Shown here: positions 1-64,000 of the stretch, one piece after another | Numbering within the stretch: position 1 is the stretch's first letter | Layout: the number at the start of each line of letters is the position of its first letter | Assembly (NCBI GenBank): GCA_017472605.1 | Contig: JAFUPV010000039.1 | Span: forward strand, 1-64,000 | Direction of reading: 5' to 3' | Source of the DNA: Lachnospiraceae bacterium | GTDB taxonomy: Bacteria > Bacillota > Clostridia > Lachnospirales > Lachnospiraceae | DNA length: 64,000 bases | Program-made: the position numbers and the translations under genes | Notes under the pieces: generated by a model | Told to the model about the DNA's origin: nothing | The model's input: only the letters and a program-made list of their open reading frames with translations | Database searches by the model: none

Positions 1-315
1 ATTACGCAGCACACAGCGTACTACCGTGGTGCATTCTCCCATTGTGGTGGTTTCCACATAGCTGATGAATTCATCTACCATCTTCGGTCCGATCGAAACA
101 CCAGACGGAAGATCGTGATTATCATCCACCTGCAGATATGCACTCTCAAATACTTCTTTCGGAGACCAGGAAATGTAACCATCCGGGTATCTCAGGATAT
201 AACCTTCATCTTTCGCTCTCTCATTGTCCGGAAGTGTCCATCCGCGATGCCTGTTGTAAGCATCTCTTGCCATCGGTTCCGCTTCCACCAGTTTTGTTCC
301 AATATACTTTTTCAT
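1..315 (-). CDS. Phage-type protein, Gp49/Sf6 gp66-like (3' part cut by window edge)
   Basis: Open from an ATG at 315 to the window edge, 105 codons with no stop. The start follows AAAGGAAAG at a good distance. The first ~55 residues (MKKYIGTKLVEAEPMARD, then GYISWSPKEVFESAY) match in style a short N-terminal module common in Firmicute phage and prophage proteins, where it often precedes a DUF2829-type domain. Here it is followed by a segment containing VETTTMGECTTVVRCVLRN, which resembles the start of the phage Gp49/Sf6 gp66 family (a T-T-V/I-C-x-L-x-N-G core). No enzymatic role is known to me. It lies with two other small phage-like ORFs, so this end is probably a mobile-element edge or relic. 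Family assignment is from memory and moderate. Confidence 0.6.
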   Translation of the reverse strand, partial: MKKYIGTKLVEAEPMARDAYNRHRGWTLPDNERAKDEGYILRYPDGYISWSPKEVFESAYLQVDDNHDLPSGVSIGPKMVDEFISYVETTTMGECTTVVRCVLRN

Positions 316-333
316 ATTCTTTCCTTTCTGCCG

Positions 334-349
334 GTTGCGCCGGCGCAAC
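334..349. repeat. 16-bp perfect palindrome
   Basis: A perfect 16-bp palindrome (GTTGCGCCGGCGCAAC) sits just upstream of the ribosome site of the phage-type gene that starts at 315. It could be an operator dyad or a compact RNA hairpin close to the ribosome site. GC content is far above its surroundings. Confidence 0.6.
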
Positions 350-365
350 TAAAAAATGGGCACAA

Positions 366-395
366 AAATACCACCGGCCTTATCTGACTGGTGGT
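366..395 (-). terminator. Probable intrinsic terminator after the 64-aa ORF
   Basis: On the minus strand an 8-bp stem (ACCACCAG with CCGGTGGT, one G-U pair) is followed by ATTTTTG. It begins directly after the stop codon of the small gene at 397-591. Confidence 0.5.
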
Positions 396-396
396 A

Positions 397-591
397 CTAA
401 ACAAATTCTACTGTTTTCCCGATAAACTTTTCTTCCGACTGGATAGCTACGCACTGCGGCATATCATAGACAGGAACCGGATCGTAGAGGTTGCCATCTA
501 TTCGAAATTGACGGTATTTCGTCTTCGGCATCACATCCAGCCTCAGAACTGCATACTTCATTACCCTGAATTCGTCTATTACTTTGCTCAC
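397..591 (-). CDS. Small phage-type hypothetical protein, 64 aa
   Basis: A 64-residue ORF with GTG start at 591, preceded by a near-perfect ribosome site (TAGGAGG, 8-nt spacing), which supports it as a real gene despite its size. The product is basic and contains the phrase YDPVPVYDMPQCVAI, a style seen in small proteins of Lachnospiraceae prophages. No catalytic motif, signal peptide or membrane segment is visible. A terminator-like hairpin follows immediately. Function unknown. Confidence 0.6.
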   Translation of the reverse strand: MSKVIDEFRVMKYAVLRLDVMPKTKYRQFRIDGNLYDPVPVYDMPQCVAIQSEEKFIGKTVEFV

Positions 592-603
592 ACTGTTCGC
601 CTC

Positions 604-759
604 CTACCTGTTAAAATTCTCCAGCTGCTTTTCGTAAGATTCAAGCTGCTTCTGTGTTAATTCAATTTCATTTCTTTGAATCTGATATTTCTTTGCATTC
701 TCAAGAATATAATGCTTTGCATCAATCTCATTCAATATGCTCCTGAGAGGTTTTTGCAT
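604..759 (-). CDS. Small coiled-coil ORF, 51 aa, possibly the tail of a broken gene
   Basis: An ATG at 759 opens 51 codons ending in TAG at 604, inside the ribosome site of the next gene. The product is lysine/glutamate/glutamine-rich and helical (NEIDAKHYILENAKKYQIQ, then QLESYEKQLENF), typical of small phage coiled-coil proteins. The start has no good ribosome site. Upstream in the same frame, across one TGA, lies DEVVLFMDTEKENIAKQ, and another frame carries MSETYYAKTSQEHIE. The region therefore looks like a decayed gene interrupted by a stop or frameshift. I am unsure that it is expressed. Confidence 0.35.
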   Translation of the reverse strand: MQKPLRSILNEIDAKHYILENAKKYQIQRNEIELTQKQLESYEKQLENFNR

Positions 760-830
760 AATAAGTTTCGCTCATTGTTTCGCTATATTCTCCTTCTCAG
801 TATCCATAAATAGCACGACTTCATCTCATT

Positions 831-1015
831 TGTCACAAGAAAATTGTTTATAGATCCAGCATACCTTATAACAACCATTCTATCAATTATTCATCAGAAT
901 TTCAATGTACGAACTATATCACTTCTACCAGCATTAATATGAACTCACATTAGAAACTTTATGTCGCCTGCCCAAGTCCTCTCCCACTATTCGAATCACC
1001 AAGCCTCTTTCCCCG
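831..1015. other. Intergenic stretch without visible gene
   Basis: AT-rich sequence between the phage-type ORFs and the rplT terminator. I see no ORF with a ribosome site, no tRNA and no clear attachment-site duplication. It may hold the boundary of the mobile element, but nothing in the sequence proves it. Confidence 0.4.
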
Positions 1016-1047
1016 AAAAAAAAGAGTGCCGAATCTCTTCGACACTC
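1016..1047 (-). terminator. Intrinsic terminator of infC-rpmI-rplT
   Basis: On the minus strand the stem GAGTGTCGAA/TTCGGCACTC (one G-U pair) closes a GAGA loop and is followed by eight T residues. It lies about 25 nt past the rplT stop. Confidence 0.9.
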
Positions 1048-1071
1048 CCCAAATTTCTATCGCTTATTCAA

Positions 1072-1428
1072 TTAAGCCAGCTTGCTCTTAGCAACCTCAG
1101 CCAGAGCGGTAAATCCAGCCGGATCGTTAACAGCCATGTCAGCCAGAACCTTTCTGTTCAGCTCGATGTCAGCCTGCTTCAGACCGAACATAAACTTGCT
1201 GTAGGACAGACCGTTCATTCTTGCTGCTGCGTTGATACGAGCGATCCACAGCTGTCTGAACTGTCTCTTGCGCTCCTTTCTTCCAGCGTAGGAAGAAGTC
1301 AGTGCTCTCATAACGGACTGCTTAGCAACTCTGTACTGCTTGGATCTGGCACCTCTGTAACCCTTAGCCAGCTTTAAAATTCTGTTATGCTTCTTCTTAG
1401 CGTTTAATCCGCCTTTAATTCTTGCCAT
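1072..1428 (-). CDS. rplT: 50S ribosomal protein L20
   Basis: 118 residues, the normal length of bL20. It begins [24 protein letters not shown], a highly basic N-terminal extension that binds 23S rRNA early in large-subunit assembly, followed by the conserved [11 protein letters not shown] segment. It is the last gene of infC-rpmI-rplT, 19 nt after rpmI. In low-GC Gram-positives L20 also represses this operon by binding the infC leader, and a matching leader with attenuator is present at 2178-2340. A strong terminator follows. Confidence 0.98.
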
Positions 1429-1447
1429 ATCTGTATTCCTCCTCTAA

Positions 1448-1645
1448 TTATAAGTACGGTAAAATCTTCTTCATGTTCTTAACATTAGTGATGTCTGTAA
1501 GAATAGACTTTCTAAGATTTCTCTTTCTCTTAGCAGACTTCTTTGTCAGAATATGGCTCTTGTATGCTTTCATTCTCTTTAACTGACCGGATCCGGTCTT
1601 CTTAAAACGCTTAGCTGCTGCTCTGCTTGTCTTTAACTTTGGCAT
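1448..1645 (-). CDS. rpmI: 50S ribosomal protein L35
   Basis: 65 residues, very basic, with the family N-terminus [20 protein letters not shown] and the C-terminal [20 protein letters not shown] typical of bL35. It is a structural protein of the large ribosomal subunit. It sits between infC and rplT with short gaps, the universal order of this operon, and has a clear ribosome site (AGGAGG) before the ATG. Confidence 0.98.
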
Positions 1646-1664
1646 TATAGTTTCCTCCTGTTTT

Positions 1665-2165
1665 TTACTTATTTGGATTCTTTGCTAAAACAATACTCAT
1701 GCTCTTGCCTTCCAGCTTTGCCGGCTTTTCAACAATCGCAATGTCGTTCAAGTTCTCGGCAAAGTCATCCAGAATATGTTTGGAAGCGGCCATGTGCGCC
1801 ATCTCGCGTCCACGGAAACGAAGTGTAACCTTAACCTTGTCACCCTTCTCCAGGAACTTACGTGCACTGTTCGACTTTGTGTTTAAATCATTTGTATCGA
1901 TGTTCGGTGATAAACGAACCTCTTTCACCTCAATGATTCTCTGCTTTTTCTTTGCTTCTTTTTCTCTTCTCGCCTGTTCGTAACGGAATTTTCCGTAATC
2001 GATAATCTTACATACCGGCGGCTTCGCATTGGGAGAGATCTTAACCAGGTCAAGACCTGCCTCTTTCGCCAGCTTCATTGCATCCTTAGAGGACATGATG
2101 CCAAGCTGCTCGCCTTCCTCACTGATTACCCGGACTTCTCTGTCGCGGATCTGTTCGTTGATCAT
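1665..2165 (-). CDS. infC: Translation initiation factor IF-3
   Basis: 166 residues from the first ATG, with the N-terminal domain motif [13 protein letters not shown], the [11 protein letters not shown] segment and the C-terminal domain containing [13 protein letters not shown]-3 binds the 30S subunit, prevents premature subunit joining and checks the start codon. In-frame codons ATT-AGC-GAG-TTA precede this ATG. The ATT at 2177 has GGGGG nine bases upstream, while the ATG has no good ribosome site, so the real start may be ATT, as known for infC in E. coli and some bacilli, where it allows autoregulation by IF-3. First gene of the operon, behind an attenuator leader. Confidence 0.97.
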
Positions 2166-2177
2166 TAACTCGCTAAT

Positions 2178-2340
2178 AGCTTTGTACCCCCATCAATTGA
2201 ATTTATTCACAAAAAAATGGCGGACCGCAATGATCCACCATTCAAGCACAACACATTTGTGTAAATCCTTAAATAAACCCGAGTCGCCCAATTGCGCTGA
2301 GGTGAGAGTGAATCCTCTGCTTTCCTATTGTTTCCACAAC
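2178..2340 (-). ncRNA. infC leader / L20-type attenuator leader
   Basis: About 160 nt of untranslated leader between the promoter at 2347-2375 and infC. It contains the segment CTCTCACCTCAGC and, near its end, a complete intrinsic terminator (2211-2242). Low-GC Gram-positive infC operons are known to be controlled by L20 through such a leader. The position and attenuator fit; I could not verify the L20-binding pseudoknot by eye. Confidence 0.65.
2211..2242 (-). terminator. Attenuator hairpin in the infC leader
   Basis: On the minus strand AATGGTGGATC pairs with GGTCCGCCATT (11 bp, two G-U pairs) around the loop ATTGC and is followed by a run of seven T residues, about 35 nt before the infC start. 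Its position inside the leader makes it a regulated terminator. Confidence 0.85.
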
Positions 2341-2346
2341 ATCAAT

Positions 2347-2375
2347 ATCATAGCATGACTTCCCGTGGATGTCAA
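2347..2375 (-). promoter_or_regulatory. Promoter of infC-rpmI-rplT
   Basis: TTGACA (2370-2375) and TATGAT (2347-2352) with exactly 17 bp between them. The -35 box overlaps the last codons of trmD. Confidence 0.85.
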
Positions 2376-3211
2376 GCATCTTTTTCAAACTTTTTTTCTT
2401 TTTCCGCGTCTGCTTCCTTCGGTTCTTCACAGGATTCACACAGTTTCCGGGAATCGTCCGCCGGAACCTGTCTTTTCGTTTCCTGCTCCAGCTGATCCTT
2501 CAGCCATTTTCTCTCCTTCGGCGTCAGCTCCGCTGTTTCCAGCAGATCCGGGCGTTTCTTCGCCGTTCTGAGAATCGACTGCTCTCTTCTCCACTGATCA
2601 ATCTTCCCGTGGTGACCGGAAAGAAGGATCTCCGGAACCTTTCGGTCGTGGAACACCTCCGGTCTGGTGTACTGGGGATATTCCAGCAGATTTCCGGAAA
2701 AGGATTCTTCTTCCGCTGACATGTCATTATTCAGAACACCGGGAACAAGACGTGAAATGCAGTCAATCATCATCATTGCCGGAAGCTCTCCTCCGGTCAG
2801 CACAAAATCACCGGCTGAAACCTCGTCCGTCACGATCATCTCCAGCACCCGCTCATCAATCCCCTCATAGTGGCCGCACAGAAGAATCAGATCCTCTTCC
2901 TTCGCCAGATCCTCTGCCATGCGCTGGCAAAAGGTTTTTCCCTGAGGGGTCAGAAAAACAACCCTGGGCTGCTTCCCGATCCGCTGTGTCAGATCCTTCC
3001 AGGCTTCATAGACCGGTGCCGCCTGCATCACCATTCCGGCGCCGCCGCCGTAAGGATAGTCGTCCACACGGTTATGCTTGTTCTGCGCATAGTCACGGAT
3101 GTTGACCGCCTCCACGTGAAGAAGCCCTTTCTCCTGTGCCCGTCCAAGAATGCTTGCGGAGCATCCGTCCTCGACCATCTGCGGAAACAGTGTCATTACA
3201 TAAAAATTCAT
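2372..3211 (-). CDS. trmD: tRNA (guanine-37-N1)-methyltransferase
   Basis: 279 residues. TrmD is an S-adenosylmethionine-dependent SPOUT enzyme with a trefoil knot that methylates G37 of tRNAs and prevents +1 frameshifting. The family N-terminus (MNFYVMTLFPQM), the YPYGGGAGMV loop, LLCGHYEGIDERV and SAGDFVLTGGELPAM knot segments, and LLEYPQYTRP are all present. The family usually ends near residue 240-250. Here a ~35-residue charged tail with a CESCEEP motif is added, and the infC promoter -35 box lies over its last codons. It belongs to the rpsP-KH-rimM-trmD group, 97 nt after rimM. Confidence 0.96.
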   Translation of the reverse strand: MNFYVMTLFPQMVEDGCSASILGRAQEKGLLHVEAVNIRDYAQNKHNRVDDYPYGGGAGMVMQAAPVYEAWKDLTQRIGKQPRVVFLTPQGKTFCQRMAEDLAKEEDLILLCGHYEGIDERVLEMIVTDEVSAGDFVLTGGELPAMMMIDCISRLVPGVLNNDMSAEEESFSGNLLEYPQYTRPEVFHDRKVPEILLSGHHGKIDQWRREQSILRTAKKRPDLLETAELTPKERKWLKDQLEQETKRQVPADDSRKLCESCEEPKEADAEKEKKFEKDA

Positions 3212-3308
3212 TCCTGCCTCCTCTTCTCACCCGGCAGGACAGACGTTTCCGAATTCCGTCTCCAGTTCACCGGATGGAATCCAGTCTGCCCATTGCCGCT
3301 GTCAGTCA

Positions 3309-3821
3309 TCACAGATCCATCAGTCCGTCCATCACATGAACCAGGATTTCTCCCGCTTCCAGATCCACCTTCAAAATACATTGCGGAATCGCCGGAAACA
3401 GCACCTGTTTTCCGTCTGGGCAGGTAACCTCATAAACATCATTTGCCCCTGTCTGAAGCACATCGCTGCAGGTTCCAATCACCGTTTTCTCCTCATCCAC
3501 AACCTTCAGTCCGATCAGGTCTGTGATATAGTTTTCATTCTCTTCACATGGTCTCGCCTGGCTGCGGTGAATGTAAAGCTCTGCCTGACGCAGCAGCTCC
3601 GCCTGGTTGCGGTCATCAATTCCTTCCAGCTTGACAATTACCATCTGCTTAAAAAACTTGGCTGACTGCAGTTTGAGCTCCTTCTGCTCTCTCTTCTGCA
3701 CCAGCACAAGTGTCTTCCAGTGTTTAAACTGTTCCGGCTCATCCGTTGTCGGGAACAGATTCACCTCACCGCGGATTCCATGAGGTGAGGTGATTACGCC
3801 AACTCGCAGTAAATCGTCCAT
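3309..3821 (-). CDS. rimM: 16S rRNA processing protein RimM
   Basis: 170 residues from the ATG at 3821, chosen because AAGGAG stands 8 nt upstream; an in-frame ATG 24 nt earlier has no such site. RimM helps mature the 3' domain of 16S rRNA and binds S19. The N-terminal domain shows VGVITSPHGIRGEVNLFPTTD, the usual RimM opening, and the C-terminal PRC-barrel part shows LIGLKVVDEE and LVHVMDGLMDL. Its neighbours KH-domain protein, rpsP and trmD are the standard context. Confidence 0.95.
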   Translation of the reverse strand: MDDLLRVGVITSPHGIRGEVNLFPTTDEPEQFKHWKTLVLVQKREQKELKLQSAKFFKQMVIVKLEGIDDRNQAELLRQAELYIHRSQARPCEENENYITDLIGLKVVDEEKTVIGTCSDVLQTGANDVYEVTCPDGKQVLFPAIPQCILKVDLEAGEILVHVMDGLMDL

Positions 3822-3844
3822 TCTTGTCTCCTTATAAAGAAACA

Positions 3845-3866
3845 CCGTGCAGCTTTCGCTGCACGG
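3845..3866 (-). other. Stable intra-operon hairpin with GAAA tetraloop
   Basis: CCGTGCAGC and GCTGCACGG form a perfect 9-bp stem; on the transcribed strand the loop is GAAA, a stable GNRA-type tetraloop. It lies between the KH-domain gene and rimM without a strong T-tract, so it more likely affects mRNA stability or partial read-through than full termination. Confidence 0.6.
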
Positions 3867-3881
3867 CTGTCACAATCTATG

Positions 3882-4109
3882 TTATTCTATTTCTACAATA
3901 ACCTTCTTGTCTTCTCTGGATGCTGCAGCCTTGATCACGGAACGGATCGCTCTGGCAATTCGTCCCTGTTTGCCAATTACCTTGCCCATATCGGAAGGAG
4001 CTACCTTCAGCTCCAGCACAAGACCTTTTTCTGTCTCCTGCTCGGTAACGACTACTTCATCCGGATGCTCAACAAGCGATTTTGCGATTACTTCCAATAA
4101 CCCCTTCAT
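3882..4109 (-). CDS. khpA: KH-domain RNA-binding protein (KhpA/YlqC type)
   Basis: 75 residues from the ATG at 4109, preceded by GGAGG. Nearly the whole protein is one KH domain with the GxxG loop VIGKQGRIARAIRS. KhpA, usually with KhpB, binds RNA and influences cell size and division in Gram-positives; the detailed role here is inferred. It lies between rpsP and rimM, the conserved position of this gene in Firmicutes. Confidence 0.93.
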   Translation of the reverse strand: MKGLLEVIAKSLVEHPDEVVVTEQETEKGLVLELKVAPSDMGKVIGKQGRIARAIRSVIKAAASREDKKVIVEIE

Positions 4110-4219
4110 ACCTGTACCTCCGGGAAAATCCATGCAAAATTCAACCGGACGCAACACCGGAGCGCAAATCTGAACAGATCAGAAATGCGCCCACAGGCCG
4201 TCCCTTTATTTGCATAAAA

Positions 4220-4462
4220 TTATTTCTCGATACCAGCAATCTTTAACAGCTTTGCAACAGTCTCGGTCGGCTGAGCGCCGTTTGCAAGCCATGTCTTAGC
4301 AGCTTCCTCGTCGAACTTGATTACGCTCGGCTCTTTGGTCGGATCATAAGTACCGATCTCAGCGATGAACTTTCCATCTCTCGGTGCTCTCTCATCTGCA
4401 ACTACTACTCTGTAGAAAGGTGCCTTCTTCTGACCCATTCTCTTTAATCTGATCTTTACCAT
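4220..4462 (-). CDS. rpsP: 30S ribosomal protein S16
   Basis: 80 residues with the classical opening [23 protein letters not shown] and the segment [10 protein letters not shown]. bS16 is needed for 30S assembly. It starts the rpsP-khpA-rimM-trmD series and follows ffh by 37 nt, an arrangement common in Clostridia and Bacilli. Confidence 0.98.
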
Positions 4463-4499
4463 GGTAATATTCCTCCATCAATGATATATTAGTTAGTAT

Positions 4500-5852
4500 T
4501 TAAAAAGGCAGTTTGAATCTTCCTTTTTTCCCTTTGCCGCCCATCATGCCAGGAAGCTGCTTCATCATCTTTCTGCCCTGCTCAAACTGCTTCAACAGAC
4601 GGCTTACTTCTGCGACATCAACTCCTGCGCCCTTGGCGATTCTGTTTTTGCGAGACGCGTTGATAATATCCGGATTAGTACGTTCTTTCATCGTCATGGA
4701 ACGGATGATCGCTTCTGTCCTTGCCAGCTGCTTCTCACTTTCATCCATGTCCGGCATATCCTTCATTTTCATGTTCAGACCCATTCCCGGAAGCATCTTC
4801 ATGATCTCACCGAGACCGCCCATGTTCCGCATCTGCTGCATCTGATCCAGATAGTCATTGAGATCAAAGCTTGCTTTTTTCAGCTTCTGCTCCATCTCCT
4901 TTGCCTTCTGGGCATCGACCTGGGATTCCACCTTCTCGATCAGGCTCATGATATCGCCCATTCCAAGAATTCTGGAAGCCATTCGGTCCGGATAGAACTG
5001 TTCCAGATCGGACAGTTTTTCTCCCATACCGACATATAAAATCGGTTTTCCGGTTACCTGACGGATGGACAGAGCCGCACCGCCTCTGGTGTCACCGTCG
5101 AGCTTGGTTAAGATCACACCATCAATTCCAACTTTGTCATTGAAGGTGGTTGCAACGTTTACCGCATCCTGACCGGTCATGGCATCTACTACCAGGACTG
5201 TCTGGTTTACACCGGCGGCTTCCTTGATTTCCACCAGCTCTTCCATCATACCTTCATCGATATGAAGTCTTCCTGCCGTGTCGAGAAGGACAAGATTCTG
5301 TCCGTTGGCACGCGCATGTTCAATTGCCGCTCTGGCAATGTCGGCAGGTTTGTGGCTGTCTCCCATGGAGAAGACCTCAACGCCCTGCTTCTCACCATTA
5401 ATCTGCAGCTGTTTGATCGCCGCCGGACGGTAAATATCACAGGCTGCCAGCAGAGGTTTCTTTCCCTTTGCCTTCAGCTTACCGGCAAGCTTTGCCGCTG
5501 TCGTGGTTTTACCTGCACCCTGCAGTCCGACCATCATGACAACAGAGATCTGACCGCCGGGAAGAAGCTCAAGCTCCTTTGTCTCGGATCCCATCAGGGA
5601 AACAAGCTCCTCGTTTACGATCTTGATCACCATCTGTCCCGGATTCAGTCCGTTCATCACGTCCTGACCCACGGCCCTCTCCTGCACAGAATTGACAAAC
5701 GTTTTTACTACTTTGAAGTTTACGTCTGCTTCCAGCAGAGCAATCTTGACTTCCTTCAGCGCTGACTTAACGTCGGCCTCCGTGAGTCTGCCTTTGCTGC
5801 GGAGATTTTTAAATACGTTCTGAAGCTTTTCTGATAAGCTCTCAAAAGCCAT
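4500..5852 (-). CDS. ffh: Signal recognition particle GTPase Ffh (SRP54)
   Basis: 450 residues from the ATG at 5852, with AAAGGAG 8 nt upstream. It binds signal sequences and, with 4.5S/SRP RNA, targets ribosomes to the membrane through FtsY. The N domain is followed by the G domain: GLQGAGKTT (109-117), DIYRPAAIKQL (139-149), DTAGR (191-195) and TKLDGD (249-254). The C-terminal M domain is methionine-rich around LGEIMKMLPGMG. Transcribed after ylxM from the promoter at 6260-6288. The SRP RNA gene is not in this window. Confidence 0.98.
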   Translation of the reverse strand: MAFESLSEKLQNVFKNLRSKGRLTEADVKSALKEVKIALLEADVNFKVVKTFVNSVQERAVGQDVMNGLNPGQMVIKIVNEELVSLMGSETKELELLPGGQISVVMMVGLQGAGKTTTAAKLAGKLKAKGKKPLLAACDIYRPAAIKQLQINGEKQGVEVFSMGDSHKPADIARAAIEHARANGQNLVLLDTAGRLHIDEGMMEELVEIKEAAGVNQTVLVVDAMTGQDAVNVATTFNDKVGIDGVILTKLDGDTRGGAALSIRQVTGKPILYVGMGEKLSDLEQFYPDRMASRILGMGDIMSLIEKVESQVDAQKAKEMEQKLKKASFDLNDYLDQMQQMRNMGGLGEIMKMLPGMGLNMKMKDMPDMDESEKQLARTEAIIRSMTMKERTNPDIINASRKNRIAKGAGVDVAEVSRLLKQFEQGRKMMKQLPGMMGGKGKKGRFKLPF

Positions 5853-5897
5853 TGACAACGCTCCTTTAACATTTGCTGCGAAGATCCGAATCGTTTA

Positions 5898-6242
5898 TTA
5901 CAGTTCCTCCAGAATCCGGTGATAGCTCTCCTCCAGTTCTTTCGGAAGACGATCTCCTCTGGAAGCGGCATAGGAAGCCATCTGGTCATGCATCTCAGTG
6001 ACGGAAGCCTTCAGCTGCATGAATCTTGAAACAAGATGCAGCTTCTGCTCGTATCCATCCAGCAGGCGGTCACAGCGTCTGACCAGGTCATGTACACCCT
6101 GACGGCTGATTCCCCAGAGGTCAGCGACCTCACTTAAGGACAGGTCCTGAAAAACAAGACATTCATAGACGTTTCTCTGGTGTTCTGTCAACAGATCTCC
6201 GTAAAAATCATACAGCATTGTTCGCTCTACAATTTTATCCAT
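5898..6242 (-). CDS. ylxM: YlxM/p13-family helix-turn-helix protein (SRP-associated)
   Basis: 114 residues, opening MDKIVERTMLYDFYGDLLTEHQRNVYE as in the YlxM family, with a sigma-70 region 4-like helix-turn-helix (LSLSEVADLWGISRQGVHDLVRR). Members are encoded just before ffh in most Firmicutes and are linked to SRP function; streptococcal YlxM binds SRP components. It is first in the ylxM-ffh transcript, 45 nt before ffh, with its own consensus promoter. Confidence 0.93.
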   Translation of the reverse strand: MDKIVERTMLYDFYGDLLTEHQRNVYECLVFQDLSLSEVADLWGISRQGVHDLVRRCDRLLDGYEQKLHLVSRFMQLKASVTEMHDQMASYAASRGDRLPKELEESYHRILEEL

Positions 6243-6259
6243 TTGGCATCACCTTGCCT

Positions 6260-6288
6260 ATCATACACAAAAACAAAGCGGCTGTCAA
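6260..6288 (-). promoter_or_regulatory. Promoter of ylxM-ffh, embedded in a hairpin
   Basis: TTGACA (6283-6288), 17-bp spacer and TATGAT (6260-6265). The -35 box is part of one arm of the terminator hairpin at 6280-6307. Confidence 0.85.
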
Positions 6289-6307
6289 GTATTTTTTCTT
6301 GACAGCC
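6280..6307. terminator. Terminator hairpin after ilvA
   Basis: GGCTGTCAAG and CTTGACAGCC form a perfect 10-bp stem around an 8-nt AT loop. On the minus strand it follows ilvA by about 25 nt and is followed by GCTTTGTTTTTG. On the plus strand a run of nine T lies downstream, but there is no plus-strand gene to end. Confidence 0.75.
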
Positions 6308-6331
6308 AAACTTTTTTTTTCTTCTTTCCAC

Positions 6332-7543
6332 TTATAAGCTTGCGCCAATCAGAGTCGGACGGAATCCATCCATTTCCAGTGCATCCAGGATCTCCTGCTT
6401 ATGCTCATGACCAAAAGCCTCGATGGTGATTTTCAGCTCAACGGCCGCGCTGCGGTTGGTCGTTACAAACTGGTTGTGCTCCAGTTTGATGATGTTTCCC
6501 TTCTTTTCCGCGATCAGTGCAGAGACATGTGCCAGCTCACCCGGCTTATCCGGAAGCATGCAGGACACGGTAAAGATTCGTCCGCGCTGGATCAGACCCA
6601 TCTGAACCACATGAGACATGGTAATCACATCCATGTTTCCGCCGCTGAGGATGGAAACAACCTTCTTTCCCTTAAAATCCAGATGGCGAAGCGCTGCAAC
6701 CGTCAGAAGGCCGGAGTTCTCGACTACCATCTTATGATTTTCCATCACATCAAGAAACGCGCCAATCAGCTCCTCATCCGGAACCGTGATGATCTCATCC
6801 ACATTTTCTTTGATGTACGGAAGAAGCTTGTCACCTGCTGTTTTTACTGCAGTACCGTCCGCAATGGTGTTTACACCGGGAAGTGTGACAACCTCTCCAG
6901 CCTTTACCGCTTCCTGCATGCAGTTGGCACCCTCCGGCTCAACACCGATCACCTTAATCTTCGGATTCAGCAGCTTTGCAAGCGTTGCAACACCGGTGCA
7001 GAGACCGCCGCCGCCGATGGGGCAGAGAATGTAGTCGACCGTCGGCAGTTCCTTTACGATCTCCATGGCGATGCTTCCCTGACCGGTCGCCACGTCCAGA
7101 TCATTGAACGCATGGATAAAGGTATAGCCCTTTTCCGCAGCCAGCTTCTGTGCATATTCACAGGCCTCATCATAGACATTTCCATAGAGAACAACCTCAG
7201 CGCCGTAGCTCTGGGTACGGTTGATTTTAATCAGCGGCGTAGTTGTCGGCATGACAATGATTGCTTTTGTGTTATAAAGCTTTGCCGCATAGGCTACGCC
7301 CTGTGCATGGTTTCCTGCGGAAGCGGTGATGATACCTTTCTGGCGCTCCTCCTCGGACAGGGTGGAAATCTTGTAATAGGCGCCGCGCACCTTGTAAGCA
7401 CCGGTATACTGCATGTTTTCCGGTTTGAAATAAACCTTGTTTCCTGTCATCTCGGAAAAATACTCACTGTATTTCAGTTTTGTCTCCAGAGTTACCTGGC
7501 TGACGATCTCACTTGCTTCTTCAAATTTCTCTAATGTCAACAT
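6332..7543 (-). CDS. ilvA: Threonine ammonia-lyase (threonine dehydratase)
   Basis: 403 residues. This PLP enzyme deaminates threonine to 2-oxobutanoate, entering isoleucine synthesis or propionate formation. The PLP lysine lies in the motif YTGAYKVRGA, with the glycine loop CPIGGGGLCTG and SAGNHAQGVAYAA. The length and a single C-terminal ACT-like domain (GELAHVSALIAEKKGNIIKLEH) match the catabolic/short form (TdcB-like with ACT) rather than long E. coli IlvA. It begins 2 nt past the ftsY stop, so it is probably co-transcribed with smc-ftsY. The terminator at 6280-6307 follows. Confidence 0.94.
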   Translation of the reverse strand: MLTLEKFEEASEIVSQVTLETKLKYSEYFSEMTGNKVYFKPENMQYTGAYKVRGAYYKISTLSEEERQKGIITASAGNHAQGVAYAAKLYNTKAIIVMPTTTPLIKINRTQSYGAEVVLYGNVYDEACEYAQKLAAEKGYTFIHAFNDLDVATGQGSIAMEIVKELPTVDYILCPIGGGGLCTGVATLAKLLNPKIKVIGVEPEGANCMQEAVKAGEVVTLPGVNTIADGTAVKTAGDKLLPYIKENVDEIITVPDEELIGAFLDVMENHKMVVENSGLLTVAALRHLDFKGKKVVSILSGGNMDVITMSHVVQMGLIQRGRIFTVSCMLPDKPGELAHVSALIAEKKGNIIKLEHNQFVTTNRSAAVELKITIEAFGHEHKQEILDALEMDGFRPTLIGASL

Positions 7544-7545
7544 GA

Positions 7546-8481
7546 TTATTCGTCCTTTCTGTCAAATAATGCATTTACAAAGCTGTCTGAATCAAATTTC
7601 TGTAAATCATCAATTTTTTCACCCACACCGATGTATTTCACCGGAATTCCAAGCTCGGACTGGATCGCTACCGCAATACCGCCCTTGGCTGTTCCATCCA
7701 TCTTTGTCAGGATGATACCGTCAATCTTCGCCGCTTCCATGAACAGCTTTGCCTGCACAAGCGCGTTCTGTCCGGTGGTGCTGTCGAGAACGATCAGAGT
7801 CTCCCGGTATGCTTCCGGGTATTCCTTATCGATGATGCGGTTGATCTTCTTTAACTCTTCCATCAGATTCTTCTTATTATGAAGGCGTCCGGCCGTGTCG
7901 CAGATCAGCACGTCTGTGTTTCTTGCCTTCGCTGCCTGAATGGCATCAAAAATCACAGCTGCCGGATCGGAACCCTCTTTCTGGGCGATCATCGGTACAC
8001 CGGCACGGTTGCTCCACGCTTCCAGCTGCTCAATTGCCGCTGCACGGAAGGTGTCTGCCGCCGCCAGCAGAACGGAATTGCCCTGAGCCTTCAGCTGGGA
8101 AGCCATTTTTCCGATGGAAGTGGTTTTTCCGACTCCGTTGACACCAATCACAAGGATCACCGATTTTCTGTTCTCAAAATCATAGGCATTTTCACCCAGA
8201 TTCATCTGCTCCTTGATACTGTCCACAAGAAGCTGCTTGCATTCCTGCGGCTCACGGATGTGATTTTCCTTTACTTTTTCTTTCAGGTCATCAATGATCT
8301 TCTCCGTCGTCTCCACGCCCAGATCGCCCATGATCAGGACTTCTTCGATTTCTTCATAGAAATCATCGTCAATGGCAGAAAACCCGCGGAAAATCATGTC
8401 AATACCGGAAACGATGTTGTTTCTGGTTTTGGCAAGTCCCTCTTTCAGACGCTGAAAAAAGCCTTTTTTCTTTTCTTCCAT
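7546..8481 (-). CDS. ftsY: Signal recognition particle receptor FtsY
   Basis: 311 residues. The SRP receptor GTPase docks the SRP-ribosome complex at the membrane. Motifs: GVNGVGKTT (113-121), [26 protein letters not shown] and [10 protein letters not shown]. The acidic N-terminal A domain found in E. coli is absent; a short basic N-terminus ([12 protein letters not shown]) is typical of Gram-positive FtsY. It follows smc by 65 nt, the conserved rnc-smc-ftsY order. Confidence 0.98.
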
Positions 8482-8546
8482 AATATATTCTCCTTATCGC
8501 GCCCGGCTCCTGCCCCCTGAGCAAAAACCAGGCATGCTTCAATCGC

Positions 8547-11500
8547 CTATTGATCCAGCTGCTGCTCGATCAGATTCACACTGACAAGTGCTGATACACC
8601 TTTCTCCTGCATGGTAATTCCGTAGAGACGGTCAGCCGATGCCATGGTTCCTCGCCTGTGGGTAATGACGATGAACTGGGTGTTTTTTGTCAGTCTGTGC
8701 AGATAGTTGGAAAACCTTCCGACGTTGGAATCATCCAGCGCCGCCTCGATCTCGTCCAGCAGACAGAACGGGGACGGTTTCAGGTTCTGGATTGCAAACA
8801 GAAGAGCGATAGCTGTCAAAGCCTTCTCTCCGCCGGACAGCTGCATCATGTTCTGCAGCTTCTTTCCGGGCGGCTGGGAGATGATGGTGATTCCTGCTTC
8901 CAGCACGTCTTCGCCTTCTACCAGTTCAACCGTACCCTTTCCGCCTCCAAACAGCGCCTTAAACACTTTGTCAAATTCCGTTTTGATCTGAGCAAACTTC
9001 TCTTCAAACTGGATCCGCATTCCGGAATCCAGCTCATCAATGACGCCAAGAAGTGACTGTCTGGATTCCACCAGGTCATCATACTGTCCTTTCATGAACG
9101 TCCATCGCTCCATCAGATCCCGATATTCTTCGATGGCGTTGACATTGACATGTCCAAGGGCTTTGATCCGGTTCTTCAATTCCGTCACCCTCGGCTTCAG
9201 CTCTGCCAACGATCCCAGCTCCTCGCGGAACATAGCTCTCGCTTCACTGGGCCGAAGCTCATATTCACTCCACAGATATTCGGTCTGACTATCCAGCGAT
9301 TCTTCACAGCGTTCCTTCTGATGGTTCAGCCGGAACATTTCTTTGTCAAGGGTGTTGATCCTTGCAGAAAGCTCTTCCTGCCGTTCAAAGAACCGGTGGA
9401 GAGAATTGTTTGCCTTCTCTCTGTCAACGGAAAAGCCTTCCATCTCATCCTGCAGTTCTTCCATCCGTTTCTTTTCTTTGGTGATTGCAATTCCAAGAGC
9501 TGCAATCTCCTCCTCTTTCTGCGCCACCGCGCCGGCAACTGCTTCCCGCTCCTGTTCCAGTGTAAGGATTTCTTCTTTTCCTTTTTCTTCCTCTTTCAGG
9601 ATACGGTTCAAATTTTCCAGTAAAAAGCTGTCAGACTGGGACAGCTTTGCCAGCAGCAGCTCCTGCTCTCTTGACTGAACAAGCAATTCCTCACGGAGCG
9701 CAGCTGCTTCATTGGCCTCTTTCTGGTATTCAGCCGCCATTTCCTGCGTCTGTGTACCGGTCTCATCCAGTTCCTGAACCCGGTTCAGGATTCCCTGCTT
9801 CTTATCCTGCGCTTCCCGGATCGACTGCTCCAGCAGACGCTGTTCCAGGATCGTATTCTCCTGATCCTCACGGATTTCTTCCATGCGCTTCTGAGCCGCA
9901 GTCAGATTCATCCTGGCCTCTGTCTGTGCCAGCGCACGTGCCTCCGCCGTTCTTCGCGCGTCTGCAAGCGCCTGCTCCGCGTCCTTCTGATGAACAGCTG
10001 CTGCGCGGATCTCCTCTTCCAGACGCGCCAGCTTCTTCTCTCCGTCCGCAATGACTTTCTCCAGCTCCTCCAGCTCCCGATTGCGTCCCAGCAGATTGCT
10101 GTTATTGCGGAACGCACCGCCGGTCATGGATCCACCGATGTTAAGCAGGTCACCTTCCAGCGTCACAAGACGAAAGCTTCTTTTATATTTTGCTGCCACT
10201 TTCATGGCATGATCAATGGTATCAACAACAACAATCCTGCCAAGCAGGAATTCCAGCACCCCAAGAAACTGCGGCTCCACATTTACCAGTGTGTGTGCAA
10301 GGCCGATCACTCCCGGCTCTTTCAGCGCATCCCTCTGGCGGAAATCATCCCGGATCGTGATGGCATCCAGCGGCAGAAAGGTGGCACGGCCGTACCGGTT
10401 CTGTTTCAGATACTCAATCAACCCCTTGGCTGTCTGTTCCGTGTCAGTGACAATATTCTGGATGCTGCCGCCAAGCGCTGTCTCAATTGCCGTTTCATAG
10501 CGCTTTTCCACATGGATCAGATCGGCTACCACTCCATGGATTCCCGGGTACCGGTTCTTTGCTTCCATGACACGGCGGATGCTGTTGCCATATCCTTCAT
10601 AGCGCTCTGCAAGATTTCGCAGCGATTCCGCCTTTGTTACGGAAATCTGGTGATTTCTCCGCTGCTCCGAATAGCGGTTCTGAAGCTCACTCTGTTTCTG
10701 ACGCTGTTCCTGCATCATCGTTTCCCGCTTTGCCAGAACGGCTCTTGCCTGCTCCAGATGGCTGCTTGCCTGCTTCAGCTTTTCTTCCTGCTCACTCAGC
10801 TGACCGGCGAATTTCATCTCTTCCTGCTTATTCTGCAGCAGCTTCTGATTCATCTGGGCGCGCTGAATCTTATACTGTTCCAGCATCGTCTGGTATTTCT
10901 GGGTTTCCGCGCTTAACGAGGATTTCTGGTTTAACAGGCGGATTACCTGCTCCTGATCGCGGCGGATGTTTTTCTGGAGTTCCTCCACTTTTGCCGTTAC
11001 GTCAGTGATCTGCTGACCGGTCCTGCTGCTTTCTGCAGTCGCATCGTAGATCTGACGGTTCAGCTCCTGCCGCTTCTTAGCCAGCTCTTCCTTTTCCGTT
11101 TCCTGTTTTTCCAGCTCTCTCTGCAGCGCTTCCAGACGGCTGTCCGCATGTTCTCTGCGAAGCCGCTGTGTGTTAATCTGTTCATGGAGAACACGGATCT
11201 GGCCCTCTTTCTCATGGACACCGCTCTGGCGGGCACTCCGTTCATTTCTGGCTTCTTCCATCTGCTTCTCAAGGGCATCCAGACGGTTCTGCTGTGCTTC
11301 GTACTGACCCTTCAGCTGCTCGGACGCTTTCTGCGCGTCCATGTGGTCACCTGTCACGATTTCCAGTCTCTTTTCCAGCTCCTGCAGCTCCTGTTCAGTT
11401 TTCCGGCTGCCCAATACAAAGGTATTGATTTCATACCCCTTCAGTTCTTCCCTCAGCTTCAGGTATTCTCTCGCCGTTTTTGACTGCCGCTCCAGCGGTC

Positions 11501-12107
11501 CCACCTGTTTGTCCAGCTCGGACATGATGTCACTTAGGCGGACCATGTTGGCCTCTTCGCTTTCCAGACGTTTTTTTGCAACTGCCTTTCGATATTTAAA
11601 TTTCACAATACCGGCAGCTTCATCAAACAGTTCACGGCGGTCATCCGGCTTGGTACTCAGAATTTTGTCAATCTGACCCTGGCCGATGATGGAATAGCCT
11701 TCCTTACCGATACCGGTATCAAAGAACAGCTCGTTGATGTCGCGCAGACGGCAGGCGGTACCGTTCATCAGATATTCGCTTTCTCCGGAGCGGTACACTC
11801 TTCGTGTCACCGTCACTTCATCGTAGTCGATGTTCAGCTTATGGTCCGAATTATCAAACGTGATGGCAACCGACGCAAATCCCTGGGGTTTGCGCAGCTC
11901 GGTACCGGAAAAAATGACGTCCTGCATGCTGGCACCTCGAAGCTGCTTTGCACTCTGCTCACCAAGCACCCAGCGGACTGCATCCGCAACATTACTTTTT
12001 CCGCTTCCGTTTGGTCCGACAATACAGGTGATACCATTGTGGAACTCAAACAGTGTTTTGTTGGCAAAGGACTTAAAGCCCTGTACCTCAATACTTTTTA
12101 AATACAT
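8547..12107 (-). CDS. smc: Chromosome segregation ATPase SMC
   Basis: 1186 residues, the full length of bacterial SMC. It forms the ring of the SMC-ScpAB condensin. N-terminal Walker A GPNGSGKSN (31-39), long coiled coils, a hinge near residues 510-670 (GIHGVVADLIHVEKRY, then GGSIQNIV), and C-terminal signature LSGGEKAL (1090 onward) with Walker B LLDE (1116-1119). Gln-, Glu- and Arg-rich heptads fill the arms. Placed between rnc and ftsY as in most Firmicutes; scpA and scpB are not in this window. Confidence 0.98.
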   Translation of the reverse strand: MYLKSIEVQGFKSFANKTLFEFHNGITCIVGPNGSGKSNVADAVRWVLGEQSAKQLRGASMQDVIFSGTELRKPQGFASVAITFDNSDHKLNIDYDEVTVTRRVYRSGESEYLMNGTACRLRDINELFFDTGIGKEGYSIIGQGQIDKILSTKPDDRRELFDEAAGIVKFKYRKAVAKKRLESEEANMVRLSDIMSELDKQVGPLERQSKTAREYLKLREELKGYEINTFVLGSRKTEQELQELEKRLEIVTGDHMDAQKASEQLKGQYEAQQNRLDALEKQMEEARNERSARQSGVHEKEGQIRVLHEQINTQRLRREHADSRLEALQRELEKQETEKEELAKKRQELNRQIYDATAESSRTGQQITDVTAKVEELQKNIRRDQEQVIRLLNQKSSLSAETQKYQTMLEQYKIQRAQMNQKLLQNKQEEMKFAGQLSEQEEKLKQASSHLEQARAVLAKRETMMQEQRQKQSELQNRYSEQRRNHQISVTKAESLRNLAERYEGYGNSIRRVMEAKNRYPGIHGVVADLIHVEKRYETAIETALGGSIQNIVTDTEQTAKGLIEYLKQNRYGRATFLPLDAITIRDDFRQRDALKEPGVIGLAHTLVNVEPQFLGVLEFLLGRIVVVDTIDHAMKVAAKYKRSFRLVTLEGDLLNIGGSMTGGAFRNNSNLLGRNRELEELEKVIADGEKKLARLEEEIRAAAVHQKDAEQALADARRTAEARALAQTEARMNLTAAQKRMEEIREDQENTILEQRLLEQSIREAQDKKQGILNRVQELDETGTQTQEMAAEYQKEANEAAALREELLVQSREQELLLAKLSQSDSFLLENLNRILKEEEKGKEEILTLEQEREAVAGAVAQKEEEIAALGIAITKEKKRMEELQDEMEGFSVDREKANNSLHRFFERQEELSARINTLDKEMFRLNHQKERCEESLDSQTEYLWSEYELRPSEARAMFREELGSLAELKPRVTELKNRIKALGHVNVNAIEEYRDLMERWTFMKGQYDDLVESRQSLLGVIDELDSGMRIQFEEKFAQIKTEFDKVFKALFGGGKGTVELVEGEDVLEAGITIISQPPGKKLQNMMQLSGGEKALTAIALLFAIQNLKPSPFCLLDEIEAALDDSNVGRFSNYLHRLTKNTQFIVITHRRGTMASADRLYGITMQEKGVSALVSVNLIEQQLDQ

Positions 12108-12149
12108 ATGTTTCCCCTGTGGTCTGCCGTTTCCGGCTGATAAACCGGC

Positions 12150-12824
12150 TTAACGACTGCGCAGCTGCAGGATTGTCTGATAGGCTGCAATCTGCTGCGC
12201 TGATTTTTTTGTATGTCCGACGCCTTCGCCATAAACCTTTGTGCCGATCTTCGCACGGACCTTGAATTTCTTGTCGTGGTCCGGTCCCTCTTCCGACACC
12301 AGTTCATAGGACAGCGTCTCCGAAAAATCCCTCTGAACAATTTCCTGAAGGATAGTTTTGCTATCGTAAAAGAGCTGCTTTGTTTCCAGATCATTCAGGA
12401 TAAATTTCGTTACAAACTCTTTTGCATTAGCAAAACCACCATCCAGATAGACAGCACCGATCAGTGCCTCCATCGCATCGGATGTAATTGACGCTCTGTT
12501 TCTTCCGCCTGTCGCTTCCTCGCCCCGTCCAAGCTTTAAATATCTGCCGAGAGAAATGGTCTCCGCGCAGAGAGCCAGAGACGGTTCACAGACGATGCTC
12601 GCCCTCAGCTTTGTCAATTCCCCTTCCGGATACTTTTCGTGGTGCCGGTACAGGTAATCGCTGGACACCAGTTCCAGAACTGCATCACCAAGAAATTCCA
12701 GACGCTCGTTGTCCTGATTCTTTCCGCTGAAATGCTCATGGGCATAGGAGCTGTGGGTCAGTGCCAGTTCCAGCAGCTTCGGATCGCGAAACTGATATCC
12801 GATGGTTGCTTCTAACTCTTTCAT
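12150..12824 (-). CDS. rnc: Ribonuclease III
   Basis: 224 residues. Cleaves double-stranded RNA, including rRNA precursors. The catalytic domain carries the signature ERLEFLGDAV (41-50 region) and the second acidic pair in SDAMEALIGAVYLD. A double-stranded-RNA-binding domain occupies roughly 150-224, ending GVGHTKKSAQQIAAYQTIL. It lies between acpP and smc, 42 nt before smc. Confidence 0.97.
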   Translation of the reverse strand: MKELEATIGYQFRDPKLLELALTHSSYAHEHFSGKNQDNERLEFLGDAVLELVSSDYLYRHHEKYPEGELTKLRASIVCEPSLALCAETISLGRYLKLGRGEEATGGRNRASITSDAMEALIGAVYLDGGFANAKEFVTKFILNDLETKQLFYDSKTILQEIVQRDFSETLSYELVSEEGPDHDKKFKVRAKIGTKVYGEGVGHTKKSAQQIAAYQTILQLRSR

Positions 12825-12918
12825 ACAACATTACCTCTTTTTGTCTTCTTTTCACTGCGTGGAATGCCGGACGTGAATCGCAACCCACGTCCGGCTTCAC
12901 ACGTTTCATGAACGTTTC

Positions 12919-13149
12919 TTATTTTACTGCATTGCGGATCGCTTCTACCGCGTCTCCAACCGTTTCGATGTGCTCAGCCGCATCGCTGGGGATCTCGATT
13001 CCAAATTCAGTCTCGATTCCCATGATGATCTGGAACACGTCCAGAGAGTCTGCGCCAAGATCCTCTGTGAACTTGCTCTCCATTGTGATCTCCTCTGCGT
13101 CAAGACTCAGTACATCTGCGATAATTTCGCGTAACTTCTCAAACTCCAT
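12919..13149 (-). CDS. acpP: Acyl carrier protein
   Basis: 76 residues, acidic, with the phosphopantetheine attachment motif GADSLD (Ser35). It carries acyl chains in fatty-acid synthesis and feeds PlsX. It follows plsX by 37 nt. No other fab genes are in this window. A 94-nt gap without an obvious terminator separates it from rnc. Confidence 0.97.
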
Positions 13150-13186
13150 GTTTCAACCTCCTGTTTTCTTTTTTTACAGTTGCTTT

Positions 13187-14206
13187 TTATTTTGCTTCAG
13201 CCGGTCTGCTTTCGTTTTTCAGACAGGTCTCAATTTTCTCTGCAATTCTCTGCTCCTTAAAGGTAACACACTGCAGAATCGCATTTTTTACTTCCTTAGC
13301 CTTTGAACTGCCGTGAGCTTTTACCACCAGGCCCTTCAGTCCAAGAAGAGGCGCACCGCCGTATTCACTGGCATCAAACTTTTTCACAACGCCTTTTAAG
13401 GAAGGCTTAACCATCAGACCGCCTACTTTTCCGCGGGTGGAACTGTACATGGCATTCTTGATTTCTTTGATCAGCGCCATTCCGACACCTTCATAGAGTT
13501 TCAGAATGACATTTCCTACAAACGCTTCTGTTACCAGCACATCACACGCGCCGTAGGGGATTTCTCTTGCTTCCACGCTGCCGATAAAATTGATTCCCTC
13601 ACATGCCTTTAACAGCGGGAAGGCTTCCTTTACCAGCGCATTTCCCTTCTCCTCTTCCGCACCGATGTTGATGATGCCGACTCTCGGGTTCTTCACGCCA
13701 AGAACATTTTCCATGTAAATGGAACCCATCTGGGCAAACTGAACAAGATCGGTCGCTCTTGCGTCCACATTGGCGCCGCAGTCAACAAGAAGCGTCACAC
13801 CGTTTACCGTCGGAATCAGCGGTGCAAGCGGTGTACGTCTGACACCTTTGATTTTTCCGGCAAGAACCTGACCGCCAACCAGCGTCGCTCCTGTGCTTCC
13901 GCAGGTAACAAGGGCATCGGCTTCCCCTGTGCGAACCATGTTCAGACCACGGACCAGAGAAGAGTCCTTCTTTTTCTTAATTGCTTCAACGGGTGGTTCC
14001 TCCGTTGCAATTACCTCGGACGCAGGAATGATTTCCAGTCTGGATTTGTCATAGCTGTACTGTTTCAGTTCTTCCTCCAGACGCTCGGGGATACCAAGCA
14101 GTCTGATCTGAATCTCATTGCTCTGCTCCAGCGCTTCCACTGCTCCCTGTACCATGCAGCCAGGTGCGTTATCGCCACCCATTCCGTCTACTGCTATTGT
14201 AATCAT
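13187..14206 (-). CDS. plsX: Phosphate acyltransferase PlsX
   Basis: 339 residues from the ATG at 14206, which has GCGAGGAA upstream and gives the family opening MITIAVDGMGGDNAPG; the frame stays open 24 codons further upstream. PlsX makes acyl-phosphate from acyl-ACP for glycerol-3-phosphate acylation. Conserved pieces: SASTG-type loop CGSTGATLVGGQ, LVDCGANVD, GIINIGAEEEKGN and the FDASEYGGAPLLG region. It is followed by acpP. A terminator at 14333-14369 separates it from rpmF, so it needs its own promoter, which I could not define. Confidence 0.96.
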   Translation of the reverse strand: MITIAVDGMGGDNAPGCMVQGAVEALEQSNEIQIRLLGIPERLEEELKQYSYDKSRLEIIPASEVIATEEPPVEAIKKKKDSSLVRGLNMVRTGEADALVTCGSTGATLVGGQVLAGKIKGVRRTPLAPLIPTVNGVTLLVDCGANVDARATDLVQFAQMGSIYMENVLGVKNPRVGIINIGAEEEKGNALVKEAFPLLKACEGINFIGSVEAREIPYGACDVLVTEAFVGNVILKLYEGVGMALIKEIKNAMYSSTRGKVGGLMVKPSLKGVVKKFDASEYGGAPLLGLKGLVVKAHGSSKAKEVKNAILQCVTFKEQRIAEKIETCLKNESRPAEAK

Positions 14207-14332
14207 GTTTCCTCGCATTCCGCCCCGGCATCCGGATGCCCGGGCTTTCATGTAATTTCCTGCAGCGAACCGCTGCATACAGTTTTACTTATACATGATA
14301 AACGATGACGGCAAAGAAATCAACCTTTCTTC

Positions 14333-14369
14333 AAAAAAAATCTCCTGCAATTTCATTTGCAGGAGATTT
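14333..14369 (-). terminator. Intrinsic terminator of DUF177-rpmF
   Basis: AAATCTCCTGCAA pairs with TTGCAGGAGATTT (13 bp, loop of 6), followed on the minus strand by a run of T. It lies 34 nt after rpmF. Confidence 0.9.
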
Positions 14370-14402
14370 CTTTTATACAGCTCAGCTGTAACGATCCATG
14401 GA

Positions 14403-14585
14403 TCAATCAGCAGAAACGATTTCTCTCTTATTGTAAGAACCGCAAGCCTTGCAAACTCTGTGCGGCATCATCAGCTCACCACACTTGCTGCACTTTACCA
14501 GGTTCATTGCGCTCATCTTCCAATTTGCTCTGCGCTTGTCTCTTCTGGACTTTGAGGATTTGTTTTTTGGACAAATAGCACCCAT
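14403..14585 (-). CDS. rpmF: 50S ribosomal protein L32
   Basis: 60 residues with the typical PKNKSSKSRRDKRRANWKM start and a four-cysteine zinc ribbon (CSKCG and CKACG). The zinc-binding (C+) form is present. It follows the DUF177 gene by 42 nt, the standard pairing in bacteria, and ends at a strong terminator. Confidence 0.97.
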   Translation of the reverse strand: MGAICPKNKSSKSRRDKRRANWKMSAMNLVKCSKCGELMMPHRVCKACGSYNKREIVSAD

Positions 14586-14627
14586 TGTTACACCTCCTTT
14601 GCTCTGGAGTCATCACGACTCACGTTT

Positions 14628-15155
14628 TCATTTCTTGGTTTGCATGTTGAAGATATCACGGATTACCGACATTCTTGGGTCCAGCTCCGTGAGATCACAG
14701 CCGCAATCCTGAAGGTTTCTGTTTGCTCCGCAATTGGGGCAGACTCCCTTACAGTCCTGTCTGCACAGGACCTTCATGGGCATATTCACGATAAGCTCGT
14801 CACAGACCAGACGGTCAACATCCAACTCATAGCCCTGGATAAACGACTGCTCATCCAGCGCTGCGATGCGCTCTTCTGCCGTAGCGTTTGTATCAACATC
14901 CTGATCCAGCGTCAGCTGAAACGGGACATCAACCGGCTGAAGGCAACGGTCACAGGGAATTGTCAAATGGAAATCAACTTTGCCTGTAATCTTCATTTTC
15001 CGACTTCCGACATGAACGATCGTCAGGTCAACCGGTGACGCATCCGTTACCGGATAACGCTTTCCATTCCAACGAAACTCCTTCATCTCAAGCGGAATCT
15101 GCCAGTTTTTGCTGCCTCCTTCAATGGAAAACAGCTCGGACATATTAATCTGCAT
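14628..15155 (-). CDS. DUF177 (YceD-family) protein
   Basis: 175 residues from the ATG at 15155, chosen because GGAGG lies 5 nt upstream. The family member in E. coli (YceD) and plant relatives are linked to 23S rRNA accumulation, fitting its constant place before rpmF. Visible elements: a CDRCLQPV metal-binding-like pair, then CRQDCKGVCPNCGANRN near the C-terminus, the DUF177 cysteine signature. It is the first gene of a two-gene transcript from the consensus promoter at 15217-15245. Confidence 0.9.
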   Translation of the reverse strand: MQINMSELFSIEGGSKNWQIPLEMKEFRWNGKRYPVTDASPVDLTIVHVGSRKMKITGKVDFHLTIPCDRCLQPVDVPFQLTLDQDVDTNATAEERIAALDEQSFIQGYELDVDRLVCDELIVNMPMKVLCRQDCKGVCPNCGANRNLQDCGCDLTELDPRMSVIRDIFNMQTKK

Positions 15156-15216
15156 TCGAACCTCCACTGTTGTCAAGTAAAATTACATGACACGACACGT
15201 TTACGCGCACTTAGAT

Positions 15217-15245
15217 ATTATATAAGCTTATGCTCTGTTTGTCAA
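15217..15245 (-). promoter_or_regulatory. Consensus promoter of DUF177-rpmF
   Basis: TTGACA (15240-15245), 17-bp spacer, TATAAT (15217-15222): an exact consensus housekeeping promoter. Confidence 0.92.
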
Positions 15246-15276
15246 TCATTTTTCAAAATTTTTTGTTGACAGCCGC

Positions 15277-15306
15277 GAGCACGCAGGACAGCTGTCCTGG
15301 GCGCTC
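15277..15306 (-). terminator. Probable terminator after pta
   Basis: A hairpin with CAGGAC/GTCCTG core and GAGCG/TGCTC base lies just past the pta stop. The downstream T-tract is poor, so termination may be partial. Confidence 0.45.
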
Positions 15307-15328
15307 CGTTTCCTGAAACAGCCGCTTT

Positions 15329-16324
15329 TTACTGCGCCTGAGCCTGTACAGCGGTGATTGCAACAACACCTACGATGTCCTCAGCGCTGCAGCCTCTGGA
15401 AAGGTCATTAACCGGTGCTGCGATACCCTGGGTAACCGGGCCGTATGCTTCTGCCTTAGCCAGTCTCTGAACCAGCTTGTAACCGATGTTTCCTGCATCC
15501 AGGTTCGGGAAGATGATAACGTTTGCCTGTCCGGCAACATCGCTGCCCGGTGCCTTGGAAGCAGCTACAGACGGAACGATTGCCGCATCAAACTGCAGCT
15601 CGCCGTCCAGAGTCAGCTCCGGATACTGCTCGTGAGCAATTCTTGTTGCTTCGGTTACCTTGGTTACCAGATCGTGCTTTGCGCTTCCCTTGGTGGAATG
15701 GGACAGCATAGCAACCTTTGCCTTTGCGCCGGTCAGCAGCTCGAAGGACTCTGCAGAAGACTTTGCAATTGCAGCCAGCTCTTCCGGATTCGGATCCTGA
15801 ACAAGGCCGCTGTCACCAAATACGAATACACCGTTCTCACCATACTCACAGTTGGGAACTACCATCAGGAAGAAAGCGGAAACCAGCTTAACGCCCGGCT
15901 TTGTCTTTACGATCTGCAGGCAGGGACGAAGGGTGTTTGCAGTGGAGTGGCACGCACCGGATACCATACCGTCTGCATGACCGGACTTGATCATCAGACA
16001 TCCATAGTAAGCATAGTCGCTCAGCGCGATCTTTCTTGCCTCTTCCTCAGTCAGACCCTTCTTCTTTCTCAGCTCAACGAACAGGTCGATGTACTCCTGA
16101 GTCTTCTCATAGGTAGCCGGATCGATGATGGTTGCGCCGGTCACATCGTATCCCTTGCCGTACTTCTCAACTTCTTCCGGGCTTGCAAGAATGATCAGGT
16201 TTGCAATTCCCTCCTTCAGAATCTGCTCGGCAGCAGCCCAGGTTCTGGTGTCCATGGACTCCGGAAGTACAATTGTCTTCTTGTTTGCTCTTGCTTTTTC
16301 TTTGATAATGTCAATAAATCCCAT
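15329..16324 (-). CDS. pta: Phosphate acetyltransferase
   Basis: 331 residues from the ATG at 16324, with AAAGGAG 8 nt upstream; the frame is open a further 48 codons but lacks a site. It interconverts acetyl-CoA and acetyl phosphate. The short Pta form without the N-terminal regulatory domain is seen: opening MGFIDIIKEKARANKKTIVLPES, the SGACHSTANTLRP and AMLSHSTKGSAKH segments and IIFPNLDAGNIGYKLVQR. In relatives an acetate kinase gene often follows; here it does not, and a separate promoter follows instead. PduL at 62734 is a second, unrelated phosphotransacylase. Confidence 0.96.
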   Translation of the reverse strand: MGFIDIIKEKARANKKTIVLPESMDTRTWAAAEQILKEGIANLIILASPEEVEKYGKGYDVTGATIIDPATYEKTQEYIDLFVELRKKKGLTEEEARKIALSDYAYYGCLMIKSGHADGMVSGACHSTANTLRPCLQIVKTKPGVKLVSAFFLMVVPNCEYGENGVFVFGDSGLVQDPNPEELAAIAKSSAESFELLTGAKAKVAMLSHSTKGSAKHDLVTKVTEATRIAHEQYPELTLDGELQFDAAIVPSVAASKAPGSDVAGQANVIIFPNLDAGNIGYKLVQRLAKAEAYGPVTQGIAAPVNDLSRGCSAEDIVGVVAITAVQAQAQ

Positions 16325-16376
16325 GTATGTTACTCCTTTCCTATTCGGTGCAGCATTTTTCTGCATTCTTAATGCT

Positions 16377-16405
16377 ATTATAGTACAATCTTTTTCCCCT
16401 TGCAA
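16377..16405 (-). promoter_or_regulatory. Promoter of pta
   Basis: TTGCAA (16400-16405), 17-bp spacer, TATAAT (16377-16382). The -35 box is half of the inverted repeat at 16398-16421. Confidence 0.85.
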
Positions 16406-16421
16406 GATATCCTTTGCAAGG
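16398..16421. promoter_or_regulatory. Inverted repeat overlapping the pta -35 box
   Basis: CCTTGCAA, 8-bp spacer, TTGCAAGG: a perfect dyad in the divergent pta/tmcAL region. It could be an operator. A T-rich run on the plus side makes a terminator reading possible too, but no plus-strand gene lies upstream. Confidence 0.5.
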
Positions 16422-16498
16422 TTTTTGTTTCTTTTGGAGAACAATCCCGCCTCGTCCTGTTTTTTCAAAAGATATTTTGCCTTTTTATCCGCTTTTCC

Positions 16499-16527
16499 TT
16501 GTTCTTACCGCAAATCTATGGTACAAT
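16499..16527 (+). promoter_or_regulatory. Promoter of tmcAL
   Basis: TTGTTC (16499-16504), 17-bp spacer, TACAAT (16522-16527), about 40 bp before the start codon. Confidence 0.65.
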
Positions 16528-16567
16528 CATTCTATTAATAGGAATTATTAATATAATGGAGACTACC

Positions 16568-17833
16568 ATGAAAATAACCGGCATTATTGCAGAATACAAT
16601 CCTTTTCACAAAGGACACCAATATCATCTGGAACAGACCAGAAAACAGACAGAAGCAGATTTCTGTATGGTAATTATGAGCGGTGATTTTGTCCAGAGAG
16701 GCACTCCCGCGATTCTCGATAAATATACCAGAACCCGGATGGCACTGGAAGGCGGTGCCGACCTTGTGTTTGAGCTGCCCTGCGCCTATGCAACTGCCAG
16801 CGCAGAGCTTTTTTCGGAAGCCGCAATCACCTTTTTCCAGAAGACCGGCTGTGTGGATGCCCTCTGCTTCGGCAGCGAACAGGCTTCTCTTCCCCTTCTC
16901 TCCCGAATCGCGCGGATTCTGAACGACGAACCGGAAGGCTACCGTGTTCTTCTCCAGCAGCAGCTCAAGGAAGGACTCAGCTATCCGCGGGCCGTTTACG
17001 GCGCGCTGACCCGCTTTCTTCTGGAAAGTGACACGCTAACAGAAAGTACCATCGAACAGGCCTACAAGATTGCCAGCCAGCTTTCCTACCCCAACAACAT
17101 TCTCGGTATCGAATACCTGAAAGCACTGTTCCGTCTGGGCAGCACCATTGAACCGTTCTGCATCCACCGCAAGGGAAGCAGTCACCATTCGGCAGAGCTG
17201 ACGGATCACGAGCTTGGCTCCTCGTCAGCAATCCGTGAGCTGATCGAATCCGGCGGAAACATGCAGCTGATCCGCCGCCATGTACCGGAGTATTCCTTCG
17301 AACAGCTTTCTTCCCGCTACCAGGTTTCCTACCCGATCGATGAAGATGACCTTTCTCCGCTTTTGAATTACCGGATTCTGATGGAATCCTCTCTGGAGCA
17401 GACAGCAGACATGACGAAGGATCTGGCAATGCGGATCCGGAACCATTCCCTGGAACCGGCGTCCTTCTCCGAATGGTCCATGGCTCTGAAAACGAAAAAC
17501 ATCACCCACACCCATGTGTGCCGGGCCCTCCTCCACACAGTTCTCCAGATCACCAAGGAAGACATGATTTCCTACCGTCAGGCCGGGCTGATCCCCTATG
17601 CGAGACTGCTTGGTTTCCGCAAGGAAGCGGAGCCGGTTCTCTCCCTCATGAAAAAAACAAGCCAGATCCCCATCGTTACCAAGGTGGCTGACGCGGAACG
17701 CCATCTCTCGCCGGAAGCGATGCAGCTGTTTCGAAAGGATCTGCAGGCAGCTGAGCTGTACCGCAGTCTTGTTTATCAGCGCTACCGCACTTCCCTGCCG
17801 GACGAATACCGGGCAGGAATGATCCGGATCTGA
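16568..17833 (+). CDS. tmcAL: tRNA(Met) cytidine acetate ligase
   Basis: 421 residues from the ATG at 16568, which has GGAG 6 nt upstream. TmcAL uses acetate and ATP to make N4-acetylcytidine at the wobble base of elongator tRNA-Met. The nucleotidyltransferase fold is marked by GIIAEYNPFHKGHQYHL near the start, with the HxGH-like pair, and by MSGDFVQRGTPA. It is the first plus-strand gene, divergent from pta. The acetate substrate and proximity to pta may be more than chance, but that is inference. Confidence 0.93.
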   Translation: MKITGIIAEYNPFHKGHQYHLEQTRKQTEADFCMVIMSGDFVQRGTPAILDKYTRTRMALEGGADLVFELPCAYATASAELFSEAAITFFQKTGCVDALCFGSEQASLPLLSRIARILNDEPEGYRVLLQQQLKEGLSYPRAVYGALTRFLLESDTLTESTIEQAYKIASQLSYPNNILGIEYLKALFRLGSTIEPFCIHRKGSSHHSAELTDHELGSSSAIRELIESGGNMQLIRRHVPEYSFEQLSSRYQVSYPIDEDDLSPLLNYRILMESSLEQTADMTKDLAMRIRNHSLEPASFSEWSMALKTKNITHTHVCRALLHTVLQITKEDMISYRQAGLIPYARLLGFRKEAEPVLSLMKKTSQIPIVTKVADAERHLSPEAMQLFRKDLQAAELYRSLVYQRYRTSLPDEYRAGMIRI

Positions 17834-17921
17834 TCGTTTCTTCACGCACGGACAGATTTCCCTGCTGTTCCTTCCCATTACAGACAGGGTGGGAATTCTT
17901 ATCCTCAATACGGACAGAAAA

Positions 17922-17967
17922 AGCCGGTCTTACAGACACTTTCCAGACAAAGCATGTAAGACTGGCT
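17922..17967. terminator. Bidirectional terminator between tmcAL and dfrA
   Basis: AGCCGGTCTTACA and TGTAAGACTGGCT form a 13-bp stem (one G-U) flanked by A-rich sequence on one side and CTCTTTTTC on the other, between convergent genes. Confidence 0.85.
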
Positions 17968-17983
17968 CTCTTTTTCTTTTCTA

Positions 17984-18481
17984 TTATTCGTTTCTGTTTT
18001 TCTTTACATACTTGCAGAAGTAGTAAATCAGATCAAAGTAGGTCTGCTCATCGCTCACTTCCGCTTCCTCCCACTCTTTGGGATCTATTTCCGGGAAATG
18101 GACGTCAGCCAGATATGCATAATCGATTTTTGTCATGTAAATCGTGTCCACATAGGGCATGAACTGGCGGTAGATGCTTTCCCCGCCGATGATGTAGATG
18201 TCCTCACTGCTGTACTTTTTCAGTTCCTCCAGTGCTTCCTCCATGCTGTGAACAACGACTGCATTTCTGCAGCGGTAATTTCTGTCCGTGGTCAGAACCA
18301 CATTGACGCGCTGACCAAGAGGCTGACCCTGAGGAAGACTTTCCAGTGTTTTCCTTCCCATCACTACTACTTTGTTGATCGTCTGTTTTCGAAATCGCTG
18401 ATGATCCAGCGGAATGGATACCAGAAGTTTTCCCTGATATCCGATTCCCAGGTTCTCATCCGCTGCCACTACCATATTCAT
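17984..18481 (-). CDS. folA: Dihydrofolate reductase
   Basis: 165 residues. Reduces dihydrofolate with NADPH. Recognised by VVAADENLGIGYQGKLL at the start, VVVMGRKTLESLP, VVLTTDRNY and IYIIGGESIYRQF. Aligned by eye to E. coli DHFR, the active-site acid (Asp27 equivalent, in IPLDHQRF) is kept but the usual Trp of the LPW motif is Val (LLVSIPLD). It follows the DUF711 gene by 18 nt. No thymidylate synthase gene is nearby. Confidence 0.93.
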   Translation of the reverse strand: MNMVVAADENLGIGYQGKLLVSIPLDHQRFRKQTINKVVVMGRKTLESLPQGQPLGQRVNVVLTTDRNYRCRNAVVVHSMEEALEELKKYSSEDIYIIGGESIYRQFMPYVDTIYMTKIDYAYLADVHFPEIDPKEWEEAEVSDEQTYFDLIYYFCKYVKKNRNE

Positions 18482-18499
18482 AAACGCACTCCCTGATGA

Positions 18500-19864
18500 T
18501 CAGTTCTTAAAGCTGTGGATCGGTGCCGGAATCCGTCCGGTCCGGTTGATGAAAGCGCTGCAGTCGGACCGGTTCACCGGCATGATCGGTGCATAGCCGA
18601 GGAGACCGCCGAACTCTGCCGTTTCTCCTACCGTCTTTCCGATTACCGGGATCAGGCGGACAGCTGTTGTCTTCTGGTTCACCATTCCGATTGCCGCTTC
18701 GTCTGCAATGATGCCGGAAATGGTGGACGCCGGTGTGTCGCCTGGGATTGCGATCATGTCAAGACCAACGGAGCAGACGCAGGTCATTGCCTCCAGTTTT
18801 TCCAGACAGAGTCTGCCGTTTGCAGCTGCCTCGATCATTCCGTGGTCCTCGCTGACAGGAATGAAGGCACCGCTTAAGCCGCCCACATAGGAGGACGCCA
18901 TGACGCCGCCCTTCTTTACCTGATCGTTCAGCATTGCCAGCGCAGCCGTGGTTCCCGGTCCGCCGACCTGTTCCAGACCGATCTCCTCCAGGATTTCCGC
19001 AACGCTGTCGCCCACTGCCGGAGTCGGAGCAAGGGACAGGTCAATGATTCCGAAGGGAACGCCGAGTCTGCGGCTTGCTTCCTGCGCAACCAGCTGACCG
19101 ACTCTTGTAATCTTGAATGCCGTTTTCTTAATTGTTTCGCAAAGCACCTCAAAATTCTCGCCGCGCACCTGTTCAATGGCACGCTTAACCACTCCTGGAC
19201 CGCTGACACCAACGTGGATTACCGCGTCTGCTTCCGTCACACCGTGGAAAGCTCCTGCCATAAACGGATTGTCATCCGGCGCATTACAGAAAATAACCAG
19301 CTTCGCACATCCGAGAGAATCCGCGTCCTTTGTCGCCTCTGCCGTCTGCACAACAACCTCACCCATCAGACGGACTGCGTCCATGTTCAGACCGGTCTTG
19401 GTGGAACCTACATTCACAGAACTGCAGACACGCTCTGTCTGAGCCAGCGCCTGGGGAATGGAACGGATCAGCAGTTCTTCTGCCTTCGTCATGCCCTTGC
19501 TTACCAGTGCGGAATAGCCGCCGATGAAGTTGACACCAACCGTCTTTGCAGCCGCATCCAGCGTCTTCGCCAGTTTGACAAAGTCCTCCGGCGTTTTGCA
19601 GGCAGATCCGCCTACCAGCGAGATCGGAGTCACGCTGATTCTCTTATTAACGATCGGAATTCCATATTCCTTTTCGATCTCCTGACCGGTGGCAACCAGA
19701 TCCTTTGCCATCGTTGTGATCCGGTTATAAACCTTCTCGCAGACGCGGTCGATATCGCTGTCACAGCAGGACAGCAGGCTGATTCCCATGGTAATGGTGC
19801 GGACATCCAGTTTTTCCTGGCTGATCATTTTATTGGTTTCATTTACCTCGAAAATATTAATCAT
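18500..19864 (-). CDS. DUF711 / UPF0210 (PFL-fold) protein
   Basis: 454 residues, matching the UPF0210 family: [20 protein letters not shown] near the start, [25 protein letters not shown], and [18 protein letters not shown]. The family has a pyruvate-formate-lyase-like barrel and no settled biochemical role. In many Firmicutes and archaea it is adjacent to an ACT-domain protein, as here. No signal peptide or membrane segment. Confidence 0.92.
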
Positions 19865-19944
19865 AATCGTCTTCTCCTGTCTTCTCTGTCAGATCACCTT
19901 AATTTTGCACGCGGACTTCCCTGCAGATCTGTGCTGCATGGACA

Positions 19945-20217
19945 TCAGATTCTATGCATTTTCGTGAAAATATCTTCCTTCTGACAGTGGATATCCACAC
20001 CGATTTCCCGGCCAAGCACCTCCAGCTCGGTAACGCAGTCTCCAAATGTCTTGTCAAGGCTGCTGACATCAACGATCATCATCATGTTGAAAAATCCGTC
20101 AACGATCGTCTGGGAAATATCAAGGATATTGATACGGTTGTCTGCAAGCCAGGTACATACCTTCGCAATAATACCTACGGTGTCTCTTCCTACTACTGTA
20201 ATAATTGCCTTTGTCAT
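19945..20217 (-). CDS. ACT-domain protein (UPF0237)
   Basis: 90 residues consisting of an ACT-type regulatory domain: AIITVVGRDTVGIIAKVCTW and INILDISQTIVDGFFNMMMIV. UPF0237 proteins are thought to sense a small ligand, probably an amino acid, for their DUF711 partner, which starts 80 nt downstream. Ligand unknown. Confidence 0.93.
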   Translation of the reverse strand: MTKAIITVVGRDTVGIIAKVCTWLADNRINILDISQTIVDGFFNMMMIVDVSSLDKTFGDCVTELEVLGREIGVDIHCQKEDIFTKMHRI

Positions 20218-20293
20218 TTCTTTGCTCCTCCTGATTCCTGTGTATCAACTGCATCCGTTCATTGTCTCTCAATGACGGCAGCATCGTCTTTGA

Positions 20294-21097
20294 TCATTCT
20301 CCCAGAAAAATCACCTCTGACATTCCATCGCGTCTGGCAACGGAAATGGGAAAATCCTTCGCATGGTACGGCTTTTCGCCTGCTTCAATCTCTCCGCAGA
20401 CCGTCTCAAAAGCCAGCTCTTCAAAATTATTTTCTTTGCTGATGTGTCCCAGATAAACATGCTTCATGTTATCGTGCAGCAGCTCATTCAGCAGATGGCC
20501 GGCACTCTCATTGGACAGGTGTCCGCGGCTGCCGAGGATCCGCCGTTTCAAATGGAACGGATATGGTCCGACTTCCAGCATCCGCACATCATGGTTTGCT
20601 TCCAGAAGGATCGCATCCAGCCCAAGCAGATGGTTGATTGTATATTGGCTGTAAACACCAAGATCCGTGACAACCGCCACCGAGTTTCCGCCTGCTTCCA
20701 CCCGGTACCCCACCGGATTTGCCGCGTCATGGCTGTTGGAAAACGGCATCAGCTGCATATCCTTCACCAGAACCGCTTCGTCCGCCTTCACGGGACAAAA
20801 CAGTTCCGGATCGATCTCCTGTTTCTTATCCAGCCGTTTAATTGCTTCCAGCGTTTCCGCTGTTCCGTAGACAGGGACCTGATATTTTTTGCAGAGAACC
20901 CGCAGTCCCTGCACATGGTCACTGTGCTCATGGGTAATAAAGATCCCATCCAGTTCTTTTGTATGCACACCCAGCGATTTCAGTCCTTCATCAATCCGCT
21001 TGCAGGAAATACCCGCATCCACCAGGATGTGGGTATGGTCTGTTCCCACATAGGAGCAGTTGCCGCTGCTTCCGCTTGCCATACTGACAAATCTCAT
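20294..21097 (-). CDS. MBL-fold metallo-hydrolase (YycJ/WalJ-like)
   Basis: 267 residues with the beta-lactamase-fold metal motif THEHSDH (55-61) and the opening MRFVSMASGSSGNCSYVG, characteristic of the YycJ/WalJ group. WalJ relatives are 5'-3' exonuclease-like proteins connected with the WalRK system in Bacilli; here no walRK genes are nearby and the gene follows coaE by 12 nt. A nucleic-acid hydrolase role is the best guess. Confidence 0.85.
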   Translation of the reverse strand: MRFVSMASGSSGNCSYVGTDHTHILVDAGISCKRIDEGLKSLGVHTKELDGIFITHEHSDHVQGLRVLCKKYQVPVYGTAETLEAIKRLDKKQEIDPELFCPVKADEAVLVKDMQLMPFSNSHDAANPVGYRVEAGGNSVAVVTDLGVYSQYTINHLLGLDAILLEANHDVRMLEVGPYPFHLKRRILGSRGHLSNESAGHLLNELLHDNMKHVYLGHISKENNFEELAFETVCGEIEAGEKPYHAKDFPISVARRDGMSEVIFLGE

Positions 21098-21109
21098 CGT
21101 TGTTCCCTC

Positions 21110-21784
21110 TTATGTATTCTCTTTTTGTTCCTGCAGCACGGTTTCAAGCCGCCTGCTGATCTGTTCTTCCATTTTATGGACAGACGATCCGTTTTCAATC
21201 ACAAGATCCGCTTCCCGAAGGAAGGTTTCCTCATCTGCCTGTCGGCTCATGATCTCCCCGCACCGCTCTCTTGTATATCCACGGCTCTCCATCAGACGGG
21301 AAATCCGTGTCTCCTTCGGCGCATGGATGTACCAGATTTCATCACACAGCCCGGACAGATTTCCTTCCTTCAGGAGCGCAGCTTCCAGTGCCACAACCCC
21401 GACGGTTCCTTCTGGCAGGGAAGCTTCTTTTTCTTTCAGCTCCCGCAGGATTTCTTCCCGAATCAGCGGATGGGTCGCGCCATTAAGCCGTTTCATCGCT
21501 TCTTCATCCCGGAACGCCAGTGCCGCAACTGCCCGGGGATTGATGGTTCCATCCCCAAACAGGACTGCCTCTCCATACTCACGGACCATCCACTGATGAA
21601 TAGGCTTTCCCGGTTTTCGCAGCCGGTGTCCCACCTCGTCTGCCTGAATCACCCAGCCCTGATACCGGTCACGGATCACGGCCAGCACAGACGACTTTCC
21701 CGCGCCCACGCCGCCGGTGATTCCAATGATGTAGAGCTGCTTAAACAGTTTCTGCTTCCTGTTTTCCGGACTATTTTGTTTCAT
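21110..21784 (-). CDS. coaE: Dephospho-CoA kinase
   Basis: 224 residues. Last step of coenzyme A synthesis, phosphorylating dephospho-CoA. P-loop GITGGVGAGKSSV (21-33), then ADEVGHRLRKPGKP (substrate aspartate) and EAALLKEGNL. The start overlaps the end of polA by 14 nt, so the two are translationally linked. The first ~15 residues are longer than usual. Confidence 0.95.
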   Translation of the reverse strand: MKQNSPENRKQKLFKQLYIIGITGGVGAGKSSVLAVIRDRYQGWVIQADEVGHRLRKPGKPIHQWMVREYGEAVLFGDGTINPRAVAALAFRDEEAMKRLNGATHPLIREEILRELKEKEASLPEGTVGVVALEAALLKEGNLSGLCDEIWYIHAPKETRISRLMESRGYTRERCGEIMSRQADEETFLREADLVIENGSSVHKMEEQISRRLETVLQEQKENT

Positions 21785-24581
21785 ACCAGCTTGCTCCCTC
21801 CGAAAGTGAAACCTCCAGTGCCACAGAAAGCGCCGCAGCCGACTGCATCTCTTCCTTCAGAACTGCTGCCACCTTCTCTTTCTCCTCTGTCGGTGTTTCC
21901 AGCAGCAGTTCATCATGCACCTGAAGAACGACCTTCGCTCTGCAGCCCTCTCTCTCCAGACGCCGGTTTACACGGATCATTGCAATCTTCATGATATCGG
22001 CTGCCGTACCCTGGATCGGCGAATTCATTGCCACACGCTCGCCGAACTGGCGCTGCATGTAATTGGCTGATTTCAGTTCCGGGATGGGACGTCTTCGTCC
22101 GAACATGGTTGTGACAAACTCCTTCTCCTGTCCTTCCTTTACCATCCGGTCCAGGAATGCCTTCACACCGGGATAGGTTTCAAAATACCGGTCGATATAT
22201 TCCAGCGCCTCTTTTCTTGTAATGCTCAGGTCTTCGCTGAGACCAAAGGCACTGATTCCGTACACAATGCCGAAATTAACTGCCTTCGCGTTGCGGCGCA
22301 TCAGAGGTGTCACCTCTTCAAGTGGCACATGAAACACCTGGGAAGCCGTCGTCGCATGGATGTCCTGTGCATCCTGATAGGCGCGGATCAGGTTCTCATC
22401 TTCTGACATGTGGGCAAGCACGCGCAGCTCGATCTGGGAATAGTCCGCATCCAGGAACACACAGCCCTCTGCCGGAACAAACACCTTTCGGATCGCCCGT
22501 CCAAGCTCCATGCGAACCGGTATATTCTGCAAATTCGGTTCCGTGCTGCTGATGCGCCCGGTGGCCGTGATCGTCTGGTTGAAGGTTCCGTGGATCCGTC
22601 CGTCTGAGGAAATGCAGGCAGCCAGTCCGTCGGCATAGGTGGATTTCAGCTTGGTCAGCTGCCGGTACTGCAGTACCTTGTCCACAATGGGATAGTCGGC
22701 TGACAGCTTTTCCAGCACATCGGCGGCCGTGGAATAGCCGGATTTCGTTTTCTTTCCATAGGGCAGCTTCAGCTTCTCAAACAGTACCTCGCCCAGCTGC
22801 TTCGGTGAGAGGATGTTGAATGTTGTTCCTGCCAGCTCACAGATTTCCTCTTCCAGCTGACGGATTCCGCCAATCAGCTCTTCACCATAGCTGACCAGGG
22901 CTTCCTGTCTGACCTGAATTCCCGTCTTCTCCATCCGGTACAGATCATAGGCCAGCGGCATCTCCACATCCCGGTAAAGAGACAGCATGTCTGTCTCCTC
23001 CAGTTCCTTTTCCAGCATGGGACCGACAAGACCTGCCGTCACTGCAAGGCGGCCAATCCAGCGCGCATACTCATCTGTTTCACTGACTTCTGACACCTTC
23101 TGCTTTCCAAACAGCTTCCCGTAATCATCGATCCGCCAGTCCAGACGGCTCTGTGCCAGTTCTTCCAGCGGATAGGAGGATTTCAGCGGATCCAGAAGAT
23201 AGGCCGCAATCCCCACATCACGAACGGACGGATACTCCCTGCACTGCAGCAGATGAAACAGCTGCTTGGCATCCGGCACATAGACGGCAGGCACGTTCTG
23301 CAGGATTTCTTCTGCCCAGAATTTCAGCTGGTCTTCTGTAATAAAGCTGACCGGTCGGATAAAGATGCAGCGCTCCTGATCAAACAGACAAAGCCCACGG
23401 ACTTCTCCCTGGTCCGCTGCCACGATCAGCGACGCAGACTGACTTTTTTTTACAGCTGCAACCGCATCTGCCGCCTCACCAAGATCACTGATTTCATTCA
23501 TCTGCTCCATGGGCCACGGATCTTTTTTCTCTTCCTCTTCCCCAAAATCAGCTTTGATGGAATGGAATTCCAGACGTTCAAACGCGGCTCGGGCAGCATC
23601 GGCGTTGACAGCAGTCTTCAGATCATCCAGACTCAGATGAAACGGCACCTCGCGAACGATCGTTGCCAGCTTTTCGCTTAAAAAGGCTGCCTTTCGTCCC
23701 ACCAGATCCGTTTCACTTTCCTTGAGCAGATATGCTAACGGCGAACGCTTCAGTCCCAGCTTTTCCTTCCAATACTCCTTGATTGCCTTTTCTCCTGCCT
23801 TATCCAGATGGTCAATGGCGGCATACAGGTTTTCAATCGTTCCATATTCTTGGATCAGCCGAACGGCAGTCTCCTTTCCAACGCCTGGTACACCTTTGAT
23901 GTTATCTGAGCTGTCCCCCATCAGACCCTTCAGCGAATTGACAAAGCACGGGCGGATCCCGAATTCCTTCTCCACCAGTTCCGGTGTGAAACAGAAAACA
24001 CGCTCCGGCAGATCCTGCTCCTGTTTGTCGATCCGGTATTTTTTGAACAGTTCATCGGTTTTCTCCGCAGTGCTGTGCATCATCCACAGGTTTGTCTGTT
24101 CCGTTACCAGCTGGAGATAATCGTTATCCTTTGTCAGGATCCGGACCGGAAGCTGGTCCTCAAACTGTTTTGCAGCCGTTCCGCAGAAATCGTCGGCCTC
24201 ATATCGTTCGTCCATGAGCTGAACAATCCCCATTTCCTCCAGTACCTGCTGGCAGAGGATGAACTGATCCTTCAGCGGCTTCATGGTCTCGCCGCGGTTT
24301 CCCTTGTAATCCGGATACAGCTCTCTGCGGAATGTATTTCTTGACAGATCCCAGGCAACTGCCAGATGGGACGGTTTCTGTTCCTTTAAAATTTTCATCA
24401 GTGTGCGCATGAACCCGAAAACTGCATTGGTATACACGCCCTGAGACGTCATCATGATCTTATGGTAGTAAGCTTCTTTTTCTTCCTGCGTTTTCGCAAA
24501 CATGATCTCCCTTGGCAGATTGCCGAAGAACTGCGTTGTCAGCAGGCTGGAGCCATCGATCAATAATAAAAAGCTGCCCAT
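21771..24581 (-). CDS. polA: DNA polymerase I
   Basis: 936 residues: N-terminal 5'-3' exonuclease (YEADDFCGT, LTKDNDYLQLV, GDSSDNIKGVPGVGKETA), a middle 3'-5' exonuclease fold without the catalytic acidic residues (region around residues 385-560), and the polymerase domain with DADYSQIELR (about 709), RRNAKAVNFGIVYGIS and QVHDELLLE. Loss of proofreading residues is usual in Gram-positive Pol I. The N-terminus has ~15 additional residues (around FAKTQEEKEAYYHKIMM) between the first strand and GVYTNAVFGF. Overlaps coaE downstream. Confidence 0.97.
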   Translation of the reverse strand: MGSFLLLIDGSSLLTTQFFGNLPREIMFAKTQEEKEAYYHKIMMTSQGVYTNAVFGFMRTLMKILKEQKPSHLAVAWDLSRNTFRRELYPDYKGNRGETMKPLKDQFILCQQVLEEMGIVQLMDERYEADDFCGTAAKQFEDQLPVRILTKDNDYLQLVTEQTNLWMMHSTAEKTDELFKKYRIDKQEQDLPERVFCFTPELVEKEFGIRPCFVNSLKGLMGDSSDNIKGVPGVGKETAVRLIQEYGTIENLYAAIDHLDKAGEKAIKEYWKEKLGLKRSPLAYLLKESETDLVGRKAAFLSEKLATIVREVPFHLSLDDLKTAVNADAARAAFERLEFHSIKADFGEEEEKKDPWPMEQMNEISDLGEAADAVAAVKKSQSASLIVAADQGEVRGLCLFDQERCIFIRPVSFITEDQLKFWAEEILQNVPAVYVPDAKQLFHLLQCREYPSVRDVGIAAYLLDPLKSSYPLEELAQSRLDWRIDDYGKLFGKQKVSEVSETDEYARWIGRLAVTAGLVGPMLEKELEETDMLSLYRDVEMPLAYDLYRMEKTGIQVRQEALVSYGEELIGGIRQLEEEICELAGTTFNILSPKQLGEVLFEKLKLPYGKKTKSGYSTAADVLEKLSADYPIVDKVLQYRQLTKLKSTYADGLAACISSDGRIHGTFNQTITATGRISSTEPNLQNIPVRMELGRAIRKVFVPAEGCVFLDADYSQIELRVLAHMSEDENLIRAYQDAQDIHATTASQVFHVPLEEVTPLMRRNAKAVNFGIVYGISAFGLSEDLSITRKEALEYIDRYFETYPGVKAFLDRMVKEGQEKEFVTTMFGRRRPIPELKSANYMQRQFGERVAMNSPIQGTAADIMKIAMIRVNRRLEREGCRAKVVLQVHDELLLETPTEEKEKVAAVLKEEMQSAAALSVALEVSLSEGASWYETK

Positions 24582-24609
24582 AAATTCCTCCTGTTAAAAC
24601 ATGCTTCTC

Positions 24610-24945
24610 TCAGAACCAGATCCGAAGCTGCAGCATGCTGGCTACAGCCAGACCTACCATGGCAAGCGTGAATACCACTTCCAGAATTCCGCTCAGCACA
24701 TGATGATTGGCGATGCTGGACTGGGTATCACGCAGTTCCTGTTCGAACAGACCTTTCAGATCATAGGTCGATACCTCATCCTGATTCAGATTATGAATGC
24801 CGGCTTCCACCGTAAAGTAGATTTCCAGCTCTTCCCTGCATTCGCTGCACGTTTTGATGTGCCGAAGAAACAGGTCTGTTTCCTCAAGATTCAGTTCCTG
24901 ATCCAGATACGGACGTATCATCTGATTCGCGGTTTTACAATCCAT
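24610..24945 (-). CDS. Zinc-finger (zf-HC2) membrane protein, anti-sigma-factor-like
   Basis: 111 residues from the ATG at 24945, which has GGAG 6 nt upstream. The first 40 residues carry a Cys...His-x3-Cys-x2-Cys pattern (C3, H29, C33, C36), the zinc-binding domain of ECF anti-sigma factors. One transmembrane helix is at the C-terminus (LEVVFTLAMVGLAVASML). No ECF sigma gene is adjacent, so its partner is unknown. It lies between the ATP-grasp relative and polA. Confidence 0.75.
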   Translation of the reverse strand: MDCKTANQMIRPYLDQELNLEETDLFLRHIKTCSECREELEIYFTVEAGIHNLNQDEVSTYDLKGLFEQELRDTQSSIANHHVLSGILEVVFTLAMVGLAVASMLQLRIWF

Positions 24946-25004
24946 CGTGATCTCCATTCTGCCAGTCGGCCATTCTCTTCCGGAAGACTCCGCCGGAAGA
25001 ACCT

Positions 25005-26021
25005 TTATTTGATTACATAGTCAATAAACTGATCCATCTGTTCTTTCTCTTCGAATTTGGCTATGTACATCTGATTTCCCATTTCGGCTGCCAGAACATC
25101 CGGCATCCGGTCGCTCATCGTGATGTCTGCGCGATACCGGGACAGCACATCCTCATGGCTGTGCGCATAGGTCCGATTGTCCCGTCTTCCGATGCAGATG
25201 CAGTAATAGCGGTCCGGACGCTCTGCAACAAGACGCTGGTCAAAGGCAGCCATATCTGCCCAGATCTTATAGACGTCAGTGCTGTTTGCATAGTTGAGCA
25301 TGTCCGGAGTAAAGCCGCCCCTTGGGCACAGATTTACTTCCCGTACCGCCAGCGTTTTGGCTTTGCCAAGTCCCGGTATGTCATGGTCGAGACGGATGAA
25401 TTCCAGATGGATGAAACGGCTTCTGATCCCAAACGCCTCCACGCAGCGCCTGCCAGCTTCCGCTACATCCTTTGGCAGCTCTTTTGGCACATAGCAGCAG
25501 GGTTCTGCCGCATGACCGCTGTCCGTGCCGGAACCGGGGATGACATTTCCGCTCTCAAACAGCGGCTCCCCTTTGCTGTTGATGATCGCATCGTAGGAGC
25601 AGACGGTTCCGGTGATGCCATCCGTCTGCCTGCCGACCGCCGGGATCCCTGCTTTTTGACAGTGCTGCTCCATGGAGTCCTTCGCCTGCCAGGAACGCAG
25701 CTGCTCCAGATCGCAGCCTGTCGTAATGTGGAAATCGGTGCGCAGTCTCGCGTCCTGTTCCAGCCAATGGCTGTTGTTGCTCTCCAGCCAGTCAATCTTT
25801 CCATATTTAAAGGTAAAATAAGCCACGGCACGGACCATCTGGTCATAGTCTTCCATGCTGCCAACTTTATAGTATTCCGTCAGCGTATCACGCAGGGAAT
25901 AGGACAGTGAGTCATAGGCAGCATCCCCAATGCCAAGGACATTGATACCATTCTCTTTCAGTTTCCTGCAGAAATTCCAGTAATTCACCGGAAAATGCGG
26001 AGAAATAAAAATAAAATTCAT
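25005..26021 (-). CDS. ATP-grasp-like protein, apparently lacking the nucleotide-binding core
   Basis: 338 residues. The N-terminal part (FIFISPHFPVNYWNFCRKL, YGKIDWLESNNSHWLEQDAR) and C-terminal part (INSKGEPLFESGN, AVREVNLCPRGGFTPDMLNYA, MGNQMYIAKFEEKE) match a family of ~400-residue ATP-grasp ligase-like proteins that I recall from Lachnospiraceae. At about residue 130 the sequence jumps from QKAGIPAVGR to TGTVCSYDA. The expected ~60-70 residues holding the ATP-binding lysine motif (V-x-K-P-D) are missing, with the reading frame intact. It may be an inactive or repurposed homologue. No signal peptide. Confidence 0.6.
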   Translation of the reverse strand: MNFIFISPHFPVNYWNFCRKLKENGINVLGIGDAAYDSLSYSLRDTLTEYYKVGSMEDYDQMVRAVAYFTFKYGKIDWLESNNSHWLEQDARLRTDFHITTGCDLEQLRSWQAKDSMEQHCQKAGIPAVGRQTDGITGTVCSYDAIINSKGEPLFESGNVIPGSGTDSGHAAEPCCYVPKELPKDVAEAGRRCVEAFGIRSRFIHLEFIRLDHDIPGLGKAKTLAVREVNLCPRGGFTPDMLNYANSTDVYKIWADMAAFDQRLVAERPDRYYCICIGRRDNRTYAHSHEDVLSRYRADITMSDRMPDVLAAEMGNQMYIAKFEEKEQMDQFIDYVIK

Positions 26022-26030
26022 AAACTTCCC

Positions 26031-26702
26031 TCAGTCATTCGTCTGGCTGCCGTCTCCCCATACCGGGATCACTTCACCGAGGTACGTCGGTTCAACCTGA
26101 AACCAGACAGAAAAAAAATCTTTTACTCTTGCGGCAATCTCCCGCAGATCGCGCATCCACTGCCCCGCATAGGGCCGGATATCGGCAGACACACCATAGG
26201 CTGTCATGTTCAGCTCCTGCGCGATGTATACCGCGCGGTACAGGTGGTATTCCTGGGTAACGATGAGGATCCGCTCCACACCGAAAATTTCTTTTGCGCG
26301 GTAAAGGCTCTCATAGGTGGAAAAACCGGCATGATCCATGAAAACATCCTCATCCGGTACACCGGCTTCTATGGCCATATCTTTCATGACCTGTACTTCG
26401 TTATAGTCCTGGCGGCCGTGATCGCCGCTCATGATCAGTTTTGGCGCGGCTCCCTGATTGTAGAGCTCAATTCCCGTCAGAACCCGGTCGTTTAACATTG
26501 CGCTTGGCGTACCGTCTTCTCTCACGGAACAGCCCAGAACAAGAATACAGTCAAACGCGCCAGCCGACACGTCTGCAGCTGTACCGATTCTGTTCTCTGC
26601 AGCTTTGCAGACATGCCAGTTCAGCGCGGCAGCAGTCAGGATTCCTGCGCATATCAGTATCGCGGCGATTGTTCCAATGGTTCGGAAAACACGTCTTCCC
26701 AT
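26031..26702 (-). CDS. YdcF/SanA-family (DUF218) membrane-anchored protein
   Basis: 223 residues, one N-terminal membrane anchor (about 8-28) and a DUF218 domain: ILVLGCSVREDGTPSAMLNDRV, PKLIMSGDHGRQDYNE, FSTYESLYRAKEIFG and LIVTQEYHLYRA. SanA-type proteins affect envelope barrier function; the enzymatic role is unsettled. It has its own promoter (26791-26819) and is followed by the ATP-grasp relative after 9 nt. Confidence 0.9.
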   Translation of the reverse strand: MGRRVFRTIGTIAAILICAGILTAAALNWHVCKAAENRIGTAADVSAGAFDCILVLGCSVREDGTPSAMLNDRVLTGIELYNQGAAPKLIMSGDHGRQDYNEVQVMKDMAIEAGVPDEDVFMDHAGFSTYESLYRAKEIFGVERILIVTQEYHLYRAVYIAQELNMTAYGVSADIRPYAGQWMRDLREIAARVKDFFSVWFQVEPTYLGEVIPVWGDGSQTND

Positions 26703-26790
26703 GATTTCATCTCCTGCTCTTTTCTACTTCTTCTGCCGCATCCAGTCGGCGGCATTCCGGTATCGCATGCATACACATAGCCATTCTGTG

Positions 26791-26819
26791 ATTATACCAC
26801 ATTCCGGACGGACTGGCAA
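26791..26819 (-). promoter_or_regulatory. Promoter of the YdcF-family gene
   Basis: TTGCCA (26814-26819), 17-bp spacer, TATAAT (26791-26796). Confidence 0.8.
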
Positions 26820-26854
26820 CTGCCAGTGCATAAGAAAAAGAATGGAAAAACTGC

Positions 26855-26883
26855 TTGCTTTTTTGCTGTAAATATGCTATTAT
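26855..26883 (+). promoter_or_regulatory. Promoter of tRNA-Leu
   Basis: TTGCTT (26855-26860), 17-bp spacer, TATTAT (26878-26883), ending 18 bp before the tRNA. Divergent from the YdcF promoter. Confidence 0.75.
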
Positions 26884-26901
26884 CCTTTTATTGCACAATG
26901 C

Positions 26902-26984
26902 GCCGGCGTGTCGGAATGGCAGACGAGGCAGACTCAAAATCTGTTGTGTGCGAGCACGTGCGGGTTCGAGTCCCGCTGCCGGCA
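26902..26984 (+). tRNA. tRNA-Leu (anticodon CAA)
   Basis: 83-nt class II tRNA. Acceptor stem GCCGGCG with TGCCGGC (one G-U pair) and discriminator A; anticodon stem CAGA/TCTG with loop CTCAAAA, so the anticodon is CAA (leucine, codon UUG). The extra arm and the T-loop (GGTTCGAGTCC) are present. CCA is not encoded. A terminator hairpin follows. Confidence 0.95.
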
Positions 26985-27000
26985 GTCCTTGGCAGGGGCG

Positions 27001-27050
27001 AAATCTTCAGAATTTCTTGATTTTCAAGATTTCTGGAGATTTTTCTTTTT
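27001..27050 (+). terminator. Terminator after tRNA-Leu
   Basis: A long imperfect hairpin (AAATCTTCAG... and ...TTCTGGAGATTT) followed by TTTTCTTTTT, 17 bp past the tRNA. Confidence 0.75.
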
Positions 27051-27160
27051 CTATGATTCACAGGGTCTTTTTGTAATAAACCGACCAGCAAGTGACAGAC
27101 ATCAAGACTTATTACAAAATCACAGACCTGCCGGAAATTTATTTTAAAAGGAGAATCAAG

Positions 27161-28144
27161 ATGATCAGAGTTGGTATTTTAGGCTATGGTAACCTGGGAA
27201 GAGGTATTGAAGCAGCAATCACTCAGAATCCGGACATGGAGCTTCGCGGTGTTTTCACCAGAAGAGATCCCGCTTCCGTGACAATCCGCACTGCCGGTGT
27301 TCCCGTTCTTCACGCAGACAGACTTCCTGAAATGACAGAGGAAATTGATGTTCTTGTTCTTTGTGGCGGCAGCGCAACGGATCTTCCGCAGCAGACACCG
27401 GACTATGCAAAGTATTTCCACGTAGTTGACAGCTTTGACACCCATGCCAGAATCCCCGAACACTTCGCAAAGGTAGACGCAGCCGCAAAGGAAGGCAAAA
27501 AAACGGCAGTTATTTCTGTCGGCTGGGATCCGGGAATGTTTTCTCTTAACCGTCTCTACGCCAATGCCATTCTCCCGGAAGGAAAGGACTACACATTCTG
27601 GGGAAAAGGTGTCAGCCAGGGACACTCGGATGCGATCCGCCGCATCGAAGGTGTAAAAAATGCAAAGCAGTACACCATCCCCGTTGAATCTGCCCTTGAA
27701 TCCGTAAGAAACGGTGAAAATCCAACCCTTACCACTAGGCAGAAGCATACAAGAGAATGTTTCGTTGTCCCGCAGGAAGGCGCCGATCTGGCCAGAATCG
27801 AATCCGAAATCAAGAACATGCCAAACTACTTTTCCGACTATGACACCACCGTTCACTTCATCACAGAAGAAGAACTGGAGCGTGACCACAGCGGAATCCC
27901 TCACGGCGGCTTTGTTCTGCGCAGCGGTGCTACCGGAATGAACCGGGAACATAAGCACCTGATCGAATACCGCCTGAAGCTGGACTCCAATCCGGAGTTT
28001 ACCGCTGCTGTCATCACTGCCTATGTAAGAGCTGCATACCGGATGGGTCAGGAAGGCATGACCGGATGCAAGACCGTCTTTGACATCCCGCCGGCTTATC
28101 TGTGCAGACAGTCCGGTGAAGAGCTTCGTAAAAATCTGCTGTAA
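27161..28144 (+). CDS. ddh: meso-Diaminopimelate D-dehydrogenase
   Basis: 327 residues from the ATG at 27161, with AAGGAG 8 nt upstream. This NADPH-dependent enzyme makes meso-diaminopimelate in one step from tetrahydrodipicolinate, supplying lysine and peptidoglycan. The N-terminal Rossmann motif is VGILGYGNLGRGIE; family segments include VGWDPGMFSLNR, FWGKGVSQGHSDAIRRI and PHGGFVLRSG. Single plus-strand gene between the tRNA terminator and its own terminator at 28182-28228. Confidence 0.95.
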   Translation: MIRVGILGYGNLGRGIEAAITQNPDMELRGVFTRRDPASVTIRTAGVPVLHADRLPEMTEEIDVLVLCGGSATDLPQQTPDYAKYFHVVDSFDTHARIPEHFAKVDAAAKEGKKTAVISVGWDPGMFSLNRLYANAILPEGKDYTFWGKGVSQGHSDAIRRIEGVKNAKQYTIPVESALESVRNGENPTLTTRQKHTRECFVVPQEGADLARIESEIKNMPNYFSDYDTTVHFITEEELERDHSGIPHGGFVLRSGATGMNREHKHLIEYRLKLDSNPEFTAAVITAYVRAAYRMGQEGMTGCKTVFDIPPAYLCRQSGEELRKNLL

Positions 28145-28181
28145 TCCCACTGTGCAGCTTTGCAAAGTCGCTGCGCATCAA

Positions 28182-28228
28182 AAAAGCATGAACAGAACGT
28201 ATCCACACGTTTTTCTGTTCATGCTTTT
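28182..28228 (+). terminator. Terminator of ddh
   Basis: AAAAGCATGAACAG pairs perfectly with CTGTTCATGCTTTT (14 bp), followed by CTTTTG. It may also serve the convergent PAP2-GDPD gene. Confidence 0.9.
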
Positions 28229-28334
28229 CTTTTGCTGTTCACCCAGGCAGCGCATTTCTTCTCATTTCCTTTGCCTGCCGGTTATGGAGCAGCTCCGCCT
28301 GTACCCAGTCTTCTTATTGCGGCCAAACCAGCTA

Positions 28335-30248
28335 TTACGGCTGAACCAGCACTGCTGCCGCCGCGTCCGGCACATCCGTCATGATTGCATCTGCGCCAAT
28401 GGACTGCAGACGTTCCATCTCCTCCGGATCATTGATTGTCCAGTACTGAACGGCAATGTTATTCTTGTGGGCATAGTTAACGACACGGGATGTACCCAGA
28501 TTAATCGTATAGTCTGTGGTAGGGATCTGAAGCGCATCAAATCCGAAGGTATCCTCTCCCGCCTTCCAGTTAAACATGGAATAGACGAAGAACTGAATGC
28601 ATTCATTCACGCCAGCACTTCGCGGAAGATCCGGATAGGTTGCATCCAGATACGCGGTCACTTCATTATGGAAGGTACCCACAACCGTCCGTTCCACTGC
28701 GTCATAGTTTTTCAGCGTCTCATAGAGAATGTCGGCCGCCCGGTATCCGTCCTCCCCGGAGTTCTTGATTTCAATGATGTAGCGGTAGTCGCCGCAGTCC
28801 TCCAGATAGCTCAGAGCTTCATCCAGCGTAACAATCCGCAGATCCTCCGGGATCTTGTCCCCGCGAAGACCGGTATACGGCCTGGTACTGTCATCTGCCC
28901 TAAAAGTTTCTCCCATGTTCAGCTGCTTCAGTTCCTCCAGCGTTTTGGAACCGACTTCCACGTTTTCCTCACCGAAACAGGAAGCGGCGTCACTGGTGCG
29001 GTCCAGCGTGGAATCGTGGAGAAGAACCGGAATCCCATCAGCAGTCAGGTGAATATCGAATTCAAAGATGTCCAGCTCATAGACATCGTTTTCCACACAG
29101 TTTTTCAGTGCCATCATGGTGTTTTCCGGCGCAATTCCGCCTCCGGCTCTGTGTCCGGACAGCATGGTTACACCAAGAGGCGTAATCAGCGGATTGGCAG
29201 CGCCTTCCGTGGAGATTGGCTGATCCGGTGTGTCTCTGGTGGCATCCCAGAACAGATAACCGGCCAGTGCTGCCAGAAGGATGATCAGAGAAACAATGGT
29301 GATCAGCAGGCGCTTCACCCAGCGTTTGATCGGGCATCCCTTTACGAACCAGGGAAACGTCAGCGGCCAGACACAGACAGCGAAGAGAACCATGATAAAG
29401 TAACGGATTGCCGTCGTAACCGGATGTGCTCCAAAGACAGAAGCAAGAACCGGCTTCAGACCGGACTTGATCGCCATGACAAGAACAAGACCGAAAACAA
29501 CCTTCCCGATCTGGGCACGAAGCGGCGCTTCCACAGAGAAGCGCACCTTTTTCCGCTCAATTCCAAACGAGATCAGCATGGCCGTGCTGCAGCCCAGAAG
29601 CAGATAGCCGGTTTTCAGGCCGGAGGCCAGATTCTCGCTGTCCGTGTCAGCGGGCCAGGAATACAGTTCCACAAAAAGAACATAGGCCAGGGAAAGCAGG
29701 GAAAGGACTCCCACTATGCCGCAGAAATAAGCCGGTTTCTCCTCGCATGCTTCAAACAGCGGATAGAAAACAAAAACAAGCAGTGCGCCGATGACAAGGG
29801 AAACACACACATCAAGCGGTGTATGTACGCCAAGATACATTCTTGACAGACCAGTCAGAAGGATCAGAACCAGACAGACCGCACGCAGCACCCTGTTTTT
29901 CGTGGTTCTTGCCGGGCAGCCGAGAACTGTTACCGCATTTTGTGTGTGACCGCTCGGAAACGAATAGCCGGTTGCCCCTTCTCTTGCCGACTCCACAATT
30001 GTAAACTGCGGATCACGAACCCATGGTCTTGGCACCCGGCAGACCAGCTTCAGAAACTGGTTGATCAGCGTACCGAAGAAACCGACTGTCATCAGATAGT
30101 ATCCGTTTTTCTTGCTGACACACCAGAAAATGACGATTGCCGCCGCTATGAACAGCGTTTCACTTCCCAGATGGGTGATCAGGGAAAAGAACGAATCCAA
30201 AAACGGATTTCGGATCTTTTCCAGTAAATAAAGTAACTCCATAGCCAT
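28335..30248 (-). CDS. Fusion of PAP2-type membrane phosphatase and glycerophosphodiester phosphodiesterase
   Basis: 637 residues. The N-terminal half is a PAP2 phosphatase with all three motifs: K-x6-RP (K67, R74-P75), PSGH (98-101) and SR-x5-H-x3-D (S135-R136, H142, D146), in a multi-helix membrane domain. More helices follow to about residue 335. From ~360 on lies a GDPD domain: GHRAGGGIAPENT (H366, E375), FEFDIH (E396, D398) and HDSTLD (H411). Both active sites look intact. PAP2 enzymes remove phosphate from lipid phosphates; GDPD cleaves glycerophosphodiesters. Together they suggest lipid or teichoic-acid-type glycerophosphate turnover at the outer membrane face. Its own transcription unit is likely. 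Confidence 0.92.
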   Translation of the reverse strand: MAMELLYLLEKIRNPFLDSFFSLITHLGSETLFIAAAIVIFWCVSKKNGYYLMTVGFFGTLINQFLKLVCRVPRPWVRDPQFTIVESAREGATGYSFPSGHTQNAVTVLGCPARTTKNRVLRAVCLVLILLTGLSRMYLGVHTPLDVCVSLVIGALLVFVFYPLFEACEEKPAYFCGIVGVLSLLSLAYVLFVELYSWPADTDSENLASGLKTGYLLLGCSTAMLISFGIERKKVRFSVEAPLRAQIGKVVFGLVLVMAIKSGLKPVLASVFGAHPVTTAIRYFIMVLFAVCVWPLTFPWFVKGCPIKRWVKRLLITIVSLIILLAALAGYLFWDATRDTPDQPISTEGAANPLITPLGVTMLSGHRAGGGIAPENTMMALKNCVENDVYELDIFEFDIHLTADGIPVLLHDSTLDRTSDAASCFGEENVEVGSKTLEELKQLNMGETFRADDSTRPYTGLRGDKIPEDLRIVTLDEALSYLEDCGDYRYIIEIKNSGEDGYRAADILYETLKNYDAVERTVVGTFHNEVTAYLDATYPDLPRSAGVNECIQFFVYSMFNWKAGEDTFGFDALQIPTTDYTINLGTSRVVNYAHKNNIAVQYWTINDPEEMERLQSIGADAIMTDVPDAAAAVLVQP

Positions 30249-30362
30249 ATCCTCCCCTGACTCGTTTCTTTGCAGCTGTATGTCGTTTCCGTCAGCTGCC
30301 TTCTTTTTCTCTTTTTATCGTTCCTGTTCGCACACCGTTTTGCTGCAGGCAGCAGGCAGCCC

Positions 30363-31130
30363 TTACAGCCGGATCAGTCTGTCATAGGGCAGTCTGCCGC
30401 CAAACAGATCCAGCGCGCTGCCTACCGTTACGTCGATCCGGTCTTCTCCGATTCTGCGCAACAGCTCCAGATCCTCCAGCGCACGGACTCCGCCCGCATA
30501 GGTCAGCGGCACGCCGCGGTACCCGGAAAGCATCTGCAGAAGCTCCACTTCCATTCCCTGCCCTTTTCCCTCCACATCCACGCCGTGGATCAGGAACTCA
30601 TCACAGGAACCTGCCAGCTCTTCCAAAAGCGTTACCGTTACCTTTTCTTCCGTAAAGGTCTGCCAGCGATCTGTCACGACATAGTAATCGTCACCTCTTC
30701 TGCGGCAGCTCAGATCAAGAACCAGATGTTCTTTCCCGACTGCCCGATTCAGCGCTTTCAGTCTGTCATAGCGGATTGTGCCTCCTGCAAACACATAGGA
30801 GGTCACTATGACGTGAGAAGCACCTGCTTTAAGCCAGGCTGCCGCATTGGTTTCATTGACACCGCCCCCGACCTGGAGACCGCCCGGATAGGCAGCCAGC
30901 GCCCTGACAGCCTGTTCTCTTGTCGCAGAAAACCAGGGAGAATCCGCTGCATTCAGCAGAATCACATGCCCGCCCTTCAGTCCGTCGTTCTTATATTTCT
31001 CTGCAAACCAGGCAGCGTCCTGACTGGCCACAAAGTTTTCCTTCGCCTGATCCTTCTGATCAGTCAAAGAGCTTCCGACAATCTGTTTTACCTGTCCGTT
31101 ATGGATATCAATACACGGTCTGAATTTCAT
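30363..31130 (-). CDS. hisA: HisA-type isomerase, eukaryote-like subfamily
   Basis: 255 residues. The sequence matches the eukaryotic/short-branch HisA type (phosphoribosylformimino-AICAR-phosphate isomerase): MKFRPCIDIHNGQVKQIVG instead of the usual bacterial IPAIDL...VRL opening, then GGHVILLNA, LQVGGGVNETNA, FLIHGVDVEGKGQG and VPLTYAGGV. The first catalytic Asp (D8) and the second Asp in HGVDVEGKG are kept. No other histidine genes are near, so the substrate call rests on family alone. It follows the NUDIX gene by 34 nt. Confidence 0.85.
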   Translation of the reverse strand: MKFRPCIDIHNGQVKQIVGSSLTDQKDQAKENFVASQDAAWFAEKYKNDGLKGGHVILLNAADSPWFSATREQAVRALAAYPGGLQVGGGVNETNAAAWLKAGASHVIVTSYVFAGGTIRYDRLKALNRAVGKEHLVLDLSCRRRGDDYYVVTDRWQTFTEEKVTVTLLEELAGSCDEFLIHGVDVEGKGQGMEVELLQMLSGYRGVPLTYAGGVRALEDLELLRRIGEDRIDVTVGSALDLFGGRLPYDRLIRL

Positions 31131-31164
31131 TCTGTCCTCCCCGGAAAGAAAAACCGGCCACTGA

Positions 31165-31617
31165 TCAAGCGCCGGTTTTATTCCCCCACATATTTGCTTT
31201 TTTCAGATTCAGATATTCGTTGTATGCTTTCTCCAGAATCTGTTTCTCGTTTGAGAATTTCAGAAGGTGGTATGCCTCGTGATACTTATAATATCCGGAA
31301 TCAACAAAATACTCTTCTCTTTGCGGCTTGCTGTAGTAACTGTCTGACATCATCAGATACCAGTGTACCTCCTTGTCCACCATATCCTGCGGGATATGGA
31401 AGGTGTACTCACTGACTCCGATATACTTGACAATGGATGCGTCGACACCCGTTTCTTCCCGGACTTCACGAAGCGCCGTCTCTTCATAGCTCTCCCCCGG
31501 TTCCACGGTTCCCTTTGGCAGTACCCAGCCCTCATATTTGTTCTTGAAATTCTTGTAGAGGACCAGGATCTTACCTCGAAATATCACCACACCTCCGCAG
31601 CTCGTTGCTTCAATCAT
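31165..31617 (-). CDS. NUDIX hydrolase
   Basis: 150 residues from the ATG at 31617, which has GGGAGG 7 nt upstream. The Nudix box G-x5-E-x7-REVREETGV is complete (GTVEPGESYEETALREVREETGV region). The opening EATSCGGVVIF and WVLPKGTVE resemble diadenosine-polyphosphate or general nucleotide-cleaning members. Substrate cannot be read from sequence. Own promoter at 31654-31682; probably co-transcribed with hisA. Confidence 0.9.
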   Translation of the reverse strand: MIEATSCGGVVIFRGKILVLYKNFKNKYEGWVLPKGTVEPGESYEETALREVREETGVDASIVKYIGVSEYTFHIPQDMVDKEVHWYLMMSDSYYSKPQREEYFVDSGYYKYHEAYHLLKFSNEKQILEKAYNEYLNLKKANMWGNKTGA

Positions 31618-31653
31618 TGCAATGCCTCCCATGGTGTGTCATTAACTGAGTTT

Positions 31654-31682
31654 AGTATACCCCAATTCCGCTGCTATTGCAA
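31654..31682 (-). promoter_or_regulatory. Promoter of NUDIX-hisA
   Basis: TTGCAA (31677-31682), 17-bp spacer, TATACT (31654-31659). Confidence 0.8.
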
Positions 31683-31701
31683 TCAAAAAATTTCCAAAAT
31701 G

Positions 31702-33201
31702 TCATTTCGATTGCTGCAGAGCAAAATAGTAATTAAAGATATTTCCGGCGATCGGCGCTGCGACCTCTCCTCCGGAGCCGCCGCCCTCGATCAGAACGGT
31801 TACTGCGATCTGCGGATCATCCGATGGCGCAAAGCCGGTGAACCAGGCATGGTAACGTCCCGCCTCACTGCTGTACTGGGCAGATCCCGTCTTTCCCGCA
31901 ACCTGGGCAAAGCTGCTTCCGGCGCGATATCCGCTTCCGTCCTTTACCACATATTCCATTCCCTGCGTCAGAAAAGCCGCCTCAGAAGCGGTGATGCACT
32001 GTTTCAGCACAACCGGCTGTGTCACACTCTCATAGGTTTTGTCATCGCTGGTGAAAGAATCCACCAGATAAGGCTTCATCATGATTCCGTTGTTGGCGAT
32101 GGCACTGGTAATCATGGTATTCAGCAGCGGTGTCGTTACGGTTGTTCCCTGTCCAATCGATGCCTGAGCCAGATCCCATGCCGTTGCATCCTCCGTCAGT
32201 GAAAAACGGCTCTTTTTATACTGGACATCCATGGAAAATCCCTGATTATAGCCAAAATCTTCACAAAGCTCCCGCCAGCTGACCGGATCCAGTGACTGGC
32301 TCATCTCAACAAACGCGCCGTTGCAGGACAGAGTAAGCGCCCCGTAGGCATCCACCACACCATGGGCATGTCCCTCATGACAGCCGATCACCGTTCCTTC
32401 CACTTCATAGCTTCCGCTGCAGTTATAAGAAAAATCGCGCCATGTCGCGGGATTTTCTCTGACATATTCCAGAAGCGTGATCATCTTAAAGGTGGAGCCG
32501 GGCGCATAGAGACCCTGGGATCCCCGGTTCATCAGATTTCCGGTTGTGTTTTCCGGTGAGACGATTGAGCTCCACTGCTCTTCAATGGAAGAGGGATCAA
32601 AATCCGGGCAGGATACCATGGCCAGAATTTTTCCTGTTTTCGGTTCCATGACAATGATTGTTCCGTTTCTGCCTCCCAGCTGGTCATAGCAGTAGGACTG
32701 CAGCGCGTAGCTGAGGGTGACATGAAGGGTGTCTCCCCGGATTTTCTGGTTCAGCAGCTCCGCAGTCAGCTGATGGAGAAACGTGTTGTGTGAAGTCAGA
32801 AGCTTAATCTTCTGGCTGTCTTCCAGGCCGGCTCCTCCCATCGGTGTGTAGCCAAGCGTATGGGCAAACAGGCTTCCAAAGGGATACAGACGGTATTCGG
32901 TTCCATCCTCCGCGTTCTGCGTCGTTGCAATGACCACATTGTCGCTGCTGATCACATCCCCCTTAAACACAGTCTGTTCCATGTTCTGGGTCCGGTTATT
33001 CAGCGGATTGGTAATGACTTCGCTTTTTCCGCTGATCTCAAACGTGAGAAAGTAGATCAGCATGCCGACAAAAACGGCAATCATCAGATAGCCTGCAATG
33101 TAAATCTCACGGCCTCGTCTGAATCTCTGTTTCTTTTCGTATCTCCTGCGTTCTTTCTCTTCCTGCCGTTCTCTCTTCCTGATATCTTTTGGGGACGGCA
33201 T
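31702..33201 (-). CDS. Penicillin-binding protein, class B transpeptidase (PbpA-like)
   Basis: 499 residues from the ATG at 33201. A TTG at 33222 with AGGTGG upstream is an alternative start. Cytoplasmic Arg/Lys-rich tail, one membrane anchor (about 34-53), a short N-terminal region, then the transpeptidase: STFK (236-239), SCN (292-294), KTG (437-439). Cross-links peptidoglycan. The size and lack of a large pedestal domain resemble actinobacterial PbpA rather than PBP2/MrdA. The gene overlaps the ftsW/rodA-type gene by at least 95 nt in another frame, so the pair is coupled and likely works as glycosyltransferase-transpeptidase partners. Confidence 0.93.
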   Translation of the reverse strand: MPSPKDIRKRERQEEKERRRYEKKQRFRRGREIYIAGYLMIAVFVGMLIYFLTFEISGKSEVITNPLNNRTQNMEQTVFKGDVISSDNVVIATTQNAEDGTEYRLYPFGSLFAHTLGYTPMGGAGLEDSQKIKLLTSHNTFLHQLTAELLNQKIRGDTLHVTLSYALQSYCYDQLGGRNGTIIVMEPKTGKILAMVSCPDFDPSSIEEQWSSIVSPENTTGNLMNRGSQGLYAPGSTFKMITLLEYVRENPATWRDFSYNCSGSYEVEGTVIGCHEGHAHGVVDAYGALTLSCNGAFVEMSQSLDPVSWRELCEDFGYNQGFSMDVQYKKSRFSLTEDATAWDLAQASIGQGTTVTTPLLNTMITSAIANNGIMMKPYLVDSFTSDDKTYESVTQPVVLKQCITASEAAFLTQGMEYVVKDGSGYRAGSSFAQVAGKTGSAQYSSEAGRYHAWFTGFAPSDDPQIAVTVLIEGGGSGGEVAAPIAGNIFNYYFALQQSK

Positions 33202-34531
33202 ATTGTGCTCTCGATTTTCCAACTCGCTCCACCTCATTTTGCTGCTTGATGTAAAGTTCCTGCATGATGCCGAATAGAATAAAGGTGCTGAAAATGGAAC
33301 TTCCTCCATAGCTGATCAGAGGAAGGGTGACTCCTGTGGACGGAATGAATTTGATCACGCCTCCGATGTTCAGAAGAACCTGTACCCCGTAAACAGTAGC
33401 CAGGCCGATTCCTGTCAGCTTGTAAAAAGGCAGATACAGATCTGCCGCCACATGAATAAACATCAGCATACATGCCATGCACATCAGAATGATGCAGATA
33501 CCAATGATTCCTCCCATCTCTTCACAGATGCCCGCAAAGATAAAATCCGATTCCACTAACGGGATGGAGGTTGGTTTGCCGTGATAGAGTCCCTGGCCGA
33601 ACCATCCGCCGGTTGCCATTCCAAAGAGGGAATTTCCAACCTGGTTTCCTTTTCCCAGAAAATCCTCCCAGGGATCTGCCCATGCCTGAAAACGGACGCG
33701 GACATGGGAAAAAAGGCGGTAGGCAACAACGGCTGCCGCTGCACCTCCTGCCAGACCGATCAGAAGTGTCACCGGCTTTCTTGTCACAACAAACAGAATC
33801 ATCAGAAATGCCGCCGCATAGATAATCGCCGCGCCAAGATCCTTTGAGAGGACAAGAACGCCCACATGAGCCAGTGTGATCGCTCCTGCAAACAGGATAC
33901 GCTTCACATCATGGCGCTCACGAAACAAAACAGCAAGAAGCAGGATAAAGCTGATCTTAACGAACTCAGACGGCTGAACCGCAATGAATTTCAAATCAAT
34001 GGAAAGCTTGGCTCCGCCGGTTACCCGTCCGATGAGCAGAACGACACAAAGAAGAAGGAGTCCGACGATTCCGGTAACAGCCCCCCACATTCGCGCCGCT
34101 TTTACTTTTGCGAACATCTGCGGTACGACAAGCGTGATGATCGCTGCCAATCCGACCATGATCAGCTGTTTGGATGCCGTATTGGGGTAGAGTCTTGTCA
34201 GCATGATGAAGCCAATGGCAAGAAACATCATCATGTGGTTCAGCAACGCCAGGTTTGCTTTTCGGTAAAGCCTGCGGTAGGTAAGCAGATACGCTGCCAT
34301 AAAGACGACCTGAACCCCGTAGAACGCCACAAACTCCCAGTCTCTTTCGTGAAGTATGATCACGGCAAAACCGACCGCATGAAAGAAAAACGTAATCACA
34401 TTCAGCAGGCAGTAGCAGCCGTACATGTCATCCACATTCCGATAGCGCAGCGCCCAGAAGGCACCGATGGTATAAAAGATCATCAGTGCCACCATTGCAT
34501 ATTTACACAAAATCGTGATTGCATCAACCAA
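33107..34531 (-). CDS. FtsW/RodA/SpoVE-family peptidoglycan polymerase
   Basis: 474 residues, about ten membrane helices. SEDS-family marks: FIAVQPSEFVKISFILL, GHV-like segment near KDLGAAIIYAAAFL, ESDFIFAGICEEMGG and the C-terminal TGVTLPLISYGGSSIF. SEDS proteins polymerise lipid II glycan. The N-terminal ~100 residues hold additional helices. The basic C-terminal tail (about 35 residues) is encoded by DNA that also encodes the N-terminus of the PBP in another frame. RodA-like rather than division-specific FtsW by partner, but not certain. Confidence 0.93.
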   Translation of the reverse strand: MVDAITILCKYAMVALMIFYTIGAFWALRYRNVDDMYGCYCLLNVITFFFHAVGFAVIILHERDWEFVAFYGVQVVFMAAYLLTYRRLYRKANLALLNHMMMFLAIGFIMLTRLYPNTASKQLIMVGLAAIITLVVPQMFAKVKAARMWGAVTGIVGLLLLCVVLLIGRVTGGAKLSIDLKFIAVQPSEFVKISFILLLAVLFRERHDVKRILFAGAITLAHVGVLVLSKDLGAAIIYAAAFLMILFVVTRKPVTLLIGLAGGAAAAVVAYRLFSHVRVRFQAWADPWEDFLGKGNQVGNSLFGMATGGWFGQGLYHGKPTSIPLVESDFIFAGICEEMGGIIGICIILMCMACMLMFIHVAADLYLPFYKLTGIGLATVYGVQVLLNIGGVIKFIPSTGVTLPLISYGGSSIFSTFILFGIMQELYIKQQNEVERVGKSRAQYAVPKRYQEERTAGRERTQEIRKETEIQTRP

Positions 34532-34592
34532 TCGTTCTCTCCTCCCTCATCCGCTCTGTCCGCCGACGGAATTTCAGCCGGAACAGCTCCGA

Positions 34593-36806
34593 CTATTCCA
34601 CACCGCGATTCCAGTGACCTCTTGTGTACTGTTTTCGGTTCGAAACCGGTCTGCTTCCCTTTGCCGCCTGTTCAAAAAGAGAAAGTACCTCCATGGTCTG
34701 TGCCCTGTCCTCAACGGTAAAGGATATCCGGGCCATCCGCGGCTGAAGCGACCGCACACGGTCCCAGACATCCAGCAGAGACAGCGGGTTGTTATTGTAG
34801 ATTATATTATAGCATTCGCTGCAGTAATTACGCACAGGAAAACAGTTTCCGAGACGGTCCTTCAGCCGGAGATCCTCCTGTTTCCGGATGCATCCGGAGG
34901 AGGAACGGTGGAGGCACTGGGCGCTGATCATCATTGGCAGATGCCCATAGACGATCAGTTCCATCCCGGCAATTCCTCTGCGTTTCAGTTCGGCTCCGTT
35001 CAGTTCCACAGGAGCAGTCACTTCGTCCAGTCCCCACTCCTTCCACTCCAGCTCTGCTTCTCTGCTCCAGCAGTAGAGGCTGTGATCTCCTGCGATCACC
35101 GCATCGGAAAGATGCTTTCTGAGCCAGAACAGACCTTCCGCAGACGCAGTCAGATATCCGTCAAATCCGGCTCTCTTCCAGCTTTCCAGCTGCGTTTTCA
35201 GTTCCGCCTCCTTCTCCCGGCGAATCATCTTCGGAAGCATCAGGAAACATTCCTTCCCGGCTTTTTTGACCTGCTTTACGCACTCTTCCAGCTTTTGCCC
35301 GACTGCCATGTGCGAATCCAGATAGATCCGGTCAATCCAGCTGCAGGAAATCAGGCAGTCCAGCTGTTCTCTTGATTCCGCGGATGCCGACCAGCGCAGA
35401 TCTGTTTCCGACGATACCGGTTTTGGCAGGTTTTCCTCTTTGCCTTCTGTCAGCCTTTTCTCCTGCGTCTCTTCCTTTCCGCCGCTTTCGCCGGTTCTGC
35501 GGTAAAATCCGGACACAGCCGCTTCTTCCAGATCCAGAAGCGCCTGTCTGCGAAGCTCATTGAGCCTGCCTACCGGGTAAAAGGAAGTGCCGTCCGTCTC
35601 AATTGTCAGCGATTCCCACTGAAAATCGGTATCTCTGATTTTCTCCATGGAACGTCTGATGTCCTCTTTCGTCAGCGGACGGTTCTGCGCGGCCATTACC
35701 TCTTCTCCGATGGACCGGCTGGTAAATTCTCTCAGAGCCGTTTCTATTATAACGGGTTCTCCTGCAAAAATCTTTACCTTTCCTTTTATATTTTCTTTCA
35801 AATTGTTGTCAATATACCTGTCTCTCAGTGATCGGTTCAGTTCCTCATTTTCCCTGCGCAGATTCGGCTTTTCGAAGGTAATCATTGATTTTGCGTTATG
35901 ACGAAGATAATAGCCGTCTGTGAATCCTTTGCGGTTAAACAGATCAAACAGAATCTGTTCATCCTCCCTGGAAACCCGGTAATTTTCCGCGCCATGCTCC
36001 AGGTAATGGTCCAGATATTTCCGGTATATGCTGACAACGCCGGAGGTATATTCCGGCTTTTTCATCCGTCCTTCAATCTTCAGGGAATAGACGCCGGCTT
36101 CCAGCAGTTTGGGAAGGATGGCAATGGTGTTCAGATCCTTCGGACTTAACAGGTAGCCAAGGGATTCCGGAACTGTAACCGCTTCGCCCTTCATCAGCTG
36201 GTAGGGCAGACGGCACGGCTGGGCACAGCGTCCGCGGTTTCCGCTGCGGCCTCCGGCGATGCTGGAAAACAGACACTGACCGGAATAGCAGTAACAAAGC
36301 GCACCATGGACAAAGCTTTCAATTTCCAGGCTGCAGCTCTTCCTGATTTCGCGGATTTCCTCCAGGGACAGCTCCCTCGGTGTCACGATTCTGGACACGC
36401 CAATCGATTCCAGATGGGCAGCCGAATGCGGACCTGACATGGTCATCTGTGTGCTGGCATGGATTGGAAGCCCTGGAAACTGGTCCCGTATCACATGGAG
36501 GACACCGGGATCCTGAACGATGACCGCATCCAGTCCCTCTTCATAGTACGGTTTCAGATAAGCAACCAGCTTCTGATCCAGTTCCTCCTGCTTAACCAGC
36601 GTGTTTACCGTTAAATACAGCTGCCTGCCATGGAGATGGGCATAGCGGATTGCTTTTCTCAGCATCTCCTCGTCCGGATTATCCGCATAGGCTCTCGCAC
36701 CAAAGGCCTGACCGCCGATATAAACGGCATCCGCACCGGCATGGAACGCTGCCATCATCGTTTCATAAGACCCCGCCGGGGCTAATAATTCTGCTTTTCG
36801 ATTCAT
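34593..36806 (-). CDS. Peptidase U32 family protein (RlhA/YrrO-like, long form)
   Basis: 737 residues from the ATG at 36806, giving the family opening ELLAPAGSYETMMAAFHAGADAVYIGG. The U32 signature is present: IESFVHGALCYCYSGQCLF and GNRGRCAQPCRLPY, with Cys171, 173, 178, 194 and 198. Relatives include E. coli RlhA and TrhP, which hydroxylate RNA bases, while older work calls them collagenases; the RNA-modification role is more likely. The C-terminal half is the long accessory region of Firmicute U32 proteins, with another cysteine group (VRNYCSECYNIIY). It follows zapA after a terminator. Confidence 0.9.
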   Translation of the reverse strand: MNRKAELLAPAGSYETMMAAFHAGADAVYIGGQAFGARAYADNPDEEMLRKAIRYAHLHGRQLYLTVNTLVKQEELDQKLVAYLKPYYEEGLDAVIVQDPGVLHVIRDQFPGLPIHASTQMTMSGPHSAAHLESIGVSRIVTPRELSLEEIREIRKSCSLEIESFVHGALCYCYSGQCLFSSIAGGRSGNRGRCAQPCRLPYQLMKGEAVTVPESLGYLLSPKDLNTIAILPKLLEAGVYSLKIEGRMKKPEYTSGVVSIYRKYLDHYLEHGAENYRVSREDEQILFDLFNRKGFTDGYYLRHNAKSMITFEKPNLRRENEELNRSLRDRYIDNNLKENIKGKVKIFAGEPVIIETALREFTSRSIGEEVMAAQNRPLTKEDIRRSMEKIRDTDFQWESLTIETDGTSFYPVGRLNELRRQALLDLEEAAVSGFYRRTGESGGKEETQEKRLTEGKEENLPKPVSSETDLRWSASAESREQLDCLISCSWIDRIYLDSHMAVGQKLEECVKQVKKAGKECFLMLPKMIRREKEAELKTQLESWKRAGFDGYLTASAEGLFWLRKHLSDAVIAGDHSLYCWSREAELEWKEWGLDEVTAPVELNGAELKRRGIAGMELIVYGHLPMMISAQCLHRSSSGCIRKQEDLRLKDRLGNCFPVRNYCSECYNIIYNNNPLSLLDVWDRVRSLQPRMARISFTVEDRAQTMEVLSLFEQAAKGSRPVSNRKQYTRGHWNRGVE

Positions 36807-36866
36807 AATTCCTCCATCTGGTACATCGTTTCGTACCCAGCCGGACACACCGTTCTATAAACAACA

Positions 36867-36889
36867 GCCCCAAGTCGTCAACTCGGGGC
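36867..36889 (-). terminator. Terminator after zapA
   Basis: GCCCCGAGT/ACTTGGGGC (9 bp, one G-U) with a 5-nt loop and TGTTGTTTAT downstream on the minus strand, immediately past the zapA stop. Confidence 0.75.
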
Positions 36890-36896
36890 CGGTAGA

Positions 36897-37475
36897 TTAT
36901 CTTCTTTTTCCGTGTCGATCCGTTCTCTTCTGCGCGGAATCACCGCCGAAGTTCTGTGATGTCACAGCGCTTTCCCGGGAAGTATTTTCCGCTGCCGGTA
37001 CCGCGCCAGACGCCGGCGCTGCTGCAGAAGCCCCGGAAGCATCCGCTTCTTTTCTCACACTGTTAATCACATCTGCCATCAGGCGTTCTCTCGCTTCTTC
37101 ATTTCCGGACAGACCAAGCGAAAGCACCTGATTCTGCAGCTTCAGCTGTTCCATCTGAAGACGGTTCTGCTCCATCTGAAGCTTCATGTTTACCATCTCG
37201 CGCTTCATGGTATAGAATTCGTTTTCCTGCTCCTGGTAACGCGCTTGTGTCTCCTCCGTTTTCCTCTTCATCCGCAGATAGTCGTCTGCAATGTTCATCA
37301 GGATCAGAATCTGACGGCTTCCATACGGCTGCTTGTTGAATCCCGGCTGGGAACGCAGATCTTCCAGCTTTCCGTTCACATATGCTGCCAGCTCCTGCAT
37401 GTAGGAACTGTCTTCTTCACAACCTACGGTATATACTTTATCATCGATGACAACATCGGTATAATTTTTTCTCAT
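36897..37475 (-). CDS. zapA: Cell division protein ZapA
   Basis: 192 residues. The first ~95 residues are the ZapA fold (VVIDDKVYTVGCEEDSSYMQELAAYVN, ILILMNIADDYLRMKRK), followed by a long coiled coil rich in Gln/Met/Glu and an Ala/Ser-rich disordered tail ending in basic residues. ZapA bundles FtsZ. The tail makes it longer than the ~100-residue E. coli protein; extended forms are usual in Clostridia. It lies between ruvB and the U32 gene. Confidence 0.92.
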   Translation of the reverse strand: MRKNYTDVVIDDKVYTVGCEEDSSYMQELAAYVNGKLEDLRSQPGFNKQPYGSRQILILMNIADDYLRMKRKTEETQARYQEQENEFYTMKREMVNMKLQMEQNRLQMEQLKLQNQVLSLGLSGNEEARERLMADVINSVRKEADASGASAAAPASGAVPAAENTSRESAVTSQNFGGDSAQKRTDRHGKRR

Positions 37476-37550
37476 TGTTCTTCACTCACCTTATGCTGCT
37501 GATTTCTTTCCATATCTTACCACAAACCGGCAAAATACTCAACTGTTGTT

Positions 37551-38555
37551 TTACTGATTTTCCGGAACCGGCAGACCGAGATGGCGGTATGCAGCCGGTG
37601 TTGCGATTCGTCCGCGCGGCGTCCGCTGGATCAGTCCGTTCTGGATCAGGTATGGCTCGTAGACTTCTTCCACAGTTCCGGAATCCTCACCGAGAGCAGC
37701 CGCCAGTGTATCCAGTCCCACCGGGCCGCCGTTAAACTTGCCGATGATGGCATCCAGAATTTCCCGGTCCCCCTTATCCAGACCCAGCTTATCGACCTCA
37801 AGAAGGTCCAGCGCATATACTGCCACATCTCTGGTGATGACACCGTTATAACGCACCTGAGCAAAATCACGGACACGCTTCAGGAGGCGGTTGGCAATAC
37901 GCGGCGTACCTCTGGATCGTCTGGCCAGCTCCATGGCACCTTCCTCTTCCAGCGTTACGCCAAGCACGTTTGCTGACCGGAGAAGAACCGTTGTCAATTC
38001 GTCCTGTGTATAAAACTCCAGCTTGTTGATCACGCCAAAACGGTCACGAAGCGGAGCCGTCAGAAGTCCCGCTCTCGTGGTGGCTCCCACCAGCGTGAAC
38101 TTCGGCAGTTCGAGACGGATTGACCGTGCAGTCGCTCCTTTTCCGATTACAATGTCAATGGCAAAGTCTTCCATTGCCGGATAAAGCACTTCCTCTACCT
38201 GACGGTTCAGACGATGGATTTCGTCAACAAACAGCACATCATGCTCGGAAAGATTATTCAGGATCGCTGCCATGTCTCCCGGCTTTTCAATGGCAGGGCC
38301 GGACGTGATTTTGATCCTGGATCCCATTTCATTGGCGATGATCCCGGCAAGCGTTGTTTTTCCAAGTCCGGGCGGTCCGTATAAAAGAACATGATCCAGC
38401 GGATCCCCTCTTCGTTTTGCCGCTTCTATGTAAACGCTTAATGACTGTTTTGCTTTTTCCTGACCAATATACTCAGACAGCATCTGCGGACGGAGATTGA
38501 GTTCCAGCCCCTTATCCTCGTCTTCTATTTCTGTTGTGATAATCCTGCGTTCCAT
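37551..38555 (-). CDS. ruvB: Holliday junction helicase motor RuvB
   Basis: 334 residues. AAA+ ATPase with GPPGLGKTT (60-68), Walker B FVDEIHRL (109-116), sensor/arginine-finger region [19 protein letters not shown] and the RuvB C-terminal winged helix ([15 protein letters not shown]). Drives branch migration with RuvA, whose gene precedes it by 9 nt. Confidence 0.98.
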
Positions 38556-38564
38556 TGGTTCTCC

Positions 38565-39176
38565 TTACATATGCTTCAGAGCAGCCTTCAACAGATCCTC
38601 TACTGACATCTGCTCTCCATGTTCAACTGCCGATACTGCTTTCAGTGCCTGTGTCTGGTTATAGCCAAGAGCAGTCAGCGCAAGAACCGCTTCACTCTTT
38701 GCGTTGTCCGCTGCTCCCATGCCGTTTCCATCCTGTGCGGAATGCTCCATTGCCATTTCAAAGGTCTCTTCCAGATCCATCTTGTCCTTCAGCTCCAGGA
38801 TCATTTTCTGTGCCGTTTTCAGACCGACACCGGCAGCGCGTTTTGCGATGGTCTTTGCGTCGCCGGACAGAATGGCAAATCGCAGATCATCTGCGTTCAT
38901 TCCAGACAGAATGGCAATCGCTCCCTTTGGTCCGATTCCGTTGACCTTTAACATGGATTCAAACATGTTCAGATCATCGCGGCGTAAAAAACCGTAAAGC
39001 TGCATCAGATCTTCTTTTACGTGCAAATAGGTATATATTTTTACTTCCTGTCCAAGGGGCGGAAGTTTTTCCGCTGTCAGAACCGGCACACGGACAAAAA
39101 AACCGACACCGTTTACTTCCACAACAATCCCTTCCTGAGTCCGTTCTGCCAGAACCCCTCTCAGATATGAAATCAT
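38565..39176 (-). CDS. ruvA: Holliday junction branch migration protein RuvA
   Basis: 203 residues: N-terminal OB-fold (MISYLRGVLAERTQEGIVVEVNGVGFFV), two helix-hairpin-helix segments (LKVNGIGPKGAIAILSG and RAAGVGLKTAQKMILELKDK) and a C-terminal domain that contacts RuvB (ALTALGYNQTQALKAV). Own promoter at 39239-39267. ruvC is not adjacent, as in most Firmicutes, which use RecU or YrrK-type resolvases. Confidence 0.98.
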   Translation of the reverse strand: MISYLRGVLAERTQEGIVVEVNGVGFFVRVPVLTAEKLPPLGQEVKIYTYLHVKEDLMQLYGFLRRDDLNMFESMLKVNGIGPKGAIAILSGMNADDLRFAILSGDAKTIAKRAAGVGLKTAQKMILELKDKMDLEETFEMAMEHSAQDGNGMGAADNAKSEAVLALTALGYNQTQALKAVSAVEHGEQMSVEDLLKAALKHM

Positions 39177-39238
39177 AGGCTTCCTCGTCTTTCTTCTTGC
39201 TGCGTGCAGACGTTTCCCGTCTTTGCACGTTATTTTCT

Positions 39239-39267
39239 ATCATACCATAGATATCCCGGATTGGCAA
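39239..39267 (-). promoter_or_regulatory. Promoter of ruvAB
   Basis: TTGCCA (39262-39267), 17-bp spacer, TATGAT (39239-39244). Divergent from the promoter at 39290-39318, with about 22 bp between the two -35 boxes. Confidence 0.8.
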
Positions 39268-39289
39268 GAAGCTTCCCCAATAAGGCAGA

Positions 39290-39318
39290 TTGACATTTTT
39301 TTAGAATTATGCTATACT
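39290..39318 (+). promoter_or_regulatory. Promoter of the YprB-like exonuclease gene
   Basis: TTGACA (39290-39295), 17-bp spacer, TATACT (39313-39318), followed by the ribosome site CGGAGAT before 39369. Confidence 0.85.
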
Positions 39319-39368
39319 TTTTATAATTATTTTGCACAATACTAAGTTTATTTCGGAGATGGAATCTT

Positions 39369-40430
39369 ATGATTGTTATCAGTAAAACCTTCTCTGCTCC
39401 GCAATACTATGATTTCGCGCAAATTGCACCGCTGAAGGATATTGTTTTTTTTGATATCGAGACAACCGGACTTTCCAGTGATTCCTCCAGCCTTTACCTG
39501 ATCGGAATTGTCTACCATCAGCAGATGGAATGGCACATCCGTCAGTGGTTTGCCGATTCCATGGCTGCAGAACAGGAGATCATTCAGGATTTCTTTCAAT
39601 TTATTCAGAATTTCAAAGTGCTGATCAGCTACAACGGCGACTCTTTCGATATTCCCTATCTGATCAAATGCGCCGAACAGTACGGAATTGAATCCCCATT
39701 CGACAAACTGACCAGTCTGGACCTTTACCGGAAAATCCGGCCGCTGCGCAGACTTCTGAAGCTGGAGAGCCTCAAACTCCCTGCTGTGGAGGCCTTCCTC
39801 GGCATCGAACGTGCCAACGACATAAACGGCAAAGATCTGATCCCGCTTTACAAAGAATTTCTGAACACACAGGACGAAACTCTCTACCAGGCGTTTCTGC
39901 TCCATAATGAAGAAGATCTGAAAGCTCTTCCTCAGCTGATGCCCCTTCTCGGCTACCTTGACATTTTCCGCTGCAGCTGGAAAATCGCAGGCTATTCCCT
40001 TTTTGAACAGGAACAGACGCTGACGGTTGTTCTCGACTGTTCCATCAGTGTCCCGGTTGCTTTCAGCTATGAAACGGATATCTATACGATTTCTGTCCGT
40101 TCCAACCAGATTATTGCTGAAATTTCCGTCTTCTGCGGTGAACTGAAATATTTTTACGATGATTATTCGGAATATGACTATCTGCCGGATGAGGACCGTG
40201 CCGTTCACCGGAAAGTTTCTCAGTTCGTCGATAAAGACCACCGCCGCCGCGCAACTGCTGCGACCTGCTACAGCCGTAAAACCGGCATCTTTCTTCCAAT
40301 GGTGGAGGAGGATTCCATGTTCCCTGTTTTCCGTGAGTGCTATGAATCCAGACAGCTCTACACGGAATATGTCGATGACCCGGATTTTCTTCTCTCCTAT
40401 CTCCGCCTGCTTCTTGCCGGAAATGATTGA
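39369..40430 (+). CDS. Ribonuclease H-like 3'-5' exonuclease (YprB-like)
   Basis: 353 residues. DEDD-type nuclease domain: VFFDIETTGL (catalytic D and E), LISYNGDSFDIPYL, and the LLHNEEDLKAL segment supplying the last acid. Similar to B. subtilis YprB. The C-terminal ~130 residues (after residue 200) match nothing I recognise. Role in DNA or RNA trimming is inferred; it diverges from ruvAB, which makes a repair connection possible. Ends before a strong bidirectional terminator. Confidence 0.88.
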   Translation: MIVISKTFSAPQYYDFAQIAPLKDIVFFDIETTGLSSDSSSLYLIGIVYHQQMEWHIRQWFADSMAAEQEIIQDFFQFIQNFKVLISYNGDSFDIPYLIKCAEQYGIESPFDKLTSLDLYRKIRPLRRLLKLESLKLPAVEAFLGIERANDINGKDLIPLYKEFLNTQDETLYQAFLLHNEEDLKALPQLMPLLGYLDIFRCSWKIAGYSLFEQEQTLTVVLDCSISVPVAFSYETDIYTISVRSNQIIAEISVFCGELKYFYDDYSEYDYLPDEDRAVHRKVSQFVDKDHRRRATAATCYSRKTGIFLPMVEEDSMFPVFRECYESRQLYTEYVDDPDFLLSYLRLLLAGND

Positions 40431-40471
40431 CTGGTATCCGGCATTCAGATTTGTTTTTCAATTGGTCAGAC

Positions 40472-40519
40472 AAAACGGCATCATCAAACAGTTTTTTCCC
40501 TGTTTGATGATGCCGTTTT
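40472..40519. terminator. Bidirectional terminator, 20-bp perfect stem
   Basis: AAAACGGCATCATCAAACAG and its exact complement flank an 8-nt loop, with A- and T-runs on both sides. It ends both the exonuclease gene and pulA. Confidence 0.95.
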
Positions 40520-40522
40520 TTA

Positions 40523-42472
40523 TCAGATCCGCTTTCTTCCAAACACAGAAACGGAAACACGTTCAACCACAGTTGAAGCAGTCACCTGCTTTGCATCCTT
40601 CCACAAACCGCTGTTTTCCCCATCAACCAGAAGCTCCCAGACGTTCTGAGGCAGATCAATGGAAAACGGTTTGTCTGTGCTGTTGCAGCAAACAAGAAGT
40701 CTGTCCCATTCCGGATGTTCTCTGTTATCCACACAGAACCAGACAACGCCGGAAACCGGATTTTTCTCTTCCAGAATCCGCTTCTGCGCATCTTTCGTTT
40801 TGTCACACAGTCCCGGCATCTGTTTTCGAAACGCGATCAGTCCGCGGTAATATGCCGTCAGATCTTCATATTCATATACCCGGTTCCAGTCAATCCGGTT
40901 CACAGCAACTGAGGAACGATAGCTGTTCTCATCTCCGTGTTTTGTTCTTGCCGCTTCTTCTCCTGCCTGGAAAAACAGACGGCCCTGACAGGTAAAACAG
41001 ATTGCAGCTGCCATCCGGTTTGCCCGTACCACGTCATCCCATCTGCGGTCAAATTCCTTTCCCGGTCTCATGGTGATCATCAGCTTATCCCACAGGGTCA
41101 GATTATCATGGGCTGAAACATAGGTGATCAGCTGATTGGGTGACTTGACGGGAAACGACGTTTCCGCAGGAGCAAATCCACGCGCAGCTTTGAGAATCTG
41201 CGTATCCAGCCCCTTTCCTCCATTCACAAACCCTGGAACTGTTTCCTCAAACACATGACCTTTTACCGCATCGCGGATGGTATCACAGAAAACACCGATT
41301 CCCTCATCCAGCCGATCCAGATTTGTCTTAACACTGGGATGCTTTCCGTCTCGAAGCGGTGACTCTCCGGCCGTCCAGGGTTCTCCGTAAAGAAGAATGG
41401 TTCCTTTTCCGAATTCCCGGTCCATTCCTTCACGGATCCGGTTCATCAGATCGGTATCCAGCAGGCCCATCAGGTCAAACCGGAATCCGTCCATGTGATA
41501 TTCCTTCGCCCAGTACATGAGAGAATCATAGATGTAATTGGCGCACATTTCTCTGTCGCTTGCCATGTCATTGCCGCAGGCCGATCCGTTTGTTCCTCTT
41601 CCGTCTTCGAACTGGCGATAGTAGTAGTTGGGGACAGCCAGATCAAAACAGTAATCGCGGCGGTAGGTATGATTGTAAACCACGTCCATGATCACACCAA
41701 TCCCGTTTTGATGAAGAGTAAGGATCAGCTCTTTCAATTCACGGATCCTGGTCACACCATCGGTCGTGTCTGTTGCATAGGAACCTTCCGGTACATTGTA
41801 GTTCTGCGGATCATATCCCCAGTTGAACTGGTCATCTCCTCCTGCTTCGTCCACGGAGCCAAAATCGTACACTGGCAGAAGCTGCACATGGGTAACGCCA
41901 AGCTGTTTCAGATAGTCCAGGCAGGTTGGTTTTTCTCCCTGGTCATTCAGAGTCGTTCCGGTGAGCGTGAACGCTTTATACCTTCCACGATAATCTTCTC
42001 TGACACCGCTGGCCGGGTCATGGGAAAAATCTTTTACATGGATCTCATAGATGACCTGCTCCGCTGATGCTTTTGGCGGCTGATCCAACTCCCAGCCGTC
42101 CGGGTTTGTCTTATCCAAATCCACTGCCATGCTGCGCGTTCCATTGCAGCCGCAGGATCTGGCATAGGGATCAGGAGTCGTTCTTGTCTCGTTGTTTTCT
42201 GTCACAGAAAAATCATAGAACACTCCGTGACAATTTTTCGGTTCCAGATGGGACCAGACACCTTTCTCCTCTTTTTTCATGGCAACAGACAGGAAAGCAG
42301 GTGATTCACAGTCCTTATACAGATTCAGCTGGACGCAGACTGCCAGCGGGCTCCAAAGCTTAAAAACAGTGCTGTTCTCTTTGCAGCGAGCGCCAAGATC
42401 ATTTCCTTCATAGAGATACGTTTCTGCAAACGCTTTGCTTTCGTATAATTCCCTGTATTCTTTCTGATTCAT
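40523..42472 (-). CDS. pulA: Type I pullulanase
   Basis: 649 residues from the ATG at 42472, preceded by GGAGGG; an ATG 12 nt upstream is also possible. Hydrolyses alpha-1,6 bonds of pullulan, starch or glycogen. A CBM48-like N-terminal domain (FKLWSPLAVCVQLNLYKD) precedes the GH13 barrel, with the pullulanase motif FNWGYDPQNYNVPEGSY, DVVYNHT, GFRFDLMGLLD (nucleophile Asp), LYGEPW (acid Glu) and YVSAHDN. No signal peptide, so it is intracellular and probably debranches glycogen or imported maltodextrins. Own promoter at 42538-42567. Confidence 0.96.
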   Translation of the reverse strand: MNQKEYRELYESKAFAETYLYEGNDLGARCKENSTVFKLWSPLAVCVQLNLYKDCESPAFLSVAMKKEEKGVWSHLEPKNCHGVFYDFSVTENNETRTTPDPYARSCGCNGTRSMAVDLDKTNPDGWELDQPPKASAEQVIYEIHVKDFSHDPASGVREDYRGRYKAFTLTGTTLNDQGEKPTCLDYLKQLGVTHVQLLPVYDFGSVDEAGGDDQFNWGYDPQNYNVPEGSYATDTTDGVTRIRELKELILTLHQNGIGVIMDVVYNHTYRRDYCFDLAVPNYYYRQFEDGRGTNGSACGNDMASDREMCANYIYDSLMYWAKEYHMDGFRFDLMGLLDTDLMNRIREGMDREFGKGTILLYGEPWTAGESPLRDGKHPSVKTNLDRLDEGIGVFCDTIRDAVKGHVFEETVPGFVNGGKGLDTQILKAARGFAPAETSFPVKSPNQLITYVSAHDNLTLWDKLMITMRPGKEFDRRWDDVVRANRMAAAICFTCQGRLFFQAGEEAARTKHGDENSYRSSVAVNRIDWNRVYEYEDLTAYYRGLIAFRKQMPGLCDKTKDAQKRILEEKNPVSGVVWFCVDNREHPEWDRLLVCCNSTDKPFSIDLPQNVWELLVDGENSGLWKDAKQVTASTVVERVSVSVFGRKRI

Positions 42473-42537
42473 CTTTCCCTCCATTGTCCGTTCCTGACTG
42501 AAACCCGGCATTCAAACGAAGCTTTGCTTCTATGCAT

Positions 42538-42567
42538 ATTATACGAAAAACTCAGTCATCACGTCAA
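42538..42567 (-). promoter_or_regulatory. Promoter of pulA
   Basis: TTGACG (42562-42567), 18-bp spacer, TATAAT (42538-42543). Just downstream GAAGCAAAGCTTC forms a small dyad that could be regulatory. Confidence 0.75.
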
Positions 42568-42646
42568 TTTTGATTTTTTTCGATTCATGACAATTCTTTT
42601 CGTTCTTTCTGTTGCAGGCGACAGCTCGCCCTTTTTATAAACAAAA

Positions 42647-42670
42647 GACACCCGACGCAAATCGGATGTC
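42647..42670 (-). terminator. Terminator after the S1-domain gene
   Basis: GACATCCGA/TCGGGTGTC (9 bp, one G-U) followed by TTTTGTTTAT on the minus strand. A second small hairpin (CGCACC/GGTGCG) lies at 42697-42712. Otherwise the 276 nt between this gene and pulA hold only the pulA promoter. Confidence 0.85.
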
Positions 42671-42748
42671 CTCTGTATGTTCATTTTTCAGCCTGACGCA
42701 CCAAAGGGTGCGCGGCCAAAACTTTTATTTTACTGTAAGCGAAAGAAA

Positions 42749-43816
42749 TTACTCCTCAACCTGCTCAGCAGCGATTGCCTTTACGCTCAGGCTGATCTTT
42801 CTGGACTCTTCGTTGAAATCAACAACCTTAGCAGTGATCTCCTGACCAATAGCCAGTACATCAGACGGCTTCTCGATGTGCTCTCTTGCGATCTGAGAAA
42901 CGTGAAGCAGAGCGTCTACGCCAGTCTCAAGCTCAACAAAAGCACCGAAATCTGTCATACGAGCAACCTTACCGGACACTACGTTGCCAACTGCATACTT
43001 CTCAGAAGCGTTCAGCCACGGATTTGCCTCCGGGAACTTTCTGCTCAGCGCGATCTTTGTTCCGTCGATTGCCTTTACAAGAACCTTAACGGTCTCACCG
43101 CTCTTGAACACCTTCTTCGGGCTCTCGATGCGTCCCCAGCTCATCTCGGAGATGTGAAGCAGACCATCAGCGCCGCCCAGATCAACGAATGCACCGAAAT
43201 CGGTAACGTTCTTAACAGTTCCTTCCAGAACCTGACCAACCTCAAGTCTTGCGAACAGCTCTTCCTGAAGCTTTGCCTTCTTAGCGATGATCAGCTGCTT
43301 GCAGTCACCGATTACTCTGCGCTTTCTCGGGTTGAACTCGGTGATAACGAACTCAACCTGCTGGCCAGCGTACTTCTCCAGGTTCTTCTCATATACATCA
43401 GATACAAGGCTTGCCGGGATGAATACTCTTGTTCCGTCTACGCTAACACTTAAACCACCGCTTAATACCTGCGTAACCTCAGCAGTAAGAACAGTCTTAT
43501 TCTCGAAAGCCTCTTCCAGCATCTTGCTTCCCTTTTCAGCCTGCAGCTTCTTGTAGGACAGCTGAACCTGACCCTCACCATCGTTTACCTTGACAACCTT
43601 TGCCTCAATCTCGTCGCCAACCTTTACCAGGTCACGCAGATTTGCGCTGGAATCGTTGGTATACTCATTCTTTGTGATGATACCGTCAGCCTTATAACCT
43701 ATATTCAGAACAAGCTCATCGTCCTTTACGTCGATGACTGTTCCTTTTACAACAGCACCCTGGCTGATTGTAACTTCTTTCTCTTCGTTCAATAACTTCT
43801 CAAAATCCTCTGACAT
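42749..43816 (-). CDS. rpsA: S1 RNA-binding domain protein (ribosomal S1-like)
   Basis: 355 residues from the ATG at 43816. Four S1 domains by eye: about 18-88, 105-175, 193-260 and 276-346, the last two closest to consensus (VTDFGAFVDLGGADGLLHISEMSW and MTDFGAFVELETGVDALLHVS). Shorter than the six-domain E. coli S1; four-domain forms are common in Clostridia and may help mRNA binding at the ribosome. The gene starts inside the end of ispH (17-nt overlap), and in related genera the two are even fused, so their translation is coupled. Confidence 0.93.
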   Translation of the reverse strand: MSEDFEKLLNEEKEVTISQGAVVKGTVIDVKDDELVLNIGYKADGIITKNEYTNDSSANLRDLVKVGDEIEAKVVKVNDGEGQVQLSYKKLQAEKGSKMLEEAFENKTVLTAEVTQVLSGGLSVSVDGTRVFIPASLVSDVYEKNLEKYAGQQVEFVITEFNPRKRRVIGDCKQLIIAKKAKLQEELFARLEVGQVLEGTVKNVTDFGAFVDLGGADGLLHISEMSWGRIESPKKVFKSGETVKVLVKAIDGTKIALSRKFPEANPWLNASEKYAVGNVVSGKVARMTDFGAFVELETGVDALLHVSQIAREHIEKPSDVLAIGQEITAKVVDFNEESRKISLSVKAIAAEQVEE

Positions 43817-44651
43817 TACGCAGAACCTCCTCGATGATATTATTTGGGGTGGATGCCCCCGCTGTAACACCCACTTTTTCCGCCGCCAAAAACCACTGCT
43901 GATTAAGGTCCTCTGCCGTCTGTATGTAATGGGTACTATTACATTCTTTTTTACAAATCTCGTAAAGCTTCTGGGTATTGGAACTGTTGCTGCTTCCGAT
44001 CACAATCATCCCGTCTGCCCACGATGAAATCTGTGCCGCTTCCTCCTGCCGCTCTCTCGTAGCGGAGCAGATAGTTCTGGCACAATATATATCATACCGC
44101 TTTTTTTGAATTAGGTCAACAAGAATTTTAAATTTCTTGTCGTTAAAAGTGGTCTGTGCAACAAGACAGGCTTCTTTTTCCAGCGTCATGGCAATCTGAT
44201 CCAGTTCTTGTGGTGTCTCTACTGTAAAGACAGGTCCGCTGCACCATCCCATGATTCCCTGAACCTCCGGGTGACTGGGATTTCCGGCAATCAGAATGAC
44301 TTTACCCGCTCTGCTCTGCTCATCTGCGATTCGATGGATCTTCTTTACAAAAGGGCAGGTCATATCGATCAGGTTCAGTCCCATGGAGCGGATCTGCTCT
44401 TCCTGTATCCTGCCGACTCCGTGGGAACGGATGATAACCGTTCCTTCTTTGACCGATTCCAGTTCTTCCTGTGTGTTTATGATATGGACACCTTTTTCTT
44501 TCAGATCCGATACCACCTCTTCATTGTGGATAATCGGTCCGTAGGTATAGATCGGCAGTGACGCGTTTTTCGCGATCTCCGCATAGACCTTGTCAACTGC
44601 ACGCTGTACGCCAAAACAGAATCCGGCGCTTTTCGCCACCTTTATTTCCAT
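43800..44651 (-). CDS. ispH: 4-Hydroxy-3-methylbut-2-enyl diphosphate reductase
   Basis: 283 residues from the ATG at 44651, which has GGAAGGTG upstream; earlier in-frame ATGs lack this site. Last enzyme of the MEP isoprenoid pathway, with a [4Fe-4S] cluster held by Cys12, Cys99 and Cys195 (AGFCFGVQRAV, MTCPFV, TICSATRERQ). Also EEVVSDLKEKGV and GSSNSSNTQKL. Part of the flavoprotein-cmk-ispH-S1 series; overlaps the S1 gene. Confidence 0.97.
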   Translation of the reverse strand: MEIKVAKSAGFCFGVQRAVDKVYAEIAKNASLPIYTYGPIIHNEEVVSDLKEKGVHIINTQEELESVKEGTVIIRSHGVGRIQEEQIRSMGLNLIDMTCPFVKKIHRIADEQSRAGKVILIAGNPSHPEVQGIMGWCSGPVFTVETPQELDQIAMTLEKEACLVAQTTFNDKKFKILVDLIQKKRYDIYCARTICSATRERQEEAAQISSWADGMIVIGSSNSSNTQKLYEICKKECNSTHYIQTAEDLNQQWFLAAEKVGVTAGASTPNNIIEEVLRNVRGF

Positions 44652-44694
44652 CTTACACCTTCCAATTCCCATGATAAACTGATTAATAACCGGC

Positions 44695-45378
44695 TCACAT
44701 TTCCGGTTCCTGTTTCCTTTTCGCGTCTGCAAGACGAATGATCTCGTTTACCACCTCATCAATCGTCATGGACGAGGTATCTACGAGAACAGCGTCTTCT
44801 GCCTGTCTAAGCGGCGCAGTCTCTCTGTGCATGTCCTGGTAATCCCGGTCGATGATCTGCTGCAGAACTGCCTGCGGATCACATGGGATTCCCTTCTGTT
44901 CCAGTTCAAGGCAGCGTCTTTTTGCACGCACCGCAGGATCTGCTGTCAGATAGATTTTCACATCGGCATTCGGCAGAATGCAGGTTCCGATATCTCTTCC
45001 GTCCATCAGGACATCCGCTTCTTTCGCCAGTTTTCGCTGCAGCTCCAGCAGATGGGCACGCACCGCAGGATAGGCACTGACTTTCGACGCCATCGCGCCT
45101 ACCGCTTCTGTCCGGACAAGTGTACTTACATTTTCACCGTTCAGAAGAACCTGCTGCTCTCCATTGACATAGTTTATCGAAACATCCGCTTCCGACACAC
45201 GGCTGCTGATCAACGCCTCATCCGTCAGATCCAGTCCCTGACGATCCATGTACAGACCGATTGCCCGGTACATGGAACCGGTGTCCACATAAATGAACTG
45301 CAGCTCTTTTGCCGCCCGTTTCGCTATGGTACTCTTTCCGGCTCCTGCCGGTCCGTCAATCGCTATATTAAATCCCAT
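44695..45378 (-). CDS. cmk: Cytidylate kinase
   Basis: 227 residues from the ATG at 45378; a TTG two codons earlier is too near the ribosome site. Phosphorylates CMP and dCMP. P-loop GPAGAGKST (9-17), VDTGSMYRAIGLYM, LMDGRDIGT and the DRDYQDMHRETAPLRQAEDAVLVD end region. In the order flavoprotein-cmk-ispH-S1, a conserved Clostridial cluster. Confidence 0.97.
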   Translation of the reverse strand: MGFNIAIDGPAGAGKSTIAKRAAKELQFIYVDTGSMYRAIGLYMDRQGLDLTDEALISSRVSEADVSINYVNGEQQVLLNGENVSTLVRTEAVGAMASKVSAYPAVRAHLLELQRKLAKEADVLMDGRDIGTCILPNADVKIYLTADPAVRAKRRCLELEQKGIPCDPQAVLQQIIDRDYQDMHRETAPLRQAEDAVLVDTSSMTIDEVVNEIIRLADAKRKQEPEM

Positions 45379-45406
45379 TCCCAATTCTCCTCATGTTCGA
45401 CCAATT

Positions 45407-46633
45407 TTATACCGAAATTCCAGCCAGATATCCGGTTGACCAGGCGATCTGAAGATTAAAGCCGCCGGTCATTGCATCCAGATCAAGAACCTCACCCGCA
45501 AAGAAAAGTCCCGGTACCAGCTTTGATTCCATCGTTGACGGATCAATCTCCCGTACACGGATCCCTCCCTGAGTAATGATAGCTTCATTATAATCGCGGG
45601 TACCCGTAATGGTCAATGGTAAATTTTTCGTTAAGCACACAATTCTGGCACGTTCTTCTCTGGAAATGGAATTCACCGGTTTTTCCGGCTCAATCTCACT
45701 TAAACGGACAATCATGTCTGCCAGTCTTGCCGGATACAGCTGAGACAGAGAATTCTTAAACTGCCTGTTTTTTTCCTGTTCAAAATCACGAAGAAGTCTT
45801 GCATCCAGCTGTTCCATTGTCAGAGCCGGCTTCAGATCGATGGAGAGCGAAAGCGGCTTTTCTGCCAGTTTCCGGCAGATTTTGCTGCTGGCGCTGAGGA
45901 TCAGGGGACCGCTTACGCCAAAGTGAGTGAACAAAAGCTCACCAAACTCCTGATAAAGCGTCTTTTTTCCGTCTGTGACGCGGACACTGACATTTTTCAG
46001 CGAAAGGCCCTGCAGCTCTTTTGCCCACTCCTCCCTGCAGACAAGGGGGACAAGAGCAGGACGAAGTTCGGTTACTTCATGACCAAGACTCTTTGCAAAC
46101 CGGTAGCCATCTCCTGTGGAACCGGTTGACGGATAGGACAGACCGCCGGTGGCAACGATCACTGCATCCGCGGCAACCGTTTCTCCCCGCTCCGTTACAA
46201 GCCCGGTTACTCGTTCGCCGTCTGTCCGAAGCGATTTCACACCTGTGCGCAAACGAACATTTACCTGTTTCTGCTGAAGAAGACGGGTCAAAGCAGCGAT
46301 GATATCGGAGGACTTGTCCGACTGGGGGAACACGCGCTGTCCGCGCTCTGTCTTCAGCGGACATCCTGCCTCTTCAATCAGATCGATCAGGCTCTGATTG
46401 CTGAATGTATAAAAAGCGCTGTACAGAAAACGGGGATTCGAAACCACCTGTTTCATGCATTCCTCCATGTCAGCCGCATTGGTTACATTGCAGCGCCCTT
46501 TTCCGGTGATGAACAGTTTCTTTCCCAGCTTTTCATTCTTTTCGAATACTGTGACCTGATTTCCATTGGCTGCGGCAGCATAGGCAGCTATCATCCCCGC
46601 TGCTCCGCCGCCGATTACTGCGATTCGTTTCAT
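45407..46633 (-). CDS. NAD(P)/FAD-dependent oxidoreductase, HI0933/BaiN family
   Basis: 408 residues with FAD motif GGGAAGMIAAYAAA at the N-terminus, the family signature KLFITGKGRCNVTN, ATGGLSYPSTGSTGDGY and the C-terminal AGEVLDLDAMTGGFNLQIAWSTG. This family includes BaiN of bile-acid-converting clostridia, but most members are uncharacterised and are found beside cmk-ispH in Firmicutes. A bile-acid role should not be assumed. First gene of this series. Confidence 0.92.
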   Translation of the reverse strand: MKRIAVIGGGAAGMIAAYAAAANGNQVTVFEKNEKLGKKLFITGKGRCNVTNAADMEECMKQVVSNPRFLYSAFYTFSNQSLIDLIEEAGCPLKTERGQRVFPQSDKSSDIIAALTRLLQQKQVNVRLRTGVKSLRTDGERVTGLVTERGETVAADAVIVATGGLSYPSTGSTGDGYRFAKSLGHEVTELRPALVPLVCREEWAKELQGLSLKNVSVRVTDGKKTLYQEFGELLFTHFGVSGPLILSASSKICRKLAEKPLSLSIDLKPALTMEQLDARLLRDFEQEKNRQFKNSLSQLYPARLADMIVRLSEIEPEKPVNSISREERARIVCLTKNLPLTITGTRDYNEAIITQGGIRVREIDPSTMESKLVPGLFFAGEVLDLDAMTGGFNLQIAWSTGYLAGISV

Positions 46634-46731
46634 ATCCTTTCTCCTGTTTCAAGAGGCATGTTTTCCGGAATCTATCAGCGTTCCCGGCAGACAGTCACTG
46701 ACGTATCTGCCAGAATACACAAGTGAGGTTA

Positions 46732-46765
46732 ACAAAGGCCTCTGCCCGTAAGCAGAAGCCTTTGT
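46732..46765 (-). terminator. Hairpin terminator after the decarboxylase operon
   Basis: ACAAAGGCTTCTGC and GCAGAGGCCTTTGT form a 14-bp stem (one G-U) with a 6-nt loop. The T-tract is weak, but the stem is strong and is placed right after oadA. Confidence 0.7.
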
Positions 46766-46777
46766 CTTCCCACCGGA

Positions 46778-48190
46778 TTATACCGGATAAGCCTTATTCT
46801 TTGTATCTGCAGCAGCCGGATCTACCTTTGTCTGCTGTGCTTCACGATACTTGAAGAAGTCAGTTGCAACCTGCGGGAACAGTGCGTAGGTCAGAACATC
46901 CTCTTCCTGCTGGATGTACTGAGCAGCCTCTTCTCTGAACTTGTCAAGCTGCGGCGGGATCAGGTCTGCCGGACGGCAGGTGATCGGCTCCTTGTCGCCA
47001 ATTGCCTTCTTCTGTACTTCCGGATTCATCGGCTTAATGGTCTGACCGAATTCTCCGCCAAGGATCTTCTTGGACTCCTTGGTGATCATCTTATAACGCT
47101 CGCCCTGCAGAACGTTCAGTACAGCCTGTGTACCAACGATCTGAGAAGACGGGGTAACAAGCGGCGGCTCACCGAAGTCCTTACGAACCTTCGGGATCTC
47201 CTCAAGCACTTCATAGTACTTGTCTTCCGCATGTGCTTCCTTCAGCTGGGATACCAGATTGGAAAGCATTCCGCCCGGTACCTGATACAGAAGGGTCTTG
47301 ATATCAACGCCCATTACCTTCGGATTCAGCAGACCGCTCTTGAGAGCAGCTTCCTGCTGCGGACGGAAGAACTCGGCGATCTCTGCCAGCAGGTTCTGAT
47401 CCAGACCGGTATCATACGGAGTTCCCTTGAAGGTCTCAACCATAACCTCGGTTGCCGGCTGGCTGGTACCCTGAGAGAACGGGCTCATTGCGGTATCAAT
47501 GATGTCTGCGCCTGCCTCAACACACTTCATATAGGTCATCGGAGCAACACCGGACGTGCAGTGCGTGTGAATCTGTACCGGCAGCTTGGTTCCTGCCTTA
47601 ACAGCCTCAACCAGCTCGGTTGCCTGGTACGGAAGAAGAAGGCCTGCCATGTCCTTGATACAGATGGAATCAGCACCCATATCCTCAATTCTCTTTGCAG
47701 TCTCTTTCCAGTATTCCAGGGTATATGCATCGCCAAGGGTATAGGACAGAGCGATCTGTGCATGTCCCTTTTCCCTATTCGCTGCCTTTACAGCGGTCTG
47801 CAGGTTACGCAGATCGTTGAAGCAGTCGAAGATACGGATGATATCGATTCCGTTTGCGATGGACTTCTGTACGAAGTATTCTACTACATCATCTGCATAG
47901 TGGTTGTATCCAAGGATGTTCTGTCCACGGAACAGCATCTGCAGCTTTGTATTCTTAAATCCGTCTCTGAGCTTACGCAGTCTCTCCCACGGATCTTCCT
48001 TCAGGAAACGAAGTGATGCGTCGAACGTTGCGCCGCCCCAGCACTCAACTGCATGATAGCCAACCTTATCCATCTTTTCGATGATCGGCAGCATCTGCTC
48101 CGTTGTCATACGGGTTGCGATCAGAGACTGGTGTGCATCACGAAGCACGGTTTCCATAATTTTTACCGGTTTCTTAGTGACTTCTGCCAT
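46778..48190 (-). CDS. oadA: Pyruvate/oxaloacetate carboxyltransferase (OadA / transcarboxylase 5S-like)
   Basis: 470 residues. TIM-barrel carboxyltransferase acting between biotin and pyruvate/oxaloacetate: ETVLRDAHQSLIATR (Asp18, metal ligand), CWGGATFDASLRFL, MLFRGQN, ICIKDMAG (Lys179, carbamylation site) and QIHTHCTSG (His208, His210, metal ligands), then the PYC_OADA conserved domain (GGMLSNLVSQLKE). It lacks the C-terminal biotin domain of proteobacterial OadA; a separate carrier is at 49423. Last gene of the five-gene cluster. Same domain plan as the 5S subunit of propionibacterial transcarboxylase. Confidence 0.95.
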   Translation of the reverse strand: MAEVTKKPVKIMETVLRDAHQSLIATRMTTEQMLPIIEKMDKVGYHAVECWGGATFDASLRFLKEDPWERLRKLRDGFKNTKLQMLFRGQNILGYNHYADDVVEYFVQKSIANGIDIIRIFDCFNDLRNLQTAVKAANREKGHAQIALSYTLGDAYTLEYWKETAKRIEDMGADSICIKDMAGLLLPYQATELVEAVKAGTKLPVQIHTHCTSGVAPMTYMKCVEAGADIIDTAMSPFSQGTSQPATEVMVETFKGTPYDTGLDQNLLAEIAEFFRPQQEAALKSGLLNPKVMGVDIKTLLYQVPGGMLSNLVSQLKEAHAEDKYYEVLEEIPKVRKDFGEPPLVTPSSQIVGTQAVLNVLQGERYKMITKESKKILGGEFGQTIKPMNPEVQKKAIGDKEPITCRPADLIPPQLDKFREEAAQYIQQEEDVLTYALFPQVATDFFKYREAQQTKVDPAAADTKNKAYPV

Positions 48191-48226
48191 TTCTATACCT
48201 CCATGTAAATTAAGTGAATTTCAAAG

Positions 48227-49375
48227 TTATACGCCGAAAATTGCCATAAAGGTACCGGCTGCAACCGCAGTTCCGATAACACCGGCCACGTTCGGTCCCA
48301 TTGCATGCATCAGCAGGAAGTTGGTCGGATCTGCCTGAGAACCAACCTTCTGGGATACACGTGCTGCCATCGGCACGGCGGATACACCGGCAGAACCGAT
48401 CAGCGGATTGATCTTACCCTTGGTGATCTTGCACATCAGCTTGCCAAGCAGAACACCGCCGGCTGTACCGAACGCAAACGCTACCAGACCAAGAGCAACG
48501 ATCTTCAGGGTATCGATCTTCAGGAATGCTTCCGCACTTGTTGTTGCACCAACAGAAGTACCAAGCAGAATAACTACGATATACATCAGCGCGTTGGAAG
48601 CGGTTTCTGTCAGCTGCTTTACAACGCCACTCTCACGGAACAGGTTACCAAGCATCAGCATACCTACAAGCGGTGCAGTATCCGGCAGAACCATTACAAC
48701 AACGATTGTTACAATGATCGGGAACAGGATGCGCTCCAGCTTGGAAACCGGACGAAGCTGCTCCATCTTGATCTTGCGCTCATCTTCCGTTGTCAGAAGC
48801 TTCATGATCGGAGGCTGAATAATCGGAACAAGAGACATGTAAGAGTAAGCAGCAACGGCGATCGGTCCCATGTACTCGGTCTGTCCCAGCTTACCGCAAA
48901 GGAAGATGGAAGTCGGACCATCCGCGCCGCCGATGATGGAAATTGCGGCAGCAGCCTTGTCGTTAAATCCAAGCAGAATTGCCAGGAAATAAGCAACATA
49001 GATACCGAGCTGAGCAGCAGCACCCATCAGGAAGCTGATCGGATTTGCGATCAGCGGAGCAAAGTCTGTCATTGCGCCAACGCCCATGAAAATCAGGGAT
49101 GGGAGGATACTCCACTCATCCAGTAAATAGAAATAATGCAACAATCCGCCGACACCGTTGGATGTTTCAGCCGGATCCGCCATGATATTGGGGAACATGT
49201 TGACCAGAAGCATACCAAAAGAAATCGGAACTAACAGAAGCGGCTCATACTCTTTTGCAATTGCAAGGTACATGAATACCAGTGCAACGATGATCATCAG
49301 GTAGTTGCCCACTGTCAGATTGAAAAAAGCGGTCTGGTGGATTAGATTGCCCATAGTTTCAATAATATAGTTCAT
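48227..49375 (-). CDS. oadB: Sodium-ion-translocating decarboxylase, beta subunit
   Basis: 382 residues, about nine to eleven membrane helices. The Na+-site motif GGADGPTSIFL is present (Asp152), with NPISFLMGAAAQLGIY before it and LLMHAMGPNVAGVIGTAVAAG at the end. The beta subunit decarboxylates carboxybiotin and exports Na+. It is shared by oxaloacetate, methylmalonyl-CoA and glutaconyl-CoA decarboxylases, so it does not tell the substrate. Confidence 0.96.
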   Translation of the reverse strand: MNYIIETMGNLIHQTAFFNLTVGNYLMIIVALVFMYLAIAKEYEPLLLVPISFGMLLVNMFPNIMADPAETSNGVGGLLHYFYLLDEWSILPSLIFMGVGAMTDFAPLIANPISFLMGAAAQLGIYVAYFLAILLGFNDKAAAAISIIGGADGPTSIFLCGKLGQTEYMGPIAVAAYSYMSLVPIIQPPIMKLLTTEDERKIKMEQLRPVSKLERILFPIIVTIVVVMVLPDTAPLVGMLMLGNLFRESGVVKQLTETASNALMYIVVILLGTSVGATTSAEAFLKIDTLKIVALGLVAFAFGTAGGVLLGKLMCKITKGKINPLIGSAGVSAVPMAARVSQKVGSQADPTNFLLMHAMGPNVAGVIGTAVAAGTFMAIFGV

Positions 49376-49422
49376 CGTCTAATTCCTCCCGTAGTTTCAA
49401 AATCCTGTAACAAGGATTTCCA

Positions 49423-49824
49423 TCAGTTCATAGTAACAAGAACAGAGCCGGACTCTACAGACTGACCTGCAGATACAGCGATGGAAGCTACGGTTCCGTC
49501 CTGCGGAGCTACGATATCATTTTCCATCTTCATTGCCTCAAGAACAACAACAACCTGTCCCTTCTTTACTGCCTCACCTGCTGCAACCTTAACAGCGATG
49601 ATCTTACCAGGCATCGGAGCACTTACCTTTACTGCACCCTCAGCGCCAGCCGGAGCTGCCTTCGGAGCCGCTGCAGGAGCTGCCTTTGGAGCTGCCTTCG
49701 GTGCTGCTACTGCTGCCTTCGGAGCTGCTGCAGGAGCTGCTGCCGGTGCTGCCGCACTGCCAAATCCTTCTTCCACTGTTACTTCATATACATTACCGTT
49801 TACTGTGATCGTATAGTTTTTCAT
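49423..49824 (-). CDS. Biotin carrier protein of the decarboxylase complex
   Basis: 133 residues from the ATG at 49824. The N-terminus MKNYTITVNGNVYEVTVEE matches GcdC/MmdC-type carriers. A flexible Ala/Pro/Lys linker spans about 23-63, then the biotinyl domain with EAMKMEND (Lys99 biotinylated). It lies 14 nt after oadG. It carries carboxyl groups between the cytosolic transferases and OadB. Confidence 0.96.
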   Translation of the reverse strand: MKNYTITVNGNVYEVTVEEGFGSAAAPAAAPAAAPKAAVAAPKAAPKAAPAAAPKAAPAGAEGAVKVSAPMPGKIIAVKVAAGEAVKKGQVVVVLEAMKMENDIVAPQDGTVASIAVSAGQSVESGSVLVTMN

Positions 49825-49838
49825 TGTAAATCCTCCTG

Positions 49839-50618
49839 TTATGCTCTTTTCCATCTGCTGCCCGGCGCACGCTTGATTGAACGTACGATCAGACCATCTG
49901 CGCTGGTTCCTTCGGAAGCTGCGATTGCCGCGGTGATTACCGCTACCAGCTCCAGATCATCCACCAGCTCTTCCTCAACTACTTCTTCCACTGCCGGAAC
50001 AACCGGTACTTCCGGTGCCGCTGCCGGTGCTGCCGGCTCAGAATTCTTCTTGCTGCGGTTTTCTTCCCATGCGTGGATAAAATTAAAGCAATAAATCAAT
50101 CCGCTGATCAGGATCAGCATCACGAATACAGTTCCAAGACCCATGACTGTATTCATAGCAGCTTTCGCCATCTTCTCTCCAAAGGTAAAGTTCGGATTGA
50201 AGGTGATGCTTTCATATTCCGTTCTCTGTCTGTTTACGATCATTTTGAATTCACAGTCGCGATCGGTAAACTCCAGCTCGGCTACTGCTGTATAGACATT
50301 CTCATCTGTATCAAAAAGAACCGTACAGCCTCCAAAGGAAACAAACTCGCCAAGATCATCTCTGTTTCCCTCCCAGGAAGTCAGTCCGCTTAACATACCT
50401 GCGTCCGGGTTGTCTCCATCAATGCCATAGTATTCAATCTTCTCCGCAAGAGTCGCTTCATCCATGGACGTGATCTGTTCAACCAGAGTTTTTGCAGTCT
50501 CGGTCAGAGACGTGATGATTTCAGTCTCTTTCACTTCACTTTCAGTTTCTACGCAGGCGGTCAGAGAAAAGAGACACATCAGCATGGTTAAAAGTAATGC
50601 GAAAAGCTTCTTTTTCAT
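49839..50618 (-). CDS. OadG-family subunit fused to an N-terminal lipoprotein-type domain
   Basis: 259 residues, far longer than ordinary OadG (~80-120). It begins with a lipoprotein signal peptide ending in L19-T20-A21-C22, then about 125 residues predicted to lie outside the cell (residues 23-150; with WEGNRDDLGEFVSFGG and AVAELEFTDRDCEFKMIVNR), one membrane helix (about 155-181), and a cytosolic tail with a Pro/Ala linker and the OAD-gamma end (EELVAVITAAIAASEG-like, IKRAPGSRWKRA). The gamma subunit holds the complex together. The outer domain resembles small DUF3887-type domains; function unknown. Similar long forms occur in Lachnospiraceae, as I recall. Confidence 0.88.
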   Translation of the reverse strand: MKKKLFALLLTMLMCLFSLTACVETESEVKETEIITSLTETAKTLVEQITSMDEATLAEKIEYYGIDGDNPDAGMLSGLTSWEGNRDDLGEFVSFGGCTVLFDTDENVYTAVAELEFTDRDCEFKMIVNRQRTEYESITFNPNFTFGEKMAKAAMNTVMGLGTVFVMLILISGLIYCFNFIHAWEENRSKKNSEPAAPAAAPEVPVVPAVEEVVEEELVDDLELVAVITAAIAASEGTSADGLIVRSIKRAPGSRWKRA

Positions 50619-50639
50619 ATTCCGTCACCTCTTTTTCTA

Positions 50640-52079
50640 TTAAACCGTACCATGCTTCTTTGCCGGACGATCCTCTCTCTTTGTGAACAGCATTTCAAAC
50701 GCTGCGATTGCAATCTTTCTTGTCGATTCCGGTGCAATGATGCTGTCTACATAACCTCTTCTTGCTGCTGCCTCAGCGCTGGACTGAAGCTCTGCATAAG
50801 CAGCTGTCTTCTCACTGATCAGAGCTGCCTTATTGTCGGAAGCCGCAATCTCGTCCGCGTAAATAATCTTTGCAGCAGAAGCCGCATCCATCAGACCAAT
50901 GGAAGCAGACGGCCATGCATATACCTGATCTGCGCCCTGCATCATAGCAAGAGAAGCCGTTCCATTGGCAGCGCCAACAACAACCGTTACCTTCGGTACT
51001 GTTGCGTCTGCATAAGCATAGATCAGCTTTGCAGCTGCCTTGGCAATTCTCTTCTCTTCACAGATCGTTGCCTTGTAGCCCTTTACATTTGCAAGGGTCA
51101 GAACCGGAATGGAGAATGCATCACAGAACTCAACGAATTCAGCTGCTTTTTCCGCGCCTCTGCTGCTGAGAACCGCATCAAACTTCTCGCCTTCATTTCC
51201 TTCCTCATCGTAGAGAACGGTACGGTTTGCTACAACACCAACGGTATTTCCGTTCAGGCGGATCAGAGCAGTCACCATATCTTTTGCATATGCCTTCTTT
51301 GCCTCAAACACAAAACCGTTATCGGAAATCATGGAAAGTGCAATTGCCGGATCACCAACGCAGGCTTCAAGACTGTCACAAACGCGGTTCAGATCGTCGG
51401 TGCACTCGTCATAGGAAAGATCATCCTCATTATTTGCCGGCAGTACAGAAACCAGGGTACGGATTTCGGCAAGAATCTCTGTCTCGCTTCCTGTCGAATC
51501 AACAAGACCAGCCTCTTCACTCTGGAATGCAGCTGTTGCGGTATTTTCTGTCTTGTTTCCATCCAGCGCATTCGGGGAATTCACAAACAGCTTTGCTTTT
51601 GCAGACTCCATGAAAGTGAAATCAGTCAGTGCCGGAACAACAGCCATTCCGCCGCCGCAGGTTCCGAAAATCGCGGTAATCTGCGGAATCACGCCGGATG
51701 CGTTTGCCTGACACGCATAGAGCTTGCCAAACGCGTTCAGAGCGTCTGTTGCCTCTTCCAGTCGTAAGCCGGCGCAGTCGATCAGTCCGATCACCGGTGC
51801 TCCTACCTTCATTGCCAGGCTGTAAATCTTTTCGATCTTCTTTGCGTGCATCTCACCCAAAGAACCACCGAGTACAGCTGCGTCCTGACTGTAAACGTAT
51901 ACCAGGCTTCCATTGATCGTTCCGTAGCCGGTCAATACGCCATCCGCAGGTGTGTCTTTTGCCTTTAAGTTGAAATCTGTGCTTCTGGCAGTTACTAATC
52001 CGCCGATTTCAACAAAACTGCTGTCATCAAGTAAAGCGGCAACTCTTTGACTTGCTGATGTCTGTGATGTTGTACTCAT
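50640..52079 (-). CDS. Acyl-CoA carboxyltransferase subunit (MmdA / transcarboxylase 12S-like)
   Basis: 479 residues in two crotonase-like halves. The N-terminal half shows RVAALLDDSSFVEIGG, VYSQDAAVLGGSLGEMHAKKIEK and FGTCGGGMAVVPALTDF; the C-terminal half shows LTLANVKGYKA, and DQVYAWPSASIGLMDA. It moves CO2 between an acyl-CoA (methylmalonyl-CoA most likely) and carrier biotin. Somewhat shorter than MmdA (~510) with an abbreviated N-terminus. First gene of the cluster, with its own promoter at 52157-52185. Substrate is inferred, since glutaconyl- and malonyl-CoA enzymes share the fold. Confidence 0.9.
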   Translation of the reverse strand: MSTTSQTSASQRVAALLDDSSFVEIGGLVTARSTDFNLKAKDTPADGVLTGYGTINGSLVYVYSQDAAVLGGSLGEMHAKKIEKIYSLAMKVGAPVIGLIDCAGLRLEEATDALNAFGKLYACQANASGVIPQITAIFGTCGGGMAVVPALTDFTFMESAKAKLFVNSPNALDGNKTENTATAAFQSEEAGLVDSTGSETEILAEIRTLVSVLPANNEDDLSYDECTDDLNRVCDSLEACVGDPAIALSMISDNGFVFEAKKAYAKDMVTALIRLNGNTVGVVANRTVLYDEEGNEGEKFDAVLSSRGAEKAAEFVEFCDAFSIPVLTLANVKGYKATICEEKRIAKAAAKLIYAYADATVPKVTVVVGAANGTASLAMMQGADQVYAWPSASIGLMDAASAAKIIYADEIAASDNKAALISEKTAAYAELQSSAEAAARRGYVDSIIAPESTRKIAIAAFEMLFTKREDRPAKKHGTV

Positions 52080-52156
52080 TATCTGTCCTCCATTGTCCTT
52101 ATATTAAAATGGTTTGCTTATCTGTTTTGCTCTGCAACCATTTTCTGCCGTATATC

Positions 52157-52185
52157 ATTGTATCCTGTTTTCTTAAATTATTCAA
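52157..52185 (-). promoter_or_regulatory. Promoter of the carboxyltransferase/decarboxylase operon
   Basis: TTGAAT (52180-52185), 17-bp spacer, TACAAT (52157-52162), about 80 nt before the first gene. Confidence 0.75.
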
Positions 52186-52256
52186 CCAGATTTTTATCTT
52201 TTTTATTAAATTAATATAAAAAGCGAAGAAAATACATCCCTATCGTAGTGATTTTA

Positions 52257-52265
52257 TGCTATGAT
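52257..52265 (+). promoter_or_regulatory. Extended -10 promoter of the M18 aminopeptidase gene
   Basis: TGCTATGAT, an extended -10 element (TGnTATGAT), about 145 nt before the start codon. No good -35 box. The rest of the 331-nt divergent region is AT-rich and shows no other gene. Confidence 0.55.
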
Positions 52266-52410
52266 AAATCTGCGTTGGATTACCGAATGAATTTCAGGAT
52301 CCAAACGTATCCCTGCCAGTTCCAAATCAACACCTTCCGGTTATCCGGACGGCCGGATTTTCTTCTCCTGGCAGGACGCTTACTGATCAAACATGGAGGA
52401 CCATTACATT

Positions 52411-53808
52411 ATGGAAAGAAAAAATGCATGGAGCAGCTGCTCCGCTGACGAGCTGACAAAAGTTATGCAGCTGTGTGAAGACTACCGCAAATTCATCTCT
52501 GTATGTAAAACAGAACGTGAATGTGTGACTGAAAGCATCCGAATCGCAGAAGCTGCCGGATATAAGAACCTTGATGAAGCAATTAAGAACGGTACCCCGC
52601 TGAAGGCCGGTGATAAGGTATATGCAAATAACATGGGCAAGACTCTTGCCCTTTTCTGCATCGGTACTGAGCCGATGGAGGCCGGAATGCATATCCTTGG
52701 TGCCCATGTGGATTCTCCGCGCATCGACTTAAAGCAGAATCCTGTTTACGAAAGCAACGATATCTGCCTGTTTGATACTCACTACTATGGCGGCATCAAA
52801 AAGTACCAGTGGGTTGCTCTTCCGCTTGCCATTCACGGTGTTGTTGCAAAGAAGGACGGCACTGTTGTCAATGTTGTGATCGGAGAAGATCCTTCCGATC
52901 CGGTTGTCGGCATCTCGGATCTTCTGATTCACCTGTCCGCCGATCAGATGAAGAAGCCCGGTGCCAATGTGATTGAGGGCGAGGCACTGAATGTTACCGT
53001 CGGCAGCAGACCGGATCCCAACGAGACGGATACCGATAAGAAAGAAAAAGTTAAGAGCTACCTTCTCTCCCTGCTGAAGGAGAAATATGACTTTGAGGAA
53101 GAAGACTTCCTTTCTGCAGAGCTGGAAGTTGTTCCTGCCGGTGAAGCCCGTGATTTCGGCATTGACCGCAGCATGATCATGGGCTACGGACATGACGACC
53201 GTGTTTGTGCCTACACCTCCCTTGTTGCCATGCTGGACGTAACCGCTCCGAAATATACCACCGTCTGCCTCCTTGTTGATAAGGAAGAGGTTGGAAGCAG
53301 CGGTGCAACCGGTATGCATTCCCGTTTCTTTGAGAACTATGTCGCAGAGCTGATTGCGCTTACTGCAGGAACCTACAGTGATCTGATCCTGCGCCGCTGC
53401 CTGAAGAATTCCAAGATGCTTTCTTCCGATGTCAGTGCTGCCTTCGATCCGAATTTCCCGGAGGTAAATGAAGCAAAGAATGCCGCTTATTTCGGCCGCG
53501 GCTTCTCCTTTAACAAGTACACCGGTTCCCGCGGAAAGAGCGGCTGCAACGACGCCAACGCAGAGTACATGGCATACTTAAGAAAAGTTATGGATGACAA
53601 CAATGTCTGCTTCCAGACGTCCGAACTGGGCAAGGTTGACCAGGGCGGCGGCGGAACCATTGCTTATATTCTCGCAAATTACGGCATGGAAGTGATTGAC
53701 TGCGGTGTTCCGGTACATAACATGCACGCGCCGTGGGAAGTTGTCAGCAAGATTGATGTTTATGAAACCACCAAGGGCTATATTGCGTTCCTGAAGGCAG
53801 ATCACTGA
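52411..53808 (+). CDS. M18-family aminopeptidase
   Basis: 465 residues from the ATG at 52411, with GGAGGA 10-11 nt upstream. Zinc aminopeptidase of the aspartyl-aminopeptidase (M18) family, forming large tetrahedral assemblies: LGAHVDSPRIDLKQNP (metal His and Asp), YGGIKKYQWVALPLAIHG, DKEEVGSSGATGMHSRFFE, and VPVHNMHAPWEVVSKIDVYE at the C-terminus. Cytosolic, no signal peptide. The 45-bp tandem repeat begins 12 bp after its stop. Confidence 0.95.
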   Translation: MERKNAWSSCSADELTKVMQLCEDYRKFISVCKTERECVTESIRIAEAAGYKNLDEAIKNGTPLKAGDKVYANNMGKTLALFCIGTEPMEAGMHILGAHVDSPRIDLKQNPVYESNDICLFDTHYYGGIKKYQWVALPLAIHGVVAKKDGTVVNVVIGEDPSDPVVGISDLLIHLSADQMKKPGANVIEGEALNVTVGSRPDPNETDTDKKEKVKSYLLSLLKEKYDFEEEDFLSAELEVVPAGEARDFGIDRSMIMGYGHDDRVCAYTSLVAMLDVTAPKYTTVCLLVDKEEVGSSGATGMHSRFFENYVAELIALTAGTYSDLILRRCLKNSKMLSSDVSAAFDPNFPEVNEAKNAAYFGRGFSFNKYTGSRGKSGCNDANAEYMAYLRKVMDDNNVCFQTSELGKVDQGGGGTIAYILANYGMEVIDCGVPVHNMHAPWEVVSKIDVYETTKGYIAFLKADH

Positions 53809-53820
53809 TCGGTTCACCTG

Positions 53821-54000
53821 GATGCAGGTCATTCCGATTGAACGCATTACTGGCATGTTTGCCTGGATGCAAGTCATTCCGATTGAACGCATTGCTGGCA
53901 TGTTCACCTGGATGCAAGTCATTCCGATTGAACGCATTGCTGGCATGTTCACCTGGATGCAAGTCATTCCGATTGAACGCATTGCTGGCATGTATGCCTG
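53821..54000. repeat. Tandem repeat, four copies of a 45-bp unit
   Basis: Four head-to-tail 45-bp units at 53821, 53866, 53911 and 53956, plus an 8-bp partial copy before the first. Copies 2 and 3 are identical; copies 1 and 4 differ by three or four bases, mainly at the array ends. Since 45 is divisible by 3, the array is open on both strands and would encode 15-residue repeats (plus strand MQVIPIERIAGMFTW; minus strand HASNAFNRNDLHPGE), but neither frame has a convincing start with a ribosome site. It lies between convergent genes. Confidence 0.95.
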
Positions 54001-54020
54001 GATACCGAGACCAGAGAAAA

Positions 54021-54066
54021 AATACCGGATATTGCATCAGGAATTTTCGATGCAATATCCGGTATT
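54021..54066. terminator. Perfect 18-bp hairpin, bidirectional terminator
   Basis: AATACCGGATATTGCATC and its exact complement flank a 10-nt loop between the M18 gene/repeat and the convergent queH gene, with A-rich and TTTCTGTTG flanks. Confidence 0.8.
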
Positions 54067-54123
54067 TCTGTTGTTTGGTGGTTCGTTTATTATGAATCGG
54101 TCTTTTTTTGCGTCCCTGTTCTG

Positions 54124-54804
54124 TCATTCTGTGCCTGAAACTGCGTTATCCGGACCCTTCTCCCCAACAGCTTCTTTCTGACGTTTCTCCTGCTCCACTT
54201 TGGAATAGATGCAGCCGCAATAGTTCTGCCGATACAGGTCATATTCCCGGGACAACTGGATGGATCGCTGATAGCCGCCCTTTTTCTTAAAATCGGAGTA
54301 AAGCCAGGAAACCTGATGCTTCACCTCCAGTTCTGCGCCAATCTCGTTGAGCCAGTCCGCGTTTTTTAAGGGGCTGATGGAAAGCGTTGTGGTAAAATAG
54401 TCCATCCCCAACTCCTTCGCCATTCGAGCCGTCTCTTCCAGACGAATCCGGTAACAGACGCGGCAGCGCTCGCCGCCCTCCGGTTCCTTTTCCATGCCCT
54501 TCACACTTTCATAGAAGCAGGACGGTGCGTAGGTTCCTTCCAGAAAGGAGATCGGATGCTCTGTCTCCAGCGATCGGATCAGCCGTTTCTGCTCCTCCAC
54601 ACGCAGTCCATATTCCCTGTCAGAGGTGATGTTGGGATTGTAGTAAAACACAGTGATGAAAAAAAATCTGGAAAGGTATTCCAGCACATAGCTGCTGCAA
54701 GGTGCACAGCAGCTGTGCAGAAATAAGGAAGGGACCTGGCCTGTTTTGGCCAGATCCTCCAGTGTCCGATCCAGAATCTTCTGATAATTGATCTTCTGAG
54801 TCAT
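54124..54804 (-). CDS. queH: Epoxyqueuosine reductase QueH
   Basis: 226 residues. Final step of queuosine synthesis on tRNA, the non-B12 alternative to QueG. Family cysteines: HSCCAPCSSYV, GERCRVCYRIRLEETA and NYCGC, giving Fe-S and metal sites. The opening INYQKILDRTLEDL is standard. It follows rpoD by 6 nt. Presence implies queuosine salvage or synthesis in this organism. Confidence 0.95.
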   Translation of the reverse strand: MTQKINYQKILDRTLEDLAKTGQVPSLFLHSCCAPCSSYVLEYLSRFFFITVFYYNPNITSDREYGLRVEEQKRLIRSLETEHPISFLEGTYAPSCFYESVKGMEKEPEGGERCRVCYRIRLEETARMAKELGMDYFTTTLSISPLKNADWLNEIGAELEVKHQVSWLYSDFKKKGGYQRSIQLSREYDLYRQNYCGCIYSKVEQEKRQKEAVGEKGPDNAVSGTE

Positions 54805-54810
54805 GGTTTA

Positions 54811-55923
54811 TTACGTTAAAAAGTCTCTGATTTTTTTGCTTCTCACCGGATTGCGAAGCTTGCGCAGTGCTTTCGCTTCAATCTGGCGGATTCGTTCACG
54901 GGTTACATTGAATTCTCTTCCAACTTCTTCCAGTGTGCGCGGATGACCGTCTTTCAGGCCAAAACGCAGTTCAATGACCTGACGCTCCCGCTCCTTCAGA
55001 TCACCAAGGAGAGTGTCAATGTGGTCACGAAGCATCGCTGACTCCACGTTTCCTTCCGGAGTCACCGCGTTGCTGTCCGCAACAAAGTCTCCCAGGTTGG
55101 AATCGTCTTCCTCACCGATCGGTGTTTCCAGTGACGCTGGTTCTCTGGCAATCTGCATGATCTCCATTACTTTATCTTCGCTCATGTCAAGAGCCTTGGC
55201 CAGCTCAGCAACACTTGGCTCATAGCCAAGGTCAAGCGTCAGCTTTCTCTGCATCTTGGACATCTTATTGATTGTCTCAACCATATGTACCGGCACACGG
55301 ATCGTTCTCGCCTGATCAGCCAGCGCTCTTGTTACAGACTGTCTGATCCACCAGGTTGCATAGGTACTGAGCTTATAGCCTTTCTGATAATCAAATTTCT
55401 CAACGCCCTTGATCAGACCAAGGTTACCTTCCTGCACCAGATCCAGGAAGCTCATTCCTCTGCCGGTATAGCGCTTGGCAATGCTGACAACAAGACGAAG
55501 GTTCGCCTCAATCAGACGTTCTTTCGCAGACACATCACCGGCAGCCTTTCTCTTTGCCAGTTCCACTTCTTCCTCTGCAGACAGCAGCGGAACCGTACCA
55601 ATCTCCTTTAAGTACATGCGGACCGGATCCTCTGTACCTACTCCTTCCAGCAGGTCGATGGCATCGATATCGATTTCTTCCTCCTCATCTGAGAAATCCA
55701 TATCTTTTTCAAAGTCTTCGTCTGAAGCCATATCTGCGTCAACCACACGAAGAACATCGATTTTTTTGCTTTCCAGATAACTGTAAACGCTTTCCAGTTC
55801 TTCAGGAGTCAGCGTCTCTCCGGCAAAAAAATCATTTACATCATTGAAATCCAATGTACGATTTTTACTGATACCGATTTCAACAAGCTTTACCAACCGT
55901 TCTTTCAGAACCTCTTTATCCAT
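54811..55923 (-). CDS. rpoD: RNA polymerase housekeeping sigma factor (SigA/RpoD)
   Basis: 370 residues from the ATG at 55923 (AAGGA upstream). Region 1.1-like N-terminus with a very acidic stretch ([14 protein letters not shown]), region 1.2 ([16 protein letters not shown]), regions 2.1-2.4 ([47 protein letters not shown]), region 3 and region 4.2 ([28 protein letters not shown]). The length suits a Firmicute SigA. In most Firmicutes dnaG precedes it; here a lipid kinase gene does, and rpoD has its own promoter (56097-56125) and a ~165-nt leader. Confidence 0.97.
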
Positions 55924-56096
55924 TCGCACATTCCTTTCCATTCAGTGCTCCGGAATCTCCGGAACAGGTTTTCATATCACATGCGGATATCTGCTGCTTT
56001 GCTGTCCCATCCATTTTTTCATTCTTACCGTCTGCAGACTGATCTCTGACTGGATCCTGCCAAAACGACCATTTTGGTATAGTTCAGCAAATATAT

Positions 56097-56125
56097 ATGA
56101 TACCCGATTTCTGTTGATTTGTAAA
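56097..56125 (-). promoter_or_regulatory. Promoter of rpoD-queH
   Basis: TTTACA (56120-56125), 17-bp spacer, TATCAT (56097-56102). The 165-nt leader holds a small hairpin (CCAAAA/TTTTGG) but no credible ORF. Confidence 0.7.
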
Positions 56126-56150
56126 GAGGTTTTTCGTGTTTTTTCACGAA

Positions 56151-57080
56151 TTATTCACGGTTCTCAACAACAGCGTCCTTCTCCTCCTCCGATTTGACAG
56201 CAATTGCAACCGCCTGCTTGAAGGTATTAATCTCCACATGTCTGTGAGCTCCGCCAAATTCCCCATCCAGAACCCAGTCAATCGCTTCTTCTGAGTCAAA
56301 AACAATCGTTGATGTGCGAAAAAAATGCATATACTTCGACGCAGAATTTTTGGTAACAAAATCAGACAGCAGCATCGGCCATTCCACTGCATTATCCGGC
56401 ACCTGAATCAGCATGACGTCCAGTTCACCGTCATCCAGCTCCACCTTCTTTCCCGACAGATTGGCAAATCCGCCAACGCTTTCCGCGTTATAAACCATGC
56501 CATAGATAAACTCCTTTTCCAACACTTCCTCCCCGATCGTGACCCGCACGCGGTAGGAACGCAGATTTGGCAGCTGTCGAATTCCCTGGATCAGATATGC
56601 TGAGTGGCCGAGCAGATTTTTGTCCTGCTGCGGTGTACTGTAAGAAACATCCGTAAACGCTCCAAAAGCAGCAACATACACGAAGTAGTCATCCATAAAC
56701 CTTCCGATATCAATTTTCCGAAAATACGCTTCCATAATCTGCTTCGCTGCTTTTTTCATCTGCCCGGGAAGATGCAGCGTCGCAGCAAAATCATTGGTTG
56801 AGCCCGCCGGAATGTATCCTACCTTCGGACGCCTGTCCTCTGGAAAGCACATCAGTCCATCCACAACCTCACTTAGCGTTCCGTCTCCTCCGGAGCAGAC
56901 AATCAGCGAATACTGATCCCCTTTCTCTTTTACCAGTTCTGTCGCATGGGCCCTGTACTGAGTCGAACAGGCAGTTACTTCATACTCATTTTTGTTAAAA
57001 ACATCGATAATTCCCGCAAGGTGATTCCGGATGGTCCCTTTGCCGGAATGCATGTTGTAGATAAGCAGCAGTTGTTTCAT
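56151..57080 (-). CDS. Diacylglycerol/lipid kinase (DgkB/YegS family)
   Basis: 309 residues from the ATG at 57080. Catalytic domain motif CSGGDGTLSEVVDG and IPAGSTNDFAATLHLP, then the C-terminal part with GFANLSGKKVELDDGELDV. Phosphorylates diacylglycerol (recycling from teichoic-acid synthesis) or a related lipid. Soluble. Between the BMC locus and rpoD, probably a separate unit. Confidence 0.93.
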   Translation of the reverse strand: MKQLLLIYNMHSGKGTIRNHLAGIIDVFNKNEYEVTACSTQYRAHATELVKEKGDQYSLIVCSGGDGTLSEVVDGLMCFPEDRRPKVGYIPAGSTNDFAATLHLPGQMKKAAKQIMEAYFRKIDIGRFMDDYFVYVAAFGAFTDVSYSTPQQDKNLLGHSAYLIQGIRQLPNLRSYRVRVTIGEEVLEKEFIYGMVYNAESVGGFANLSGKKVELDDGELDVMLIQVPDNAVEWPMLLSDFVTKNSASKYMHFFRTSTIVFDSEEAIDWVLDGEFGGAHRHVEINTFKQAVAIAVKSEEEKDAVVENRE

Positions 57081-57147
57081 TTCTAGTCTCCTTTTCCGAC
57101 GATTTTGACCGAACACGTCACCGGCGCGTCCGTTTTATGATAGATAA

Positions 57148-57184
57148 CGGGCATCCTACAGCCTATTCTACCATAGGATGCCCG
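57148..57184 (-). terminator. Hairpin after pduQ
   Basis: CGGGCATCCTA/TAGGATGCCCG forms an 11-bp perfect stem 15 nt after the pduQ stop; only a weak T-tract follows. It marks the end of the BMC locus. Confidence 0.6.
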
Positions 57185-57198
57185 ATACAGACACCAGT

Positions 57199-58347
57199 TT
57201 ACCACAACTTCCGGTAAATTTCCATAATTTCTACTTTATTTGGTACTCTTGGATTGGTTGCTGTACAGCTGTCAGCCAGCGCAGCATCTGCCATTACGCT
57301 GACCTTTGACATGTACTCCTCTTCGGTACAGCATCCAATCTGAGAAACGGAAAGAGGGATGTCCATTTCTTTCATCATAAACTGCACCCAGTTAACCAGG
57401 GCACGAACTGTCGTGATCTGATTAAAATTCGTCAGACCAAGAAGCTTGGCGACGTTGACATAGCGCCTTACAACCGGCTTATATTCCTTTTTGCTTTTAC
57501 TGTGAACATCGATTTCACTGTTATATTCGATGATGTATGGCAAAAGCATGGCGTTTGCTCTTCCATGGGGAATGTGGAAATTTGCACCAAGCTGGTGTGC
57601 CATTCCATGGTTCAGTCCCAGGGAGGAAGAATTAAATGCCAGACCGGCAAGACAGGAAGCCACATGCATTTTCTGACGTGCATGGGTATCGGTATTGTCG
57701 TAGAAGGAACGCAAAAGGAAGGTACCGACAATCTCAATTGCCTTCTCCACCAGCGCCGCGGAAAACTCATTGCAATTCACGCTGACGTAAGCTTCCAGCG
57801 CATGGGTAAACACATCCATTCCTGTATCTGCTGTTACAGATGCCGGTACACTCTTCACCAGTTCCGCATCAAGAATTGCCTCCGTCGGAAGCAGCTGATC
57901 CGATACAAGCGGGTATTTCACTTTTTGCTGCGGATCTGTGATGACGGAAAAAGACGTCACCTCAGAACCGGTTCCGCTGGTAGTCGGAATCGCGATCAGA
58001 GCCGTGTTCTGTCCGTTTTCGGACATCTGGCGCCCAAATTCACGGATTGCTTTTGCGGAATCCATGGCAGATCCCCCTCCGACTGCAATGATCACATCCG
58101 GCTGATATTCCATCATCGCTTTCACACCGCAGACAATTTTATCAATGGGCGGATCCGGCACTACATCGGAAAAAACAGAAAACGCAATCCCGCTTCCTTC
58201 CAGACGATATGTAATCAGCTTGATCATTCCGCTCTTCACAACAAAAGGATCCGTTACGATCATCGCTCTTTTATAAGGAATCTCCGAAAGACGTTCCAGT
58301 GAATTCGCGCCAAAATAAATCTTCGTTCGAATATCGAAGCTTTTCAT
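57199..58347 (-). CDS. pduQ: Iron-containing alcohol dehydrogenase, PduQ-like
   Basis: 382 residues from the ATG at 58347, with GGAG 6 nt upstream. Group III Fe-dependent ADH: AVGGGSAMDSAKAI (NAD site), PTTSGTGSEVTSFSVI, and metal ligands in DVFTHALEAYVS, GLNHGMAHQLG and IPHGRANA. In BMC loci this enzyme reduces the aldehyde to alcohol and recycles NAD+ inside the shell. It is the last gene after the regulator-ParA-AT-hook group, 14 nt after the AT-hook gene. No obvious N-terminal encapsulation helix. Confidence 0.9.
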   Translation of the reverse strand: MKSFDIRTKIYFGANSLERLSEIPYKRAMIVTDPFVVKSGMIKLITYRLEGSGIAFSVFSDVVPDPPIDKIVCGVKAMMEYQPDVIIAVGGGSAMDSAKAIREFGRQMSENGQNTALIAIPTTSGTGSEVTSFSVITDPQQKVKYPLVSDQLLPTEAILDAELVKSVPASVTADTGMDVFTHALEAYVSVNCNEFSAALVEKAIEIVGTFLLRSFYDNTDTHARQKMHVASCLAGLAFNSSSLGLNHGMAHQLGANFHIPHGRANAMLLPYIIEYNSEIDVHSKSKKEYKPVVRRYVNVAKLLGLTNFNQITTVRALVNWVQFMMKEMDIPLSVSQIGCCTEEEYMSKVSVMADAALADSCTATNPRVPNKVEIMEIYRKLW

Positions 58348-58361
58348 CATCTTCTCCAATC

Positions 58362-58688
58362 TTATAACAGATAATCCGGCAGGACACAGGTGATTCTGGA
58401 GCGAACGGCTGCTTGTGTTTCAATTTCCGCCATCCCAGCTTCTTTTTTCCCTGCAGTCTCTTCAGACGCTTTTTTAAGCTCTGCTGTTTCAGACACAGCG
58501 TTCGTTTCTTTCTTCTCAGACACGGTTTTCACTTCAGCCGGTTCGGACACAGTCTGTTCCGCAGCATTCACTGCAGTCTTTCTTGGGCGTCCCCTCTTTT
58601 TCGCAGCTGCAGGAACAACTGCTTCCCCGCTTTCTGCTCCTGTTGGAACCGTACCTGTTTCTGTTTCGTTTTTTGCAGCCTTACTCAT
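58362..58688 (-). CDS. Small AT-hook, disordered protein next to ParA
   Basis: 108 residues from the ATG at 58688, 16 nt after the ParA stop, with AAGGGAAG upstream; the frame is open further upstream inside parA but without a site. An AT-hook-like motif KKRGRPRK (30-37) suggests minor-groove DNA binding. Residues 1-28 and 40-95 are Ala/Glu/Lys/Thr/Ser-rich, low-complexity and probably disordered or weakly helical, and the last ten residues (ITCVLPDYLL) are hydrophobic. No known domain otherwise. By position it could be the ParA partner, comparable to McdB or ParB-like adaptors, linking cargo and ATPase. Function is inferred. Confidence 0.75.
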   Translation of the reverse strand: MSKAAKNETETGTVPTGAESGEAVVPAAAKKRGRPRKTAVNAAEQTVSEPAEVKTVSEKKETNAVSETAELKKASEETAGKKEAGMAEIETQAAVRSRITCVLPDYLL

Positions 58689-58704
58689 GCGCTGCAGACT
58701 TCCC

Positions 58705-59493
58705 TTACCTACTGCCAAGCTGATCAACCTCCTTCGCCAATTCCATGTATTCCTGTGCGCTTCTGCTGCTCTTTTTATAGGCAATAACAGGCATGCTGTT
58801 GTCCTGAGACCACTCGATCATGCTGTCCATGCGGATAAAGCTGTTGAATACATGAACTTCTTCCTGTGCATTTAAATACTCCATCGTCTGTTTCACATAA
58901 TTTTTTCTTGTGTCCACCTTCGTGACCGCAATTCCCATCAGCTTCAGTGCAGGCGAAATCTTCTGCACCTCTTTCAGGAAATCAAACATGTTCGCCAGAC
59001 CGAACAGCCCCCACGGACTCGCCTCCACAGGGATCACCAGATAATCAGACGCAATCAGCAGATTCATGACAAAGCAGCCAAGAGTCGGCGGTGCGTCCAA
59101 CAGAATATAATCATACTCGCCTGAATTCTTTACTTCTTCCAGACAATTCCGAAGAATAAACTCTCTCTGCCATTTGGTAAACAGATCAAATTCAATCCCG
59201 CTCATCAGTGATGAGGATGGAATCAGGTCAAGATTTTCATAGGCAGTATGATAAATACAGTCTCTCAGATTTTTCTGTTCCAGAATTCCACGATACAGAT
59301 TCCGGTCACTCTTTGCAATCTCCAGCACCTGATCCTCTGAAAAATAAGCAAGTGAGAGATTGCACTGCATATCCCCATCCAGCATCAGCACTTTTTTTCC
59401 AAGCATTGTTAAACCATAGGCAACGTTGGAACAGGTCGTCGATTTTCCGCTTCCGCCTTTGTTATTGGCAAAGCAAATCACTTTTGTCTTCAT
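58705..59493 (-). CDS. ParA-family ATPase of the microcompartment locus (McdA-like)
   Basis: 262 residues. Deviant Walker A KGGSGKST (12-19) with the signature lysine, Walker A' LDGDMQCN and Walker B ILLDAPPT. ParA ATPases form ATP-dependent dimers on the nucleoid and position plasmids, chromosomes or protein cargos; McdA does so for carboxysomes. No parB gene or parS-like site is seen, and the gene lies inside the BMC locus between the regulator (10 nt) and the AT-hook gene (16 nt), so cargo positioning of the microcompartment is the likeliest job. Confidence 0.88.
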   Translation of the reverse strand: MKTKVICFANNKGGSGKSTTCSNVAYGLTMLGKKVLMLDGDMQCNLSLAYFSEDQVLEIAKSDRNLYRGILEQKNLRDCIYHTAYENLDLIPSSSLMSGIEFDLFTKWQREFILRNCLEEVKNSGEYDYILLDAPPTLGCFVMNLLIASDYLVIPVEASPWGLFGLANMFDFLKEVQKISPALKLMGIAVTKVDTRKNYVKQTMEYLNAQEEVHVFNSFIRMDSMIEWSQDNSMPVIAYKKSSRSAQEYMELAKEVDQLGSR

Positions 59494-59503
59494 TGTAAAT
59501 CCC

Positions 59504-60292
59504 TCACTGCAGTTCGGTTTTCCAGGTCATCCCCGGATAAACACACACAACTCCCTCCGCGTTAAACACCTGCTTCCATTTCTCGGACGGCTCCTTATCC
59601 GTAACGATCATGGTAACATCATGGATCTTTCCAATCTCAGTGAAAGAAATTTTATCGAATTTCGAACTGTCAACAGCCAGAATTTTCTTCGAAGCCGAAT
59701 CAATCATCGTTTTCTTCAGCTGGGCGAAGCTTTCACTGGCATCCGTCAGTCCACGCACCGGATCCAGCCCTTTGCAGGAAACGATTGCTTTTCCCACATG
59801 GAACGTTGAAAGCATCTTTTCTGCCTGATGACCGACAAAAGCAAGAGAGCCTTCTCTCATCGTTCCTCCGGTCGAAAGAATCTTCCATCCGCTGACATCC
59901 GCAAGCTCAATCAGCACCTCCACCGAATTGGTGATTACGGTAATGTTTTTCTTGTTTTTAATATTCTGTGCAACGAACACAGCCGTAGAACTGGCATCCA
60001 GCATGATCTGGTCTCCATCCCGGATCATGGATCCAATCAGTTTTGCAATCTGTTGTTTACCTGCTACATTGGTATTCTTTCGTACAACAAACGGTAACTC
60101 TGCATTGGAATTCTCTTTAATCACTGCGCCTCCATACGTTTTCGTAGCATAGCCGTCTTTTTCCAGCTTTTCCAGGTCACGGCGGATCGTCTCCTCGGAA
60201 ACGTCAAAATCGTGACTCAGTTCGCTGACAACTACCTTCTTATCCGTCTGCAGCTTTTCTAAAATCTTATTTCTTCTTTCAATGGCCAGCAA
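59504..60292 (-). CDS. DeoR/GlpR-family transcriptional regulator
   Basis: 262 residues from a TTG start at 60292, supported by a perfect AGGAGG with 8-nt spacing. N-terminal winged HTH (RRNKILEKLQTDKKVVVSEL, VSEETIRRDLEKLEKDGYATKTYGGA) and a sugar-phosphate-sensing DeoR C-terminal domain (DGDQIMLDASSTAVFVAQ, KILAVDSSKFDK). DeoR regulators are typical of fucose/rhamnose-linked BMC loci, where they sense a deoxysugar phosphate. That ligand is inferred. It starts a group with parA, the AT-hook gene and pduQ, after a terminator following pduT. Confidence 0.92.
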   Translation of the reverse strand: MLAIERRNKILEKLQTDKKVVVSELSHDFDVSEETIRRDLEKLEKDGYATKTYGGAVIKENSNAELPFVVRKNTNVAGKQQIAKLIGSMIRDGDQIMLDASSTAVFVAQNIKNKKNITVITNSVEVLIELADVSGWKILSTGGTMREGSLAFVGHQAEKMLSTFHVGKAIVSCKGLDPVRGLTDASESFAQLKKTMIDSASKKILAVDSSKFDKISFTEIGKIHDVTMIVTDKEPSEKWKQVFNAEGVVCVYPGMTWKTELQ

Positions 60293-60399
60293 GGCAAAAA
60301 CCTCCTGTCTCTTTCAGTACATTGTATTTTACTATCCCCAAATATCAGCCCGGACCTGCTCTCATCTCGCTGCGGATCCGTGCGTCGAATCAAAGCACA

Positions 60400-60443
60400 A
60401 AAAGCAACAAACCGGAAGACTTCTTCGTCAGTTTGCTGCTTTT
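60400..60443 (-). terminator. Terminator between pduT and the DeoR gene
   Basis: AAAAGCAGCAAAC/GTTTGTTGCTTTT (13 bp, one G-U) with an inner GAC/GTC extension, followed by TTTTTG on the minus strand. It separates the shell operon from the regulator-ParA-pduQ group, perhaps partially. Confidence 0.85.
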
Positions 60444-60464
60444 GTACGTCAGAACTCTGCCTGA

Positions 60465-61013
60465 TTATAAAATATGATCACGAATCTTTTTATCCGGTCT
60501 CGGAATCACGGAGGAATCCAGATACATTCCTGACTCCCCTACTGTCTCCTTCGCTCTGCTGATCGCAGCCTGAACAGCTGCCACATCTCCTGTCAGGAAC
60601 ATGTAGGATTTACCGCACATGCCACGTGCCAGTCTCAATTCGATCAGCTGTACATCTGCTGTCTTTGCCGCCTGATCTGCAGCAACAATGATCGCTGCAG
60701 CGTCATAGGTCTCAAGAATGCCAAGCGCAGCCACTTCTTCAATCTCCGCAGCACCATAAATTGCCGGGAAAATAGACTCATGCGGATTTCCCAACACAAA
60801 GCTGTCAATCAGATGTGTTCCATGAGCCACCTTTGCAGTCTCAACCGCCGCATTCACCGCACTCAGATCTCCCGATAAAATCACAATATACTTACCAGGA
60901 CACACCGTCGTTGCCTCAATGATTGAGACTTCTGACGTCTTTACCATGGCATCAGCTGCCGTTACTCCTGCGGACACAGTTTTAAATTCAGCCATTCCAA
61001 TTGCTTTACTCAT
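60465..61013 (-). CDS. pduT: Tandem-BMC shell protein PduT
   Basis: 182 residues from the ATG at 61013: two BMC domains (about 4-88 and 95-178), so a pseudohexameric trimer. The pore loop of the first domain holds Cys38 in TTVCPGK, at the same position where PduT ligates a central [4Fe-4S] cluster. The second domain has RGMCGKSYMF and ends in SVIPRPDKKIRDHIL. PduT is thought to pass electrons across the shell to PduS, encoded 16 nt upstream. Confidence 0.95.
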   Translation of the reverse strand: MSKAIGMAEFKTVSAGVTAADAMVKTSEVSIIEATTVCPGKYIVILSGDLSAVNAAVETAKVAHGTHLIDSFVLGNPHESIFPAIYGAAEIEEVAALGILETYDAAAIIVAADQAAKTADVQLIELRLARGMCGKSYMFLTGDVAAVQAAISRAKETVGESGMYLDSSVIPRPDKKIRDHIL

Positions 61014-61029
61014 TTGGTCCACATCCTTT

Positions 61030-62358
61030 CTACTTTACTGCATCAATCATCACAAACTGATCATTAACTTCCCGCACAATTCCATCAATGGAAGCGTGAA
61101 TCGCAACAGACAGTCCCTTTGCTGCTTCCGCGATCACCGTGCCCTTTGTCACCTGGTCACCGACTTTCACAATTGCAGCAGCAGGTGCGCCGATGTGCTG
61201 GCGGAGCATGATCTTCACACGATTTACCGGTACCGGACTTTCATCCAGCGGTGCATCTGCGTCATATCTGGTCAGATCAAGACGTGCCATCAGACGCTTC
61301 ATCGGTGCTTTTCTCATTTCCCTGGATTCTGCAACCGGTGCTGCCGTCACCTGAGGTGCGCGAACACCTGCCGCTCTTAGTCCATTTTTATATTCTGCCA
61401 TCAGCGTCCGCGGAGACAGCCCCTGCATGCAGGAATACATCTCACAAAGACCGCAGGACGAACAAAACAGCGTATTCACAAAAATTGACGGATCCTGAAT
61501 GTCCTTACAGGTCGCCGCTCTCATGAACAGATGCGGTTCAATCGGATGACCAAGCGCATGGCGCGGGCACAGATCGGTACACATCTGACACTGACAGCAG
61601 CTTGCCGCCGCTCTTGCCAGATTTACTTTTGCATTCTGCTGCTTTTTCTGAACCAGCAGATGATCTTTCGGAAGAACAAGTACCGCATTGGTAGTCTTTG
61701 TTACTACCGACTGTCCGGAACCGATAAATCCCATCATCGGTCCGCCGATGAAATATACCGGATCCTTTATCGTAGAGCCGCCTGCCAGCTGAACACATTC
61801 TTCAATCGTGCAGCCAATCGGGACACGTACCGTAACCGGTCGGCTCACCTCCGCAACAACGGAAACTAGCTTATCTACAACCGGTTTCTGCTGATTCATC
61901 GCACAGTACAGGTTGTAGATTGTCTCTACATTAAACACTGCAACACCACTTTCGATTGGAAGTCCGCCCGGACGAACAACCTTACCAGTGGCTTCATATA
62001 TCAAAACGACCTCATCACCTGCCGGATATACCTCATCCAGCAGAGCAATGCGCATTTTAGCAAACATGCCAATGTTTGCACGCAATGCTTCAATGGTCTT
62101 CTTATAGGCTTTTTTAATTCCAATCACCATTTCATCAGCGCCAACTGCTTCACCTACAACAGCAAAGGCACTCATGATCTCATATGCATATTTTTCCAGT
62201 AACTGTCTGTGTAAACGAAGTAAGGGTTCACACTCTGCGCAGTTGAGAAGAATGGTTTTTGCATTCTCATTCAGCTTTGCATAGGTCGGGAATCCGGCTC
62301 CGCCTGCACCAACAACACCGTTTTGCTGCAAAATGCCGCTTAACTCTTTCAAATTCAT
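61030..62358 (-). CDS. pduS: PduS-like cobalamin/electron-transfer flavoprotein (RnfC-type)
   Basis: 442 residues from the ATG at 62358. N-terminal NADH/FMN region GVVGAGGAGFPTYAKL (15-29) and LLNCAECEPLL (38-47); SLBB-like middle part; two ferredoxin-type cysteine groups, CCQCQMCTDLCP (254-265) and CSSCGLCEMYSC (299-310); and a C-terminal barrel-sandwich domain (VGDQVTKGTVIAEAAKGLSVAIHASIDG). In B12-dependent systems PduS reduces cobalamin; in glycyl-radical systems it more likely feeds electrons to the activase or balances NADH. Which applies here depends on genes beyond the window. Confidence 0.93.
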   Translation of the reverse strand: MNLKELSGILQQNGVVGAGGAGFPTYAKLNENAKTILLNCAECEPLLRLHRQLLEKYAYEIMSAFAVVGEAVGADEMVIGIKKAYKKTIEALRANIGMFAKMRIALLDEVYPAGDEVVLIYEATGKVVRPGGLPIESGVAVFNVETIYNLYCAMNQQKPVVDKLVSVVAEVSRPVTVRVPIGCTIEECVQLAGGSTIKDPVYFIGGPMMGFIGSGQSVVTKTTNAVLVLPKDHLLVQKKQQNAKVNLARAAASCCQCQMCTDLCPRHALGHPIEPHLFMRAATCKDIQDPSIFVNTLFCSSCGLCEMYSCMQGLSPRTLMAEYKNGLRAAGVRAPQVTAAPVAESREMRKAPMKRLMARLDLTRYDADAPLDESPVPVNRVKIMLRQHIGAPAAAIVKVGDQVTKGTVIAEAAKGLSVAIHASIDGIVREVNDQFVMIDAVK

Positions 62359-62365
62359 CTGATCA

Positions 62366-62638
62366 CTACTCCAGTCCCGATCCATCGTCAATAATTCCTA
62401 CAATCGCCGCATCTACCGGTGCCTGAGCCATCCCGCACCCGATTCTTGCAGCACTTCCTGTCGCAACAAGAACATATTCACCAATACCGGCACCAATGTT
62501 ATCAATCGCCACAAATCTTCCTGAGCCAAATTTGGGCGCCGGTTCTATGATCATAAACTTATTTCCGATCAGGTTTTCATTCTTCCGTGTAGAAACAATG
62601 CTTCCTACTACTTTTCCAGCCAACATCTCTGTTACCAT
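62366..62638 (-). CDS. pduN: BMC vertex (pentamer) protein, PduN/EutN/CcmL family
   Basis: 90 residues from the ATG at 62638, preceded by AGGAAAGG; the ATG at 62626 is an alternative. Single-domain vertex protein: MLAGKVVGSIVSTRKNENLIG, FVAIDNIGAGIGEYVLVATGSAAR and DAAIVGIIDD. Five-fold caps close the polyhedral shell. The stop is 7 nt before pduS, while 95 nt separate it from pduL upstream. Confidence 0.95.
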   Translation of the reverse strand: MVTEMLAGKVVGSIVSTRKNENLIGNKFMIIEPAPKFGSGRFVAIDNIGAGIGEYVLVATGSAARIGCGMAQAPVDAAIVGIIDDGSGLE

Positions 62639-62688
62639 ACCTTTCCTGATTCTCGCCAAACTTCAACAGTCCGGAAGCAGAATCCTCT

Positions 62689-62702
62689 CCTGCAGCTGCA
62701 GG
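62689..62702 (-). other. Intra-operon hairpin between pduL and pduN
   Basis: A 14-bp perfect palindrome (CCTGCAGCTGCAGG), flanked by CAGAA/TTCTG that can extend the stem, in the only long gap (95 nt) of this stretch. It could be an mRNA processing or stability element that adjusts vertex-protein levels. Confidence 0.4.
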
Positions 62703-62733
62703 TTCTGAAGATTCCGCTTCATTCCTGTTTTGT

Positions 62734-63375
62734 TCAATCCTTTATGATCATCACTTTATCATTTGTTTTGATCTTTGCCGCATTCGCTTCATCGGTATCA
62801 ATGTGCATTTCCAGCGTGAAACTGTCGTCCACGCGGATCTGGACATGATTGAACACGGTTCCGCGTTCATTGTCAGCTTTTACCGAAACTTCCTGTCCGT
62901 CCACCACACCTGCTGCTGCCGCATCTGCCGGTGTCATGTGGATATGGCGCTTTGCGATGATGCAGCCTTCCTTTAAGTACAGAACGCCTTTCGGACCAAC
63001 AATTGCGATTGGAGCCGATCCCTCTGTCTTTCCAGACTCGCGAATTGGCGCATTGATTCCAAGCTTCAGCGCGTCTGTCGCAGAAACTTCAACCTGAGAA
63101 GCCTTTCTGGTCGGTCCCAGAACACGAACATTCTCAATCGCGCGAAGCTTGATGCCAACCAGTGTTACGCACTCGTTGGAAGCAAACTGTCCGCCCATCA
63201 GCTCTTTTTTCTTTGTCAGCTTATAGCCCTCACCAAACAGGGTTTCCACATCTGCCTGTGTCAGATGGACATGCCTTGCGGACACTCCCACCGGTACCTG
63301 GTAACCGTTGGAGGAAGACTTCTGCGCTTCCAGCGCCTGCAGTACCAGTCTTGTGATTTGTTCTACCTGAGTCAT
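62734..63375 (-). CDS. pduL: Phosphate propanoyltransferase PduL
   Basis: 213 residues from the ATG at 63375. Converts propionyl-CoA (or acetyl-CoA) and phosphate to acyl phosphate plus CoA, recycling CoA inside the shell. Residues 3-18 form an amphipathic helix followed by a Ser/Asn linker, the usual encapsulation peptide. Metal ligands: SARHVHL (His35, His37), KRHIHM (His144, His146) and His191 (LEMHIDTDE). Two PduL domains of the normal length. It lies between a BMC-H gene and pduN. Confidence 0.96.
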   Translation of the reverse strand: MTQVEQITRLVLQALEAQKSSSNGYQVPVGVSARHVHLTQADVETLFGEGYKLTKKKELMGGQFASNECVTLVGIKLRAIENVRVLGPTRKASQVEVSATDALKLGINAPIRESGKTEGSAPIAIVGPKGVLYLKEGCIIAKRHIHMTPADAAAAGVVDGQEVSVKADNERGTVFNHVQIRVDDSFTLEMHIDTDEANAAKIKTNDKVMIIKD

Positions 63376-63445
63376 CTGCCACACCTTTCCAGAAGGAGCG
63401 GAAATCCGCTCCTTCCAAATTTATTAATCGTCATTCTGCAAACGC

Positions 63446-63724
63446 TTATTTCATCTCCGGCAGAATCTTCTCAACATCATTGTGCGGTCTCGGGATTACA
63501 TGGGTAGCAACCAGCTCACCAAGCTTGGAAGCTGCTGCTGCGCCTGCCTCTACTGCAGCCTTAACTGCACCAACATCACCACGAACCATTACAGATACCA
63601 GTCCGGATCCGATCTTCTCAGTTCCTACCAGTGTAACGTTTGCAGCCTTTAACATCTGGTCTGCTGCTTCGATATTTGCTACAAGACCTCTGGTCTCAAC
63701 CATTCCTAATGCTTCCTGTGCCAT
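63446..63724 (-). CDS. BMC-H shell protein (PduA/PduJ-like)
   Basis: 92 residues from the ATG at 63724, one BMC domain ([30 protein letters not shown]). It forms hexagonal facets. The pore loop is KIGSGLV, the PduA/PduJ type. Ends [15 protein letters not shown], a canonical BMC-H tail. The ribosome site is AGGAGG. Confidence 0.96.
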
Positions 63725-63799
63725 GAATTTTTCCTCCTGTTTTTGTTTCATGTGTATGCATATGTATGCATCATATTTCAGGTCTGCTCTGCGCTTTCC

Positions 63800-64000
63800 T
63801 TACTTTTCGGCAATATCTGCCGGTGTCAAGCCGGACTTACCCTTAATTCTGCTTGCACTGAGAGCCACCATTTTAACAGTCTCCTCGTGCGGATTTGCAA
63901 TCACATAATGGGCTACCGGTTTAATAATACTGCGCTCGTTGGCAGCTTCCACCGCCTGAGTAACAGCAGACACATTTCCCTGAACAACGATCGTAACAAG
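63800..64000 (-). CDS. BMC-domain shell protein, C-terminal part (start beyond window)
   Basis: 66 codons and a TAA stop, open to the right edge. It reads LVTIVVQGNVSAVTQAVEAA, VAHYVIANPHEETVKMV and ends RIKGKSGLTPADIAEK, the second half of a BMC domain with a ~15-residue tail. It differs from the next shell gene (63446) enough to be a separate paralogue. It confirms that the locus continues past 64000. Confidence 0.93.
   Translation of the reverse strand, partial: LVTIVVQGNVSAVTQAVEAANERSIIKPVAHYVIANPHEETVKMVALSASRIKGKSGLTPADIAEK

Follow-up and report, generated by a model that had tools for sequence, protein, structure and literature searches.

We sought to determine what a ParA-type ATPase, and the small protein encoded directly behind it, do within a bacterial microcompartment locus of a Lachnospiraceae bacterium. 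The window, by which we mean the whole 64,000-nucleotide stretch analyzed, comprises positions 1-64000 of one contig of a 3.68 Mb draft genome. A preliminary description of this DNA had noted the ATPase (KGGSGKST at residues 12-19), its position between the locus regulator and pduQ, and a following protein with KKRGRPRK and a hydrophobic C-terminal end. All of these are present, the end reading VLPDYLL in the frame that finishes at 58362. It had further proposed that the pair positions a catabolic microcompartment, with the AT-hook making the small protein a new type of adaptor. On the minus strand the genes run DeoR regulator, parA, partner and pduQ-like alcohol dehydrogenase, and shell and core genes lie upstream (Table 1).

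Past the end of the window the locus continues with further shell genes, an aldehyde dehydrogenase, a class II aldolase, PduV, and a glycyl radical enzyme with its activase. A zinc alcohol dehydrogenase is likewise encoded upstream of the pair, in the compartment locus. GRM5 microcompartments, which are of the L-fucose/L-rhamnose type, are described as having DeoR, PduS, a zinc alcohol dehydrogenase and a class II aldolase (PMC4207490). Compared with that definition, the locus has the glycyl radical enzyme and activase, class II aldolase, aldehyde dehydrogenase, zinc alcohol dehydrogenase, PduS-like protein, DeoR and shell genes of a fucose/rhamnose GRM5 locus; the comparison covered these genes of a definition that also includes a hydrolase and DUF336. 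Elsewhere in the window, four tandem copies of a 45-base unit (53812-53993) lie directly behind a 471-amino-acid open reading frame (52393-53808, plus strand). The same genome also has a satellite locus (L011, C59:21080-22425) in which a GTPase that is PduV-like by reading comes after two PF00936 shell genes.

Table 1. Features of the ParA/partner pair and of the surrounding microcompartment locus (positions in the window).
Feature	Position	Strand	Remarks
Iron alcohol dehydrogenase, pduQ-like	57199-58359	minus	name pduQ from the preliminary description; also adjoins the pair in several relatives
Partner (putative adaptor) gene, 118 aa	58362-58718	minus	from TTG 58718; overlaps the parA end by 14 nt
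LPDYLL, partner C-terminus	58365-58382	minus	predicted compartment-binding end
KKRGRPRK, AT-hook-like, partner residues 40-47	58578-58601	minus	local to few lineages
Partner codons 1-12, MAVGKGSLQRMS	58683-58718	minus	conserved N-terminus, predicted ParA-binding peptide
parA, ParA/Soj-type ATPase, 262 aa	58705-59493	minus	KGGSGKST Walker A at residues 12-19; Pfam AAA_31 8.5e-54
AAGGAGG ribosome-binding site of partner	58728-58734	minus	inside parA, 9 nt before TTG; like arrangement in relatives
DeoR-type regulator of the locus	59504-60292	minus	Pfam DeoRC 5.4e-48
BMC-T shell protein, two BMC domains	60465-61022	minus	domain match
PduS-like protein	61030-62391	minus	Nuo51 FMN domain and RnfC-type domain
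EutN/CcmL-type vertex protein (BMC-P)	62366-62659	minus	
PduL-type phosphate propanoyltransferase	62734-63384	minus	
BMC-H shell protein	63446-63751	minus	

The ATPase belongs to a clade of its own. A search of 250 genomes of the family (the first sample: the window's genome plus 249 relatives; no genus label repeats in the rows shown) returned 27 relatives at 51-75% identity with E-values of 7.7e-76 or better. Below this clade, among the matches listed, identity falls to 30-38% and E-values are 1.7e-43 or worse. A separate set of 391 genomes from the class, screened with a threshold of E 1e-60, added two from outside the family that carry the clade ParA (65% and 60% identity). A second sample consisted of 80 loci from genome contigs, the best of 501 relatives. 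The closest solved structures to the window's ParA are those of ParA/Soj; McdA, the carboxysome-positioning ATPase, matches at 7.6e-13 by sequence and ranks 19 by fold. Both by sequence and by predicted fold, the ATPase is thus nearer to ParA/Soj than to McdA, and a single-chain model of it confirms the ParA fold only.

The preliminary description had suggested asking whether the pair co-occurs with shell genes rather than with plasmid genes, and for the ParA clade it does. In the first sample, PF00936 is present in 73 of the 249 relatives. All 27 relatives with the clade ParA are shell-positive, compared with 46 of the 222 that lack it (Fisher p 7e-17, a test that ignores relatedness). Shell-type genes, judged by likeness to the window's locus, lie on the fetched stretch in 20 of the 80 loci of the second sample. 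Of the other 60 loci, 11 repeat contigs of the first sample. A search of the 49 further genomes that this leaves, none with a shell gene seen on the fetched stretch, gave PF00936 above cut-off in 49/49. That stretch spanned 10 kb on both sides of parA in 25 of the 49, so that in some genomes shell genes may be nearer than seen. PF00936 is also present in both (2/2) of the other-family genomes with the clade ParA.

The association extends beyond one kind of compartment. A GRM5-like aldehyde dehydrogenase (at least 66% identity) occurs in 25 of the 27 ParA genomes of the first sample and in 23 of the 46 other shell-positive ones. The two exceptions are a genome in which one shell gene was found (G042) and one with an ethanolamine operon (G080), where the pair (L064) is divergent to an ethanolamine microcompartment operon that encodes EutA, EutB and EutC by Pfam. 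Because of this distribution, the clade tracks shells that are mostly, but not solely, of one kind. The place of the pair within compartment loci varies as well: after DeoR, after PduV or beside the ethanolamine operon. Among 48 relatives that encode a GRM5-type aldehyde dehydrogenase, 23 have no clade ParA, which implies that ParA is dispensable.

Among the matches listed for the ATPase, the best from plasmids reaches 41.5% identity and the best from phages 35%, and the 5000 best-scoring plasmid records all lie under 60%; an origin as a plasmid or phage cassette was rejected on these best listed matches. In the plasmid collection, the ParA of the best match is followed by an open reading frame that is ParB-like by reading, and that of the next (37.9%) by an annotated ParB. 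The record with the best match, NZ_CP154629.1 (L214), is a 2.6 Mb Acetoanaerobium noterae sequence filed as a plasmid.

We then considered the partner, beginning with its start. The preliminary description gave it 108 residues and placed it 16 nt behind parA, figures that hold only for a start at the ATG at 58688. A TTG at 58718, within the end of parA and 9 nt behind AAGGAGG, gives a protein of 118 residues that begins MAVGKGSLQR. In 54 relatives of the second sample, the partner starts 13, 9, 19 or 25 nt before the end of parA (40, 8, 5 and 1 cases, respectively). Since this overlapping start and the same N-terminus recur in relatives, the ATG reading drops one of the best conserved parts of the protein. 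Judged from the sequence, the partner was mis-started in the earlier reading, and the TTG restores the conserved N-terminus.

A partner follows parA in 21 of 28 first-sample loci, the window's included, and in 56 of 80 second-sample loci (54 found by regular expression, L151 and L195 by inspection of reading frames). Culturable commensals with the pair include Blautia massiliensis, Blautia luti, Blautia caecimuris and Diplocloster agilis. We assembled 65 distinct partners from 75 sequences, a set that excludes L151, L195 and the other-family member L219. They share an N-terminal motif, M-x-[VI]-G-K-x-S-[IL]-x-[RK], with M at position 8 in 3; G4, S7 and an R or K at position 10 occur in 65/65, and K5 in 54/65. 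The C-terminal motif [LMIV]-P-x-[YFHW]-[LYM]-[LMFR] is found in 64/65, the remaining one ending LETYLL, and position -3 is aromatic or H in every one (Y 47, F 8, W 3, H 7). The two motifs are conserved to about the same degree. Between them lie linkers that are unalike, in proteins of 67-215 residues (median pI 9.7). Linker net charge has a median of +7, is negative in 4/65 and is +1 in the window's own protein. AKKP-like units occur at least twice in 24/65 partners, and the script's pattern found none in the window's protein. That two ends are conserved over 65 distinct sequences with such linkers is more than chance.

The AT-hook, on which the earlier proposal of a new adaptor type had rested, does not share in this conservation. 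The match of the window's partner sits at the Pfam cut-off (17.4 bits against 17.4 for the 108-residue form, 17.2 for the 118-residue form), and AT-hook-like cores occur in only 5/65 partners. We therefore rejected the AT-hook as a hallmark of the family, and the proposal of a new AT-hook adaptor is unsupported; what the family conserves is an N-terminal peptide resembling those that bind ParA, and a C-terminal aromatic motif. With the median pI and linker charge given above, the linker may contact DNA, but the window's linker has a net charge of +1 and its AT-hook is at threshold.

When a partner profile was run over the 250 first-sample genomes, it gave 25 matches, four of them in shell-negative genomes (G014, G049, G058 and G228). 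Each of these four (E-values of 0.008 to 2.7e-5) covers only part of the linker, within positions 20-97 of the 106 in the model, and reaches neither end of the model; two lie inside frames of 686 and 855 amino acids. We took them as low-complexity matches. The same profile missed the partner of G157, which an earlier profile search had matched, and both searches missed that of G179.

Some partners carry a further domain between the two conserved ends. Pfam ParB_N matches the middle part of seven (L046, L054, L144, L170, L163, L175 and L197), and also that of L219, which branches first in the ParA tree (support 93/94). Another partner, L192, is unmatched by Pfam ParB_N and matches a profile of four partners (L046, L054, L144, L170) at 2.8e-9, with 0 of 650 shuffled decoys matching; its ParA falls next to the window's own branch (98/87), but on a long branch. 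Nine members, namely 8 of the 65 partners and L219, thus carry a ParB_N-like domain, and Pfam reported no helix-turn-helix (HTH) in the eight of them that match ParB_N. In the window's partner, Pfam found neither ParB_N nor HTH, AT_hook being its only match. Given these nine members, the partner resembles a ParB that has been reduced to an adaptor for cargo. For the nine ParB_N-like rows the ParA tree requires five label changes, and well-supported branches force three of these; the count comes from a quicker, relabelled tree, the first tree having had L151 and L195 labelled as partnerless and four ParB_N-like rows labelled as short. Repeated loss of ParB_N from a ParB-like ancestor would be the simplest reading of this pattern.

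The two genes also occur apart. One ParA clade of 29 rows (97/97, with bootstrap values not fully settled), none of which adjoins a partner gene, holds every partnerless locus except the other-family L218. A profile search found no partner elsewhere in the 7 partnerless first-sample genomes, with a profile that missed 1 of 21 known partners. None was seen near L148, L194, L055, L056 or L048 in the three forward frames behind parA, or in a scan of the stretch for open reading frames with the C-terminal motif. Conversely, G062 has no clade ParA and encodes, behind its DeoR, a basic protein that ends IPTYLL and is without the N-terminal motif. G016, a genome 87% complete that gave no ParA match at 1e-30, encodes a similar protein ending LPIHLL. 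These two cases would fit an N-terminus that serves ParA and a C-terminus that serves the compartment. A motif search behind DeoR in the 23 GRM5 genomes without the clade ParA found only the G062 protein (L116), with three of the 23 stretches (L096, L110 and L111) stopping before the regulator. Short motif matches in the other loci L127 and L133 were set aside as chance open reading frames.

From the genes, their conservation, their co-occurrence with shell genes and the ParB_N-like domains of nine members, we infer that the ATPase and its partner probably form an ATP-driven, McdAB-like pair that positions a catabolic microcompartment, of GRM5 type by gene content, and that the partner probably descends from ParB. 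The earlier proposal of microcompartment positioning thus stands as the best reading of the shell co-occurrence, with positioning itself as the inferred part. Across the family, the pair would use the nucleoid to space compartments for fucose/rhamnose (GRM5-type) or for ethanolamine. ParA would bind the nucleoid as an ATP dimer. The partner would hold the compartment through its C-terminal LPxYLL end, and its N-terminal VGKGSxxR peptide would touch the ParA dimer, leading to ATP hydrolysis and release; compartments would then be pulled up the ParA gradient and so become spaced. In its descent from ParB, the partner would have retained the N-terminal peptide that binds ParA but not the domain that reads DNA. 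A tag for cargo would have been added at the C-terminus, and the ParB_N domain would in most lines have given way to a disordered, mostly basic linker. Known systems offer models for these steps. Aliphatic and basic residues make up the ParB peptides that, jointly with DNA, activate ParA (PMC12462528), and McdB binds McdA through its first 20 residues, which include Lys7 (PMC12204374). A C-terminal aromatic residue of McdB is needed for carboxysome binding, where Y largely replaces W (PMC11321042). By analogy, the window's pair has parts that match those of ParB and McdB, and in matching order.

We would also raise, as a tentative and rather doubtful extension, that ParB here turned organelle adaptor in a fuller sense. 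In members with the ParB_N-like domain, a CTP-gated clamp might persist; by bringing N-terminal peptides together in pairs on the shell, it would switch ParA. The others, the window's included, might have swapped the clamp for a disordered linker that touches DNA through AT-hook or histone-like repeats, gripping ParA, nucleoid and compartment at once.

The same features can be read in other ways. Histone-like domains let PhaF and PhaM tether granules to the nucleoid (PMC5658603, PMC13052382), and the partner could likewise be mainly a static tether, anchored to the shell by its C-terminus and to DNA by its basic linker or AT-hook, while ParA does no more than tune it. The mostly basic linkers and the AKKP-like units repeated in 24/65 partners speak for this, as do the two ParA-less genomes that retain the linker and C-terminal end. 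A tether would leave unexplained why conservation is about as strong at the N-terminal motif as at the C-terminal one and why a ParB_N-like domain occupies the middle of nine members, and the window's own linker, with a net charge of +1 and no AKKP-like unit by the script's pattern, suits it poorly; we regard this reading as unlikely. That the pair adjoins DeoR in the window, and that the partnerless L048 sits in a rhamnose operon beside an AraC regulator, with RhaA and an FGGY kinase, would agree with a pair that regulates transcription of the fucose/rhamnose and compartment genes as a ParA/AT-hook DNA-binding switch. So few partners have an AT-hook, however, and the C-terminal aromatic motif and the ethanolamine setting of G080 would be so unexpected for a sugar regulator, that we give this little credence.

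A leftover or captured plasmid or chromosome partition cassette, with no role in the compartment, would account for a Soj-like ParA and for ParB_N-like domains in nine partners. It is hard to reconcile with shell genes in every searched genome that has the clade, with the low identity of the best plasmid and phage matches listed, or with a window partner in which Pfam finds neither ParB_N nor HTH, and we consider it highly improbable. Positioning by the ParA/partner pair nevertheless has points counted against it: the dispensable ParA, the 29-row clade that holds the partnerless loci, the Soj-like ParA, and PduV, which is also encoded in the locus and is a GTPase suggested for Pdu positioning (PMC8262871). 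In Salmonella, moreover, neither adding McdAB nor removing ParA or MinD affected Pdu compartments (PMC12866334).

Set beside McdA/McdB, the pair has a ParA-type ATPase gene at a microcompartment locus, an association seen at locus and genome level; a small partner directly downstream with a basic, conserved N-terminus, a likeness of sequence; and a C-terminal aromatic residue, which is W in carboxysome McdB, Y or F in putative McdBs and Y, F, H or W at position -3 here. Unlike McdAB, it has a ParA nearer to Soj, belongs with catabolic compartments, has partner relatives that bear ParB_N and ends in LPxYLL. With ParABS (Soj/Spo0J) it shares the ParA fold, an aliphatic-basic N-terminal motif and, in some partners, ParB_N; it differs in that Pfam reported no HTH in the partners scanned and in that its predicted cargo is a protein shell. 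Many partners have a basic AAKP-like stretch that may liken them to PhaF, PhaM and AlgP, as would the predicted holding of an organelle on the nucleoid. Unlike those proteins, the family is linked to a ParA ATPase, the partners scanned had no phasin match by Pfam and the window's protein is without repeats by the script's pattern. To AT-hook proteins the likeness is a single GRP core in the window's protein, at the Pfam threshold; the family does not conserve it.

Published work already describes putative McdAB pairs from PDU, GRM and ethanolamine loci (PMC8262871, PMC11321042, PMC13052382), so this kind of pair is known. The putative McdB-like proteins of PDU and GRM loci in PMC11321042 come from the same kind of locus and have Y or F in the last five residues, and that set may include the present partner family. 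The available parts of that paper describe for them no ParB_N-like domain, AT-hook, co-occurrence count or ParA-less forms. In the available parts of the literature on McdAB-like pairs, we found no ParB_N-bearing partners and no account of ParA/shell co-occurrence, and the founding McdAB surveys may list the family. As far as our search reached, the ParB link, the shell co-occurrence and the partner start are new.

A 2021 review (PMC8262871) lists it as an outstanding question whether ATP-driven positioning exists for any catabolic microcompartment. A ParA clade with shell genes in every searched genome, gut anaerobes among others, makes this question testable, since the two ends of its partner are separable by truncation. 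If the partner is a reduced ParB, the family would mark a route by which chromosome partition was turned to the positioning of organelles, and VGKGSxxR and LPxYLL would be two simple tags for steering engineered compartments.
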